A stretch of 36,928 nt of DNA from Bacteroidia bacterium (lineage in GTDB: Bacteria; Bacteroidota; Bacteroidia; Flavobacteriales_D; Crocinitomicaceae): assembly GCA_030427935.1 (NCBI GenBank), contig JAUICI010000017.1, positions 1-36,928 on the forward strand, in the 5' to 3' direction. The position numbers and the translations under genes are program-made. The notes beneath the pieces were generated by a model. The model was not told the DNA's origin. It worked only from the letters and a program-made list of their open reading frames with translations, and ran no database searches. This document shows, piece after piece, positions 1 through 36,928 of the stretch (its first letter is position 1; each line of letters opens with the position of its first letter).

Positions 1-684
1 CCCATTGCATTTCTTCCAGATCAAACCTCCATTTGCACCGAGAACACTTTGCATGAGTTCATAGGGCATTTCCTGAACGGTTCGCACATATTCCAAGCCC
101 ATATTTCTTAAGATGATGAGTGTTTTCTCACCAACCATGGGGATTTTACGAAGAGAAAGTGGGGCCAAAAATCCTTTTTCAAAACCCTGCTGAATCTGGA
201 TCTGGCCACAGGGTTTGGCTTCGCCGGTTCCAATTTTGGCAACAGTTTTACTGGTCGACATGCCAAAGGAGATTGGCAGCCCACTTTCTTTCATAATTGT
301 TTGTCTGAGTTCAGTCGCCCACAGATAAGAATGGAAATAGGTATCCATTCCCGTCATGTCGATATAGAATTCATCGATGGAAGACTTTTCATATAAGGGA
401 ACCTTTTCCTTGATGATCTCGGTCACCAATTTGGAATATTTACTGTAGGTTCCCCCATCACCTTTGATAATTATGGCTTCTGGACAAATTCTTCGGGCAA
501 GCTTCATCGGCATAGCAGAATGAACGCCAAATCTTCGCGCCTCATAGCTGCAAGAAGAAACCACACCCCGATCTGATGTGCCGCCAATGATCACCGGTTT
601 GCCGTTAAGCTCCGAGTTCAATAGCCTTTCACAAGAGACGAAGAAGGTGTCCAAGTCCATATGTAAAATGGATTTGTTGTTCAT
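1..684 (-). CDS. dinB: DNA polymerase IV-like Y-family polymerase (partial)
   Basis: Error-prone translesion DNA polymerase of the Y family (DinB/UmuC superfamily), acting on damaged template in the cytoplasm. The visible 228 residues cover the palm, fingers and thumb. The N-terminal catalytic motif HMDLDTFF carries Asp10, and SSIDEFYID carries the second acidic pair Asp104-Glu105; these are the expected metal ligands. The helix-hairpin-helix region near LRKIPMVGEKT is present, but the little-finger domain lies beyond the window edge, so the gene is cut off at base 1. The start is the ATG at 684, right before the conserved N-terminal strand. It diverges from an S24 repressor, which suggests DNA-damage control by that neighbour. 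The segment GTGEAKPCG departs from the usual KPNG-like form. DinB versus another Y-family subgroup cannot be settled without the C-terminus. Confidence 0.9.
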   Translation of the reverse strand, partial: MNNKSILHMDLDTFFVSCERLLNSELNGKPVIIGGTSDRGVVSSCSYEARRFGVHSAMPMKLARRICPEAIIIKGDGGTYSKYSKLVTEIIKEKVPLYEKSSIDEFYIDMTGMDTYFHSYLWATELRQTIMKESGLPISFGMSTSKTVAKIGTGEAKPCGQIQIQQGFEKGFLAPLSLRKIPMVGEKTLIILRNMGLEYVRTVQEMPYELMQSVLGANGGLIWKKCNG

Positions 685-721
685 TTTTTAAACCGAAAAT
701 TTTGATTAATTAAATCTGAAT

Positions 722-732
722 ACTAAATTAGT
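722..732. promoter_or_regulatory. Candidate operator palindrome upstream of dinB
   Basis: ACTAA-A-TTAGT is a small inverted repeat 38 bases upstream of the dinB start. On the minus strand it contains TAATTTAG (723-730), one mismatch from the Bacteroidota -7 box TAnnTTTG. A repressor bound here would cover the dinB promoter. This is inference from position and symmetry; the region is AT-rich and short palindromes arise by chance. Confidence 0.25.
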
Positions 733-814
733 TGAAATAATAATCAGTAGTGGTTGAATAAATAAACAAAGATTTTAATGTGCTGATTTTTTGATGTGTT
801 AATATGCTAATTTG

Positions 815-849
815 TCCAGTGTCCAGATATCCATAAATCCAAATATCCA
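815..849 (+). repeat. Five-copy TCCA microrepeat before the repressor gene
   Basis: The motif TCCA occurs at 815, 822, 830, 838 and 846, spaced 7-8 bases apart, directly ahead of the ATG at 854. It occupies the expected leader or operator position of the XRE/S24 gene. It may be a slippage product or a cluster of half-sites; no Shine-Dalgarno sequence is visible in the same stretch. Confidence 0.4.
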
Positions 850-853
850 GAAA

Positions 854-1621
854 ATGAACTTCCCCCAAAACATCCGATACCTCAGAAATAAGAAAGGTTT
901 TTCTCAAGAAGGCTTAGCAAATGAGTTGGATTTGTCTCGGAATCAGATTGCCTCGTATGAAGATGGCCGTGCCCACCCTTCTTTGGATACCTTGATAAAA
1001 TATTCTGAATTCTTTCAATTGCCCATTGATGCTTTGATCAAGAGTGATCTCACCCATGCAAAAGATGGCACGTTTATGGATATAGGGAACAATAGGATCC
1101 TTTTTCCTGTTCTTATAGATGAAGACAATAAGGATATGATTGAAGTTGTAACCAAAGAGTCTTCCGCAGGTTATTTAAGAGGGTATTCGGATCCCGAGTA
1201 CATATCAGAATTAAAAGCTATGAAATTACCATTTTTACCAACCGGCAAGCATCGTGCATTTCCCATTCAGGGAGATTCCATGGAACCAATGGTTCGAGAT
1301 GGGGCCTATGTGGTAGGTGAATTTGTAGCCAATCTGGAAGAACTGAGAGACAATCAATGTTATATCATTCTAACCAAAAATGAAGGTCCGGTCTTCAAAC
1401 GAATTTCACTGGAAAAGATCAGTGAAGGGATTTTGGTTTTGAAATCAGACAACAAAGATTACGCACCTTACGAAGTCGCCATCGAAGATACTTTGGAGTA
1501 TTGGTCCTATACTTGTTCCTTGAATATCGGACAATATAAACCCGAAGAACTCAACCTAAACTCCATCATGGCCATGCTCCGCGAATTACGCGTGGAATTG
1601 AAGATGTTGAAGGAGGGGTGA
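854..1621 (+). CDS. XRE-family LexA-like repressor with S24 peptidase domain
   Basis: Predicted DNA-binding repressor that self-cleaves during the SOS response. Residues 5-60 form an XRE/Cro helix-turn-helix (FSQEGLANELDLSRNQIASYE). Residues about 100-225 form an S24 peptidase domain with a candidate cleavage pair Ala105-Gly106 (SSAGY), nucleophile Ser142 in GDSMEP, and general base Lys182 in VFKRI. The spacings (37 and 40 residues) are close to those of LexA and lambda CI. The C-terminus ends in a short charged helix. An upstream in-frame TTG at 812 exists, but the ATG at 854 starts directly at the HTH and is preferred, giving 255 residues. The gene diverges from a Y-family polymerase, so it probably represses both genes; this is inferred from family knowledge and layout. 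Confidence 0.88.
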   Translation: MNFPQNIRYLRNKKGFSQEGLANELDLSRNQIASYEDGRAHPSLDTLIKYSEFFQLPIDALIKSDLTHAKDGTFMDIGNNRILFPVLIDEDNKDMIEVVTKESSAGYLRGYSDPEYISELKAMKLPFLPTGKHRAFPIQGDSMEPMVRDGAYVVGEFVANLEELRDNQCYIILTKNEGPVFKRISLEKISEGILVLKSDNKDYAPYEVAIEDTLEYWSYTCSLNIGQYKPEELNLNSIMAMLRELRVELKMLKEG

Positions 1622-1635
1622 GAGTCTACACCCAT

Positions 1636-1671
1636 CTTCCTAACTGACGGTTTAAACCGTCAGTTAGGAAG
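1636..1671. repeat. Perfect 36-bp palindrome, family A copy 1
   Basis: A perfect inverted repeat with 18-base arms; the left arm is CTTCCTAACTGACGGTTT and the centre is TTTAAA. The same sequence recurs at 9385-9420 beside an IS200-like transposase, and identity extends slightly outside the palindrome (1635-1673 against 9384-9422). It contains the stop codon (1660-1662) and the last three sense codons of the minus-strand gene at 1660-2289. It lies between convergent genes, so its transcript could also fold as a terminator-like hairpin, although no U-run follows. Confidence 0.9.
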
Positions 1672-2289
1672 GAAGTCTATGACACGCTCAGACCGATCTC
1701 CATAATCATACTCTAATACTCTAAGCTGATTCTTCCCAACACGAGTGATCAAGGAGTCCATAACTTCATCGATAGGTTTTTCAGATTGATATAAATCTGA
1801 TTCCAGTATGCCAAAACTTCCAATCATTTTCCAACCCTCTTGGTGGCTGTAAATTGCACATGAGTTGATGTTTGACCAATCCGCATAATCGAAGATTAAA
1901 CCAATTTCATCCAAGCCATCACCGTTTAAATCTCCCAAATTTTTCAGCCAATACAATCCGAATATTTGTCCGGAGCACGTTATTGAGTCACGGTTAAAAT
2001 CAGATAAAATCAACAGTGGGTCCTTCTTCGTGTGGTAGTCCACAACTTCCTCATAAGAAATCGAGTCGTAAAAATTGGGGATTCTTAGTCCCGAATTTTT
2101 CGAAATGAGTTTCTCTGAAATGGTATCCCGTTCATCAGCACTAAAAAAGTGACCCGAAATGGATTTTTGTTCCCAATATTCAGCCTGTTCTTCGATTTGT
2201 TGAAGGACATATGTTTCTTGCATAACTTCACCTATGTTGAGCGAAGACGTGAAGTAAAATAAAAGCCCGAAAAGTATAAATGATTTCAT
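1660..2289 (-). CDS. Exported hypothetical protein with an FG-GAP/VCBS-like segment
   Basis: A 209-residue protein of unknown function. The N-terminus (MKSFILFGLLFYFTSS) is a short signal peptide, so it is probably periplasmic or surface-located. The segment NLGDLNGDGLDEIGLIFDY around residues 115-135 is typical of the calcium-binding FG-GAP/VCBS-like repeat found in secreted Bacteroidota proteins, but only one unit is evident. The C-terminal residues LPN and the stop codon are encoded by the family A palindrome, so the native end was probably replaced by the insertion. A perfect TATCTTTG box ends only four bases before the ATG, which suggests a leaderless mRNA. No enzymatic motif is seen. 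Confidence 0.7.
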   Translation of the reverse strand: MKSFILFGLLFYFTSSLNIGEVMQETYVLQQIEEQAEYWEQKSISGHFFSADERDTISEKLISKNSGLRIPNFYDSISYEEVVDYHTKKDPLLILSDFNRDSITCSGQIFGLYWLKNLGDLNGDGLDEIGLIFDYADWSNINSCAIYSHQEGWKMIGSFGILESDLYQSEKPIDEVMDSLITRVGKNQLRVLEYDYGDRSERVIDFLPN

Positions 2290-2293
2290 GTTT

Positions 2294-2301
2294 CAAAGAT
2301 A
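2294..2301 (-). promoter_or_regulatory. -7 promoter box TATCTTTG abutting a start codon
   Basis: Read on the minus strand, TATCTTTG matches TAnnTTTG exactly and is followed by AAAC and then the ATG at 2289. Transcription would begin at or next to the start codon. The -33 element is weak (CCTG at 19-base spacing). Confidence 0.5.
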
Positions 2302-2369
2302 AGTCTAACCACTTGAAAAACAGGTGTCAAAAAATAAGTTGACTCCAGCGAATAATAGAATTCTGCCCT

Positions 2370-2407
2370 CCCAAATAACCCGGGAATTCATTCCTCGGTT
2401 ATTTGGG
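2370..2407. repeat. Imperfect palindrome, family D copy 1
   Basis: Arms of 18 bases (2370-2387 and 2390-2407) flank a TC loop, with one C-C mismatch and one G-T pair. The core is GGAAT-TC-ATTCC. A related copy with the same core lies at 6736-6769. This copy sits between divergent genes, about 43 bases upstream of the ATG at 2451. Confidence 0.75.
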
Positions 2408-2450
2408 TGATAGAAGAGCAACTTCCAAATCAATTCCCCGTCAATTAAAC

Positions 2451-2789
2451 ATGAAAACAATCTTATTTACTGCACTATTATTTTTTTCATTTCAATCGTT
2501 TACTCAAGAAGAAGAATCAACAGCGGATACGTGCTTTTTACAATTACCTCAGTTTTTGGAAGCCACTTGTCATGAACCTTTTTTGGAAACTAAAGCCAAC
2601 TGTGAGATCGATACTTTCAATATTATAATTTTCAATCGATGGGGAGAGATTCAATTCGAATCAACTGATATTGATAATCATTGGTACGCTGCAAAAGCAA
2701 AAGACGGGGTTTATGTTTGGAAGATCTTCATTCGGTTTCTTTCAGGCAAAGAATGGGAAGGAAATGGCCACTTTACGGTTCTGAAATAA
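2451..2789 (+). CDS. Small secreted protein consisting of a CHU_C/type B sorting-like domain
   Basis: A 112-residue protein. A clear signal peptide (MKTILFTALLFFSFQSFTQ) is followed by about 30 residues with three cysteines. The rest matches the gliding-motility-associated C-terminal (CHU_C, T9SS type B sorting) fold: IIIFNRWGEIQFES, a WYAAK segment, DGVYVWKIFIRF, and the end GHFTVLK. Such domains normally sit at the end of large secreted adhesins or enzymes; here almost nothing precedes it. The start is the ATG at 2451 because it opens a proper signal peptide; the frame upstream lacks one. It ends 38 bases before the WD40-caspase gene on the same strand. It could be a remnant of a larger secreted protein or a free-standing secreted beta domain. 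Confidence 0.75.
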   Translation: MKTILFTALLFFSFQSFTQEEESTADTCFLQLPQFLEATCHEPFLETKANCEIDTFNIIIFNRWGEIQFESTDIDNHWYAAKAKDGVYVWKIFIRFLSGKEWEGNGHFTVLK

Positions 2790-2809
2790 GCCTTTCTTTC
2801 GTATCTTTA
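2780..2809 (+). promoter_or_regulatory. Candidate promoter of the WD40-caspase gene
   Basis: TCTG at 2780-2783, an 18-base spacer and TATCTTTA at 2802-2809 approximate the Bacteroidota pattern TTTG ... TAnnTTTG, each with one mismatch. It overlaps the stop of the preceding gene and lies 18 bases before the ATG at 2828. Confidence 0.4.
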
Positions 2810-2827
2810 TAGGATAAAGGTATACTT

Positions 2828-5800
2828 ATGATTAACAGACTGCTACTTCTAGTTTTTTTTAGTGTTTTTTTATTTCATTCTCAAGCTCAAACCAGCCTCG
2901 AGCTCGTAGTTCAAAGAGGGCATTTGACAGCCGTTGAGAAAATGTGTTTCCACGAAAACAATAAGTTTTTGGCTAGTAGAGATGACCGTCAAAATGTGAT
3001 TGTTTGGGATTTCATGTTGGGAAAAGAAATCGTTCGATTTAAAGATACTTCGGAAGTAGTTGCGATGGACTTTCTTGCTACAAAAGATGTACTGGTGACG
3101 GCTAATGAAGATGGTTTTATCAAGTATTACAATATCGAAACAGGAGAGACTGATTTTCGCATTCCTTTTGGTATGGAGGTGAAAAAAATCATTCACTTCA
3201 ATAATGAAATTCTGTTGATGGGCGATGGCCTTTTCCTGGTCAACTTCGAATTAGGAGAAATCCATCCTTTGTCCAATTTTGTATTTGAGGATATCAAGTT
3301 TAGCTATGACAATTTCAAGTTTGTAGGCTATACCATGAATCAAGAAGCCATCGAACTGGATTCTTTATTGGAAGAATCGAAAAGAGGATTTCTTTCTACT
3401 ATCGATTATTCTAAACTTTACAGGAAGAATAAGGTGTTCAATCCAATGGACAAAGTGAAATCTGATTTGATCGAATTGGATGCTAAAAATCAGAATTTCT
3501 TTTATTTGGATGAGAAGACTTTGATGTATACCGAAATCTTTACGGGGAAAAATTTGATCAAGAAAAATCTCAAAATTCCACCAGTCTGCATGGCCGTGGA
3601 TGATGGGGGTAAATATTTAGTGCTGGGAAGTGAGTCGGGGCATACTTCTTTATTTAATCTTGAAGATCACTCTTTGATTGAAAACAAGATGCATGTTGGT
3701 AAAATCAACGACATTCAATTTAGTGCCGACGGAAGATATTACGCCACAGTATCTGAAGATTTTTCAGTAATTGTATGGTCTACGATTGATGGGAAACCAA
3801 TTCACGACTTGAAGAGTCGTGCATTGCCAGTTTATGGTTTGGATTTCGATGAAGAAAATAAAACGCTGTATATGGCCCAAGATCAGGGAATGGCAACAAT
3901 CATCAAGTTGAAAAACAATATTGATCTTCCAGAAAAATACAATCACAGTAATCATGCTGGGGTAGTTTCGGATATTAAGTTTGCTGGAGATAAATATTTC
4001 ACCGCTGGATTTGATAATAATGTGATCTCGTACTCAACTTCGCATCAAATGATTGATCAAGTTCAGTCGGATAAGAAGAGTAAGAAAATTACAGAAAACC
4101 AAGCTTACGGAAATCAATTTGTTTATAGTATTCAGCCGAGTCAAGATGGTCAGAAACTCTTGGTTTTATACGGCGAAAATAAAGAAGATGAGGTCGCTTT
4201 TCTGAAAAGAGAAGTGAACGCAAATAATTTGAAATCCATTGTTTCCAAAGAGGCCAAAATCGACGAAAACTTCTCTAATGATTATAAATTTAGAGGAAGT
4301 GACTTTTTCTATATCCCAACATTCAATCAGGAAAACTGGGGAACAAAAACCTATGTGGGTTTCTTAAACAAGGATATCATGTTGTATTCAGGTGGGAACT
4401 CCTTTGGGGTACTTGCTCTTCAGAAAGGTGAGCAAGTTGAAATTGCTCCTCCCGTAGAGTTGATAGATGATGTTACAGCTGTTTGTATGCCAAATGAATC
4501 ACAGTTTTTCTTTGCCATGGGCGGGGTTTTGTATTCGATGAAGGATTACCAACAAGCAAATATTCGTGAAATCAATTTTCACCAAGATGTCATCACAGAT
4601 GTGGTTTCAACCAATCAGTTTCTCTTCTCATCTTCCATCGATGGTACCGTAAAAGTTTGGGATAAGAAATTGGAGGAACTCATCGCTACCATCGTTCCTT
4701 TTGTGGATAATTCCATGTTGATTTACACGCCTGACAAATACTATTTAAGTATCAATGGAGCACACCAATACGTGGGTTATAAAGTAGGGTCTGACTTCGT
4801 CCCTTTTGAAAATTATGATCTCAAATACAATCGACCTGATATCGTTTTAACAAGACTTGGATTAAGTGATCAAACAACCATTGATGTTCTTAAAAAATCT
4901 TATGAAAAAAGACTAAGAAAGTTTGGATTTACGAAGGAGGATATTACAAGCACTTTTTACATCCCAGAAGTTGAAATCACGAATAAAAGTGAGATTCCCT
5001 TATTGATCGATCAATCCAATATCGATTTGAAATTAAATATTCAAGACGCTAATGAAAACCTAGATCGATTGAATGTTTGGGTGAATGGAGTTCCTTATTT
5101 CGGGATGCAAGGTTTGGATCTAAAAAACCAGAGAACTAAAAAGACTCAAAAAAATCTCAATGTAGCTTTATCTAAAGGCAAAAATGTAATCGAAATTTCA
5201 GCAATCAATGCCTCTGGAGGAGAAAGCTTGAAAAGAAAAATTGAAGTCTTTAGTAATCAAGAAGCAGGCGAAAGGTCTTTGTATTTGATAACGATTGGTG
5301 TACAGGAGTTCCAAGATCCAAGTTTCAATTTGAACTATTCCGTAAAGGATGCAACCAATATCCATGATTATTTTGTAGGAGTTAATTTTGATCATTCATA
5401 CGACTATAAACTCCTCAACGAAGATTTCAATCTGAAACGCTTAAGCGAAATCAAAACCATTTTGAGCAAAAGTAAGGCACAAGATCAAGTAGTACTTTTT
5501 ATTGCCACACATGGACTTATCGATGCTGATTTCGAATACTACTTCGCCACATCCAAGACCAATTTTAATAAGCCGAGTGAAGGAGGGATTCATAAATCAG
5601 TTTTGGATAATCTATTGGACTCCATCCCTTGCAGAAATAAATTGGTTCTGTTCGATGCCTGTCATAGTGGAGAAATCGATAAAGAAGATGTCGTTCTAAC
5701 AGAAAACATCATTAAGGATGAAAATATCACGTTTAGAGCAGCAGGAAAGAGTATCAAATATGGTGATATCAATGTGCAACAAGTAGCTGAAATGGAAGAA

Positions 5801-6064
5801 TTGTTGTTTGAAGATTTTAGAAAAGGAAATGGATCAACGATCATGACTTCTTCTTCAGGAGTAGAGTTCTCCATGGAAAGTGATGAATGGAACAATGGAT
5901 TGTTTACATATGCCTTAATTGATGCTTTGAAAACTGCGGGTGATAAAAGAAATGTCCAAAACCTATTTGAATCCGTATTTTCCAGAGTTCAAGAATTGTC
6001 CAAAGGAAATCAGACTCCAACCATGAGATCCTATAATAGGAATGCCTCTTATGTGATCAAATAA
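2828..6064 (+). CDS. Exported WD40-repeat protein with C-terminal caspase (C14) domain
   Basis: A 1078-residue protein. A signal peptide (MINRLLLLVFFSVFLFHSQAQ) sends it across the inner membrane. Degenerate WD40 repeats fill residues about 30-640; the clearest are near 30-72 (ending NVIVWDF), 288-330 (SVIVWST), 376-410 and 584-630 (GTVKVWDK). A linker with a beta-sandwich look follows (about 720-810). The C-terminal caspase/metacaspase domain starts near residue 815 (LYLITIGV) and keeps the catalytic dyad: His895 in FIATHG and Cys945 in LFDACHSGE. The family is expected to cleave after specific residues, with the propeller as a scaffold or sensor; substrates are unknown. No T9SS C-terminal sorting domain is seen, so periplasmic location is more likely than the cell surface. 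Confidence 0.88.
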   Translation: MINRLLLLVFFSVFLFHSQAQTSLELVVQRGHLTAVEKMCFHENNKFLASRDDRQNVIVWDFMLGKEIVRFKDTSEVVAMDFLATKDVLVTANEDGFIKYYNIETGETDFRIPFGMEVKKIIHFNNEILLMGDGLFLVNFELGEIHPLSNFVFEDIKFSYDNFKFVGYTMNQEAIELDSLLEESKRGFLSTIDYSKLYRKNKVFNPMDKVKSDLIELDAKNQNFFYLDEKTLMYTEIFTGKNLIKKNLKIPPVCMAVDDGGKYLVLGSESGHTSLFNLEDHSLIENKMHVGKINDIQFSADGRYYATVSEDFSVIVWSTIDGKPIHDLKSRALPVYGLDFDEENKTLYMAQDQGMATIIKLKNNIDLPEKYNHSNHAGVVSDIKFAGDKYFTAGFDNNVISYSTSHQMIDQVQSDKKSKKITENQAYGNQFVYSIQPSQDGQKLLVLYGENKEDEVAFLKREVNANNLKSIVSKEAKIDENFSNDYKFRGSDFFYIPTFNQENWGTKTYVGFLNKDIMLYSGGNSFGVLALQKGEQVEIAPPVELIDDVTAVCMPNESQFFFAMGGVLYSMKDYQQANIREINFHQDVITDVVSTNQFLFSSSIDGTVKVWDKKLEELIATIVPFVDNSMLIYTPDKYYLSINGAHQYVGYKVGSDFVPFENYDLKYNRPDIVLTRLGLSDQTTIDVLKKSYEKRLRKFGFTKEDITSTFYIPEVEITNKSEIPLLIDQSNIDLKLNIQDANENLDRLNVWVNGVPYFGMQGLDLKNQRTKKTQKNLNVALSKGKNVIEISAINASGGESLKRKIEVFSNQEAGERSLYLITIGVQEFQDPSFNLNYSVKDATNIHDYFVGVNFDHSYDYKLLNEDFNLKRLSEIKTILSKSKAQDQVVLFIATHGLIDADFEYYFATSKTNFNKPSEGGIHKSVLDNLLDSIPCRNKLVLFDACHSGEIDKEDVVLTENIIKDENITFRAAGKSIKYGDINVQQVAEMEELLFEDFRKGNGSTIMTSSSGVEFSMESDEWNNGLFTYALIDALKTAGDKRNVQNLFESVFSRVQELSKGNQTPTMRSYNRNASYVIK

Positions 6065-6096
6065 AAAAAGCCATCCCCAAAAGAGATGGCCTTTTA
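6063..6096. terminator. Bidirectional intrinsic terminator
   Basis: The stem GCCATC (6070-6075) pairs with GATGGC (6085-6090). It is preceded by seven A and followed by CTTTT, so it can act for both convergent genes, the caspase gene and the lipoprotein gene ending at 6114. Confidence 0.75.
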
Positions 6097-6113
6097 AATT
6101 CATTTAGTCAATC

Positions 6114-6569
6114 TTATTTTCTTCCAAATTTGAAGATTGGAGATTTTTGCTTTCCACCCATTGCCTTATTCACAATGTTCGACTTCAAACCTGTGCTCCA
6201 AAGTAATGTATCAGGAATATCCATTGGCTTAACGCTAGTATATTTCCCGTAGTAACCTTGAACAGTCACTTTGTATTTCCCATACATTGGCTTTTCGTAA
6301 GAGTATACTGGATCAACGATGATGTCAGCCCCACTCTTAGTTAAAGCATCGTGTCTTGCTTTTGATTTTGCATCAGCCAAAGCTTTGTCTTCTGCATAAC
6401 CTTCGATCTTTTTGTTAACGTTCACATCAACATCAGCAACCATTGGTCTTGTAAAGATAGTTTGGTTAACGATGTCCTGTTCTCTTGAACCGTATTTTCT
6501 TACTGTACATGAAACTACAATCATTGCTACTGCAAGAAACATAAATAGAATTCTCTTTTTCATAATCAT
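6114..6569 (-). CDS. Small hypothetical lipoprotein
   Basis: A 151-residue protein with a lipoprotein signal (MIMKKRILFMFLAVAMIVVSC), the lipid-modified cysteine being Cys21. The mature part has a helical segment rich in Lys, Ala and Asp (AEDKALADAKSKARHDALTKSGAD) and a strand-rich segment with VDPVYSYEKPMYGKYKVTVQGYYG, reminiscent of small envelope lipoproteins, but no family is recognised with certainty. An alternative start is the ATG at 6563 (MKKR). It is transcribed alone, convergent with the caspase gene, and shares the terminator between them. A TAATTTCG sequence upstream may be its -7 box. Confidence 0.75.
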   Translation of the reverse strand: MIMKKRILFMFLAVAMIVVSCTVRKYGSREQDIVNQTIFTRPMVADVDVNVNKKIEGYAEDKALADAKSKARHDALTKSGADIIVDPVYSYEKPMYGKYKVTVQGYYGKYTSVKPMDIPDTLLWSTGLKSNIVNKAMGGKQKSPIFKFGRK

Positions 6570-6735
6570 GTAAATTTTGAGTTAATAGAAGCGCGAAATT
6601 ACTATTTTATTTTTCTGACTTTCAAGTGCTAAGCTAATTTAAAATCAGTCTAAATTTCTACTAAAACAATCTGAAGATTAACCTATTGAAAAAGAGAGTT
6701 TTGAGTCAGTCAATTTTTATGCAGGACTAAGGATT

Positions 6736-6769
6736 TAAATATCCTGAGAATTCATTCCCGGGTTATTTA
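6736..6769. repeat. Imperfect palindrome, family D copy 2
   Basis: Arms of 16 bases (6736-6751 and 6754-6769) flank a TC loop; 13 of 16 positions pair canonically and one more is a G-T pair. It shares the GAATTCATTCC core and an outer AAATA/TTATTT stem with the copy at 2370-2407. The stop codon of the DUF1501 gene (6767-6769) is the end of the right arm. The rest of the intergenic stretch 6570-6735 is AT-rich and shows no other feature. Confidence 0.7.
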
Positions 6770-7960
6770 TATAATCCCCAAAGAATTAAAACTCTTGGAA
6801 ATAATCTGATCTGCATCCTTCCCAAACCACTCATTAATGATATCTGAATACACATTTCTAAAGTCAATTTTATAACTGATATCTCCATCGTCTAATTTTG
6901 AAAGACTAGGAGCTTCATTGTAAACACCAGCTTTCTTCAGGTTTTTTCCAATGATAAATAGGTTGTTCGCTTTTCCGTGATCCGTTCCTGCAGATCCATT
7001 TTCTTTTACTCGCCTTCCGAATTCAGAGAAAGTGAGAATCAGTGTTTTGTCCAGTTCACCTGATTTTTCCAATGATTGAACTAAAGCCGAAACAGATTTC
7101 GAGTAATCTTCTAAAAGTCGATCTTGACTATTCCTTTGATTTACATGAGAATCAAAACCATTGTGAGACACATAATACACCTGAGTAGAAAATCCAGATC
7201 GAATAAACTGCGAAACTTGTGCTAGTTTTTTACCCAGATTTGTATTGGGAAACTCAAGGTTGTTATCTTTCACTGTGTGTGTTTCCGAAAGGTATTTTGC
7301 ACTTTGATTGGTTTGAATCAGTGTTTTATAAAGATAGCCTTGATTGTCTTCATTCAGATCTACAGAATTTGCGGTTTCTACAACATCTCTGAAGTATTTG
7401 TCGCGCAAGGTCTTGTACAATTTATCCGATTTTTCAATCGCAAGGGCGTTTCTTAGTTTTCCATGCAAAGCAAGAGAAGATTGAGAGTCCAGTTCCAGCA
7501 TGGCATGAGAGTTTTCACAGTGAGCATCCATATAGCGACCTAGCCAACCCGTTTTCGAATATTTGTCCGAGTCCACAGCCGTATGCCAGATGTCCATGGA
7601 TCTAAAATGTGATCGATTCGGATTCGGATAGCCCACAGAATTCACGATTGAAACCAATCCATCTTTATAAAGCTTATTGAAATCAATCATTTTCGGATTC
7701 AGACCCAATTGATCATTGATCTTCAAGACTTCCTCTTTGCGAATACCTAATTTTGGTCTCAAATTATAATACAAATCATTTTCGAACGGTACAATCGTAT
7801 TCAGTCCATCATTTCCTCCTGAAAGTTGAATTACAATAAGTTTTTTGAATTCGGTCTGACCTGCAATGCCAACTAGATCCATTCCTCTTAAAAACTCAGG
7901 AATAAAAAAGGTTCCAACTGCGCCTAGGGATGTATTTCTTATAAATTCTCTTCTTTTCAT
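6767..7960 (-). CDS. DUF1501 family protein (Tat-exported)
   Basis: A 397-residue protein of the DUF1501 family, which shares the sulfatase/alkaline phosphatase-like fold; its substrate is unknown. The N-terminus MKRREFIRNTSLGAVGTFF is a twin-arginine signal, so the protein is exported folded. Family landmarks include LSGGNDGLNTIVPFEN, NRSHFRSMDIWHTA, VYYVSHNGFDSHVNQ, LTFSEFGRRVKENGSAGTDHG and the C-terminal DFRNVYSDIINEWFG. The GTDHG segment and nearby His/Asp residues are probable metal ligands. It lies 11 bases downstream of the DUF1800 gene on the same strand; these two families are often paired in Bacteroidota and Planctomycetota, so they probably work together. The stop codon lies inside a family D palindrome. 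Confidence 0.9.
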   Translation of the reverse strand: MKRREFIRNTSLGAVGTFFIPEFLRGMDLVGIAGQTEFKKLIVIQLSGGNDGLNTIVPFENDLYYNLRPKLGIRKEEVLKINDQLGLNPKMIDFNKLYKDGLVSIVNSVGYPNPNRSHFRSMDIWHTAVDSDKYSKTGWLGRYMDAHCENSHAMLELDSQSSLALHGKLRNALAIEKSDKLYKTLRDKYFRDVVETANSVDLNEDNQGYLYKTLIQTNQSAKYLSETHTVKDNNLEFPNTNLGKKLAQVSQFIRSGFSTQVYYVSHNGFDSHVNQRNSQDRLLEDYSKSVSALVQSLEKSGELDKTLILTFSEFGRRVKENGSAGTDHGKANNLFIIGKNLKKAGVYNEAPSLSKLDDGDISYKIDFRNVYSDIINEWFGKDADQIISKSFNSLGII

Positions 7961-7971
7961 AATGCTGAGTT

Positions 7972-9321
7972 TTAGCTTAATTGATATTCTGGAAGTGAGA
8001 TCAACTGGATGACTTCTTCATGTTTGCTATCAAATGTTCGGCCTTCTAGAAAGCTTTTCATTTGCGGGGATAGTTTGCCATTGAAAAACAACTCTTTAAA
8101 ATCCATCCCTTCATTCACCTTGAAGAAATAGTCCCAATCATAGGTGAAACCCAATTTTTTAGAAAACTTATTCTGTTTCATTCCATCAAATGGATTTTCA
8201 TCGTAATCCGGCTTGGCTTGCACATCCAAAAGGGCATTAGTCAGAATAATGGAAGGGAGTCGCAAACGAACAGGTAAACTATTCGAATCAATCCATTCTT
8301 GATTCACTTTCCAGCCTTTTACATTGGGCGGTTTATATAAAATCTGATTGAAAACTTTTTGGAAAATTAACCAAGATTTTGGATTGTCATTTTCGATTTT
8401 AAACTGCCTGGATAATCCCACTAAAAACTCAATTGGGGACTTTATTTTGGCTAGAATATTTTGGTCTTCATAAAACCAATCAGCATTTGCAATGTGAATG
8501 ATGAGCTTTTTGATATCGTAATCATTTGAATAAAAAACCTCCGTGATTTCTTCCAGATGCTTTTCGTCTACTTTGGGATTTACAAAGTATTGGTAAACAT
8601 TCTCACAAATAAACTTCGCACACGCTTTTTTCTTTAGGATTAAGTCAATCACTTCTTCTCCACCAAAGTTGCCAGTCTGACCAAAAATGGTCTTTTCATC
8701 GGTGTCATGCTGTTTGGGATGAATGAAAAATTCGCCCAATTTTTTGTGTTTCCAACCGGTAAAACATCGCGCAATTTCTTGCACATCTTGTTCTGTATAT
8801 TCATTGTCCCTCCCAAGGGTGTAAAGCTCGCAAAGTTCACGAGCAAAGTCTTCATTTGGATGAGATTTTTTGTTTTGTTTGGTGTGCAAGAAATCGATCA
8901 TTGATGCCGATTTGGAAATCTCGACAACAAGATCTTTAAAGTTCCCAGTAGCATGCTTGCGAATGATATTTGTGAATTGTTGGCCGTAATAAGGGTTTTG
9001 AATAATACAGGCAAAATGATGATGCCAAAACAAGTTCATTTTCTCCTGAATGATGTTTTCAGAATGACGCATTTTATCTAACCAAGCCAGATTAAGATCC
9101 ATCACCATCTTCCGAAGTTTTTTAAAGACCTCTCTCTTCTTATCTTGAGGTAAGTTTTTGAAATCTACATTCTCAAATTCGGAAAAATCCAGCTGAATTT
9201 CTTCGACTTTCTCTTTCTCAAGCTTTTTCTCAAAACTGATTTTAGATAATTGCTGAATCTCTTTTCCAGTTAGTCCAAATCCAAAACGATTGTAAAGATG
9301 AATGACTTTCTTGTTTTCCAT
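7972..9321 (-). CDS. DUF1800 family protein
   Basis: A 449-residue DUF1800 protein, mostly helical and of unknown biochemical function. Recognisable blocks are NRFGFGLTGKEI at the N-terminus, QEKMNLFWHHHFAC, HPNEDFARELCELYTLG, YTEQDVQEIARCFTGW and YKPPNVKGW. No signal peptide is visible, unlike its Tat-exported DUF1501 partner, so it may be cytoplasmic or leave by another route. It is the first gene of a two-gene unit, with 11 bases to the next start. The start is the ATG at 9321, which begins the typical N-terminal block within about 10 residues. An upstream family A palindrome (9385-9420) separates it from the transposase. Confidence 0.88.
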   Translation of the reverse strand: MENKKVIHLYNRFGFGLTGKEIQQLSKISFEKKLEKEKVEEIQLDFSEFENVDFKNLPQDKKREVFKKLRKMVMDLNLAWLDKMRHSENIIQEKMNLFWHHHFACIIQNPYYGQQFTNIIRKHATGNFKDLVVEISKSASMIDFLHTKQNKKSHPNEDFARELCELYTLGRDNEYTEQDVQEIARCFTGWKHKKLGEFFIHPKQHDTDEKTIFGQTGNFGGEEVIDLILKKKACAKFICENVYQYFVNPKVDEKHLEEITEVFYSNDYDIKKLIIHIANADWFYEDQNILAKIKSPIEFLVGLSRQFKIENDNPKSWLIFQKVFNQILYKPPNVKGWKVNQEWIDSNSLPVRLRLPSIILTNALLDVQAKPDYDENPFDGMKQNKFSKKLGFTYDWDYFFKVNEGMDFKELFFNGKLSPQMKSFLEGRTFDSKHEEVIQLISLPEYQLS

Positions 9322-9384
9322 AGCTTGAAGATTGTGTTCATCTTGGACAAGATAGGAGCAGGAAGGTTTAATCTTGACCTACTT

Positions 9385-9420
9385 CTTCCTAACTGACGGT
9401 TTAAACCGTCAGTTAGGAAG
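9385..9420. repeat. Perfect 36-bp palindrome, family A copy 2
   Basis: Identical to 1636-1671, with 18-base arms and a TTTAAA centre. It lies 30 bases beyond the stop of the IS200-like transposase, in the position of a transposon-end hairpin. Its inner core GGTTTAAACC differs by one base from that of the hairpin on the other side of the gene. Confidence 0.9.
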
Positions 9421-9450
9421 GAGATATGGATGGACCTGTGGGGTAACTGC

Positions 9451-9855
9451 CTACATAGGAGGCTCCAGATCATCATACACTCTATCCTTCGAATGATGCT
9501 CTTCCTGGTTTCGGATATACTTCCTAACTTTAGGTAGATCGTTTTTCGATACAGAAGCGGCATAATATCCTTTAGCCCACCTGAATTGCTCATTTGTTAA
9601 TCCCTGCTGATTAATCCAACTAGAAGACTCACCTTTTAGAAGTTTTACAACAAACGAAATATTCTGGTTATATTTCAAATTGATTAAACAATGAATATGA
9701 TCCGTATATCCATTGACGTGGTCGAGATATATATCCTTCGTATCAGAATAACATTTTAAATGACGATAAAGATTGAAGCGCAATTGCTTGTCTAGAAATG
9801 GTGTTCGGTTCTTGGTACCCCAAACAACATGGACATTGATATCTACATAGGACAT
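9451..9855 (-). CDS. IS200-like Y1 transposase (REP-associated, RAYT-type)
   Basis: A single-strand DNA transposase of the HUH superfamily, 134 residues. The N-terminus MSYVDINVHVVWGTKNR is typical of the family. The metal-binding HUH motif is His53-Ile-His55 (TDHIHCLI) and the catalytic tyrosine is Tyr113 in RKYIRNQEEHH, resembling the KYIENQ context of IS608 TnpA. All catalytic residues are intact and the length is near full, so it may be active. It is flanked by hairpins A and B. One hairpin has a solitary copy elsewhere in the window, which favours a RAYT role over a plain insertion sequence. No tnpB-like partner is present. Confidence 0.9.
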   Translation of the reverse strand: MSYVDINVHVVWGTKNRTPFLDKQLRFNLYRHLKCYSDTKDIYLDHVNGYTDHIHCLINLKYNQNISFVVKLLKGESSSWINQQGLTNEQFRWAKGYYAASVSKNDLPKVRKYIRNQEEHHSKDRVYDDLEPPM

Positions 9856-9904
9856 GATTGTGATTTAAGTGGTGTGGTAAAAAAATGAAAAGAGAGGTAT
9901 ATAA

Positions 9905-9938
9905 TCCATAAGTGCAGGTTTCAACCTGCACTTATGGA
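9905..9938. repeat. Hairpin B next to the transposase (family B)
   Basis: Arms of 16 bases (9905-9920 and 9923-9938) pair perfectly around a TC centre; the inner core is GGTTTCAACC. It sits between the transposase start and the metK stop at 9951. It may be recognised by the transposase and could also help to end metK transcription. Confidence 0.85.
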
Positions 9939-9950
9939 AGTCGTAATGTC

Positions 9951-11207
9951 TTACAACCCAAACTTACTCTTGATCTCATCAACGAAATCCAACTTCTCCC
10001 ATGTGAAAAGCTCAACTTCTTTGGTGATGGTTTCTCCTGTTGGAGATTTAAAAGTTTTGGTAACAACTTCATTGGTTCTTCCCATATGACCATATGCAGC
10101 AGTTTCAGCATACATTGGATTTCTCAATTTCAATCTTTGTTCAATGAAATAAGGTCTCATATCGAAAATCTCACCAATTTTCTTAGCAATGTCTCCATCA
10201 GATAGGTCAACCTTAGAAGTTCCATAAGTATCGATGAATAATCCACAAGGTTCAGCAACACCAATTGCGTAAGACACTTGTACCAATACTTCATCACAAA
10301 GTCCAGCAGCTACCATGTTCTTAGCAATATGTCTTGTTGCGTAAGCTCCGGATCTATCTACTTTAGATGGATCTTTTCCTGAGAATGCTCCTCCACCGTG
10401 AGCTCCTTTTCCACCATAAGTATCAACGATAATTTTTCTTCCAGTTAAACCAGTATCTCCATGTGGACCACCGATTACAAAAATTCCAGTTGGATTAATG
10501 TGATAAGTAATATCATCATTAAATAAGGCTTGAATCTCTGGCTTTTGCTTTGCTTTTACTCTTGGGATTACAATGTTGATAATGTCTTCTTTGATTTTCT
10601 TCAACATGACTTCCTCTGTATCAAAATCATCATGTTGTGTAGAAACAACAATCGCATCGATTCTTTGAGGAACATTGTCATCAGAATATTCAATTGTTAC
10701 CTGTGACTTTGCATCTGGTCTTAAATACCCGATTACTTCTGGTTCGTTATTTCTAATATTCGATAATTCTTGAAGAATCATGTGAGACAAATCCAATGCC
10801 AATGGCATATAGTTTTCTGTCTCGTTTGTAGCGTATCCAAACATCATTCCTTGGTCACCTGCTCCTTGCTCTTCTGGATTACTTCGATCAACTCCTTGAT
10901 TAATATCTGGAGACTGCTCATGCAATGCAGATAGAATACCACAAGAATTGGCATCAAACATATATTCTGATTTCGTGTATCCAATTCTTGAAATCGTATT
11001 TCGAGCGATTTCTTGTACGTCCAAATAGGTGTTCGTATTGATTTCACCAGCCAAAACAACCTGACCAGTAGTTACCAATGTTTCGCATGCAACTTTTGAA
11101 TTTGGATCAAAAGCCATGAAATGATCGATCAAAGCATCTGAGATTTGATCTGCGATCTTATCTGGATGTCCTTCAGAAACAGATTCTGATGTAAATAAAT
11201 ATGACAT
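9951..11207 (-). CDS. metK: S-adenosylmethionine synthase
   Basis: Makes S-adenosylmethionine from ATP and methionine in the cytoplasm, the cell's main methyl donor. At 418 residues it has the normal length and all three repeats of the MetK fold. Landmarks are [15 protein letters not shown] with catalytic His14, [12 protein letters not shown], the ATP-binding [13 protein letters not shown], and the loop [20 protein letters not shown] with its conserved lysine and aspartate. The start is the ATG at 11207, immediately before the family N-terminus. A perfect TAAATTTG -7 box lies 31-38 bases upstream, so it probably has its own promoter although gldA lies upstream on the same strand. No SAM riboswitch fits in the 76-base gap. 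Confidence 0.98.
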
Positions 11208-11237
11208 ATTGAAATGATTTTTGCTTAATTAAGTGGG

Positions 11238-11245
11238 CAAATTTA
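11238..11245 (-). promoter_or_regulatory. Candidate -7 box of metK
   Basis: The minus-strand sequence TAAATTTG matches TAnnTTTG and ends 30 bases before the metK ATG. No good -33 TTTG is found at the usual spacing. Confidence 0.4.
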
Positions 11246-11283
11246 ACCAATTTTTATTTCTTCTCTCGGTTTCCCTAGAAATA

Positions 11284-12192
11284 TTACTTCTTGGTTAATT
11301 TTTTAAAGACTTGTTCCATGGACATTTCTTCCATTCTCATGGTCAAAATAACGTTGTCTTCCTTTTGTGCAGCCTTAGAAAGGTCTTTTCTTACATCGAT
11401 GTCGGTTTCGGATTCGATAAGCCAAGTATTTCCTTCCAGTCTTCGTGTATTTGAAACTCCTTTGATGGACTTTAAAACTTTGTCAGACATAGCGGAATCA
11501 AATTCAACGTAAACAACCTGACCCTTCCCTGAAGATTTTTGAATATTTGAAATGGAATCATCAGCTTTGATTCGACCATTATCAATCAGAATAACTCGAT
11601 CACAAATGGCCTCTACTTCCTGCATGATATGTGTAGAAAGCATAACGGTTTTGGTTTTACCTACTTCCACAATCAAATTTCGAATCTCGACTAATTGATT
11701 GGGGTCCAATCCAGTTGTAGGTTCATCTAAAATTAAAACCTCCGGGTCGTGTATGATTGCTTGAGCTAATCCAACTCTTTGTCGATATCCTTTGGATAAA
11801 GCTCCAATCTTTTTCTTCTGTTCTCTTTCCAATCCAACCAATTCAATCATCTCATTGACATGATCCATGCGGTTTTTCATTTTGTGAATGGAAGCTACAA
11901 ACGAAAGGTATTCTTTCACATACATGTCCAAATACAAAGGATTGTGTTCGGGCAAATACCCCACCATTTGCTTGATTTCCTTGGAGTTTGTTTCTACATT
12001 CAATCCACTGACTTCAACAGTGCCTTTGCTGGCTGGAATGAAGCTTGTGATTATTTTCATCATGGTAGATTTTCCGGCTCCATTTGGACCTAAAAAACCA
12101 ACGATCTGACTCTTTCCGATTTCAAATGAAACATCGTCTAGCGCCGCTTGATTTCCGTAAAATTTTGATACGTTTTCAACTTTGATGGACAT
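11284..12192 (-). CDS. gldA: ABC transporter ATPase, GldA-like
   Basis: ATP-hydrolysing subunit of an ABC exporter, 302 residues. It contains Walker A GPNGAGKS (35-42), the Q-loop region VGYLPEHNPLYLDMY, the signature LSKGYRQ (132-138), Walker B VLILDEP (152-158) and the H-loop LSTHIMQE. The region around the Q-loop (PEHNPLYLDMYVKEYL) closely resembles GldA of flavobacteria, which works with GldF and GldG in gliding motility. No membrane subunit lies in the window; gldA is commonly unlinked from gldFG. An unrelated ABC-2 type ATPase remains possible. It diverges from rsgA across about 104 bases, with a perfect TATCTTTG box upstream. Confidence 0.85.
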   Translation of the reverse strand: MSIKVENVSKFYGNQAALDDVSFEIGKSQIVGFLGPNGAGKSTMMKIITSFIPASKGTVEVSGLNVETNSKEIKQMVGYLPEHNPLYLDMYVKEYLSFVASIHKMKNRMDHVNEMIELVGLEREQKKKIGALSKGYRQRVGLAQAIIHDPEVLILDEPTTGLDPNQLVEIRNLIVEVGKTKTVMLSTHIMQEVEAICDRVILIDNGRIKADDSISNIQKSSGKGQVVYVEFDSAMSDKVLKSIKGVSNTRRLEGNTWLIESETDIDVRKDLSKAAQKEDNVILTMRMEEMSMEQVFKKLTKK

Positions 12193-12222
12193 AATAGAAT
12201 GTGGAAATTTGTATTATCGAAC

Positions 12223-12230
12223 CAAAGATA
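12223..12230 (-). promoter_or_regulatory. Candidate -7 box of gldA
   Basis: The minus-strand sequence TATCTTTG matches TAnnTTTG exactly and ends 30 bases before the gldA ATG. It is arranged back to back with the rsgA -7 box at 12254. Confidence 0.5.
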
Positions 12231-12253
12231 ATTTAATTTCTTATTTATAAGAT

Positions 12254-12261
12254 TAATTTTG
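12254..12261 (+). promoter_or_regulatory. Candidate -7 box of rsgA
   Basis: TAATTTTG matches TAnnTTTG exactly and lies 35 bases before the rsgA ATG. An ATTT sequence 19 bases upstream is a partial -33 element. Confidence 0.45.
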
Positions 12262-12270
12262 CTTTTCTTA

Positions 12271-12298
12271 AGAAATAAGGCAATAGAAATAAGGCAAT
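12271..12298 (+). repeat. Tandem 14-bp duplication at the rsgA start
   Basis: The unit AGAAATAAGGCAAT occurs twice head to tail (12271-12284 and 12285-12298). The second copy supplies the AT of the rsgA start codon and an AAGG a few bases before it; the first copy has the same AAGG but no ATG after it. Confidence 0.85.
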
Positions 12299-13244
12299 GC
12301 AGGAAGAAAGTTACACAAATGGACTCGTCATGAAATCAACGGGTAGCCGCTACAAGGTGAAAACGGATGATGGTGAGATTCTGGATTGCTTTATCAAAGG
12401 GAAGTTCAGAATTAAAGGGATTCGTACAACCAATCCAATCGCAGTTGGTGATCGAGTGAAAATTCGAAAGGGTCAGGATGAACACTTGATCACGGAACTT
12501 CACGACAGGAAAAACTATATCATTCGAAAGTCGATCAACCTCTCAAAAAGATCTCATATCATCGCGTCCAATATTGATCGAGCTTATTTGATTGTAACCC
12601 TAGTGGCTCCGCAAACACATATTGGATTCATTGACCGATTTTTGGTGACAGCAGAAGCCTATGGAATCCCCGTCAGTATTATTTGGAATAAAACGGATTT
12701 GCTTTTTCCGGAAGACATGGAAATTTTGGACCATTATATTTCAATTTATGAATCCATTGGTTATCCATGCCATAAAACGACATTAAGAGATGAGAATTCC
12801 TTTGATTTTCTAAAGGAAGAGACCAAGGGTAAACAATTTCTACTTTCAGGAAATTCAGGTGTTGGTAAGTCTTCAATAGCAAAACTTCTTGCACCTGATC
12901 TTGAAATTAAAGTTGGTAAAATCTCTAAAACGCATTTAGCGGGCCAGCATACAACTACTTTCGCTGAGATTCACGAACTAGATAATGGAGCTTATCTGAT
13001 TGATACACCAGGTATCAAAGCTTTTGGTCTGATTGACATTGATCCAAAAAAGTTGGGGCATTATTTTCCAGAAATGTTCGCCTTACTTCCCGACTGTAAG
13101 TTCAGAAATTGCGTTCATGTAAATGAGCCTGGATGTGCGGTGAAGGCTGCCGTCGAAAATGGTGAAATTCCACCTGAAAGATACGACTCCTATATCAGTA
13201 TGATGAATGAAGATCAGGAGGAAGATTATCGTGGAGGTCATTAA
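12297..13244 (+). CDS. rsgA: Ribosome small-subunit biogenesis GTPase RsgA
   Basis: Circularly permuted GTPase that matures the 30S ribosomal subunit and is stimulated by it, 315 residues. An N-terminal OB-fold (residues 5-70) precedes the permuted G motifs in the order G4-G1-G2-G3: NKTD (131-134), GNSGVGKS (185-192), HTTT (217-220) and DTPG (236-239). The C-terminal zinc site is Cys267, Cys272, His274 and Cys280. Length and motif order match the family. The start is the ATG at 12297, inside a tandem 14-bp repeat. It diverges from gldA and is probably transcribed alone; downstream bases 13245-13358 contain only a weak AT-rich inverted repeat. Confidence 0.97.
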   Translation: MQEESYTNGLVMKSTGSRYKVKTDDGEILDCFIKGKFRIKGIRTTNPIAVGDRVKIRKGQDEHLITELHDRKNYIIRKSINLSKRSHIIASNIDRAYLIVTLVAPQTHIGFIDRFLVTAEAYGIPVSIIWNKTDLLFPEDMEILDHYISIYESIGYPCHKTTLRDENSFDFLKEETKGKQFLLSGNSGVGKSSIAKLLAPDLEIKVGKISKTHLAGQHTTTFAEIHELDNGAYLIDTPGIKAFGLIDIDPKKLGHYFPEMFALLPDCKFRNCVHVNEPGCAVKAAVENGEIPPERYDSYISMMNEDQEEDYRGGH

Positions 13245-13358
13245 AGTCCCGTTATTCTGAATTAAAATAAAATTTAGCTACTCTTAAGACTAAATTAACC
13301 TAATCTAGACGAATCCTTTGTTGTTTTGTGAACTCACTGTTTTAAACTTTTGTTAAAA

Positions 13359-14264
13359 ATGAAAACCTTAGGATTCATACAGATTTGCCTCATCTTTACC
13401 TTATTTTCCTGTTCTAAGAAGGAGGATTCAACAAATTCAGAAGAATCTGTCAAGGAAATAAAAATATCCGGTTCTGATTCTGAAAAAGCTTTGATTAAAC
13501 TATTATCGAAACGATTTGAATCAGACACAAAAATTTCAATTGAAGGTGGGGGCTCAGGTATCGGAATCCGTCAGTTAATTCAGGGAGAAGTTGATGTCGC
13601 CAACTCGTCCAGAGAAATGACGCTTTCAGAAATTGATAGTGCTAGATCGAAAGGAATTGAGCCATTTCCTGTGATTATTGCCATGGATGCTTTGGCCATA
13701 ATTACGCATTCTGAGGTAGGTGTGAAACGTCTTTCTACAATTCAGATTAAGCAAATTTTCTCTGGTGAAATTCAAAATTGGAAAGAGCTTGGTGGAAAGG
13801 ATCTGCCTATTACCATCTACGGTAGAAACCAAAATTCAGGAACCTATAAATATGTGAAGGACCTCTTCATCGGAGAAGAAAATTTCCCTGATAATTGTAA
13901 AATTGTTGAAAGCAATGGGGCAATCGTTGAGGCTGTAAAAAAAGATTCAACGGGAATCGGATATGTTGGTGTAGCCTTTGCTAAAAACGAATTCAATTCC
14001 ATGAAAAAAGGATTATGGGTGATGAATATTTATATTGATGGTGAAAATCGAGCCTATTCCCCTTTAGAAGATCAAAGAGTAATGGATGGTTCTTATCCCT
14101 TCATTCGCCCTTTATTTCAATATTTTAATGGTAAACCAAAAGGACAGCTGAAAGATTTTTTGGATTTTGAATTATCTGAGGAGGGGCAAGAAATGGTCTT
14201 TCAATTTGGATATTTTCCTGTACCACCAGAGCTTAATGAGAATTATCAGTTAGCAGAGAAGTAA
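13359..14264 (+). CDS. PstS-like phosphate-binding lipoprotein
   Basis: Periplasmic solute-binding lipoprotein of the PstS/PBP-like family, probably for phosphate, 301 residues. The lipobox LFSC gives lipid-modified Cys18. Ligand-loop signatures are present: ISGSDSEKALIKLL, EGGGSGIGIRQLIQGEVDVANSSREM and the GRNQNSGTYKYVKDLF segment typical of PstS. The ATG at 13359 opens the signal peptide; a TTG nine bases upstream is less likely. The expected pstCAB-phoU genes are not adjacent, so it either serves an unlinked transporter or acts in sensing. The next gene has its own promoter. Confidence 0.85.
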   Translation: MKTLGFIQICLIFTLFSCSKKEDSTNSEESVKEIKISGSDSEKALIKLLSKRFESDTKISIEGGGSGIGIRQLIQGEVDVANSSREMTLSEIDSARSKGIEPFPVIIAMDALAIITHSEVGVKRLSTIQIKQIFSGEIQNWKELGGKDLPITIYGRNQNSGTYKYVKDLFIGEENFPDNCKIVESNGAIVEAVKKDSTGIGYVGVAFAKNEFNSMKKGLWVMNIYIDGENRAYSPLEDQRVMDGSYPFIRPLFQYFNGKPKGQLKDFLDFELSEEGQEMVFQFGYFPVPPELNENYQLAEK

Positions 14265-14284
14265 TCAAAACCTTTCGTTTTCAT

Positions 14285-14315
14285 TTTCTAAATTGTTCCT
14301 TTTGCTCTATTTTTC
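14285..14315 (+). promoter_or_regulatory. Candidate promoter for the lipoprotein/WG-repeat unit
   Basis: TTTC at 14285-14288, a 19-base spacer and TATTTTTC at 14308-14315 resemble TTTG-N19-TAnnTTTG, each box with one mismatch. It ends 20 bases before the ATG at 14336. Confidence 0.45.
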
Positions 14316-14335
14316 ATTATGAAAATAAAAGCATC

Positions 14336-15601
14336 ATGAAAAATTTAGTACTCTTCTTTTCTTTACTCTTATTAGTCGCCTGTTCGAATGAAAAATCTTC
14401 GAAATCCTCTGATGAAGCTGTTCAAGCCAAAACAAATGATCCAAATTCTTACGCTATTTCCGTCGAAGATGGTGGTGTGATTAAAACTGAAAAAGGATCC
14501 GTCCTCACAATTCCAAAAAATGCTTTTGTCGATAAAAATGGAAATCCTGTCAGTGGAGATGTGGAAATTAAATTTGAAGAATTTCACGATTTTGCTGATA
14601 TCGCGAAGTCGGGAATTTCAATGTTTTATGATTCAGCTGGAGTCAGATCAGATCTTAGGTCTGGTGGGATGTTTAGAATTTCTGGTTCGCAAAATGGGGA
14701 GTCGATCGAGGTCAAAGAGGGTAAGAAATTAGCTGTTGATTTAGCTTCTATTGAAGATACTCCTTGTTACAATTTCTACAAACAAGAAGATGATGGAAAG
14801 TGGAATTATTTGCACACAGATACTGGAAACAGAGTGGATTCTTTAAAGCAAAATCAACTTCCTAGAAATCCAGAAAATCAAGATTTATCGAATGCCATTA
14901 GCATAGATGTTGATTATACGGATATTCCAGAACTGAATATGTATAGATCACTTATTTGGAGATATGTCGGTGAGAAGATACCAAGAGCTTTTACTTCCAT
15001 CAATTGGAGCACAGCCGAAATTAAACCTGTTGAAGGTGAAAATATGATGTACAAGCTTACAGTCAAAAGCAAAGACAAGAATTATACAATGAAAATTCAG
15101 CCGATTTTAACTGGGAAAAACCTGGAACTTGCACTTTCTAAGTACCAACACGATATCGAAACTATGCAAGGAGATCCAAATTCGATTTATTACAAAACGA
15201 AAATTATTCGAAGTGTCAATGTGGAAGGTTTCGGAACCTATAATTGGGATATCAAAAACAAAAGAGATGAAGACCAAGTTTCTTTTCCAATGCTTGCTAC
15301 AGTGAATGGGAAAAAACTAAAAGAGCTCCAAGTCTCCTTGATTTCTGCATCAGAGAATATTGTAGTGAATTACAATGAAGCCTCTCTGAAAAGCTTCTCT
15401 TTTGACCCAAAATCTAAGAATTTATTAGTTGCCTTCTACGATGGCGGTAAGATTGCAGTCTTAGAGCCAAACAAATTCAAAAATCTAATAAGACAAAACG
15501 GGAAAAAGGAATATATTTCGGTCGACTTAACAGCGCGATCTGAAGAAGATCTCTCGAGCGAAGACCTGAAGAAAATGATCAGTGAGCTTATCCGATCTTA
15601 A
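14336..15601 (+). CDS. Hypothetical lipoprotein with beta-sandwich N-domain
   Basis: A 421-residue lipoprotein (lipobox LLVAC, Cys16) of unknown function. After a low-complexity Ser/Lys linker comes a domain with DGGVIKTEKGSVLTIPKNAF and SGDVEIKFEEF, a pattern seen in Bacteroidota surface proteins and similar in layout to ZU5-like beta-sandwiches. A second domain from about residue 195 carries strands such as YTMKIQPILTG and VEGFGTYNWDI. The stop codon and the ATG of the WG-repeat gene share one base (TAATG at 15599-15603), so the two are translationally coupled and probably form one complex or pathway at the envelope. No catalytic motif is recognised. Confidence 0.75.
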   Translation: MKNLVLFFSLLLLVACSNEKSSKSSDEAVQAKTNDPNSYAISVEDGGVIKTEKGSVLTIPKNAFVDKNGNPVSGDVEIKFEEFHDFADIAKSGISMFYDSAGVRSDLRSGGMFRISGSQNGESIEVKEGKKLAVDLASIEDTPCYNFYKQEDDGKWNYLHTDTGNRVDSLKQNQLPRNPENQDLSNAISIDVDYTDIPELNMYRSLIWRYVGEKIPRAFTSINWSTAEIKPVEGENMMYKLTVKSKDKNYTMKIQPILTGKNLELALSKYQHDIETMQGDPNSIYYKTKIIRSVNVEGFGTYNWDIKNKRDEDQVSFPMLATVNGKKLKELQVSLISASENIVVNYNEASLKSFSFDPKSKNLLVAFYDGGKIAVLEPNKFKNLIRQNGKKEYISVDLTARSEEDLSSEDLKKMISELIRS

Positions 15602-18600
15602 TGAAAAGCTTCCTCGCTTTCATACTATTCCTTGGCGGACTTCATTTGTCTGCGCAATCTTGCCTTCCCTACAGAGAAAGTGGAAAATGGGGTTTGATTG
15701 ATGAAAATAATCGCGTGATACTAAAACCAAAACACGATTTTATTTTCAACTTTCAAGACCTGAATTATGCGGTTTTCATGGCGAATGGTTTCTATGGGGT
15801 TCTAAATCGAAAAGGGAAAACCATTCTTCCCGCAAACTACAAACAAATCAAGATTTTAAACAAAGCGTTCTTGGCTTGTAAAAAAGATCAAGGATTCGAA
15901 TTGGTTCAAGCAGAAAAAGGTAGGGTGTTAGAGCCCATTTACAGCAATATTGTATCGATAAGGGAAAACTTGCTTCTTGCGGAAACGGATACAGGAAAAC
16001 TTCTTTTGAATACAAATAATCTCAATCTGGTTTGGAGCAAAGATTTGGCGATTTATCCGACTAAAAACTTTCTAATCCTTGCCAAAAAAGATAGCTGTGT
16101 CATGCTCGATAGCGATTTGAATTATGTGTTTAAATCTGCCCGTCGAGATTATTTTCCAAGCGAAGAAGGGACTCATTTTATATCTGAATTAGGTGAGTAC
16201 TTTATCGCGGAAAGTTTCAAAGGATTTTTTAAAGAAAATACACAGCCCGTAAATACTTTGAATCCTGAAGAAAATTGGTTTGTTGTAAGGGAAAATCAAC
16301 TCTACGGTGTATACGATCCGCTTGCAAAAAAATATCTTTTAAAACCGGAATATGACTGGATTGAGAGACTAAACGATGACTTCTACAAAGTGAAAAAAGG
16401 CACTTTTCATGGTTTGATCAACAAAAATTGCGACTGGATTTTGCCACCAGAATTTGCAGATATATTTCTATTAGATAAGGGATTTTTTATTCAGAATTCG
16501 AGTATGCAATGCGGAATAGCATCTCAAAACGGTCGTGTAATCATTCCAATGAAATACGACTGGATCGCGGACAATAAAAACTATTACGAAGTCTCTCTAA
16601 ATGCTAAAATTGGAATCTACACAAAGAATGGTAGTCTCATTGAATCTCCACAATACGACGAAATTCGAGAGGTAGATGGAAGTTATAAGTGCTATGCCGG
16701 TCCCATCAAAAATGCCCAAGGAAAGATTGTTAAATATAAAAGAGTGGTTTCTTTTGCTTTGGATGGTGGTCAGGTTTCGGGTAGAGTAGAATTCAAAGAT
16801 GTGGGAATTATCAATATTTCATCGGTTAACAAAAAAGTCAAATACTCAAGAGATCGATTGTCTATCGGTATCGACTCCATCTATAGATGGAAAAGAGTAG
16901 AGAAGAAGTATGTCGTAAAAGGTAAAAATATCGTAGCCAATATCTGGGGAATGCGCGATACTTCTCTTCAAAAGTTTGTCGTCAAACCAAAATATTCCGA
17001 TATCGAGGTTTTTGAAGATCGGAATTATACGCTCGGACTAAAATACAATTACGGAGCTCGTATTCCACTTTCTTCTCCATTGGATGAATTAAAGCATTTT
17101 GGAGAATACCATTTAATCGACCATGACAAAGTGAATAAATACCCCAAACAAAAAGGTTTCTTTTCTCTAGCAGCGATTTACCAAAATTCTGATGTCATGG
17201 AAAGCTTCATGGGAGATCATTTTGAATTTCAATCTTTGGATTCTCTCAGAACCTGGAAATATAGTTTCATCGATAAGTTGAATTCAGATAGCACAAGAAG
17301 AGCTTCAATATCGGGTAACTATAAGTTTTGCAGTGAACTGGATCCTTTAAAATTATCGGATTCTAGATCATTTGTAGGTCGCATAAATTCGGCATACAAC
17401 GAGAAAGTTCCCATGTCGAAAAGAGATCGACTCTACTTTTCATCGGAATTTAAAAATGCTTCTTTCAAAATTGATAAAGGGCAATGGACACTTGTCAATA
17501 CAGACCATCAAAGACTTACCCCGATTTTGTATGATTATATTGATGAGCCTATTCGAGGAATATACCTGTCTCAATATAAAGGTGCTTGGGGCCTTATTTC
17601 AACCGATTCCACTATTATTCCGCATCAGTATTCTGAGCTGAATAGAATGCGCTCCAAATCAGACTCTATCTTCATTTCAGTGAAGAAACAATTTGTTGAA
17701 TTTCTGATCGATAGCTTAGGTAATAAGTTCATTGTTCCGGAAGGAAGAAGAATTTTGCAAAAGGAAGGAGACGCGGTCTTGTTCATGGAAAAAGGAAAGT
17801 ACGGTTTGCTTGATAAAAATTTAGAGGTTCTTCTTGAGGCAGAGTATGGAAGACTAAAATATCTTGATCATGGTTGGTATCGGTTCAGGAGAAGAGGTAA
17901 AATGGGACTTTTAAAAACTGATGGTAGCCAAATCCCACCCAATTTTAAGGATTTAATCCCCTTGAGTTCTGAATATGTAATCTTCTTCAATAAACGATTT
18001 AAAGGTCTACTGAATAAAGCGGGAGATACACTCGTTCCAGCTATTTATGATGAGGTGCTACTAGCAAACGACTTAATTCTAACAAGTTTGAAGGGAGACT
18101 TTTTTATCATGAATCTGAATACAAATAAGTCGAAAAAAATTAAAGGTGAATTTGAAGGTGTACTTAGAGATCAGCTTGTGTTTTCAACTTCACAGGGTCT
18201 TATGATTTGCGATAAAAGCGGAAAGAAAATCGGTAAAATTTCCAAAGCTGTATTCACCGAAGTAAAAGACGGAAAATTACTTGTGTCGGAAAATGGAGTC
18301 GATAAAGTTTATGATCAAAACTTAAACCTTTTGTTTGAAGGAAAAACCAATGTCGGGCTTTTTAAAGGAAATTATTTTTCAGAAAAGATTGATAAAGAAT
18401 ACATCATCCGGAAATTCGGAGAGGATAAGCCTGTGGATGCAGGTAACATCATTAAAACAACGGAATATGGCCATTTAGTTCTATACAAAACCAAAGGTCG
18501 CTATCATTTATTGGATACGGAAACAGGAGAGATTCATCGTTTTCCTGAGGAAGTGGCTAAAATTATGTCTTTTCATGATCTATATTTTAGAGTGCTAAAC

Positions 18601-18960
18601 AAGGATCGTTCTCAAGCTTTTTTCAACTTAAAAGCCAGGAATATCTACAATAGAAAATTCGATGCTTGTCAAGCTTTTACTGATGGTTATTCTGTTGTTC
18701 AAGATAAAGGTGAAGTCAAAATATTTTACAGAGATGGCAAATTGATTGAAGGTTTAGTTTATCATAAGATTCTCCCTTTAACTGGAGGCTATTTCAATGC
18801 CCAAATTCTTAAATCCTATGGCTTGGTTGATGAAAATCATGGAGTTCTATTGGAGTCAGATTACGATATTGTTCGATTTTCAATGAATTCCATCACCCAA
18901 TTAATAAAAGATGGAGATGTGTTTTACTACGATTTTAAGAAACAGAAAATGATCAAATAA
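15601..18960 (+). CDS. Large exported WG-repeat protein
   Basis: A 1119-residue protein with a signal peptide (MKSFLAFILFLGGLHLSAQS) and at least twelve WG-type beta-repeats. Clear units include GKWGLIDENNRVILKPKHDFI near residue 28, GFYGVLNRKGKTILPANY, NQLYGVYDPLAKKYLLKPEYDWI, AKIGIYTKNGSLIESPQYDEI, GAWGLISTDSTIIPHQYSEL, GKYGLLDKNLEVLLEAEYG and KSYGLVDENHGVLLESDYDIV near the C-terminus. A stretch around residues 370-610 lacks clear repeats and may be a separate domain. WG repeats are thought to bind partners; no enzyme signature is seen. It follows the coupled lipoprotein gene, and its stop abuts the stop of the convergent M23 gene with no gap. Confidence 0.88.
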   Translation: MKSFLAFILFLGGLHLSAQSCLPYRESGKWGLIDENNRVILKPKHDFIFNFQDLNYAVFMANGFYGVLNRKGKTILPANYKQIKILNKAFLACKKDQGFELVQAEKGRVLEPIYSNIVSIRENLLLAETDTGKLLLNTNNLNLVWSKDLAIYPTKNFLILAKKDSCVMLDSDLNYVFKSARRDYFPSEEGTHFISELGEYFIAESFKGFFKENTQPVNTLNPEENWFVVRENQLYGVYDPLAKKYLLKPEYDWIERLNDDFYKVKKGTFHGLINKNCDWILPPEFADIFLLDKGFFIQNSSMQCGIASQNGRVIIPMKYDWIADNKNYYEVSLNAKIGIYTKNGSLIESPQYDEIREVDGSYKCYAGPIKNAQGKIVKYKRVVSFALDGGQVSGRVEFKDVGIINISSVNKKVKYSRDRLSIGIDSIYRWKRVEKKYVVKGKNIVANIWGMRDTSLQKFVVKPKYSDIEVFEDRNYTLGLKYNYGARIPLSSPLDELKHFGEYHLIDHDKVNKYPKQKGFFSLAAIYQNSDVMESFMGDHFEFQSLDSLRTWKYSFIDKLNSDSTRRASISGNYKFCSELDPLKLSDSRSFVGRINSAYNEKVPMSKRDRLYFSSEFKNASFKIDKGQWTLVNTDHQRLTPILYDYIDEPIRGIYLSQYKGAWGLISTDSTIIPHQYSELNRMRSKSDSIFISVKKQFVEFLIDSLGNKFIVPEGRRILQKEGDAVLFMEKGKYGLLDKNLEVLLEAEYGRLKYLDHGWYRFRRRGKMGLLKTDGSQIPPNFKDLIPLSSEYVIFFNKRFKGLLNKAGDTLVPAIYDEVLLANDLILTSLKGDFFIMNLNTNKSKKIKGEFEGVLRDQLVFSTSQGLMICDKSGKKIGKISKAVFTEVKDGKLLVSENGVDKVYDQNLNLLFEGKTNVGLFKGNYFSEKIDKEYIIRKFGEDKPVDAGNIIKTTEYGHLVLYKTKGRYHLLDTETGEIHRFPEEVAKIMSFHDLYFRVLNKDRSQAFFNLKARNIYNRKFDACQAFTDGYSVVQDKGEVKIFYRDGKLIEGLVYHKILPLTGGYFNAQILKSYGLVDENHGVLLESDYDIVRFSMNSITQLIKDGDVFYYDFKKQKMIK

Positions 18961-19542
18961 TCAAGGTCGATTGGATTTTATGAATTTAGTTGGATCCAGA
19001 AAACCACTAGCATCCTCTGAATAACCCCCACCCAAAGCTCTTCCAACCCGAGTTCTTAGTTCAAAATGCAAATGTGCGTTGTACATGCCCTCATTATTTC
19101 CAATGGTTCCTATTTTTTGTCCACGTTTTACTAATTCACCATGATTCACCAAAATTTCATCGCAGTGCGCATACACGGTTTCAATAAATTCATACTCTGG
19201 ATGATTAGGAAGGTAGTGAATAACTCGAACAACATTTCCCCATCCCCCACCGAGGTTTCCAGCAAAAAAGACATATCCATGCGAAGCAGCATATATAGGG
19301 TCGCCAAGATCCGTATTACCTCCTCCTTTGCCATTCCAATCTTCTCCTAAATGATCGTTTTCTCTAAATTTTTGGGCATTGTAATAACCTTCGATTCCAT
19401 TTTTACCAATTGGAAAGACAAAACCATCAGAGTGAAATGCCTCATTTTCTTTTAGGGTCTTGTCGTATATAAAAGGCGCTTTTTTAGAAGTACAAGAAAA
19501 AAGGAAGGATATGGTCAGAATAAGCAGGATTCTACTCATCAT
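18961..19542 (-). CDS. M23 (LytM-type) metallopeptidase lipoprotein
   Basis: Zinc endopeptidase predicted to cut peptidoglycan cross-links, anchored as a lipoprotein (lipobox LFSC, Cys17), 193 residues. Zinc ligands and active-site residues are intact: His64-x3-Asp68 (HLGEDW), His125 in YAHC, and His157-x-His159 in AHLHFE. The core folds through GDPIYAASHGYVFFAGNLGGGWGN and RGQKIGTIGNNEGMYN. It is a compact single-domain enzyme without LysM or coiled coil. Its start overlaps the end of the upstream Cys-rich lipoprotein gene by 11 bases, so the two are cotranscribed. Its stop touches that of the WG-repeat gene on the other strand. Confidence 0.92.
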   Translation of the reverse strand: MMSRILLILTISFLFSCTSKKAPFIYDKTLKENEAFHSDGFVFPIGKNGIEGYYNAQKFRENDHLGEDWNGKGGGNTDLGDPIYAASHGYVFFAGNLGGGWGNVVRVIHYLPNHPEYEFIETVYAHCDEILVNHGELVKRGQKIGTIGNNEGMYNAHLHFELRTRVGRALGGGYSEDASGFLDPTKFIKSNRP

Positions 19543-19858
19543 TTTCGTCTTCTACTTTTGATCGAGACTCGACACATTTTCGAATAGCTTCTTGAACAAA
19601 TTCTTGCGCCATTTCGTTGGAACCGCATTTATTTAAAAGCATTTCATTTAAAATTTCTCGACATTCTTGTGGGTTTACCGTGTGCGTGGAATCCGCTTTG
19701 ATCATGCATTCGCAATATCTAGAAGAAGCTTCTTCCAAGTCGGGCTTCATCTCATTAAATTCATCTTTGGTCTCTTTACTGTGGCAAGAGGCTAGAACCA
19801 AGAGAATAATTAAATATGTGAGTGAAAGAATTCGCATTCCAAGAATAAAAATAGGCAT
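19532..19858 (-). CDS. Small cysteine-containing lipoprotein
   Basis: A 108-residue lipoprotein of unknown function. The signal ends in LVLASC; mature Cys25 would carry the lipid. A helical body follows with four conserved-looking cysteines (RYCECM, QECRE, NKCGS, RKCVES), suggesting two disulphides in the periplasm. Two starts are possible: the ATG at 19858 used here, and the ATG at 19837 (MRILSLTYLIILL), which gives a more usual charged signal start. The gene overlaps the M23 peptidase gene by 11 bases, so the pair is probably translated together. Confidence 0.72.
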   Translation of the reverse strand: MPIFILGMRILSLTYLIILLVLASCHSKETKDEFNEMKPDLEEASSRYCECMIKADSTHTVNPQECREILNEMLLNKCGSNEMAQEFVQEAIRKCVESRSKVEDENDE

Positions 19859-19879
19859 TATTAAATTTTATTAAAATCA

Positions 19880-19909
19880 TTTGCATTTAAAATTCTTAGT
19901 CTATTTTTG
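19880..19909 (+). promoter_or_regulatory. Consensus Bacteroidota promoter of the dipeptidyl peptidase gene
   Basis: TTTG at 19880-19883, an 18-base spacer and TATTTTTG at 19902-19909 match both the -33 and -7 elements exactly. The ATG follows at 19942, leaving a short leader. It is the strongest promoter match seen in the window. Confidence 0.7.
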
Positions 19910-19941
19910 AGGAACTAGCCCTTTTTGAAAAATTTTATAGT

Positions 19942-22056
19942 ATGAAGAAGATCTTAATTTTATCCTTATCCCTCCTTTTTGTCGGTCTTTCAATAGCTCA
20001 GAATAAGCTGTCGATTGCCCAAGCTGTAAGTGGACAATATCGCGAGTTTTATCCACAACACATTACTGGTTTCGAATGGATGCCTGGTTCTGACATGTAT
20101 GCCGTTATTGAAGGCTATCAATCTGTCGGAATTTACAATGCTAAAGGAGATGAACAGGCCGAGATTAAACTGGATCAATTGAATTCAGCATTGGAGACAA
20201 GCTTTCCATATATCGCTTCAATAACGTGGAAAAATGCAGATGAATTTTATGTTTTTGATGGGAAATCCTATTTCGTTTATAACTGGAAAACAAAACAAGG
20301 AAGCCGAATAGCCAAGGCGAAATTTGCTTTTGAAAATCAAAAATTAAACGCGAAATCTGGCTTAGTTGCGCACACAAATCAGAATAATCTCTTTATCACA
20401 AAAGAAACAACCACTTTAAATGTGACTGATTTTGATGATAAAAATATTGTTTCTGGTCAGGCAATAGCACGTTCAGAATTTGGGATCACAAATGGAATCT
20501 TCTGGTCCCCAACTGGAAATAAACTGGCTTTTTATCAGAAAGATGAATCAAATGTATCCGATTATCCACTTTTGGATATTTCTGAAACTCCAGGGAAATT
20601 AAATTCAATCAAATATCCAATGGCTGGTCAAGGCTCTGAAAAAGCAAGTGTTGGAATCTTTGATGTGAAATCAAAAAAAGTAGTTTACCTCGAATTCAAA
20701 GGTGGAAAAGAACATTATTATACAAACTTGAGTTGGACTCCAGATGAAACCAAGATTTTGGTAGCTGAACTTAATCGTGAGCAAAATCACATGCACTTAA
20801 ATGTATACGACGCGGCTACAGGAAAATTTCTTGAGACCTTATTCGAAGAGAAGAATAATAAATATGTGGAGCCAGAACATCCGGCCCATTTTCTTCCAGG
20901 AAATAGCTCAAAGTTTATTTGGTTAACAGAGAAGGATGGTTTTAATAACCTCTACCTTTTTGACATGTCCTCAAAAAAAGAGACACAACTTACCAAAAAT
21001 AAATGGGTCGTAAAGGATATCATTGAAGTCACTTCTAAAGGTGTTTATTTTACCGGAACGGGCGAAGATCCAAGAAACACAATGCTCTATTATGTGGATT
21101 GGAAAGGAAAACAATCTTTGATCACAAAAACGCCGGGGCAACATTCAGTGAAATTGAACTTGGCGAAAGGCCTAGTTTTCGACCAGTTTTCGAATATCTC
21201 AACTCCCAATATTGCTCAAATTATAGATTTAAAAGGCAAGGTGAAAAAGGAATTGGTAAAAGCAAAGAATCCTTACGAAAACACAACAATTGGAAAAGCG
21301 GAGTACGGTACGATCAAGAGTAAAGATGGAACGGATCTGCATTACAGATTGATCAAACCATCAAACTTCGACGAGTCTAAAAAATACCCAGTTTTGGTTT
21401 ATGTTTATGGTGGTCCGCATGCGCAAATGGTAACCAATTCCTGGCTTGGAGGTGCAAGTTTGTGGATGCACTGGATGGCTGAGCAAGGTTATATTGTTTT
21501 TACAGTCGATAACAGAGGTTCGGCACACAGAGGGAGAGATTTCGAGAATATCATTCATAGAAATTTAGGTAAACATGAAATAGAAGATCAAATTGCGGGA
21601 GTGGAGTTCCTGAAAACTCAATCTTATGTTGATGCGGATCGAATGGCCGTTCATGGTTGGAGTTTTGGTGGGTATATGACCATTTCTCTTATGCTGAAAG
21701 AAGCTGGAGTGTTCAATGTAGGTGTTGCAGGAGGACCAGTTACTGACTGGGCTTATTACGAAGTAATGTACGGTGAAAGATACATGGATATGCCGAAAGA
21801 AAATCCAGAAGGCTATGAAGAAACTGCCTTAAGAAATCATGTGGATAAATTAGAAGGAAAACTCATGTTGATTCATGGAACAGCGGACAATGTTGTGGTC
21901 ATGCAACATAGTTTGGATTTGATTAAGAATTTCATTGATAAAGGAAAACAAGTGGATTTCTTCCCTTACCCCATGCATGAACACAATGTTTATGGAAAGG
22001 ATCGAATTCACTTGATGACAAAAGTTTTAGAGTATATAATCGAACACAATAAATAG
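19942..22056 (+). CDS. Dipeptidyl peptidase IV (S9 family)
   Basis: Serine exopeptidase that removes dipeptides, typically X-Pro, from peptide N-termini; exported to the periplasm or outer surface (signal peptide MKKILILSLSLLFVGLSIAQ), 704 residues. The N-terminal part is the DPP IV beta-propeller, with SYFVYNWKTKQG and GFNNLYLFDMSSKKETQLT strands. The C-terminal alpha/beta-hydrolase has the catalytic triad Ser574 in GWSFGGYMT, Asp649 in GTADNVV and His681 in MHEHNVYG. Length is typical for the S9B group. It has a strong promoter and is followed after six bases by a lipoprotein gene in the same unit. It probably supports use of peptides as nutrients. Confidence 0.95.
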   Translation: MKKILILSLSLLFVGLSIAQNKLSIAQAVSGQYREFYPQHITGFEWMPGSDMYAVIEGYQSVGIYNAKGDEQAEIKLDQLNSALETSFPYIASITWKNADEFYVFDGKSYFVYNWKTKQGSRIAKAKFAFENQKLNAKSGLVAHTNQNNLFITKETTTLNVTDFDDKNIVSGQAIARSEFGITNGIFWSPTGNKLAFYQKDESNVSDYPLLDISETPGKLNSIKYPMAGQGSEKASVGIFDVKSKKVVYLEFKGGKEHYYTNLSWTPDETKILVAELNREQNHMHLNVYDAATGKFLETLFEEKNNKYVEPEHPAHFLPGNSSKFIWLTEKDGFNNLYLFDMSSKKETQLTKNKWVVKDIIEVTSKGVYFTGTGEDPRNTMLYYVDWKGKQSLITKTPGQHSVKLNLAKGLVFDQFSNISTPNIAQIIDLKGKVKKELVKAKNPYENTTIGKAEYGTIKSKDGTDLHYRLIKPSNFDESKKYPVLVYVYGGPHAQMVTNSWLGGASLWMHWMAEQGYIVFTVDNRGSAHRGRDFENIIHRNLGKHEIEDQIAGVEFLKTQSYVDADRMAVHGWSFGGYMTISLMLKEAGVFNVGVAGGPVTDWAYYEVMYGERYMDMPKENPEGYEETALRNHVDKLEGKLMLIHGTADNVVVMQHSLDLIKNFIDKGKQVDFFPYPMHEHNVYGKDRIHLMTKVLEYIIEHNK

Positions 22057-22062
22057 AAACAA

Positions 22063-22608
22063 ATGAAAAAGTTAGCACTAACAGCTCTTGCCTTTTCCAC
22101 TTTAATGATTACTTCCTGTGGTGGAGAAGAAAAAAAGGAGGATAAAAAGAAAGAAAATAAGGAAGTGAAAAACGATGAGGGTAAAGAAGAAGTCGAAACC
22201 CCAAAAGAAGTTGCAATGACCGAAATGGATTTATCTGAGCATGGGTATCCATTAACAATTCAGGTGCCTGAAGGAGCTACTTTTGAAAAAGGTAACTACA
22301 ATGACTTAATCAAAACTGCTGATGGAAAATTTGCAATTACAGTAGAAAAATTAGATTGGTCGAAAGACGAAGCTCTAGGCGAAGCAAAAAAGAATGATGT
22401 AAATAAACTGAAGGAAGTTTTAGAAGAAACTGATAATGGTTATTTCATTCAAACTGAAGTAATGGGTAAAGATGATTTTCACATGTACATGTCTTTCCCT
22501 GCTGAAGGAGAGGACTTAATCATTTTCCAGAATGAAAAAGGAGCGATGAGAACAAAAGCAGAAGCAACAACCATGTTCAATAGTTTGAAGTCGATCAAAC
22601 AAAAATAA
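22063..22608 (+). CDS. Hypothetical lipoprotein
   Basis: A 181-residue lipoprotein (lipobox MITSC, Cys19) with a highly charged Lys/Glu linker at residues 23-50, then a compact domain with YPLTIQVPEGATFEKGNYNDLI and FHMYMSFPAEGEDLIIFQNE. No known family is recognised. It begins six bases after the dipeptidyl peptidase stop and so shares its transcript. A family C repeat and then an intrinsic terminator follow. Confidence 0.78.
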   Translation: MKKLALTALAFSTLMITSCGGEEKKEDKKKENKEVKNDEGKEEVETPKEVAMTEMDLSEHGYPLTIQVPEGATFEKGNYNDLIKTADGKFAITVEKLDWSKDEALGEAKKNDVNKLKEVLEETDNGYFIQTEVMGKDDFHMYMSFPAEGEDLIIFQNEKGAMRTKAEATTMFNSLKSIKQK

Positions 22609-22623
22609 AATAATGCATTTGGT

Positions 22624-22662
22624 AAGGATTCCCAATGCAGTGAAGGGTTCCCAAACCCTTCA
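22624..22662. repeat. Family C repeat, copy 1
   Basis: A half-unit AAGGATTCCCAA is followed by a perfect hairpin: TGAAGGGTT (22641-22649), loop CCCA, AACCCTTCA (22654-22662). The same half-unit plus hairpin layout recurs at 25071-25110, with a compensated G/C to A/T change in the stem. It lies just beyond the lipoprotein stop. Confidence 0.75.
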
Positions 22663-22676
22663 TAATTAGCAAGACT

Positions 22677-22712
22677 AAAAAGCGCAGAATTTCTAAATCC
22701 TGCGCTTTTTTG
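22677..22712 (+). terminator. Intrinsic terminator after the peptidase/lipoprotein unit
   Basis: An 11-bp stem, AAAAAGCGCAG (22677-22687) with CTGCGCTTTTT (22700-22710), encloses a 12-base loop and ends in a T-run. The bases between 22713 and 22813 show no other clear feature. Confidence 0.85.
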
Positions 22713-22813
22713 TTAATAAAACTTTTTGTTTAAGCATAAGTCCATTTCTCCTCCTCCAACCGTTCTCTCATTTTTTCTTAAATTTCAGTCTTAGGTAAAA
22801 AGTCAAAGTTTAA

Positions 22814-25045
22814 ATGGAAAATAAAAGGGTAGAACACACATTTTGTAGAATTTGCGAATCTTTATGTGGATTGGAAATCGAATTGGAAGGGGATGAGATT
22901 AAAAAAATCATGCCCGACAATAATCATGTCGCCACAAGAGGTTTTGCTTGTCCCAAGGGTTTAAAGCAACATCACTTATTCAATTCTCCCGACCGTTTAA
23001 AATATCCAATGAAACGAATTGGAAAAGAATGGCACCGCATTTCATGGGATCAGGCTTTAAGCGAAATTGGTGCGAAAGTAAAACAGCTTAGAAAAGACCA
23101 TACGCCGCAATCTATTGGAATGTATGTAGGAACTGCAGCAGGTTTTAGTGTTTTACATCCCGTTTTTGCGCAAGGATTTATGGATGCTATTGGTTCCACA
23201 AATCTCTACGCTTCTGCAACTCAAGATTGCTCCAATAAATTTGCTGTATCGGAGCATATGTACGGATTTCCATTTACACTTCCTTTTCCAGATATTTTGA
23301 ATACCAATTGCATGATTGTGGTTGGAGCCAATCCTGTAGTTTCCAAATGGTCCTTTTTGCAAGTTCCGAATCCAAGTCTGCACTTGAAAGAAATGGAAAG
23401 AAGAGGCTGTAAACTTTATTTTGTAGATCCAAGAAAAACAGAATCAGCCAAGGTGGCTGGAGAACATGTGTTTATTCGCCCTGGAACCGATGTTTATTTT
23501 TACTTGGCCTTTCTGAATGAATTGATCAAAATAGGCGGAATAGATGAAGCTCGAGTGAATCAGTTCATGAAAAACTTTGATGAAATCAAAAAGGTTTGTG
23601 AAGAGTGGACGCCAGAAAAAGCAGAGAAGGTGACTCAAATGCCAGCAGAATCCCTCCGAAAAATGGTGGTCGATTTTAACGCCGCCGATGGAGCCTCTCT
23701 ATATTGTTCCACCGGAGTGAACATGGGAGGAATGGGTGTGCTGGCATTTTGGATCCAAGAGGTAATCAATGCCGTTTCAGGAAATTTGGATAGAAAAGGA
23801 GGGACATTAGTCGGAAAAGGCGTGATCGATTTTCCCAAATTTGGAAGTAAAAATGGAATCTTGATGCAAGACGTTAGATCGCGCATTGGAAATCACAGAA
23901 AAGTGAATGATGCATTCCCAGGTGGTCTTTTAGCTGATGAGATTTTAACCCCTGGAGAAGGACAAATTAAAGCCATGTTTATCACTGGTGGAAATCCTTT
24001 AATCACCATGGCCAATAGTAATAAACTGAGAAAAGCTTTTCAGGAATTAGAGTTATTGGTGACCTTAGATATTCTTCCAAATGAAACAGGTTCTCTGGCG
24101 CATTACATGTTGCCTTGCACCTCGCCAGTGGAAAGACCTGATCTTCCCTTTATTTTTCCTCTGATGCTAGGCTTACAAACCAAGCCTTATCTTCAGGCAA
24201 CTAAGTCGATCATTAAACCAATCGGAGAAGTTCGAGATGAAGCCACGATTTATGTGGATTTATGCAAACACAGTGGGGTCAATTTGTTTGGAAGTAAACT
24301 GGCTCAGCTATTCATGGAAAACTTGAAAAAGCTGAAATCTTTCCGACAAAAAGAAACCGAACAACCTGCACTTCCTCAGGAATTTGTGCTGAATCTTTTG
24401 TTGAAGGTTTGTCGTCAACCGGGATTCAAAAAGATCCTTAAAAACAAACACGGATTAATGCGAAACCCACATCAACCGGGCGACTTTTTAGGGCACCGAG
24501 TCTATACGAAAGATCAAAAGATTGACCTCGCTCCTCAAGTTTTGTTAGATCAATGGAGTAAATTGGAAAAGAACTACCAAAAGGAAATGAATTCCAAGCA
24601 GATCTATAAACTGATTACCAAAAGACATGTCAATACGCACAATAGTTGGACTCATAATTATGAGGAGTTTGTCAAAGGTGAGTTTCATACCAATTATTTG
24701 TACATCCATTCAAAAGATGCAGAAGAATTAGGCTTACAAAATAAAGACATGGTGGATGTGACCTCTAAAACCGCAACAGTTAGATTGCCCATAAAAATAT
24801 TGGACGATTTAATGCCGAAAACAGTGGCACTTCCTCATGGATGGGGACATCAGTCAAGTCGACAAAATGTAGCCAATAAAACAAAGGGTGTAAATGTAAA
24901 CGTTCTCGCCGCGGATGGTTCAGACTTAATTGAAGAAGTTTCTGGAATGGTTCACTTAACAGGTATTCCCGTCAAAATCGAAAAAGCCAAAGGAGAGCAA
25001 GCGCACTCTTGGTCTGGACTTGAAAAAGATATTTTGCACGTGTAA
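22814..25045 (+). CDS. Molybdopterin-dependent oxidoreductase (formate dehydrogenase-like)
   Basis: A bis-MGD molybdenum or tungsten oxidoreductase of the DMSO reductase superfamily, 743 residues, substrate unknown. Residues 11-46 hold a [4Fe-4S] site: Cys11, Cys14, Cys18 and Cys46 (CRICESLCG ... CPKG). Cofactor-binding blocks include MIVVGANPVVSKW, VDPRKTESAKVAGEHVFIRPGTD, MFITGGNPLITMANS and the C-terminal LPHGWGH. Cys139 in TQDCSNKF is a candidate Mo ligand. No Tat signal is present, so it is likely cytoplasmic. No electron-transfer subunit, chaperone or molybdopterin synthesis gene is adjacent. It converges on pssA across a family C repeat. Confidence 0.88.
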   Translation: MENKRVEHTFCRICESLCGLEIELEGDEIKKIMPDNNHVATRGFACPKGLKQHHLFNSPDRLKYPMKRIGKEWHRISWDQALSEIGAKVKQLRKDHTPQSIGMYVGTAAGFSVLHPVFAQGFMDAIGSTNLYASATQDCSNKFAVSEHMYGFPFTLPFPDILNTNCMIVVGANPVVSKWSFLQVPNPSLHLKEMERRGCKLYFVDPRKTESAKVAGEHVFIRPGTDVYFYLAFLNELIKIGGIDEARVNQFMKNFDEIKKVCEEWTPEKAEKVTQMPAESLRKMVVDFNAADGASLYCSTGVNMGGMGVLAFWIQEVINAVSGNLDRKGGTLVGKGVIDFPKFGSKNGILMQDVRSRIGNHRKVNDAFPGGLLADEILTPGEGQIKAMFITGGNPLITMANSNKLRKAFQELELLVTLDILPNETGSLAHYMLPCTSPVERPDLPFIFPLMLGLQTKPYLQATKSIIKPIGEVRDEATIYVDLCKHSGVNLFGSKLAQLFMENLKKLKSFRQKETEQPALPQEFVLNLLLKVCRQPGFKKILKNKHGLMRNPHQPGDFLGHRVYTKDQKIDLAPQVLLDQWSKLEKNYQKEMNSKQIYKLITKRHVNTHNSWTHNYEEFVKGEFHTNYLYIHSKDAEELGLQNKDMVDVTSKTATVRLPIKILDDLMPKTVALPHGWGHQSSRQNVANKTKGVNVNVLAADGSDLIEEVSGMVHLTGIPVKIEKAKGEQAHSWSGLEKDILHV

Positions 25046-25067
25046 ATTCTGATGAACTATTAAGGTT

Positions 25068-25112
25068 ACGAAGGATTCCAAACGTTATGAAGGATTCCCA
25101 AATCCTTCGTTA
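25068..25112. repeat. Family C repeat, copy 2
   Basis: A half-unit AAGGATTCC at 25071 is followed by a hairpin: left arm 25087-25096, loop CCCA (25097-25100), right arm 25101-25110. It encodes the last residues and the stop codon (25085-25087) of pssA on the minus strand. It parallels 22624-22662. Confidence 0.75.
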
Positions 25113-26035
25113 TCCCTCTTTCCAAAAAACCAAACCCCAACCGAAATCAGAATATAGGTGAGGATAATAAAAGGAAAGGACCATAATTGAAGGAAGACAA
25201 TCAGACCAATACAAAGCAATAAAAAGAGGTATCTGATTTCATTTCTTTTCCATCCAAAACCTTTAACCTTAAGTGAGAACATTGGGATCTCACTGATAAG
25301 AAGTGTCGAAAACAGAATTGATAAGAAGATTAATATTCTGAAGTCTAGCATGAACAAGGCTAAATCAGATTGCCACTTACCAATGGCGTCATTAGCCATA
25401 TAATCTTGGTAAATTAGAGCAAAACCCGCAAAAAATAAAGTGTTGGCTGGTGTCGCTAGACCAATAAAGCCATCAGTTTGCCGAGTGTCAATATTGAACT
25501 TCCCAAGACGAATCATTGAAAAAATAGGAATCAATAGACCAAAAAATGGAAGATACGCAACCCAAGGCTCAGTATCTTTCTTCTGCTGCTTTAACCTGTC
25601 TTTCACTTCAAGCCCTTTGTTAAAATGCATGGCTCGAGAATGATTGTAAACGGCATTTAGAATCAATAGGTCGGGAGCATCTTTTCTGAATTGAGTATCG
25701 AAATTTTCCAAAGGGGTTTCAGAAAGTATTTGAAACTCCTCTTTTTTCGATTTTAAATCGGTTACAATACCAATATTGATTAGTAATACCACGATAATCC
25801 CAGGCGCAACTCCAAATGTCACCATGTCGGCCAATGAATCCAATTGTTTGCCTAATTCACCACTAACACCCAACTTTCTTGCGGCAAATCCGTCAAAGAA
25901 ATCAAGAAAGGCTGAAATGAAAATGCACCATGGCGCCCAAGATAGATGACCAGTCAGAGCAAAAAAGATCGCCAAACAACCAAAAAACAGATTTCCAGCT
26001 GTTAGGATATTGGGAATTTGTCGTTTTAATTGCAT
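25085..26035 (-). CDS. pssA: CDP-diacylglycerol-serine O-phosphatidyltransferase
   Basis: Integral membrane enzyme making phosphatidylserine from CDP-diacylglycerol and serine, the step toward phosphatidylethanolamine. The CDP-alcohol phosphotransferase motif is complete: Asp45-x2-Asp48-Gly49-x2-Ala52-Arg53-x8-Gly62-x3-Asp66-x3-Asp70. Hydrophobic helices surround it, and RLGKFNIDTRQTDGFIGLATPAN is the block typical of Bacteroidota PssA. At 316 residues it is longer than usual, because of a polar segment at about residues 93-156. The C-terminus GFGNPS is encoded by a family C repeat. It diverges from the PorV-like gene. Another CDP-alcohol transferase is possible but less likely. Confidence 0.93.
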   Translation of the reverse strand: MQLKRQIPNILTAGNLFFGCLAIFFALTGHLSWAPWCIFISAFLDFFDGFAARKLGVSGELGKQLDSLADMVTFGVAPGIIVVLLINIGIVTDLKSKKEEFQILSETPLENFDTQFRKDAPDLLILNAVYNHSRAMHFNKGLEVKDRLKQQKKDTEPWVAYLPFFGLLIPIFSMIRLGKFNIDTRQTDGFIGLATPANTLFFAGFALIYQDYMANDAIGKWQSDLALFMLDFRILIFLSILFSTLLISEIPMFSLKVKGFGWKRNEIRYLFLLLCIGLIVFLQLWSFPFIILTYILISVGVWFFGKRDNEGFGNPS

Positions 26036-26131
26036 ATTGAATTCAAATTAAGCTAATATTTATCGATATTTACACAATTTTAAAGTACAAATTGAGTTTA
26101 TTATCGTACTACTTTAGAACAAAATTTGCTG

Positions 26132-27262
26132 ATGTTGCTTAGAAAATTCATTTTATTCCTCATTCCTCTAATTGCTATTAGTACGGTTCGCGCACAAGGA
26201 GATTTGGCGCCAAAATATTCCAATGATTTCTTATCCATTGGTGTGGATGCACGAGCATTGGGGATGTCGAACTCAGTCGTAGCAGGGGTAGATGATGTAA
26301 CCGCTGGTTATTGGAATCCCGCTGGTTTGGTTCAAATGCCGACCATGCTAGATTTTGGCTTAATGCATGCGGAATACTTCGCTGGGATATCCAAATACGA
26401 TTATATTGGAGCAGCTTATAAGATTGATGATAAATCCGCGGTTGGATTTACAGGAATTCGATTTGGAGTTGACAATATTCCGAATACCACTCAGCTTATT
26501 GATGCCGATGGAAATGTGAATTACGATAATATTACCACTTTCACAGCGGCGGATTATGGTTTTCTTCTTACTTATTCTAGAGAATTATCAGTTCCAAGAC
26601 TTTATGTGGGTGGAAATGTTAAAATTATCTACAGACAAGTAGGTGATTTTGCCAATTCATGGGGTTTTGGTATCGATGCAGGAGTTCAATATCACTTAAA
26701 AAAGAACTGGAAGTTTGGTGCTGTGCTTAGAGATGCAACCTCTACTTTCAATGCTTGGGTATTTAAGTTGGATGATGTGACCAAAGATGTTTGGTTGCAA
26801 ACAGGAAATGAATTACCAGAAAATGGCTTGGAATTGACGCTTCCAAGATTAATTCTAGGAGCTCAAGGTGATTTCGAATTCGGAAAAGGGTTTTATGGTC
26901 TTTTCGAAATGGATTTTGATTTTACTTTCGATGGCAGAAGAAATGTATTGATTCGAACTTCTCCAATCAGTATTGATCCTCATCTTGGAGTTGAAGTTGG
27001 ATGGAAAGAATACGTCGCATTGAGAGCTGGTTTTGGAAATTTTCAGTTTGAAAAACAATTTGATGGAAGTGAGAAATTGAGCTTCCAACCCAATATTGGA
27101 ATTGGAATTGGATTCAAAGGGGTTCGAATTGATTATGCTTTCACTGATATAGGAAATCAGTCGGTGGCCTTGTATTCACACATATTTTCTCTTAAATTTA
27201 GAATAAAAGGTAAAAGAGATAAAAAGGGTAAGGAAAAGGAAAGCAACCCTAAAAATGAATGA
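26132..27262 (+). CDS. PorV/PorQ-family outer-membrane protein (type IX secretion)
   Basis: A predicted outer-membrane beta-barrel of the PorV/PorQ family, 376 residues, tied to type IX secretion. PorV normally shuttles cargo from the translocon to the PorU sortase. The signal peptide is MLLRKFILFLIPLIAISTVRAQ, and the hallmark N-terminal strand FLSIGVDARALGMSNSVVAG plus AGYWNPAGLV fits the family. Many alternating strands end in a barrel-like C-terminus and a short Lys-rich tail. The ATG at 26132 is chosen over a TTG six bases upstream. Its stop overlaps the PorU-like start by four bases (ATGA), so they are translated together. PorV cannot be told from PorQ or another paralog here. Confidence 0.85.
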   Translation: MLLRKFILFLIPLIAISTVRAQGDLAPKYSNDFLSIGVDARALGMSNSVVAGVDDVTAGYWNPAGLVQMPTMLDFGLMHAEYFAGISKYDYIGAAYKIDDKSAVGFTGIRFGVDNIPNTTQLIDADGNVNYDNITTFTAADYGFLLTYSRELSVPRLYVGGNVKIIYRQVGDFANSWGFGIDAGVQYHLKKNWKFGAVLRDATSTFNAWVFKLDDVTKDVWLQTGNELPENGLELTLPRLILGAQGDFEFGKGFYGLFEMDFDFTFDGRRNVLIRTSPISIDPHLGVEVGWKEYVALRAGFGNFQFEKQFDGSEKLSFQPNIGIGIGFKGVRIDYAFTDIGNQSVALYSHIFSLKFRIKGKRDKKGKEKESNPKNE

Positions 27263-30200
27263 GATTAGTATTCACCATACTTCTATTTCTTAGCTACTCG
27301 TTTTCACACGCGCAACCATACGGAAACGAATGGATTGACTACTCACAAAATTATTACAGCTTTAAAATTTCCGAAGAAGGAATTTACCGTATCGATTACG
27401 CAACCATGCAAGCTGCTGGAATTCCAATTTCTACAATTACAAGCACACAATTACAAGTTTTTGGCCGCGAATCCGAAATTCAAATCTATGTGAATGATGG
27501 TAGCGACGGGACGATGGATCCCGGTGATTATATCGAATTTTACGCAAATAAAAACGATGCTTGGTTGGATTCGTTGATCTATGATCAACCCCAACACGTC
27601 ATGAACCCCTATTTTTCTCTGTACAACGACACGATTCAATATTTTCTTTCCTGGACCAATGGGTCTGGCCAAAGGGTAGTAGAAGAAACAGATGTCAATT
27701 TCGCAGCATTCGCTCCACAGAATTTTTATATTCAAAATTCCCTTATCGAGTATATTGGGTTGTACATTGAAGGTGAGAAACAAAGTGGATTATCCAGTTC
27801 CTATTTTACGGAAGGAGAAGGGTGGGCAAGAGCACCAATTAATGCTGTCCCAAGTAACCCAACTTTTACATCCTCAATTCCTACAACAAACATTTATTCG
27901 GGCTTTGGTGCACCAGATGCGAAAGGGATTTCGGTTACGGCGAGTACATCAAACGCCACTTTCACAGGTACCGGAAACCATCATATCAGAATCTCATACG
28001 GTTCGCCCGCTACCCAAATCTATGATACGGTTTATACCGGCTATCAATTAATTAAGTTCAATATTCAAGTTGCCGCGAATACGCTAACAAATGGAACAAC
28101 TGATTTTAGACACACTTTTATCGATGATCAAGGTGCGGCTTCTGATTATCAATCGATGTGTTATGTCGAACTCAATTATCCACACACTATGGATTTTGAA
28201 GGTCAATCTGCGGGAACACTTTATAGCCCATTTAATGGGTCTGAACCGAAATCTCGATACGACCTAACTAACCATAGTATTACAAATCCAATCATTTATG
28301 CTTTAGGGGATCAAATTAGAAAGATTACAGGACAGGTAAACGCTGGGGTTCTTCAGTTTTTGGTTCCCAATAATCTGGCAGCTGATAATAAAGTATTGGT
28401 TTTGGATGAATCAGAAGTGAAGACCGTGTCGTCTCTTTCTCCCGTTAATGGTACAGGAGCTTTTACAGATTATAGCACTGCAAGTAATGACAATTACCTG
28501 ATTTTGACAGAAACTTCTTTACTCACTTCAGTTCAACAATATGAATCCTACAGAGAAAGTGCGTCTGGAGGAGCCTATTCCGTTTTTACTGCTGATGTGA
28601 ATGAGCTTTACCTACAGTTTGGAGGGGGTATTCCAAAACACGCCCTCGCAATTAGAAGGTTTGCTAAATATTTTGTGGATAATTCAACTGTGAATCCAGA
28701 ACATCTATTCATTATCGGAAAAGGAGTGAGGGAAGCAACTGAATCAAATATTTTAGCCGGAATTGGAACAAGATTGGATTCTGCATCTTATGCCTCAAGT
28801 TTGGTTCCTTCTTGGGGTTATCCTTCTTCAGACATATTGCTTACAGGAGGGTTTAATGGCACTGTTTGGGCACCTTTAATGGCCACGGGTAGATATGCTG
28901 CTACGAGCAATCAAGATGTTTTGGAATATTTGAATAAAGTGCAAGAATTTGAAATGGCTCAGGATCCAAATTCAATCTATTCCATCGCGACCAAAGATTG
29001 GCAGAAACAGGTTTTGCATTTTGGAGGTGGATCCTCTGCTTCGGAGCAACAATTGTTCAAAGCTTATTTGCAAAATTACGAGAACCTGATTGAAGGAATG
29101 GAGTTTGGTGGAAATGTATTTTCAACTTACAAAACGACTTCAGATCCCATCGATCCTGTGACCTCCCAGGAAGTAACTCAGAAGATAAATGAAGGAACTT
29201 CAATCATGACCTTTTTTGGACATGCATCCTCAAGTGGTTTTGACCAAAATGTGGATGATCCATCCAATTGGTCCAATCAAGGGAAATATCCTTTAGTAAT
29301 TGGTAATGCATGTTATACAGGCGATATTTTTCAACCGAGTTCCAATTCAACATCTGAACGCTTTGTCATGTTGCCCGATAGAGGAGCAATTGCATTTCTT
29401 TCTTCCGTAAAACTTGGTTTCGCTCAAACTTTAAATACTTATACCTATGAACTTTATCAGAATATTTCACTCAATGCTTATGGACAAACTATTGGTCAGC
29501 AAATTCGTCAGACCATTTTAAATGTGGAATCTCCTGCGGCAACTATTCCTCTGGAATCAACTTGTGTAGGTATGACTTTACATGGAGACCCAGCTTTAAG
29601 ATTGAATTGGCATCAAAATCCCGAATTTGAAATCAATAATCAAAGTATCTTATTTGAGCCTGAAAATATCAATTTATCTGTTGATTCCATTACAGTGAAT
29701 GTGGCCCTTACAAATATTGGGAAAGCAACAGATAGTTCCTTTACAGTTGAATTAAGAAGAACATTTCCGAATTCTGCATCAGACTCCGTTTACAATAAAG
29801 TAGTCTCAGGGCTTTACTACAAGGACACCGTAAGTTTTCGAATGCCTTTGGACCCGAACAATGGTGTTGGACTCAATAGTTTTTCAGCAAAGGTGGATAT
29901 TCCTTCACTAGTAAATGAACAATATGATGAGGTATTTAATAACCAAGTTACAGTTCCTTATTTGATAAAAATTGATGGGATTTACCCCGTTTGGCCTTAT
30001 GAATATGCTGTTGTGCCAAAAGATACCGTTACGCTTAAGGCTTCAACTAATGATCCTTTTGCTTCTACCAAACTATACCGTTTTGAGGTGGATACAACGG
30101 ATTTATTTAATTCACCTTTTCGAAAATATTATGAGGTAAATGCCCCGGGTGGTGTCGTTGAAGCTGAATATAATCAATGGTTGAATGCGGATTTAAATTC

Positions 30201-32379
30201 TTCTGATCCTTTGATTCTGGAGGATAGTATGGTCTACTTTTGGAGGGTCGCTTTCGATAGTACAACCATGATTTGGAATGAATCTTCGTTCCAGTATATC
30301 CCTGGACAAAGAGGCTGGGGGCAAGATCACTTTTTCCAATTTAAAAATGGTACATTCTCTAATATTGATTATGATCGAAACCTCAGAAAAAGAAACTTCT
30401 TCCCGGATAAAAAAATTATTAATTGCCAGGTTTTTGGGAATTCAGTCGACTTTAATGAATTGCTTGCAACCGATTGGAAAATTGATGGAGAAGTGCAGGA
30501 GTACGGCTTGTGTACACTAACCCCATCTTTGATCGTAGCCGTAGTCGATCCTGTTACGCTTGAAGCCTGGGGGACTGCCAATGGAGGTCAAAATCCACAA
30601 AATTCCTTTGGTAATGCGAATGATGGTGCAAGTTGTCGAAATAGAGTAGAGAAATACTTTATTTTCAGGCAAAATGATGCGACTTCTTTGGCCTCTTTTG
30701 AAAACATGATTTTGAATGAAATACCAGATAGTTTCTACATTTTAATTTATACAACAACCTATGCTGATTTTTCGCAGTGGGATGCGCTTTACCCAAATAC
30801 TTACAATGTTTTTCAAACTTTAGGTTCGGATAGTATTGCGCCAGGGAAACCTGATGTTCCATTTATTTTCTTTACAAAGAAAGGGGATGTTTCTACGACC
30901 CATGAAGAGTATGGGATTGATATCAATTCGAATCTGGTTCTGAATGACACTTTAACCGGTTATGATTATATCGGGGAAGAAAAATCTACCATAATTGGAC
31001 CCGCTTTTGAATGGAATGCCCTTTATTGGAAACAGAATGCGGAGGAATCTCCGAGTCAAGATACAACCAGATTACAGGTGTATGGAATTAATTCTTCGGG
31101 AGCTGAAAATTTAGTTTTTGACACACTCTTCACTTCTTTAGATTCGATTATAAACTTGAACACACTAATTGACGCCAATCAATATCCTTGGATGCGCCTA
31201 AATGCAAGTTTAAAAGATAGTATCGATTTTACGCCTTCGCAGATTGATCGTTGGCATGTCTTGTATCAACCCGTTCCAGAAGCTGCTATTGATAATGATC
31301 TTGGTTATTATTGGTCGGCTACGGATACTATTCAAGAAGGGATGGAGGTCTCATTTGCTGGAATGATTCAAAACATCTCCGATTATCACATGGATAGCCT
31401 GTTAGTGAAATACTGGATTGAAGACCAAGATCGAAATATTCATCCAATTAGCTATCCGCGTCAAGACTCATTGAAAGTAAATGGAGATTTGTTTGATACT
31501 ATTACCTTTAGTACCTATGGAATTCCAGGTAATAATTTACTTTGGATGGAAGTGAACCCTTACGTTACGCCTACGGATCAAGATCAATTGGAGCAACATT
31601 ATTTTAACAATTTAGCTCAAATCCCATTTTATGTTGCCGCTGATGAAATCAATCCAATTTTAGATGTCACATTTGATGGTTACCATATTCTGAATGGTGA
31701 CCTGGTGAGTGGAAATGCTCAAATTGTCATTAGTCTAAAAGATGAAAATGAATTTTTACTCCTGGAAAACGATTCGGATACCGCGAATTTTGGTATTTAC
31801 TTGAAAGACCCGCTGGGTAATCAAGAGCGAATTCCTTTCCTCGGACCGAATGGCGAAAATGTGATGCAATGGATTCCTGCGGATGGTCCAGAGAATAAGT
31901 TCAAAATCATCCATGATGGAAACTTTCCTATGGATGGGGTTTATGAATTGTTGGTTCAGGGAAGTGATGTTTCAGGAAATAACTCTGGTGATCTGGAATA
32001 CAAAATCGAATTCGAAGTCATCAATAAGTCCACGATCACCTATCTAATGAATTATCCAAACCCCTTTTCAACTTCAACAAGATTCGTTTTCACCCTTACT
32101 GGTAATACGGTACCCGATGAGATGCGAATTCAAATCATGACGGTTACTGGGAAAATTGTAAAAACAATCACCTTAGATGAATTTGGTCCGATTAAAGTGG
32201 GGCAAAATATTTCAGAATATGCCTGGGATGGAAGGGATGAATGGGGAGACCAATTGGCTAACGGCGTTTACTTGTACACGGTTCAGATGCGCATCAATGG
32301 CGAGCAAATCGAACATCGTAATTCAGGAGCTGATCAATTTTTTAAGAAAGAATTCGGTAAAATGTACTTGCTTCGATAG
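27259..32379 (+). CDS. porU2: PorU-family C25 sortase, long form (PorU2-like), type IX secretion
   Basis: Cell-surface cysteine peptidase of the gingipain (C25) family, predicted to remove C-terminal sorting domains and attach cargo to the surface. It has 1706 residues, well above the roughly 1150-1300 of classical PorU, and resembles the long PorU2 type. After a signal peptide (MRLVFTILLFLSYSFSHA) comes an N-domain with WIDYSQNYYSFKISEEG and DPGDYIEFYANK. The C25 domain (about 410-780) keeps His655 in FFGHASS and Cys685 in GNACYTGD. A long middle of beta-sandwich domains follows, then a T9SS type A sorting domain from about 1593 (YLMNYPNPFS, WDGRDEWG, GVYLYTVQ). It overlaps the PorV-like gene by four bases. 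Confidence 0.85.
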   Translation: MRLVFTILLFLSYSFSHAQPYGNEWIDYSQNYYSFKISEEGIYRIDYATMQAAGIPISTITSTQLQVFGRESEIQIYVNDGSDGTMDPGDYIEFYANKNDAWLDSLIYDQPQHVMNPYFSLYNDTIQYFLSWTNGSGQRVVEETDVNFAAFAPQNFYIQNSLIEYIGLYIEGEKQSGLSSSYFTEGEGWARAPINAVPSNPTFTSSIPTTNIYSGFGAPDAKGISVTASTSNATFTGTGNHHIRISYGSPATQIYDTVYTGYQLIKFNIQVAANTLTNGTTDFRHTFIDDQGAASDYQSMCYVELNYPHTMDFEGQSAGTLYSPFNGSEPKSRYDLTNHSITNPIIYALGDQIRKITGQVNAGVLQFLVPNNLAADNKVLVLDESEVKTVSSLSPVNGTGAFTDYSTASNDNYLILTETSLLTSVQQYESYRESASGGAYSVFTADVNELYLQFGGGIPKHALAIRRFAKYFVDNSTVNPEHLFIIGKGVREATESNILAGIGTRLDSASYASSLVPSWGYPSSDILLTGGFNGTVWAPLMATGRYAATSNQDVLEYLNKVQEFEMAQDPNSIYSIATKDWQKQVLHFGGGSSASEQQLFKAYLQNYENLIEGMEFGGNVFSTYKTTSDPIDPVTSQEVTQKINEGTSIMTFFGHASSSGFDQNVDDPSNWSNQGKYPLVIGNACYTGDIFQPSSNSTSERFVMLPDRGAIAFLSSVKLGFAQTLNTYTYELYQNISLNAYGQTIGQQIRQTILNVESPAATIPLESTCVGMTLHGDPALRLNWHQNPEFEINNQSILFEPENINLSVDSITVNVALTNIGKATDSSFTVELRRTFPNSASDSVYNKVVSGLYYKDTVSFRMPLDPNNGVGLNSFSAKVDIPSLVNEQYDEVFNNQVTVPYLIKIDGIYPVWPYEYAVVPKDTVTLKASTNDPFASTKLYRFEVDTTDLFNSPFRKYYEVNAPGGVVEAEYNQWLNADLNSSDPLILEDSMVYFWRVAFDSTTMIWNESSFQYIPGQRGWGQDHFFQFKNGTFSNIDYDRNLRKRNFFPDKKIINCQVFGNSVDFNELLATDWKIDGEVQEYGLCTLTPSLIVAVVDPVTLEAWGTANGGQNPQNSFGNANDGASCRNRVEKYFIFRQNDATSLASFENMILNEIPDSFYILIYTTTYADFSQWDALYPNTYNVFQTLGSDSIAPGKPDVPFIFFTKKGDVSTTHEEYGIDINSNLVLNDTLTGYDYIGEEKSTIIGPAFEWNALYWKQNAEESPSQDTTRLQVYGINSSGAENLVFDTLFTSLDSIINLNTLIDANQYPWMRLNASLKDSIDFTPSQIDRWHVLYQPVPEAAIDNDLGYYWSATDTIQEGMEVSFAGMIQNISDYHMDSLLVKYWIEDQDRNIHPISYPRQDSLKVNGDLFDTITFSTYGIPGNNLLWMEVNPYVTPTDQDQLEQHYFNNLAQIPFYVAADEINPILDVTFDGYHILNGDLVSGNAQIVISLKDENEFLLLENDSDTANFGIYLKDPLGNQERIPFLGPNGENVMQWIPADGPENKFKIIHDGNFPMDGVYELLVQGSDVSGNNSGDLEYKIEFEVINKSTITYLMNYPNPFSTSTRFVFTLTGNTVPDEMRIQIMTVTGKIVKTITLDEFGPIKVGQNISEYAWDGRDEWGDQLANGVYLYTVQMRINGEQIEHRNSGADQFFKKEFGKMYLLR

Positions 32380-32389
32380 AAGTCTGGTT

Positions 32390-33580
32390 TTAACTCAGTC
32401 GCTTAAATTCTCTTCTAAATCTTAGGAATGGTTTCTCAAAATACTTGTAGCTCAAATGGGCAATGATGATGGTCATTATTAAAGCTACAACAGGAAAAAC
32501 AAACTTTGCAAATCCAGTTAAATCACCCTGCCAAACTGCTACTCCGAATACAATGAAATCAATAACCAGTATATGGAACATATAGGAACCATAACTGATT
32601 TTTCCTAAATAAGAGAGAATCTTAAGATTTCTCAACTTAAAAACTGAATTTGAACTGAAAGTTTGCTCGATGATGGCAAATCCTACAATAGATGGTATAA
32701 CTATAGCATTGACAACATTCAAAATAACATTTCCATAGAAAAGCCCGGCTACAATTAAATAAGCAATGAAGGCAAAATAGACATAGTTCAAAAATCCTTT
32801 TTCCAAGGATTTGATATACTCAACTAAATCTTTTTTCTCTCTCACATGCACCGCAACTAATGCTCCAATTCCGAAATCAGATAAATAGTAAAGTGTATTG
32901 TAATAAGAATGGAAATCCTTAAATATTTCAAGCTCCGTAAAAAATCCAGACGAGATTCTATAAATAACCCCGATGAAGATCATGGCATAAGAAACACTCT
33001 TTAAGTTTCTGCCCAAAACGTTGATAACAAAGCCCCAGACAACATAGAATTGAACTTCAACAGCAATGGTCCACAGAATCACTAATCCAGTGAAATAATC
33101 GGCTCCATTTGCGAAATGAAAGAAGTTGGAATTAAAGGTAAGAAATGGAAATATTGGAGGGAATTTGAAATTATAATTGAGGTCAAGAAATGCTACTGTT
33201 TTTGGTATGCCTATGTAAATGAGCAATAATACCACTCCATATAACGGGAGAATTCTTAAAGCCCGTCTTTTGTAAAAAGATAAAAGTTTGAAAGTACCGT
33301 AATACTCAATTTCTCTGATGGCCAGAGCGGTAATCAAAAATGCGGAAATGGTGAAGAACAACTCAATTCCGAAAACCCCACCAAATGTAAGTGAATGATC
33401 CACATAACTGGAAGTATCGGCTGAGATTTCTTCTCTGTAAAAGGTTTTCATATGCATGATGAAGACCAGAAAAAAACCAATAAAACGCATGGCATCTAAG
33501 TCTTTATAGTGCAGCCTTTTTGATTTTTTTTTCTTCTTTAATGCTTTTTCCAAATCCTTTCGATTTTGTATCGGGTTCAA
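32390..33580 (-). CDS. Membrane acyltransferase (AT3/OafA family)
   Basis: An integral membrane O-acyltransferase of the acyltransferase 3 family that modifies envelope sugars, 396 residues. The family R-x10-H motif is present as Arg32 ... His43 (RFIGFFLVFIMH), and the SFYKRRALRILPLY block follows. About ten hydrophobic helices span the rest. The N-terminus is a Lys-rich cytoplasmic stretch (KKKKKSKRLHYKDLD). The acceptor is unknown; polysaccharide, lipid A or peptidoglycan are all possible. It converges on the PorU-like gene, ten bases apart, and diverges from lnt. Confidence 0.9.
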   Translation of the reverse strand: MNPIQNRKDLEKALKKKKKSKRLHYKDLDAMRFIGFFLVFIMHMKTFYREEISADTSSYVDHSLTFGGVFGIELFFTISAFLITALAIREIEYYGTFKLLSFYKRRALRILPLYGVVLLLIYIGIPKTVAFLDLNYNFKFPPIFPFLTFNSNFFHFANGADYFTGLVILWTIAVEVQFYVVWGFVINVLGRNLKSVSYAMIFIGVIYRISSGFFTELEIFKDFHSYYNTLYYLSDFGIGALVAVHVREKKDLVEYIKSLEKGFLNYVYFAFIAYLIVAGLFYGNVILNVVNAIVIPSIVGFAIIEQTFSSNSVFKLRNLKILSYLGKISYGSYMFHILVIDFIVFGVAVWQGDLTGFAKFVFPVVALIMTIIIAHLSYKYFEKPFLRFRREFKRLS

Positions 33581-33648
33581 AGTTATTATTTATACTGAAA
33601 AATTAAGAATAGGTTCTTTCTTAGTTCCAATTCCGGATAAATAAATGA

Positions 33649-33656
33649 TATCTTTG
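33649..33656 (+). promoter_or_regulatory. -7 promoter box TATCTTTG abutting the lnt start
   Basis: TATCTTTG matches TAnnTTTG and is separated from the lnt ATG at 33661 only by CACC. Transcription would start near the ATG, giving a leaderless or nearly leaderless mRNA. The -33 element is poor. Confidence 0.5.
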
Positions 33657-33660
33657 CACC

Positions 33661-35262
33661 ATGAAATTAAGCGTGAAACACAGGCTAATCCTAGCCACTT
33701 TAACCGGATTGCTTTTGGCAGTTTCTTTTCCTGCAGTCGGAGGATTAGGACCAATCGCTTTAATCGCCTTAGTTCCGCTTTTACTTTTGGAAGAGGATCT
33801 TTTTCGAAATAAAGAACGCTCTTATAAAATCTATTTGTACGCTTTTATCACGTTTTTCCTGTATAATTTAATTACGGTTTGGTGGATTTGGTTTGCTTCT
33901 CCAGGTGGTGCGGTTATGGCAGTGTTTGCAAATGCCATTGTGATGATTTTTCCAATTGCGGCATTTCATCTGACTAAAAAGTTTGTTGGAAGAAAAGAAG
34001 GCTATATTGGACTTTTCTTCTACTGGTTAGGTTTTGAATACATGCATTACCACTGGGAACTCAGCTGGCCCTGGTTGAACTATGGAAATATGTTTGCGAA
34101 CTATCACCCTCTTGTACAATGGTATGAATATTCCGGTGTATTGGGTGGATCGATGTGGATACTGGTTTCAAATCTCATTGCTTATTTAATACTTAAAAAT
34201 GTATTCGTTCATCGCGAGTCATTTAAAGTTCAAACACCTTTACTTTTTCTTCTAGGATTGGTCATCCTTATTCCAATTTCTATTTCCTCCATCATGTATT
34301 TTGGTCATGAAAATGACGGGGACGAACTTGATATTATAGTTATTCAACCCAATATTGATCCCTATAAAAAATTCTCTTCCATTACTCCACAAGAACAATT
34401 GGAAACCATTATCAGATTAGCGGAGGAGAATATGGATGAAGACGTAGATTTAATCATTGCTCCTGAAACGGCTTTGCCCATGTCGATTAATGAGGAAGGA
34501 ATTGAAACCAATCGATTTATTACAATTCTATCCAAGAAAATGGAAGATTGGGGAGGTCCAGATATTTTGATCGGGTCCTCAACACATCGATATTTCTCCG
34601 AAAAACAAAGCTTTGCTTCAAGAAAATTACCCGATGGAAACTGGTTGGAAGCCTATAATTCTGCTTTATTAATTTCCAAAAACAAACCTGTTCAAATTTA
34701 CCATAAATCGCAATTGGTTCTTGGGGTAGAACGACTCCCATTTCCCGTTTTGTTTGAAGGCATGGCTATAGATATGGGAGGAACTACTGGGACACTGGGC
34801 TCTGAAAAAGAACCTTTTTGTTTGAAGTCGAAAGGATTGAATATAACCCCATGTATTTGTTATGAATCGGTCTATGGAGGCTATGTATCTGAATTTTCAA
34901 GACTCGAAAGTGATTTTATCGCAATTATTACAAATGATGGATGGTGGAAGGACACCCCAGGCTATAGGCAGCATCTAAGCTTTGCCCGTTTAAGAGCTAT
35001 CGAAAATAGAAAGTATATAGCCAGAAGTGCAAATACGGGTATTTCAGCTATTTTGGATTCGAAAGGTGATATCTTGGAGCGCACAAGTTGGTGGGAACCT
35101 GCAGCTATTCGAGGGAAGATCAAATTGTCTAGAAAAGAAACATTTTATGTGAAATATGGAGATATCATAGGAAGAGTCTCAGGATTTACGGCAGTCTTGA
35201 TGCTAATATTTACTTTGTTTAAATTTCTTCGCTCTTTCGGTCCTCTCGCTAAAAAAGAATAA
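33661..35262 (+). CDS. lnt: Apolipoprotein N-acyltransferase
   Basis: Inner-membrane enzyme that adds the third acyl chain to the N-terminal cysteine of lipoproteins, 533 residues. The N-terminal half is a set of membrane helices (residues about 8-220). The C-terminal periplasmic nitrilase domain holds the catalytic triad Glu269 (IIAPETALP), Lys349 (YHKSQLVLGVERLPFP) and Cys400 (CICYESVYG), followed by the conserved TNDGWW and ARLRAIENRKYIARSANTG. Length and motif spacing match E. coli Lnt. The start is the ATG at 33661, four bases after a perfect -7 box. A DUF2490 gene follows 11 bases later. The many lipoproteins in this window are plausible substrates. Confidence 0.96.
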   Translation: MKLSVKHRLILATLTGLLLAVSFPAVGGLGPIALIALVPLLLLEEDLFRNKERSYKIYLYAFITFFLYNLITVWWIWFASPGGAVMAVFANAIVMIFPIAAFHLTKKFVGRKEGYIGLFFYWLGFEYMHYHWELSWPWLNYGNMFANYHPLVQWYEYSGVLGGSMWILVSNLIAYLILKNVFVHRESFKVQTPLLFLLGLVILIPISISSIMYFGHENDGDELDIIVIQPNIDPYKKFSSITPQEQLETIIRLAEENMDEDVDLIIAPETALPMSINEEGIETNRFITILSKKMEDWGGPDILIGSSTHRYFSEKQSFASRKLPDGNWLEAYNSALLISKNKPVQIYHKSQLVLGVERLPFPVLFEGMAIDMGGTTGTLGSEKEPFCLKSKGLNITPCICYESVYGGYVSEFSRLESDFIAIITNDGWWKDTPGYRQHLSFARLRAIENRKYIARSANTGISAILDSKGDILERTSWWEPAAIRGKIKLSRKETFYVKYGDIIGRVSGFTAVLMLIFTLFKFLRSFGPLAKKE

Positions 35263-35273
35263 TTCCATTCTTA

Positions 35274-36014
35274 TTGGTATTGAAAAGAGTCATACTTATT
35301 ATCGCAACCCTTTTTATCTTCTCTATTGAAGGTCACTCACAGGATCTATTTTTTCAAAGAGGAGAGGTTTGGTTTCAGGAAATATTCAAGATTCGAAAGA
35401 ATGACGGCCTTTTTCATATTGATTTTGCTGGTAGATCAAATGATTGGTTCAGTAATTTTAATCGATTTCATGTGCGTACCGGAGGAGGCTACATAATCAA
35501 CGATCATTGGAGTGTTTTTGGAATGCTGGGCTATTTTTATACCAATACAGGTGTCTCTAAGGTACATGATTGCAGAATTAATTTCGATGCCAACTATAAG
35601 ACGAATATTTTCAATTCTAGAGTGCTGTTTAACTACAGAATTCGACAGGCTTACAGAAGGATATTAGGAATTGAAGGTTACGAAAACTCTTTAAGAATGC
35701 GGAATAGATTTGGAATAACAGTCCCAATTAACAATCCAGCAATTCAAAAAAACACTTGGTACTTTCAATTTGAAGATGAGTTGTTCTTTGAGTTATTGGA
35801 ATGGAATCCGAACTTTTTGGGATCAAATAGAGTTGTCTCAAGCTTTGGATGGTACCTCAATCCAAATATCTCATTTGAATTGTCTTATTGCTGGGAAACA
35901 GACTTTGTTTTAGAGGATAATATCATTTTTGGAAATCATATTTTCTGGTTGAAATTCAATCAGACCATAGATTTAAGTGGGAAAGGGAAGAAGCGTAGTC
36001 CTCAAGAAGAATAA
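35274..36014 (+). CDS. DUF2490 family protein
   Basis: An exported 246-residue protein of the DUF2490 family, predicted to form an outer-membrane beta-barrel; its function is unknown. The signal peptide is [20 protein letters not shown]. Alternating strands include [84 protein letters not shown] and [11 protein letters not shown], as in the family. There is no ATG before the signal peptide: an in-frame stop lies at 35250, and the candidates are TTG at 35274 or TTG at 35280. The latter gives the cleaner n-region MKRVILI. It begins 11 bases after lnt and is probably cotranscribed with it. Confidence 0.82.
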
Positions 36015-36091
36015 TATTTTGCCGGGATAATGGAGTTTTTAACTTTGTATGGAAAGCAAAAAAAATAGTATTTTCGCACAAAATTTTTTTT

Positions 36092-36928
36092 ATGGCAAAT
36101 TACTTGGATTTTGAAGAGTCTCTAAAAGATCTTTACGAAGAGATTGAGAAGGTTAAAAGTGTTGAAGAAAAAACGGGAGTTAATGCCAATTCAACTGTAA
36201 AAGAACTCGAAACAAAATTAAAAGAAAAGACCAAGGAAATATTTGAAAATCTTACGCCTTGGCAGCGAGTTCAATTATCAAGACATCCAGACAGACCCTA
36301 TACTTTAGAATATATCAATGCTATCACGGATGGAAACTTCTTAGAGTTACACGGTGATCGAAACTTTAAAGACGATAAAGCCATGGTAGGTGGTTTTGGT
36401 GAAGTTGATGGTCAAACTATCATGTTCGTTGGTCAGCAAAAAGGTGCAAACACCAAAATGAGACAATATCGAAATTTTGGAATGGCCAATCCTGAAGGGT
36501 ACAGAAAAGCACTTCGTTTGATGAAGTTAGCGGAGAAATTTAATAAACCAATTGTCACTTTTATTGATACGCCTGGAGCTTATCCTGGACTTGAAGCTGA
36601 AGAAAGAGGACAAGGGGAAGCAATTGCAAGAAATATTTATGAAATGATGCAATTGAAAGTACCGGTAATCTGTATCATTATTGGAGAAGGTGCTTCTGGA
36701 GGAGCCTTGGGAATTGGTGTTGGAGATCGCGTATTGATGTTGGAAAATGCCTGGTATTCTGTAATTTCACCAGAAAACTGTTCGTCTATTTTATGGCGAA
36801 GCTGGGAGCATAAAGAAAAAGCAGCCGAAGCACTTAAACTAACTGCAACAGACGCTAAGAAAATTAAAGTTGTTGATGGGATTATAAAAGAGCCTATTGG
36901 AGGTGCGCATAGCGATAGAGAAAAAACA
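36092..36928 (+). CDS. accA: Acetyl-CoA carboxylase carboxyltransferase subunit alpha (partial)
   Basis: Alpha subunit of the carboxyltransferase that moves the carboxyl group from biotin to acetyl-CoA, the committed step of fatty acid synthesis. The visible 279 residues include the N-terminal coiled helix ([20 protein letters not shown]), the acetyl-CoA region [53 protein letters not shown] and [23 protein letters not shown]. The gene runs off the window end with roughly 40 residues missing. A TATTTTCG box with one mismatch lies 15 bases before the ATG, with TTTG 21 bases upstream of it, so it may have its own promoter. Confidence 0.97.

Follow-up and report, generated by a model that had tools for sequence, protein, structure and literature searches.

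The window, by which we mean the whole stretch of DNA that was analyzed (36,928 nucleotides from a draft genome of the Crocinitomicaceae), carries a LexA-like regulator gene and a 209-residue gene that converge on one another and, farther along, a Y1 transposase gene next to metK; three kinds of hairpin, termed A, B, and C, accompany these genes (Table 1). Hairpin A occurs twice, as a solitary copy where the convergent genes meet (A1) and as a copy beside the transposase gene (A2). A preliminary description of this DNA had reported that nucleotides 1635-1673 are identical to 9384-9422 (39/39), that the shared stretch includes a perfect 36-bp palindrome (CTTCCTAACTGACGGTTTAAACCGTCAGTTAGGAAG), and that the sequence around each copy is otherwise unrelated, all of which we confirm for the two copies, spaced 7.7 kb apart; A1, as also described, stands without a transposase of its own. 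Folded as single strands, A1 and A2 are much better hairpins than their shuffled counterparts (z of about -7.3 and -7.5), and the palindrome of A2 can be extended to 42 bp with one mismatch (9382-9423). The 209-residue protein agrees in length with a homologue, so truncation caused by the hairpin is not evident. Between A1 and A2 lies a gene for a 1078-residue protein (2828-6064) that, on inspection of its sequence, has a repeat-like N-terminal and a caspase-like C-terminal part and that is conserved in the sister genome described below.

Table 1. Genes and hairpins of the window, by position
Feature	Position	Strand	Remarks
HTH/S24 (LexA-like) regulator gene	812..1621	+	Converges on the 209-residue gene and stops 14 nt short of A1
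A1 hairpin	1636..1671	no strand	TTAA tip; 26-bp core at 1641-1666; outer arms CTTCC/GGAAG, site-specific
209-residue gene	1660..2289	-	Final codons and TGA stop supplied by A1; missing from the matching gap of HKST-UBA68
B copy, TTCA tip	2373..2404	no strand	Second palindrome family
B copy, degenerate	6737..6768	no strand	Second palindrome family
A2 hairpin	9385..9420	no strand	Same as A1; 28 nt beyond the stop codon of the transposase gene
Y1 (HUH, IS200-like) transposase gene, 134 aa	9451..9855	-	Carries the HIH and YIRNQEEHH motifs; lacks the C-terminal tail conserved in relatives
Hairpin C, TCCATAAGTGCAGGT-TTCA-ACCTGCACTTATGGA	9905..9938	no strand	Between the transposase start and the metK end; single copy in the genome

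The gene adjoining A2 does encode a transposase, as had been proposed: its product carries the catalytic Y1 motifs, matches Pfam Y1_Tnp over almost the full profile (E value of 1.6e-27), and passes the NCBIfam IS200/IS605 model (71.8 bits; cutoff, 55). Against the model of REP-associated tyrosine transposases (NF047646), it scores 28.1 bits, below the curated cutoff of 80. The motifs Y---Q--HH and DH[IV]H of TnpA_Y1 subclass 1.2 are present as YIRNQEEHH and DHIH, and in place of the WQ motif of that subclass, found in close relatives, the protein has WA. It also stops 15 to 25 amino acids before its relatives, whose tail is conserved, and judging from this truncated sequence, the enzyme may be inactive or already decaying. 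The gene is present once in the genome, and the stems on its two sides are unlike: hairpin C differs from A in its stem, yet the two have in common the GGTTTNAACC center and the pattern TAAnTGnnGGTTnnAACC. At the feet of A1, A2, and C, no GTAG or GTGG (sought as GT[AG]G 0 to 2 nt 5' of the stem) occurs on either strand. A terminator search calls none of these three hairpins, none is followed by a T run, and none of the hairpins matches Rfam, so that neither an intrinsic terminator (GC-rich stem plus T-tract) nor a known RNA family accounts for them. No close relative of the TnpA was found in viral contigs, and the A core, sought as a sign of phage or plasmid carriage, has no match in IMG/VR or PLSDB.

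A genome-wide search at up to three mismatches recovers A1 and A2 and no third copy of A in the 3.9-Mb draft (289 contigs, among which a copy may be missed), and a reversed control pattern gives none. A search of 239 further genomes of the family gives no match to the full palindrome. The chance that a random site comes as near to the transposase gene as A1 does is about 0.4%, and this closeness parallels the concentration of REPs near their own tnpA described in PMC8266576. Among 84,980 species genomes, the 22-bp center of A occurs in two stretches, one in HKST-UBA68 (Crocinitomicaceae; a distant draft MAG and the only other genome of the genus compared) and one in a MAG of the Saprospiraceae that belongs to the same sampling series, where it lies on a 3-kb contig of a low-coverage and possibly misbinned assembly; a looser pattern identifies a second copy in HKST-UBA68. 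All copies have in common a 26-bp core (TAACTGACGGTTTAAACCGTCAGTTA), one of them with a TGAA tip. The identity of A1 and A2 had been taken as a sign of recent movement or active maintenance; by itself it does not show recent movement, as the inner 26 bp are the same in the HKST-UBA68 and Saprospiraceae copies as well. Copying within the window lineage is indicated instead by the outer arms, which are identical in A1 and A2 and differ at the other sites, and from which it follows that the copied unit was at least 36 bp long.

The four copies that are remote from the transposase, spread over three genomes, all sit between the ends of converging genes, and no transposase is close to those in HKST-UBA68. 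One of the latter (L127 19875-19914) furnishes a 193-residue gene with its TAA stop and comes immediately after the stop codon of the gene converging on it, an arrangement that parallels A1. The 209-residue and 193-residue (C77 copy) genes do not belong to one family, since their products are not homologous (E value of 0.11). The gap of the window genome that is orthologous to the site of the other HKST-UBA68 copy (C120) has no hairpin.

Hairpin B (AAATAACCCGGGAATTCATTCCCGGGTTATTT; center, CCCGGGAATTNATTCCCGGG) is found at 10 places in the window genome and at 2 in HKST-UBA68, and its center, with different 13-bp arms, adjoins a transposase in L022. Contig ends of the window genome (L163 1-350, L164 1-300, and L165 1-80) hold units of about 171 and 202 bp, directly repeated in BIME-like arrays, within which lie further hairpins with TTNA tips (GGGGT-TTCA-ACCCC, TGGAA-TTCA-TTCCA, and GAGGGT-TAAA-ACCCTC). 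In a 444-kb sample of the window genome and HKST-UBA68, long hairpins are mostly terminators with A/T tracts or members of A, B, or C.

The loops of all of these families follow one rule. They read TTAA in A, TTCA in C, TTCA or TTAA in B, and TGAA (TTCA on the other strand) in the second HKST-UBA68 copy, all of which are cases of TTNA. In the flanks of 40 related transposase genes, we counted hairpins with a 4-nt loop and a stem of at least 6 bp. At the eight TnpA genes nearest on the tree, which were picked after the hairpins had been seen and before the tree was built, 15 of the 15 hairpins within 300 bp of the gene have a TTNA loop or its complement, TNAA; at 500 to 1,300 bp from the same genes, the count is 0 of 5 (shuffle expectation, 0.34). 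These eight comprise one clade (support of 98/94, or 92/87 with two more members included) plus one outlier, and the sister branches of the clade have hairpins with other tips. At a Persicobacter plasmid TnpA on another branch, hairpins with equal stems (CGATGGGT/ACCCATCG) stand on both sides of the gene (L161 1397-1416 and 1987-2006), and their loops are different and non-TTNA, the converse of the arrangement in the window; the tip rule is thus specific to the clade. Elsewhere, the hairpin ATAGCYCAGGGTTTAAACCCTGGGCTAT is repeated three times in tandem with a 75-bp period directly upstream of a related transposase (L017 48-225). The association of this TnpA clade with TTNA hairpins is new, the subclass having been reported without such hairpins. 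The rule has a precedent in Marinomonas, where SELEX and mutants showed in vitro that the loop bases T, T, and A are essential to TnpA_REP and that the third base is free (PMC8266576); it is met here independently, in a different subclass.

We consider it moderately probable that A1 is a nonautonomous REP-like hairpin whose TTNA tip is read by the neighboring Y1 transposase or a close relative and which was copied in trans from A2. The TTAA loop would be read in single-stranded DNA by that enzyme; A2 would most likely have been copied, outer arms included, to the 3' end of the 209-residue gene, giving rise to A1; and A1 would survive where the two genes converge, as a bidirectional transcript end that does no harm and is perhaps of use. 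It is probable that TnpA recognizes the tip and relocates such hairpins within the genome. Putative recognition of the tip is supported by the clade-wide TTNA association and by analogy with the biochemically tested relative, and we infer the further steps, namely, cleavage and strand transfer by TnpA, the direction from A2 to A1, the timing, and the role as a transcript end. The preliminary description, which had proposed a REP-like element mobilized in trans, is partly supported: its observation holds and the TTNA tip accompanies TnpA throughout the clade, and mobilization of A1 is what the anatomy suggests. Weighing against copying in trans are the lack of a GTAG/GTGG foot, the presence of only two copies, the missing tail of TnpA, the distance of the comparison genome, at 73 to 85% identity, and the presence of A cores and B copies in that genome, where no TnpA of this clade was found.

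HKST-UBA68 is collinear with the window over the entire region (73 to 85% DNA identity), and its counterpart of the transposase site is a stretch of 120 bp in which transposase, A, and C are all lacking. Neither A1 nor the 209-residue gene is present at the other site, where the regulator, a hairpin B, and the caspase-like gene follow one another directly. A and the transposase are thus missing at both sites and were either gained in the window lineage or lost in HKST-UBA68; conservation of the palindrome in place among all relatives, which the preliminary description had named as the outcome that would refute its proposal, is therefore not seen. The empty sites that the preliminary description had hoped for are, however, not clean, as the 209-residue gene is also missing and the two B copies of HKST-UBA68 (L071 3862-3893 and 10591-10622) occupy exactly the gaps that hold A1 and the transposase in the window. 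A 14-mer, TGTGGTAAAAAAAT, stands beside the metK hairpin in both species (window, 9869-9890; L071, 10577-10591; 0 of 500 shuffle pairs), which suggests that C in the window and B in HKST-UBA68 stand at the same spot, as though an exchange of hairpins had taken place. The 209- and 128-residue genes (window 1622-2800) are both missing from the regulator-caspase gap of HKST-UBA68, and A1 and B border these lineage-specific blocks. A composite transposon extending from A1 to A2 was rejected, the interval being collinear with HKST-UBA68 except for the lineage-specific genes. No TnpA of the relevant clade was found in HKST-UBA68, a draft in which a transposase could be missed, and its two core-A and two B copies indicate that hairpins persist, and perhaps spread, without TnpA.

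The joint absence of A1 and the 209-residue gene from that gap, together with the position of A1 at the extreme end of the gene, is what would be expected if A1 had not been mobilized alone and instead had arrived with the gene as one block (by horizontal transfer or palindrome recombination), or if the block had been lost from the sister lineage. We regard this as unlikely: in three other genera, no such hairpin stands at the end of the homologues of the 209-residue protein, and the outer arms of A1, with three more bases, match A2 of the transposase locus.

The outer arms also bear on how the hairpins are made. Outside the core, they are unrelated between sites and perfectly complementary for 5 to 7 bp (CTTCC/GGAAG, CATTCAG/CTGAATG, CTTTCTG/CAGAAAG, and TTTGTG/CACAAA), and the chance of arms that are wholly different at four sites, yet perfectly paired around an invariant core, is about 1e-15. 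In an alignment of six hairpins, nine stem pairs differ in both bases and none in only one (covariation score reached by 0 of 500 shuffles), and the inner 15 pairs contain no one-sided intermediates, a pattern that favors replacement of stems as blocks. Among B copies, site-specific outer pairing is likewise in excess, though less strongly (P of about 0.003). Arms that differ by site and still pair perfectly may reflect insertion into small palindromes already present, template switching, or selection. Since template switching is able to create perfect stems and to preserve them (PMC8794818), these observations would suit an A1 copy that arose independently of the transposase, through template switching during replication or short gene conversion between hairpins, with the same process rebuilding the outer arms at each site; such processes act locally, however, and explain neither the 7.7-kb jump nor the clade-specific link between TnpA and the TTNA tip, which leaves this account distinctly improbable. 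We give least credence to palindromes that function as bidirectional transcription ends or protein-binding sites and are kept identical by selection with no mobility, for although the four nontransposase copies all lie between convergent genes, A1, A2, and C have no T-tract and are not terminator-like (ordinary terminators of the same genomes have A/T tracts), nothing matches Rfam, and the sites are not conserved between the window genome and HKST-UBA68.

Copying of A1 in trans from A2 may be one instance of something broader, which we put forward tentatively and consider less likely true than false: the TnpA clade, which belongs to subclass 1.2 and comes from Bacteroidota, might run a loop-keyed REP system in which the TTNA tip is read and the stem largely ignored, so that one enzyme could act on many families of stems (A, B, C, and the tandem arrays), with stems remade at each site as paired blocks. 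Descriptions of subclass 1.2 have so far placed its Y1 proteins among neither the IS nor the REP transposases and give them no known substrate; were the clade consistently paired with TTNA hairpins, a simple cleavage assay on oligonucleotides would suffice for the substrate question. A tip rule common to such distant subclasses would suggest that this mode of reading hairpins is old and shared, and fixed cores with outer stems swapped as paired blocks would provide natural material for a clean test of the making and upkeep of long palindromes.

Several known systems resemble this one in part. With TnpA_Y1 subclass 1.2, defined by Y---Q--HH, known from Cyanobacteria and Bacteroidetes, and reported to occur in few copies, with REPs absent and IS200-type hairpins generally so (PMC6006769), the transposase shares the Y---Q--HH and DH[IV]H motifs, low copy number, and a Bacteroidota host; it departs from the published subclass in the TTNA hairpins flanking its clade and in WA for WQ, and it lacks the C-terminal tail that its relatives carry. 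IS200/IS605 elements likewise have hairpins on both sides of tnpA, and PATEs, which are related to IS605-type ends, are palindrome elements that carry no transposase (PMC3119063). Here, in contrast, the stems are two different ones around a single-copy element without mapped ends, and A1 is one bare hairpin, not two ends around a core; the similar subterminal hairpins, defined ends, and multiple near-identical copies of IS200/IS605 are lacking, the gene being present once with unlike stems. TIRtrons and TIRYT (PMC3733652) also combine Y1 genes with flanking inverted repeats that may be self-complementary and recur elsewhere, but their TIRs pair across the gene, many with GGGGWSAS, whereas each hairpin here is complete in itself and the loop is the shared part.

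The closest parallel is with the Marinomonas Mb REPtron (group 3, subclass 2.5; PMC8266576), in which hairpins likewise occur beside and away from a single-copy Y1 gene, with copies near tnpA, a perfect stem, and a TTNA loop; there, TnpA_REP needs the perfect stem, and a stem mismatch strongly lowers cleavage (PMC8266576). The window differs from it in having no GTAG foot tag, longer stems, 2 copies rather than hundreds, stems that are unlike across the gene, and a transposase of another subclass. As in REP systems, copies flank the Y1 gene (A2 and C) and occur elsewhere between genes (A1, 7.7 kb off); unlike in those systems, copy number is low (2 for A; 10 places for B). Since two defining features of canonical GTAG REPs, the foot tetranucleotide and high copy number, were tested and are absent, A is a variant of these elements, not a member, and one that probably works like a REP.
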